From: Candidatus Kaiserbacteria bacterium RIFCSPHIGHO2_02_FULL_54_11b
GTDB lineage: Bacteria; Patescibacteriota; Minisyncoccia; Phycocordibacterales; UBA2100
DNA: 7,568 nt
Reading direction: 5' to 3'
Assembly: GCA_001781275.1 (NCBI GenBank)
Contig: MFLH01000023.1
Location: forward strand, 2,347-9,914
The notes under the pieces were generated by a model that saw only the letters and a list, made by a program, of their open reading frames with translations, was not told the origin of the DNA and ran no database searches. A program made the position numbers and the translations under genes. Positions 1-7,568 of the stretch are shown in pieces. How positions within the stretch are numbered: position 1 is the first letter of the stretch; each line of letters begins with the position of its first letter.

Positions 1-2
1 TC

Positions 3-1763
3 GCTGCGGGCAACGCCGTTGCGGCGGTACCCTTCAGATTTTGGTCAGGTCAGTTGCAAGTCAACTTCTCGCTCGACAGCGCAAAAGTTCCCACAAACTA
101 CATACCGCCCGGCACAGATAGTTATCCGTATTCGTTCGCGCGAGTAGGTGAGGTGGGGGCGGAATGGTTTGCTCGCCTCATTCAGGCACGAGTGCTTCAG
201 GCAGGCGCACAGGGTGTCGAATTCGACGTGGCGAGGTGGACGTGGGGCCGGCAGAACAACAGTAATTTCGCGATGGACGCAGACAACGACCTCGTCGTTG
301 ATCACGGCTATGTTGCGGGTGTAAACAGTTTCGGGCTCGGTGCCCGGGTGTTCCATGAGACGCTACGCTCTCTTTTGGGAACAAACAAAATAATTCAAGC
401 GGACAGTACCGCCTCTACCGGCGGTGTCAGGGATTGGAAGTATTTAAACGGCGTCCAGATGGAATCGTTCCCTTCTGCGAATGATTACGATATTTTCTCA
501 GCGGCATTTACGCACCTCAGACTATGGTCGGAGAATGCGGGGAAGGGACAAAGCGGCATCGTCCCGCTTACGTACGCGTATTCGAAAACGGCGACGGAAG
601 CATACAACGTATGCACGATAAAACGTGATTACGACAACACAGGCCTCATCGTCCCGATTACGCCGACAGGGCAGTGCCTGCAGCCTTCCTTCCTCGAACA
701 GTTCAAAGGCCTCAACAGCCGCGCGCGGATCAATCTCGCCTCCGCAACGCTCGTGGAAATGATGAATCCATATACAGCGCTCGAAACGAACGAATACTAT
801 GACCCGGATGGCATACAGGAGACCGGAACTATTCGCGGGACATTCGATTGGGATGAGTACCACCGCGGTGTCGACAATGTGTGGGGGTGGTTGGGAAAGC
901 CCGTCGGGTCACTCAAACGCGAACTGCAGTACACTTCCGGGAATCTTTTTGCACAAACATCATGGTCGCTCCAGAAAGACGCGGGATTCCAGGCGACTAC
1001 TGTGGGAAGCGGCGGCGTACTCTCCGCGATAGTCACGGAAAAAGCGGATCCCGGTGTGGTCGTCCCGAATGAAAGCTGGGGAAGTGTGCGCTTTGTGCCA
1101 AGCACTGCGCTTGCGCTCACACCCGGCAAGGAGTACACGATAACCTTCGATGCACGCGGCGATGACGATTGGACCTATAAGGGAAAGACATATCAAGATG
1201 TCCCGCGCATGCTCGCCGTGTTCATGCCGATGAAGACCGTGCGCTTGTTACGGGCCATGGGCGTGCTTGTCGATAGTTCATGGCGCTCATATTCACTTAC
1301 GTTTACGGCGGCAAGCTGTCCTTCGTCTTCTACCAACGACCGCTTCTGCCCACCTTCGGGAATCAATACACCGTATTTTGGGGTATCGGAACAAGTAGGC
1401 AAGACGGAAATTCGCAACATTAAGGTGTACGAAGGCTCGGGCGAACGATGGTCGCGTGAATTCGGGGGTGGCATTGTGCTCCTCAACATGTCGAACGTGC
1501 CGTGGAATGTCGCGCTCAGCGGTTCATTCAAACGCATACAAGGAATGGTAGATCCGGTCGTGAACAACGGCAGTGCGGTGGGCTCTTCCGTCACCATTCC
1601 CGCCCGCGACGCCTTGTTCCTGGTGAGGACCGCCGCACCCTCCGCATCGGCCACACCCGCAGGAGATAGACCCTACGCCCAACTCGCCTCTACGTTCACC
1701 GCACTCGAGTCCGTCATGGACGACATCAAGGCCCTCATCTTCCGCACGTTCGGACCTAATTAG
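3..1763 (+). CDS. Secreted-type glycoside-hydrolase-like protein (GHL15-like), 5'-truncated by the window edge
   Basis: The frame is open from the left edge, so the true start lies outside; the TTG at 54 is only the first internal start-like codon. Numbering from 54 gives 569 residues. Residues 30-290 read like the barrel of the putative glycoside hydrolase family GHL15: a helix followed by GAQGVEFDVARW (D58), a strand with LNGVQMESFP (E137), and NVWGWLGKPVG near 275-285. A beta-rich stretch at about 295-460 (WGSVRFVPSTALAL, YTITFDARG, YFGVSEQVGKTEIRNIKVYE) resembles a carbohydrate-binding jelly roll. The hydrolase pattern then resumes with WSREFGGGIVLLNMSNVPW and a closing strand PARDALFLVR. 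A Ser/Ala/Pro linker and a 30-residue helical tail finish the protein. Its likely role is polysaccharide cleavage or binding outside the cell. The family call rests on remembered motif patterns; catalytic residues are not proven. Confidence 0.6.
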   Translation, partial: AAGNAVAAVPFRFWSGQLQVNFSLDSAKVPTNYIPPGTDSYPYSFARVGEVGAEWFARLIQARVLQAGAQGVEFDVARWTWGRQNNSNFAMDADNDLVVDHGYVAGVNSFGLGARVFHETLRSLLGTNKIIQADSTASTGGVRDWKYLNGVQMESFPSANDYDIFSAAFTHLRLWSENAGKGQSGIVPLTYAYSKTATEAYNVCTIKRDYDNTGLIVPITPTGQCLQPSFLEQFKGLNSRARINLASATLVEMMNPYTALETNEYYDPDGIQETGTIRGTFDWDEYHRGVDNVWGWLGKPVGSLKRELQYTSGNLFAQTSWSLQKDAGFQATTVGSGGVLSAIVTEKADPGVVVPNESWGSVRFVPSTALALTPGKEYTITFDARGDDDWTYKGKTYQDVPRMLAVFMPMKTVRLLRAMGVLVDSSWRSYSLTFTAASCPSSSTNDRFCPPSGINTPYFGVSEQVGKTEIRNIKVYEGSGERWSREFGGGIVLLNMSNVPWNVALSGSFKRIQGMVDPVVNNGSAVGSSVTIPARDALFLVRTAAPSASATPAGDRPYAQLASTFTALESVMDDIKALIFRTFGPN

Positions 1764-1782
1764 GAGCTCTGTGCTTTAGGTG

Positions 1783-1788
1783 TAGACT
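1783..1788 (+). promoter_or_regulatory. Putative -10 box of the Cys-rich protein gene
   Basis: TAGACT, directly preceded by TG, lies six bases before the ATG at 1795. No good -35 box is visible, and the site overlaps the short gap after the upstream stop codon. If used, the transcript would begin at or next to the start codon, as proposed for several other genes here. The match is weak when taken alone. Confidence 0.35.
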
Positions 1789-1794
1789 GGCGGG

Positions 1795-2289
1795 ATGAAT
1801 AGAAACGTCTTGACGGTTGTTGCAGCTCTCCTCGTTATCGGTGGCGGATGGCTATGGTATTCCGGTGCTGCTACGCTAGGTGGGCAGCAATGCACCATGG
1901 ACGCAAAGATGTGTCCCGACGGCTCTTCGGTCGGGCGCACCGGCCCCAACTGCGAGTTCGCGGAATGTCCTTCGACCGAAGGCTACGCCACCCTGCAAGG
2001 TGTCGTGACGCTCGGGCCGACCTGCCCCGTGGAGACCACTCCTCCAGACCCCAACTGTGCGGGGAAGACGTATCAAACTATCCTTACGGTCCGCTCGATT
2101 ACAGACGGCACGAGCATATCGGTCCCGACCGATGAGACGGGTTCGTACATGATTAAGGTCAAAGCTGACTCATACATGCTCTCTGCCTCCGGCGGGGACC
2201 CACTGCCTTTCTGCAAAGAAGTAAGCGCACAGGTTGCAGGCAACGAGATTAAGACCGTAGACATCTCCTGTGACACCGGCATCCGATAA
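1795..2289 (+). CDS. Membrane-anchored Cys-rich protein with a Kazal-like CPDG module
   Basis: 164 residues. Residues 4-27 form one hydrophobic segment (VLTVVAALLVIGGGWLWY) after a short basic N terminus, which suggests a membrane anchor or uncleaved signal with the rest outside. There is no lipobox (GQQC does not fit), so a lipoprotein is unlikely. Residues 33-59 are a compact four-Cys module (C33, C40, C53, C58: CTMDAKMCPDG then GPNCEFAECP), a type I associate with Patescibacteria envelope proteins. Residues 66-160 look like a beta-sandwich of carboxypeptidase-regulatory type (GVVTLGPTCPVE, TDETGSYMIKVKADSYML) carrying C77, C88, C140 and C159. All eight cysteines are extracytoplasmic, which suggests four disulfides. 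The exact role is unknown. The gene starts 31 bases after the hydrolase-like gene and has no Shine-Dalgarno sequence. Confidence 0.8.
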   Translation: MNRNVLTVVAALLVIGGGWLWYSGAATLGGQQCTMDAKMCPDGSSVGRTGPNCEFAECPSTEGYATLQGVVTLGPTCPVETTPPDPNCAGKTYQTILTVRSITDGTSISVPTDETGSYMIKVKADSYMLSASGGDPLPFCKEVSAQVAGNEIKTVDISCDTGIR

Positions 2290-2307
2290 AGGGGGGTACC
2301 AAAACCC

Positions 2308-2335
2308 TTGACGCTCAAAACGCTTCTGCTACTAT
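2308..2335 (+). promoter_or_regulatory. tuf promoter (-35 TTGACG, extended -10 TGC-TACTAT)
   Basis: TTGACG at 2308-2313 and TACTAT at 2330-2335 are separated by 16 bases, with TGC just before the -10 box. This is one of the two best-formed promoters in the window. It points at EF-Tu with a predicted start near 2342, giving a leader of about 165 nt. It lies right after the stop codon of the Cys-rich protein gene, so tuf is probably transcribed on its own here. Confidence 0.6.
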
Positions 2336-2341
2336 TGCTCC

Positions 2342-2358
2342 ACGCACGCTCTGTGCGT
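2342..2358 (+). promoter_or_regulatory. Hairpin at the predicted 5' end of the tuf transcript
   Basis: ACGCAC (2342-2347) pairs with GTGCGT (2353-2358) around a five-base loop and is followed by ATTCTTTT. It begins about where the tuf promoter should start transcription. It could be a 5'-terminal stabilising stem, or a weak terminator or attenuator because of the T-rich run. The sequence alone does not decide between these. Confidence 0.4.
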
Positions 2359-2441
2359 ATTCTTTTGCTCGAATTTCCCACCGTGCGGCCTAGCGAACCG
2401 CTTAAACGTTGGGAGGGGAAGACAAAAGATACCGGAGCACC

Positions 2442-2458
2442 GTCGGCCTAGGGCCGGC
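2442..2458 (+). promoter_or_regulatory. GC-rich hairpin in the tuf leader
   Basis: GTCGGCC (2442-2448) pairs with GGCCGGC (2452-2458), seven pairs with one T-G wobble and a three-base loop. It lies in the tuf 5' leader about 50 bases before the start codon. The next 50 bases (2460-2509) are A/T-rich and look unstructured, which may keep the SD-less start codon open. No known riboswitch was recognised. Confidence 0.4.
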
Positions 2459-2509
2459 ACCCAAAGCGTTGGCATTAGAAATTTTTAGTAGATTAAAAGA
2501 ATATTGTAT

Positions 2510-3712
2510 ATGGCAGCAGAAGAATTCAATCGCAGTAAGCCGCACGTCAACGTCGGCACGATCGGACACGTCGACCACGGCAAGACGACCTTGACCGCGG
2601 CGATTTTGAACGTGCTCTCGAAAGCGGGCAACGGCTACTCGGCGACCGTCAAAGGCGTTGATGATATCGACAAGGCGCCCGAAGAGAAGGCGCGCGGTAT
2701 TACGATCTCGCTCTCGCACTCCGAGTATGAGACGCCGAACCGCCACTACGCACACGTCGATGCGCCGGGCCACGCCGACTACATCAAAAACATGATCACG
2801 GGTGCCGCTCAGATGGACGGCGCGATCCTCGTCGTCGCAGCATCCGACGGCGTCATGCCTCAGACACGTGAGCACATCCTGCTTGCCAAGCAGGTCGGCG
2901 TGCCAAAAGTCATCGTCTTCCTCAACAAAGTCGATCAAGTCGACGACAAAGACCTCATCGACCTCGTCGAAGAGGAAGTCCGCGAGCTCCTCGAGAAGCA
3001 GGGTTTCGACGGCAAAGCGACACCGGTCATCCGCGGTTCGGGTCTCAAAGCACTTGAGAACTCCGCACCGGGCAATGAGTGGAGCGACAAGATCATGGAG
3101 CTCGTCAAAGCGCTCGATGAATATATCCCGCAGCCGGTTCGTGAGCTCGACAAGCCGTTTCTCATGCCCATCGAAGACGTGTTCTCCATCGAAGGCCGTG
3201 GCACCGTCGTCACCGGCCGCATCGAACGTGGAATCGTCAAAGTCGGCGGAGAGATCGAGATCGTCGGTATCCACGACACCGCCAAGACGACCGTCACGGG
3301 CGTCGAAATGTTCAACAAATCGCTCCAACAGGGCCAAGCAGGCGATAACGCAGGAGTCCTCTTGCGCGGCACGAAGAAAGAAGATGTGCACCGCGGACAG
3401 GTCCTCTGCGCGCCGGGCTCGGTCAAGCCGCACACTGAATTTGAGTCGGAAGTATACATTCTGACCAAAGAAGAGGGTGGCCGCCACACACCGTTCTTCA
3501 CAGGTTACAAGCCGCAGTTCTACATCCGCACCACGGATGTGACGGGCGAAGTGACCCTCAAAGAAGGAGTGGAAATGGTCATGCCGGGCGACACCGTGAC
3601 TTTCAAGGTAAAGCTCGTCTCTCCGATCGCTATCGAAGACCAGATGCGTTTCGCTATCCGCGAAGGTGGTAAAACGGTGGGAGCTGGTGTGGTAACAAAG
3701 ATTGTTGCGTAA
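2510..3712 (+). CDS. tuf: Elongation factor Tu (EF-Tu)
   Basis: 400 residues, full length for bacterial EF-Tu (E. coli 394). It carries aminoacyl-tRNA to the ribosomal A site as a GTP complex. The GTPase motifs are clear: GHVDHGKT (19-26), RGITI (62-66), DAPGHAD (84-90), NKVD (139-142) and SGLK (177-180). Domain 2 (around 210-305) carries [14 protein letters not shown], and domain 3 contains RHTPFF and the C-terminal strands ending in [11 protein letters not shown]. The ATG at 2510 gives the usual [20 protein letters not shown] start; a TTG two codons upstream is less likely. No Shine-Dalgarno sequence precedes it. Unusual residues are switch [10 protein letters not shown], where most bacteria have RGITI-NT-(A/S)H, Ala85 in place of the usual Cys of DCPGH, and Gly178 in place of Ala in SALK. 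The gene has its own promoter and terminator. Confidence 0.98.
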
Positions 3713-3741
3713 TTCCTTTTCTAAGGAATCGCAGGGAAAAT

Positions 3742-3786
3742 CCCGCCTCAACCCAGTAGGTCATTCTACTGAATGAGGCGGGTTTT
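3742..3786 (+). terminator. Intrinsic terminator of tuf
   Basis: CCCGCCTCA (3742-3750) pairs perfectly with TGAGGCGGG (3774-3782) and is followed by TTTT. Inside it CAGTAG (3754-3759) pairs with CTACTG (3766-3771) around a six-base loop, making a two-part stem. It begins 29 bases after the tuf stop codon. AAAA just before the 5' arm could let it also work on the other strand. Confidence 0.85.
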
Positions 3787-3792
3787 CTCACA

Positions 3793-3801
3793 TGCTATAA
3801 T
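3793..3801 (+). promoter_or_regulatory. Extended -10 promoter of the first coiled-coil gene
   Basis: TGC-TATAAT is a perfect extended -10 box (TATAAT 3796-3801), beginning six bases after the T run of the tuf terminator. No -35 box is present because that position lies in the terminator stem. The ATG follows after eight bases, so the transcript should be leaderless or nearly so. The same arrangement precedes the paralogue at 6480. Confidence 0.65.
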
Positions 3802-3809
3802 CGCCATCC

Positions 3810-4100
3810 ATGAAGAAGCGGAAGATCAAAAGCAGGGGAAAGAGTGAGACGCGCGAAATCCTTGAGATCGTGAATTTCATCAAGGATCGGATGCTTACGA
3901 AAGATGAAGGCGCAACCAAGGACGACGTTGCCCAGATTCGTACCGACCTTCGGGATATCCGTCAAGAGCTCAAAGACATTAAGCATCGCCTCGATGTTCT
4001 CGAAGAGCAATTTAAGAATCTCAAGGGGGTCACAAGGGAAATTGATGAACTGAGAGACCGAGTCAAGATGATCGAAAAACAGCTTGCAGCAAGACGTTAA
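3810..4100 (+). CDS. Small coiled-coil protein with TKDD motif, copy 1
   Basis: 96 residues with no known function. A basic N terminus (MKKRKIKSRGKSET) is followed by EILEIVNFIKDRM and then a doubled TKDE/TKDD motif at 30-39. Heptad-rich helices with many charged residues (IRQELKDIKHRLDVLEEQF, then residues 72-91) run to the end, IEKQLAARR. There is no signal peptide or membrane segment, so it is probably a cytoplasmic, self-associating coiled coil. Similar short TKDD coiled-coil proteins seem to recur in Patescibacteria genomes (recollection, not tested). The protein at 6480-6749 is a clear paralogue: about half the aligned residues match, with both ends best conserved. It appears to be translated from a leaderless message. 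Confidence 0.8.
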   Translation: MKKRKIKSRGKSETREILEIVNFIKDRMLTKDEGATKDDVAQIRTDLRDIRQELKDIKHRLDVLEEQFKNLKGVTREIDELRDRVKMIEKQLAARR

Positions 4101-4116
4101 GAATATCTTACTCCGC

Positions 4117-4131
4117 GAATTCGGCGGGGGA
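4117..4131 (+). repeat. 15-bp repeat, copy 1, after the first coiled-coil gene
   Basis: GAATTCGGCGGGGGA begins 16 bases after the stop codon at 4098-4100. An identical 15-mer begins 16 bases after the stop codon of the paralogue (6766-6780). The 16 bases between stop and repeat differ at most positions, so the repeat is conserved more than its surroundings. A shorter match, CGGCGGGGGA, occurs at 6441-6450. Confidence 0.7.
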
Positions 4132-4139
4132 GAAATGAG

Positions 4140-4166
4140 AAGGCCGCGAGGATTAGTCGCGGCCTT
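4140..4166 (-). terminator. Hairpin between convergent genes, likely terminator
   Basis: AAGGCCGCGA (4140-4149) and TCGCGGCCTT (4157-4166) form a perfect 10-bp stem with a seven-base loop. It lies between the plus-strand coiled-coil gene (stop 4100) and the minus-strand gene (stop 4183). Read on the minus strand it is followed by TTCTCATTTCT, a moderately T-rich tail, so it most plausibly ends the minus-strand transcript. It may serve both directions. Confidence 0.65.
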
Positions 4167-4182
4167 CGCGTCGCTATTTCCG

Positions 4183-4632
4183 TCAGACGAAGTCCGTCTT
4201 GACGATGTGCGGCGGATGCAGGAAGAAATGAACAAGATGCGGATTCGGATCTCTCCGCGAGACTGCGAGAGGCACATTGAGCCGAAGCACGTCCGCGGGC
4301 CGCCATCCGAGTTGACTATCCTGCAGGTAGAACTGCGTGTGCTCGGGAAGGTCCTTGAATGCGATTGACGCGACGTGTTTATCGGCGGCTTTTCGTGCAT
4401 CGCTGAGGTGCAACTCCATCCGCAGCATGGAGACCAGCGTGTCTTCCTCGGCGTTTAGTTGTTTAGTCGGGATGAACAGAACGCCGTACTCTGGCAAGTG
4501 ATAGAGGCATTTGCTGCAGTCCGTACACCGGTAGACATCGTAGCCGCCGAGCATCGTTCCGCCGTGGCAGACAAGCTGCCATTCAAATTCAAACATCCCT
4601 GACTGGCAGGGGCAGATAGGGAATCGTCTCAT
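4183..4632 (-). CDS. Uncharacterised Cys-rich (possible zinc-binding) protein
   Basis: 149 residues, not recognised. The first 45 residues carry C7-x-C9 (CPC), C22-H23, C36-x-x-C39 and C42 (RCTDCSKC), a spacing that could form a zinc ribbon. The rest is soluble, with an acidic helix (NAEEDTLVSMLRMELHLSDARKAADK) and a His-rich end (NPHLVHFFLHPPHIVKTDFV). There is no membrane segment. A GGAG Shine-Dalgarno sequence lies about eight bases before the ATG on the minus strand. It is the only minus-strand gene in the window, and a perfect hairpin follows its stop codon. An overlapping plus-strand frame starting around 4084 is less likely because it lacks start signals and protein-like composition. 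Expression is not proven; the metal-binding idea is inferred from Cys spacing. Confidence 0.65.
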   Translation of the reverse strand: MRRFPICPCQSGMFEFEWQLVCHGGTMLGGYDVYRCTDCSKCLYHLPEYGVLFIPTKQLNAEEDTLVSMLRMELHLSDARKAADKHVASIAFKDLPEHTQFYLQDSQLGWRPADVLRLNVPLAVSRRDPNPHLVHFFLHPPHIVKTDFV

Positions 4633-4764
4633 GACACTTCTCCGCGTTGATTCGCTCCGAGAAACCTACCTTCTCACGGCACAAAAAGCAACATAGCGGA
4701 TTTTGAAACGCGGGCGGGTCAATGCTCAGGATTTCTTCATGATGCAGGTGTATACTCTGCAGAC

Positions 4765-4776
4765 TATTAGCTAATA
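4765..4776. promoter_or_regulatory. 12-bp palindrome upstream of the YCII-like gene
   Basis: TATTAGCTAATA is a perfect palindrome in an A/T-rich stretch (4760-4786) just after a possible -10 box, TATACT at 4751-4756. It could be a repressor site or part of a promoter. It belongs to the 4633-4833 gap, which otherwise contains only the adjacent inverted repeats and no gene. Confidence 0.35.
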
Positions 4777-4788
4777 AAATAAATTAGG

Positions 4789-4833
4789 GCCGCGTAATAG
4801 TTGACGGTACGCGGCATGATTTCGCTAAATCAT
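4789..4833 (+). promoter_or_regulatory. Two abutting hairpins ending at the YCII-like start codon
   Basis: GCCGCGTA (4789-4796) pairs with TACGCGGC (4808-4815) around an 11-base loop. The very next base begins ATGATTT (4816-4822), which pairs with AAATCAT (4827-4833) around the tetraloop CGCT. The second hairpin ends directly before the ATG at 4834. As RNA the two stems could stack and would occupy the place where a ribosome-binding site should be. No known riboswitch was recognised. Confidence 0.5.
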
Positions 4834-5196
4834 ATGAAAAAATTCTTGGCGATTTATTTGGGGACGATGGAGGACGATTCTTTTAAAAAGTGGATGGCGA
4901 TGCCCGAGGCAGAGCGCAAAGAGATAGAGCAGAAGGGGATGGCGGCGTGGATGAAATGGGGGCAAGACCATGCGGCGTCTATTATCGACAACGGCTCGCC
5001 GATCGGCAAAACCAAACGGACCGACAAAAACGGCGTCGCGGATACGAAGAACGCGATAAGCGGCTACGCTGTCGTACAGGCCGAGACGCACGAGGAGGCG
5101 GCAAAAATGTTTGAAAACCACCCGCACTTTACGATTTTTCCCGGCACCTCGGTCGAGATCATGGAATGCCTCCCGATGCCCACAATGTCTGAATAA
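4834..5196 (+). CDS. YCII-like (DGPF/YciI superfamily) protein
   Basis: 120 residues. The opening strand MKKFLAIYLG, a helix with MAAWMKWGQDHAASIIDNGSPIG, then SGYAVVQAETHEEAAKMFENHPHF and a closing strand TSVEIMECLPM follow the ferredoxin-like fold of YCII-related proteins (COG3795-like), which form dimeric alpha-beta barrels. The HP pair at 96-97 is typical of the family. No defined reaction is known for most members. I chose the ATG at 4834 because homologues begin with a strand of this kind; an in-frame ATG at 4816 would add six residues but lies inside a hairpin. No Shine-Dalgarno sequence is visible. The gene stands alone between a structured leader and the toxin-antitoxin promoter. Confidence 0.8.
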   Translation: MKKFLAIYLGTMEDDSFKKWMAMPEAERKEIEQKGMAAWMKWGQDHAASIIDNGSPIGKTKRTDKNGVADTKNAISGYAVVQAETHEEAAKMFENHPHFTIFPGTSVEIMECLPMPTMSE

Positions 5197-5209
5197 CCAC
5201 TCATCCCTC

Positions 5210-5221
5210 ATTCGCGCGAAT
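5210..5221. other. 12-bp palindrome between the YCII-like gene and the TA promoter
   Basis: ATTCGCGCGAAT is a perfect palindrome 13 bases after the YCII-like stop codon and 22 bases before the -35 box of the toxin-antitoxin operon. It has no loop or T run, so it is a poor terminator. It could be a protein-binding site. Confidence 0.3.
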
Positions 5222-5243
5222 AAGCGGAAGGAGGATTGGTGTA

Positions 5244-5271
5244 TTGACAGTGTGCGCACATGGTATATACT
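5244..5271 (+). promoter_or_regulatory. Promoter of the toxin-antitoxin operon
   Basis: A perfect -35 box TTGACA (5244-5249) and TATACT (5266-5271) are 16 bases apart. The antitoxin ATG follows after seven bases, so the transcript is predicted to be leaderless. No Shine-Dalgarno sequence precedes the ATG, consistent with this. Confidence 0.7.
5251..5260. promoter_or_regulatory. Putative antitoxin operator in the promoter spacer
   Basis: TGTGCGCACA is a perfect 10-bp palindrome that sits entirely between the -35 and -10 boxes. Ribbon-helix-helix antitoxins of the RelB/DinJ family bind palindromes overlapping their own promoter, so this is the natural candidate for autoregulation. Binding is inferred from position and symmetry only. 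Confidence 0.5.
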
Positions 5272-5278
5272 CTTGGCT

Positions 5279-5542
5279 ATGACTACGTTAAATGTGCGAG
5301 TTGAAAAGAAGACTAAACGGGAGGCGCGAAAGGCGCTTGCTGACATTGGTTTGGATATGTCCTCGGCGGTCAACATCTTTCTCAAACAAGTTATAGTTGA
5401 GCAAGGATTGCCTTTTACACCGACAAAGAAAGACCCAAAAAAGATCCGCGCCGCATGGGATAGGGAAGCCGCGTGGGCACTTAAGCATGGGAAAAGATAC
5501 ACAGATACCAAAGAACTTTTTAGAGATCTTGGGATAGAATAA
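5279..5542 (+). CDS. RelB/DinJ family antitoxin
   Basis: 87 residues. The N-terminal half (TTLNVRVEKKTKREARKAL, then a helix with GLDMSSAVNIFLKQV) is a ribbon-helix-helix DNA-binding and dimerisation fold. EQGLPFTP matches the conserved turn of DinJ/RelB proteins. The C-terminal segment ending DTKELFRDLGIE matches the DinJ tail that wraps the toxin. It should neutralise the YafQ-type toxin encoded four bases downstream and repress the operon. The frame is open further upstream, but the ATG at 5279 is the right start: it gives the family start MTTLNVRV and lies seven bases after the -10 box. Confidence 0.93.
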   Translation: MTTLNVRVEKKTKREARKALADIGLDMSSAVNIFLKQVIVEQGLPFTPTKKDPKKIRAAWDREAAWALKHGKRYTDTKELFRDLGIE

Positions 5543-5546
5543 GTGC

Positions 5547-5834
5547 GTGTATACAATAGTCTTTTCACGCCGTTTCGCACGGGCACTTGAGAAATTAAAA
5601 AGGTCGGGCAAATTCTCTGTTGCGGTCGCGGACGATTACAAGCGCGTAACGGAATTATTGAAAACTGGCCAACGGTTGCCGTCAATCTTCCGAGACCATG
5701 CGTTGATCGGCGATTATCTTGGCTACCGAGAGTGTCACATTAAGGGAGATCTGCTACTCGTTTACGAATATCGGGAGGATATCGTAGTCATTCTTCTAAT
5801 TGATATCGGCAGTCACTCGCAAATCTTCGGATAG
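5547..5834 (+). CDS. YafQ family (RelE/ParE superfamily) mRNA interferase toxin
   Basis: 95 residues with a GTG start four bases after the antitoxin stop codon. The pattern FRDHALIGDYLGYRECHIKG with DLLLVY and a C-terminal GSHSQIF matches E. coli YafQ. The residues equivalent to YafQ His50, His63, Asp67, His87 and Phe91 are present as H51, H64, D68, H90 and F94, so the toxin looks intact. YafQ toxins bind the ribosome and cut mRNA in the A site, favouring certain Lys codons in E. coli; the target preference here is unknown. It is translationally close-coupled to its antitoxin, and the acetyltransferase follows after three bases. Confidence 0.92.
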   Translation: MYTIVFSRRFARALEKLKRSGKFSVAVADDYKRVTELLKTGQRLPSIFRDHALIGDYLGYRECHIKGDLLLVYEYREDIVVILLIDIGSHSQIFG

Positions 5835-5837
5835 GAT

Positions 5838-6380
5838 ATGGAACTTATTGAACCGTCAACGGAATACAAAGATTCATTCATCGAAGCGGTGAAGGAGTTT
5901 CAGGCTGATAATGACTACACAAATCGCAATAGGCGTTATCGCAATCTCTCCATACCGAAGCTCGAGAATGACTTCGGTTCATTCGTCGCGGAGGTAGGAA
6001 GCCATGCGGAGGGAAAGAATCTCCAGGAAGGCTATGTGCCCGAGACCGAATATTGGTTCGTAGACAACGGCGAGTTCATCGGCCGTACAAGTATCCGCCA
6101 CCGGCTCAACGACAAGCTCACGTACATCGGCGGTCACATCGGCTACGACATCCGACCGACCAAACGAGGCAAGGGGTACGGCAACAAAATATTCGAACTC
6201 GCCTTACGGAAAGGTAAAGAACTCGGTCTTACGCGAGTGCTGATAACATCCGACGCCCGCAATATAGCGTCGAGGAAAATCATCGAGAAAAATGGCGGTG
6301 TTTTCGAAAACAAGGTCGTGAATCATGAAAAGGGCTTCGAGGGATTCGACGCGCTACGCTATTGGATAGACATTAAATAA
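5838..6380 (+). CDS. GNAT family N-acetyltransferase (COG3981-like)
   Basis: 180 residues. The GNAT core is clear: a strand with GEFIGRTSIRHRL, the strand GGHIGYDIRP, the acetyl-CoA pyrophosphate loop RGKGYG (110-115), the strand VLITSDARNIASRKIIEKNGG with N142, and a final aromatic strand. The IRHRLNDKL and GGHIGYDIRP patterns fit the COG3981 group of predicted acetyltransferases, whose substrates are mostly unknown. The ATG lies three bases after the toxin stop codon and has AGGAT as a ribosome-binding site, so it is almost certainly in the toxin operon. It could modify a small molecule or protein, or be an accessory toxin, but it is not of the usual DUF1778-partnered AtaT/TacT type. Confidence 0.9.
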   Translation: MELIEPSTEYKDSFIEAVKEFQADNDYTNRNRRYRNLSIPKLENDFGSFVAEVGSHAEGKNLQEGYVPETEYWFVDNGEFIGRTSIRHRLNDKLTYIGGHIGYDIRPTKRGKGYGNKIFELALRKGKELGLTRVLITSDARNIASRKIIEKNGGVFENKVVNHEKGFEGFDALRYWIDIK

Positions 6381-6386
6381 TTGCTC

Positions 6387-6457
6387 GGAAAATTCCCTCC
6401 TACGCATCTTCGCGTTCGCTACGAGCTACGGACGGGCAGGCGGCGGGGGAGTTTTCC
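6387..6457 (+). terminator. Long-stem terminator after the acetyltransferase gene
   Basis: Positions 6387-6399 (GGAAAATTCCCTC) pair with 6445-6457 (GGGGGAGTTTTCC), 13 pairs including two T-G wobbles, and the 3' arm contains a TTTT run. The loop of about 45 bases contains repeated GCTACG units and GGGCAGG, and may be a dispersed intergenic element. It lies six bases after the stop codon of the toxin-antitoxin operon and runs straight into the next promoter. Confidence 0.5.
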
Positions 6458-6461
6458 CGTG

Positions 6462-6470
6462 TGTTATAAT
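6462..6470 (+). promoter_or_regulatory. Extended -10 promoter of the second coiled-coil gene
   Basis: TGT-TATAAT (TATAAT 6465-6470) is a perfect extended -10 box nine bases before the ATG at 6480, with no -35 box. A GTTTTC string begins exactly 14 bases before TATAAT, as it does at the first coiled-coil gene. A leaderless transcript is predicted. Confidence 0.65.
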
Positions 6471-6479
6471 CCTCAAGCT

Positions 6480-6749
6480 ATGAAGCGGAGGGGCAGAAGC
6501 AAAGGTAAGAGCGAGACGGCGGAGATTCTCGATATTGTCAATTTCGTCAAGGACCGAATGGCGACGAAAGATGACATTGTTCGTATTGAAGAGCGCCTGT
6601 ATTCGATTGAGCAGGAACTGAAAGATATTAAACGGCGACTCGCAAAGCTCGAGGATAACTATGAGGCGGTTCGAGAATACGGCGATGATATCAAGGCATT
6701 GCAAGGGCGCATTAGGGCGATAGAAAAACAATTAGCAACGAGGCGTTAA
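6480..6749 (+). CDS. Small coiled-coil protein with TKDD motif, copy 2
   Basis: 89 residues, paralogous to the protein at 3810-4100. Shared blocks are GKSET, EIL-x-IVNF-x-KDRM, TKDD, QELKDIK and the end IEKQLA-x-RR. The middle helix is diverged, and the six-residue TKDEGA-type insertion of copy 1 is missing. It is predicted to be an all-helical, charged, cytoplasmic coiled coil; function unknown. I chose the ATG at 6480 rather than an upstream in-frame TTG at 6381 because it aligns with the paralogue's start and lies nine bases after a perfect extended -10 box, whereas the upstream part would run through the terminator hairpin. Confidence 0.8.
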   Translation: MKRRGRSKGKSETAEILDIVNFVKDRMATKDDIVRIEERLYSIEQELKDIKRRLAKLEDNYEAVREYGDDIKALQGRIRAIEKQLATRR

Positions 6750-6765
6750 AAACACTTTGTCAGAG

Positions 6766-6780
6766 GAATTCGGCGGGGGA
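6766..6780 (+). repeat. 15-bp repeat, copy 2, after the second coiled-coil gene
   Basis: GAATTCGGCGGGGGA begins 16 bases after the stop codon at 6747-6749 and is identical in sequence and spacing to 4117-4131. Here its GGGGGA end lies four bases before the ATG at 6785, so it may also act as the ribosome-binding site of the DM13 gene. Confidence 0.7.
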
Positions 6781-6784
6781 TGAT

Positions 6785-7252
6785 ATGCTGACGGGAATGG
6801 GGAAAAAACTTTTGTACGGAGTCGGGGGAGCCATCCTTCTCGGAGCGCTTGCCTTCGCGTACTACGCGATTTCGCCGCTTTTCATCAATATCAAAGTCGA
6901 CGAACAGGCTCCCATCTCCGAAGAGAGCGCGCAAACTCCTGACGAAATCGTGGCAAACGTCGTCGACACACCTGCACATCCCGCTTCAGGTACGGTGCGC
7001 ATCGTGGAGGCAGACGGCAGGCGCTACGTCAGGTACGAGAATTACAAGACGATAAACGGCCCCGACATCTTCGTGTACCTCGCAAAAGACCTCGACGCAA
7101 AGGAATTCATCGATCTCGGTCGTGTAAAGGCAACGGAAGGGAATATCAATTACGAGATTCCGGCAGGTGTCGACGCCGCGGAGTACAGGTACGTCCTCAC
7201 GTGGTGCAGGGCATTTGGGGTGCTCTTCAACTACGCCGATATATCAGCCTAG
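6785..7252 (+). CDS. Membrane-anchored DM13 domain protein
   Basis: 155 residues. Residues 9-34 (LLYGVGGAILLGALAFAYYA) form a single N-terminal membrane anchor after a short basic stretch. An acidic linker follows to about residue 65. Residues 66-153 match the DM13 domain: SGTVRIVEADG, then VRYENYKTINGPDIFVYLA, FIDLGRVKATEGNINYEIP and the YVLTWCRAFGVLFNYADI end with C141. DM13 is proposed to be a redox or electron-transfer module containing a near-invariant Cys, acting outside the membrane; direct evidence is limited. The ATG at 6785 has GGGGGA four bases upstream; an alternative ATG at 6797 would remove four residues. The gene follows the second coiled-coil gene by 35 bases. Confidence 0.85.
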   Translation: MLTGMGKKLLYGVGGAILLGALAFAYYAISPLFINIKVDEQAPISEESAQTPDEIVANVVDTPAHPASGTVRIVEADGRRYVRYENYKTINGPDIFVYLAKDLDAKEFIDLGRVKATEGNINYEIPAGVDAAEYRYVLTWCRAFGVLFNYADISA

Positions 7253-7262
7253 GAGGCATCTG

Positions 7263-7291
7263 TTGCGTTTTTTATCCCCGTAGTGCATACT
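7263..7291 (+). promoter_or_regulatory. Putative promoter of rpsJ
   Basis: TTGCGT (7263-7268) and CATACT (7286-7291) are 17 bases apart, with TG directly before the -10 box. The ATG of rpsJ follows after 11 bases with no Shine-Dalgarno sequence. This suggests the S10 operon starts here with a very short or absent leader, instead of being read through from tuf. Confidence 0.5.
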
Positions 7292-7302
7292 CTTTGGGTT
7301 CT

Positions 7303-7568
7303 ATGACAGCAGAAGCGAAGGTTGTGAAGGCTCGCAAGCCGCGTGCCAAAAAGGCGGTTCCTACTGCCAAAGCTGCCGCCGCACCGGGTTCGACCCGCTC
7401 ACCACAAGCTGCTCCTCGTGTAAAAAAGACAGAAAGCGTACACCGCCTCCGCATCAAAGTCCGCGCCTATGAGCACGGCATTTTGGATAAGTCGGTCAAG
7501 CAAATAATCGACACGGCCGCGCGCTACAACGCCACGGTCGTGGGCCCCGTGCCGCTTCCTATCGATAT
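7303..7568 (+). CDS. rpsJ: 30S ribosomal protein S10, 3'-truncated by the window edge
   Basis: 88 residues are visible and the frame is open at the right edge. From residue 48, HRLRIKVRAYEHGILDKS then AARYNATVVGPVPLP matches the S10 core, which normally begins within the first few residues of the protein. S10 is part of the small-subunit head and, in model bacteria, also partners NusB in antitermination. Here an N-terminal extension of about 47 residues rich in Ala, Lys and Pro precedes the core. It is probably disordered and basic. The ATG at 7303 is the only plausible start: it lies 11 bases after a -10 box and no later ATG precedes the core. rpsJ normally leads the S10 ribosomal protein operon. 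Confidence 0.95.
   Translation, partial: MTAEAKVVKARKPRAKKAVPTAKAAAAPGSTRSPQAAPRVKKTESVHRLRIKVRAYEHGILDKSVKQIIDTAARYNATVVGPVPLPID

What the first reader, a model, noticed from the sequence alone, without database searches (positions are those of the whole stretch)
3742..7291. Accessory block inserted between tuf and rpsJ, bracketed by two same-direction cassettes
tuf followed by rpsJ is a common junction of the str and S10 operons. Here 3.6 kb separates them, holding a toxin-antitoxin operon, an acetyltransferase, a Cys-rich protein and a YCII-like protein. Both edges of that cargo carry a copy of the same cassette (3782-4131 and 6451-6780). This could reflect cassette-mediated insertion, or duplication of a cassette that then captured cargo. 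The paralogy and positions are seen; the insertion history is inferred.
Basis: partly seen in the sequence, partly recalled or inferred. Interest (0 to 1): 0.75.

Follow-up and report, generated by a model that had tools for sequence, protein, structure and literature searches.

The report
Insulated gene hot spot beside rpsJ
In one genus of small uncultured bacteria, two core translation genes that sit side by side in related genera are often separated by a changing set of accessory genes, likely because each core gene there has its own predicted transcription stop or start signal, so that inserted genes would do little harm.

Summary
The 3.6-kb block between tuf and rpsJ is real and sits at a junction that is tight elsewhere: outside the genus 133 of 135 genomes have tuf and rpsJ within 500 bp (median 75), inside it 9 of 31 do (median 1.4 kb, up to 9.9 kb). 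The two 'cassettes' are real paralogs (52% identical) but look like passengers. They do not bracket the insert (a DM13 gene lies outside copy B). They are not sisters (AU p 1.7e-5). Two of 31 genomes carry clear members at this junction. G003 has YCII and GNAT genes there without cassettes; G033 has one cassette and no other called gene. What all 31 share is a promoter-like element before rpsJ (TTGC-N16-GTGCATACT, at least 11 of 13 matches; best of 20 outgroup junctions 9); 28 of 31 have a terminator-like hairpin after tuf (outgroup 1 of 20). I read this as an insulated landing site with modular gene turnover and no recombinase seen. It is not unique: 30 of 167 conserved junctions differ by over 1 kb between two genomes of the genus. 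Hot spots and str-S10 insertions are known; the insulation link is the new part.

The parts
2510..3712 (+). tuf (EF-Tu), left core flank
   Evidence: orthologs 85-96% identical at protein level in 40 of the 51 other genus genomes (one of them, G032, a contig-end fragment)
3738..3786 (+). predicted intrinsic terminator of tuf: 13-nt arms around a nested hairpin, then T run
   Evidence: (I24) and folding; missed by the short-loop criteria, which find hairpins in 28 of 31 genus genomes
3796..3801 (+). TATAAT promoter-like box of cassette A, 8 nt before the ATG
   Evidence: read from the sequence
3810..4100 (+). cassette A: 96-aa coiled-coil-like protein
   Evidence: nearest homolog from another named organism P0012, Kaiserbacteria
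4117..4131 (+). 15-mer shared with cassette B
   Evidence: found only at these two places in the own genome and in none of 59 relatives
4139..4167 (.). hairpin between the convergent cassette A and Cys-containing ORF, terminator-like
4183..4632 (-). cargo: Cys-containing ORF, no family match; the codon model starts it at 4596
4834..5196 (+). cargo: YCII-related protein
   Evidence: relatives at the same junction in 7 of 31 genomes counting this one
5244..5271 (+). promoter-like TTGACA-16-TATACT overlapping a palindrome, before RelB
   Evidence: 11 of 12 matches; I7
5279..5542 (+). cargo: RelB/DinJ-family antitoxin
5547..5834 (+). cargo: YafQ/RelE-family toxin
5838..6380 (+). cargo: GNAT acetyltransferase, starting right behind the toxin gene
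   Evidence: relatives at the same junction in 4 of 31 genomes counting this one
6465..6470 (+). TATAAT promoter-like box of cassette B, 9 nt before the ATG
   Evidence: read from the sequence
6480..6749 (+). cassette B: 89-aa coiled-coil-like protein
   Evidence: nearest full-length homolog P0001
6766..6780 (+). 15-mer shared with cassette A
6785..7252 (+). cargo outside the cassette pair: DM13-domain protein
   Evidence: E 1.4e-15
7263..7291 (+). rpsJ promoter-like element TTGC-N16-GTGCATACT, 11 nt before the ATG
   Evidence: 31 of 31 genus genomes score at least 11 of 13 with fixed spacing; 20 outgroup junctions score at most 9
7303..7568 (+). rpsJ (ribosomal protein S10), right core flank; the gene continues past the window across a run of N

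Best explanation
The 3.6-kb block is one species' version of a gene-turnover hot spot that in this genus lies between a predicted tuf terminator and a predicted promoter of rpsJ, and is likely tolerated because these signals would insulate both core genes from whatever lands between them. Shown: in 133 of 135 genomes outside the genus the two genes lie within 500 bp; inside it the interval runs from 91 bp to 9.9 kb with mostly private called genes (71 of 98), and called cargo genes end before the conserved element in front of rpsJ in all 31. Inferred: the common ancestor of the genus had already gained the terminator and the promoter, which turned an operon interior into a boundary. Small gene modules then come and go there; the likely route is taken-up DNA swapped in by ordinary homologous recombination in the conserved flanks, since no integrase or transposase is seen. 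The coiled-coil cassettes A and B are two separate passengers.
For: Gaps: genus 17 of 31 over 1 kb against 1 of 135 outside it; rplC-rplD never over 189 bp in 44 genus genomes. Terminator-like hairpin within 90 nt of the tuf stop in 28 of 31 (0.7 expected in mononucleotide shuffles) against 1 of 20 outgroup junctions. Element TTGC-N16-GTGCATACT before rpsJ in 31 of 31 (26 perfect, lowest 11 of 13, spacing always 16), outgroup at most 9, once in the 859-kb G027 contig. No called cargo gene overlaps it. Between G027 and G040, junctions with a terminator expanded by over 1 kb in 7 of 13 pairs against 12 of 137 without (p 2e-4; 7 of 13 against 9 of 53 when the shorter gap is at least 50 bp, p 0.01; tuf-rpsJ itself is not in this test). 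YCII at the junction in 7 and GNAT in 4 of 31 genomes, yet tblastn finds no relative of either in the G027 contig, 400 kb of G040 or 960 kb of G071 (genomes that carry YCII or GNAT here were not searched elsewhere). Large/small interval needs at least 7 changes on the tuf tree.
Against: The tuf tree is poorly resolved (27 of 38 inner branches open), so cargo loss from an old full interval cannot be told from repeated gain. The order of events (signals first or insertions first) is not shown. tuf-rpsJ is not exceptional within the genus: rank 11 of 167 junctions between G027 and G040, rank 16 of 175 (G027) and 2 of 94 (G040) against the outgroup G071; the reverse comparisons give similar rates, 15 of 166 and 8 of 88 over 1 kb. 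The rpsJ element was not found by the sigma-70-type scan and could be an operator rather than a promoter. G036, G041 and, for its long loop, G000 show no terminator by the criteria. Homologous exchange was not tested, and a motif search of G027 found RecA- and PilB/T-like ORFs but no DprA- or ComEC-like one.
Confidence: 0.68

Rival explanations
1. Cassette-mediated insertion: the coiled-coil cassette is a mobile or duplicating unit that carried the cargo in, leaving copies at both sides.
For: Two same-direction copies flank five of the six cargo genes; identical 15-mer after both; G033 has one cassette and no other called gene.
Against: A and B do not group together (AU p 1.7e-5); DM13 lies outside B; G003 has YCII and GNAT without cassettes; clear cassette members at the junction in 2 of 31 genomes; only two copies in the own genome; the 15-mer is absent from 59 relatives.
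Confidence: 0.08
2. Ancestral islet with loss: the genus ancestor held a long interval with YCII, GNAT and other genes, and lineages have been losing different parts.
For: YCII (7 of 31) and GNAT (4 of 31) recur at the same place and on the same strand; no relatives elsewhere in G027, 400 kb of G040 or 960 kb of G071.
Against: 71 of 98 called interval proteins have no relative in any interval (some short calls may be spurious); pairwise identities within YCII run from 27 to 78% and do not follow tuf closeness: G000 is nearer to G047 than to G003.
Confidence: 0.22
3. A site-specific integrative element uses the conserved rpsJ-proximal sequence as its attachment site.
For: The element is fixed in sequence and spacing in 31 of 31 genomes, unique in G027, and cargo abuts it in several genomes (10-17 nt in G000, G027, G033, G028, G030).
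Against: No second copy of the element in the own contig, in G027 or in 400 kb of G040, although insertion at a site should leave a repeat; no integrase among the families listed for 77 cargo proteins; present also where the interval is nearly empty.
Confidence: 0.05
4. Assembly artefact: the block was joined between tuf and rpsJ wrongly in this metagenome assembly.
For: The assembly is a 56-contig draft and the contig reads N on both sides of the window (assembly gaps or withheld stretches, not known which).
Against: No N inside the window; YCII, GNAT and cassette relatives sit at the same junction in other genomes of the genus.
Confidence: 0.03

Closest known systems
Chromosomal hot spots of horizontal transfer between core genes (Oliveira et al. 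2017, PMC5635113; abstract and passages seen)
   Same: Variable genes between two conserved neighbours, fast turnover, often no recognisable mobile element; exchange by homologous recombination in flanking core genes is their proposed mechanism.
   Different: Here the comparison is between species of a genus, recombination in the flanks was not tested, and the site opens inside what is a tight translation-gene pair in the rest of the order, with a terminator and a promoter-like element that I did not find in 19 and 20 of 20 outgroup junctions.
str-S10 insertions in Gammaproteobacteria and Bacilli (events P38 and F72, Brandis 2021, PMC8046335; passages and section 17 seen)
   Same: [quoted passage not shown] after P38 the operon pair is disconnected in many modern species.
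   Different: Those are single events with defined genes (bfd-bfr; ilv-leu); here called contents are mostly private to one genome while order and strand of tuf and rpsJ are kept in 31 of 31.
Integrons and other cassette arrays (recalled, no call)
   Same: Small genes with recurring noncoding sequence at one place.
   Different: The recurring unit is itself a gene, copies are diverged, and no integrase was seen.

Membership tests
Hot spot between core genes (Oliveira sense) | Same pair of flanking core genes kept in order and orientation | tested here: met
   31 of 31 genus genomes with both on one contig; 7 more have them on different contigs. G025, one of the 7, has tuf 197 bp before rplC
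Hot spot between core genes (Oliveira sense) | Interval contents differ between genomes | tested here: met
   71 of 98 called proteins have no relative in any interval
Hot spot between core genes (Oliveira sense) | More variable than the genome background | tested here: inconclusive
   rank 11 of 167, 16 of 175, 2 of 94 junctions
Hot spot between core genes (Oliveira sense) | Raised homologous recombination in the flanking genes | not tested
   needs many strains of one species
Mobile cassette element | Copies at both ends of the insert | tested here: not met
   DM13 lies outside copy B
Mobile cassette element | Associated recombinase or integrase | tested here: not met
   for ten window proteins; for 77 cargo proteins of relatives (first 25 of 38 and of 34 families shown)
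Mobile cassette element | The two copies descend from one recent duplication | tested here: not met
   AU p 1.7e-5 (20 rows, 107 columns)
RelBE/YafQ-type toxin-antitoxin pair (cargo) | Antitoxin and toxin genes adjacent, both above family cut-offs | tested here: met
   TIGR02384 69.4 bits (cut-off 45.65), TIGR02385 75.7 (27.9), PF15738 84.6 (30)

The most novel reading that the evidence does not exclude
A single regulatory change founded a hot spot: when the ancestor of this genus gave rpsJ its own unique promoter and tuf its own terminator, it cut the str-S10 operon at that point and turned one of the tightest gene pairs of the order into a permanent, recombinase-free landing site, and terminator-bounded junctions are in general where these small genomes take in new genes.
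Probability: 0.35. Interest if true: 0.68.

Novelty: new variant of a known kind. Interest (0 to 1): 0.5.

Why it matters
Why accessory genes land where they do is an open question, above all in streamlined genomes without obvious mobile elements. Here the likely 'before' state (tuf and rpsJ close together, 133 of 135 genomes) and the 'after' state (terminator plus promoter-like element, 31 genomes) can be compared at one named pair of genes, and a genome-wide version of the rule (terminator present, so junction expands) holds in the one pair of genomes tested. It also gives a concrete rpsJ-specific element to test, and warns against reading two flanking paralogs as a mobile cassette.

Tried and rejected
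Cassette as mobile element: rejected (see rivals). The identical 15-mer as a recombination or regulatory site: no copy elsewhere in the own genome or in 59 relatives; the script found it in no other of the 41 loci it scanned, G033 and G050 included; left open. tRNA as integration site: none in the window. Rfam: no match at gathering score. First genome-wide control used a longest-ORF picker in which tuf-rpsJ did not appear, probably because longer shadow ORFs displaced tuf; replaced by homology-based gene picks. First promoter scoring used a wrong spacing range and did not separate the groups cleanly (genus 9-13, outgroup 6-10); repeated with the right range. First rpsJ search in the box used the wrong frame; repeated. 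First interval gene calls missed YCII and the toxin-antitoxin genes of the window; the codon-usage caller found YCII but still missed RelB and YafQ, so short atypical genes in relatives may be missed too. Search for competence genes by motif in G027: RecA- and PilB/T-like found, DprA- and ComEC-like not found; a regex miss is weak evidence. A weak cassette match in a genome of another genus of the family (G055, E 1e-5) was not followed.

Rows dropped before counts: second or partial hits of one gene in one genome (G034 rpsJ on C50; second rplC pieces of G050 and G048; both rplD hits of G050, the G020 rplD piece, the second G031 rplD piece; G115, G178, G156, G180 partial rplC in the order set); G000 and G002 left out of the order set because they are genus members. 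The 21 genus genomes outside the 31: 7 have tuf and rpsJ on different contigs, 14 lack a hit to one of them. Of 167 consecutive ortholog pairs, 17 with a shorter gap over 600 bp were left out of the terminator test (150 used). The 20 outgroup junctions are 20 of 135, picked by hand, not at random. Of 98 called cargo proteins, 77 (75 aa or more, not from the window's own genome) went to the family scans. p-values treat genomes or junctions as independent.

Print check: the titles and abstract starts listed (10 to 15 each; some of these searches matched hundreds to thousands of papers) show no paper on a tuf-rpsJ hot spot or an rpsJ promoter in this lineage; that covers open PMC papers, those terms and those lists only.
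Full report
What is in the window. tuf (2510-3712) and rpsJ (7303 on) are on the same strand with 3590 bp between them. The interval holds, in order: a terminator-like hairpin (3738-3786), coiled-coil cassette A, a Cys-containing ORF on the minus strand, a YCII-like gene, a RelB/YafQ-type pair, a GNAT gene starting right behind the toxin, cassette B, a DM13-domain gene, and a promoter-like element before rpsJ. The cargo is lower in GC (44.7-56.0% per gene) than tuf (57.6%) and rpsJ (58.3%). The two cassette proteins are clear paralogs (52% identity, E 1e-27 in a single comparison). Cassette B is not at the rpsJ edge, because DM13 lies outside it, so the picture of cargo bracketed at both edges is not exact.

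Is the block an insertion? In 52 genomes of the genus (the own genome included), 31 have tuf and rpsJ on one contig, in the same order and strand in all 31; 7 have them on different contigs and 14 lack a hit to one. The distance from the tuf stop to the rpsJ match is 91-9861 bp; by match coordinates 22 of 31 exceed 500 bp and 17 of 31 exceed 1 kb. In the order outside the genus, 135 genomes have both on one contig: median 75 bp, 2 of 135 over 500 bp, 1 of 135 over 1 kb. The only other genus of the same family in that sample, G053, has 37 bp. Close spacing is therefore the likely ancestral state. The next junction, rpsJ-rplC, is also open in the genus (21 of 21 over 500 bp, median 6.6 kb) and looser in the order (25 of 129 over 500 bp), while rplC-rplD never exceeds 189 bp in 44 genus genomes.

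How special is the junction? I compared the single contig of G027 and 400 kb of G040 with 960 kb of the outgroup G071. Of pairs adjacent in G071, 22 of 175 are over 1 kb apart in G027 (rpsJ-rplC ranks 1, tuf-rpsJ 16) and 7 of 94 in G040 (tuf-rpsJ ranks 2, rpsJ-rplC 10). The reverse comparisons give 15 of 166 and 8 of 88. Between G027 and G040, 30 of 167 consecutive ortholog pairs differ by over 1 kb; tuf-rpsJ ranks 11. So the junction belongs to the open fifth or so of junctions; it is not unique.

Are the cassettes the agents? The evidence says no. A profile of the family finds it in 15 of 52 genus genomes at E<=1e-7, but at this junction only in G000 (two) and G033 (one); the gene calls add a distant coiled-coil-like protein in the G034 interval, 27-29% identical. 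In an order-wide draw of 397 genomes, only 3, all of this genus, match at E<=1e-8. G033 is the 'one cassette, no cargo' state: tuf, hairpin, cassette, rpsJ in 490 bp. G003, the nearest row to the window on the tuf tree though still distant (86% DNA identity), has YCII and GNAT relatives in the same order and strand without cassettes; its GNAT gene follows a phosphoribosyltransferase gene, not a toxin gene. In the protein tree, A groups with P0012 (80% identity) and B with P0001 (76%); holding A and B together is rejected (AU p 1.7e-5; short proteins, 107 columns). A G050 copy sits behind an ORF whose end reads like leuS (the leuS reading is mine). The identical 15-mer after both cassettes is beyond chance and unique to this genome among 60 searched; I cannot explain it.

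What the genomes do share. After tuf, 28 of 31 genus genomes have a terminator-like hairpin within 90 nt (0.7 expected in mononucleotide shuffles); the window's own has a nested loop that my criteria miss but folding shows; G036 and G041 have none by the criteria. Of 20 outgroup junctions, 1 has one. Before rpsJ, 31 of 31 have TTGC-N16-GTGCATACT with fixed spacing (26 perfect of 13 positions, lowest 11); the 20 outgroup junctions reach 9 at most, and of 620 shuffles 1 reaches 11. G027 carries it once in 859 kb, at rpsJ. It ends 11 nt before the start codon in most genomes, so the message would be almost leaderless; that step is inferred. Even the shortest intervals (G021, G023) hold hairpin and element. 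No called cargo gene overlaps the element in any of the 31.

Mechanism. I read the junction as insulated: what lands between the two signals would disturb neither core gene. A check that leaves tuf-rpsJ out fits: between G027 and G040, junctions with a terminator in the shorter version expanded by over 1 kb in 7 of 13 cases, those without in 12 of 137 (p 2e-4; 7 of 13 against 9 of 53 for shorter gaps of at least 50 bp, p 0.01). Cargo recurs at the same address: YCII in 7 and GNAT in 4 of 31 genomes, though neither has a relative in the G027 contig or the held parts of G040 and G071; the genomes that carry them here could not be searched elsewhere. No integrase or transposase is among the families listed for 77 cargo proteins (25 of 38 and 25 of 34 families shown). 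Exchange through the conserved flanks is the likely route, untested. Long-term keeping and loss of an old islet is the main rival.

Known ground. Hot spots between core genes, often without mobile elements and with recombination in the flanks, are described by Oliveira et al. 2017 (PMC5635113; abstract and passages seen). Insertions between str and S10 that loosen their linkage are described by Brandis 2021 (PMC8046335; passages and section 17 seen). New here, as far as the lists show, are the genus-wide opening of tuf-rpsJ in this lineage and its tie to a conserved terminator and rpsJ element. The genus has no name in my calls; one cassette homolog is named Kaiserbacteria, and the G033 cassette contig has the length (11,025) and match of a record titled LaPlata_bin-2928.

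Noticed in passing
window 7263-7291 and the same place in 30 relatives: An rpsJ-specific element TTGC-N16-GTGCATACT, fixed in spacing across the genus and found once in the G027 contig; it was not in the finding and became the core of the explanation.
   Followed up: yes
window 4117-4131 and 6766-6780: Identical 15-mer GAATTCGGCGGGGGA starting 17 nt after the stop codons of two diverged paralogs, nowhere else in the own genome or 59 relatives.
   Followed up: partly
window 3796-3810, 5266-5279, 6465-6480, 7286-7303: Promoter-like -10 boxes end 7-11 nt before the start codons of four genes, which suggests near-leaderless messages in this genome.
   Followed up: no
window 5279-6380: GNAT gene starts 3 nt after the stop of the RelB-YafQ pair. 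Its relative in G003 follows a phosphoribosyltransferase gene instead, the one in G030 follows a 74-aa ORF without a family match, and in G013 it is the only called gene.
   Followed up: partly
L003 9914-9999: rpsJ of the own contig runs across a run of N; rplC is on another contig (G000:C42), so the second open junction cannot be measured in this genome.
   Followed up: no
G025:C14 and C7: tuf lies 197 bp before rplC while rpsJ is on another contig: rpsJ has apparently left the cluster.
   Followed up: no
G034:C50 and C52: Two rpsJ hits in one assembly, one beside tuf and one on the contig of rplC; a second copy or contamination.
   Followed up: no
G022 and G038 tuf-rpsJ intervals (L090, L084): Two diverged YCII-like genes in one interval in each genome.
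   Followed up: no
rpsJ-rplC junction, 21 genus genomes: Even wider than tuf-rpsJ (783 bp to 21.8 kb) and the largest expansion of 175 junctions in G027.
   Followed up: partly
window 3-1763: Long ORF upstream of tuf with no Pfam match above cut-off and no NCBIfam match.
   Followed up: no
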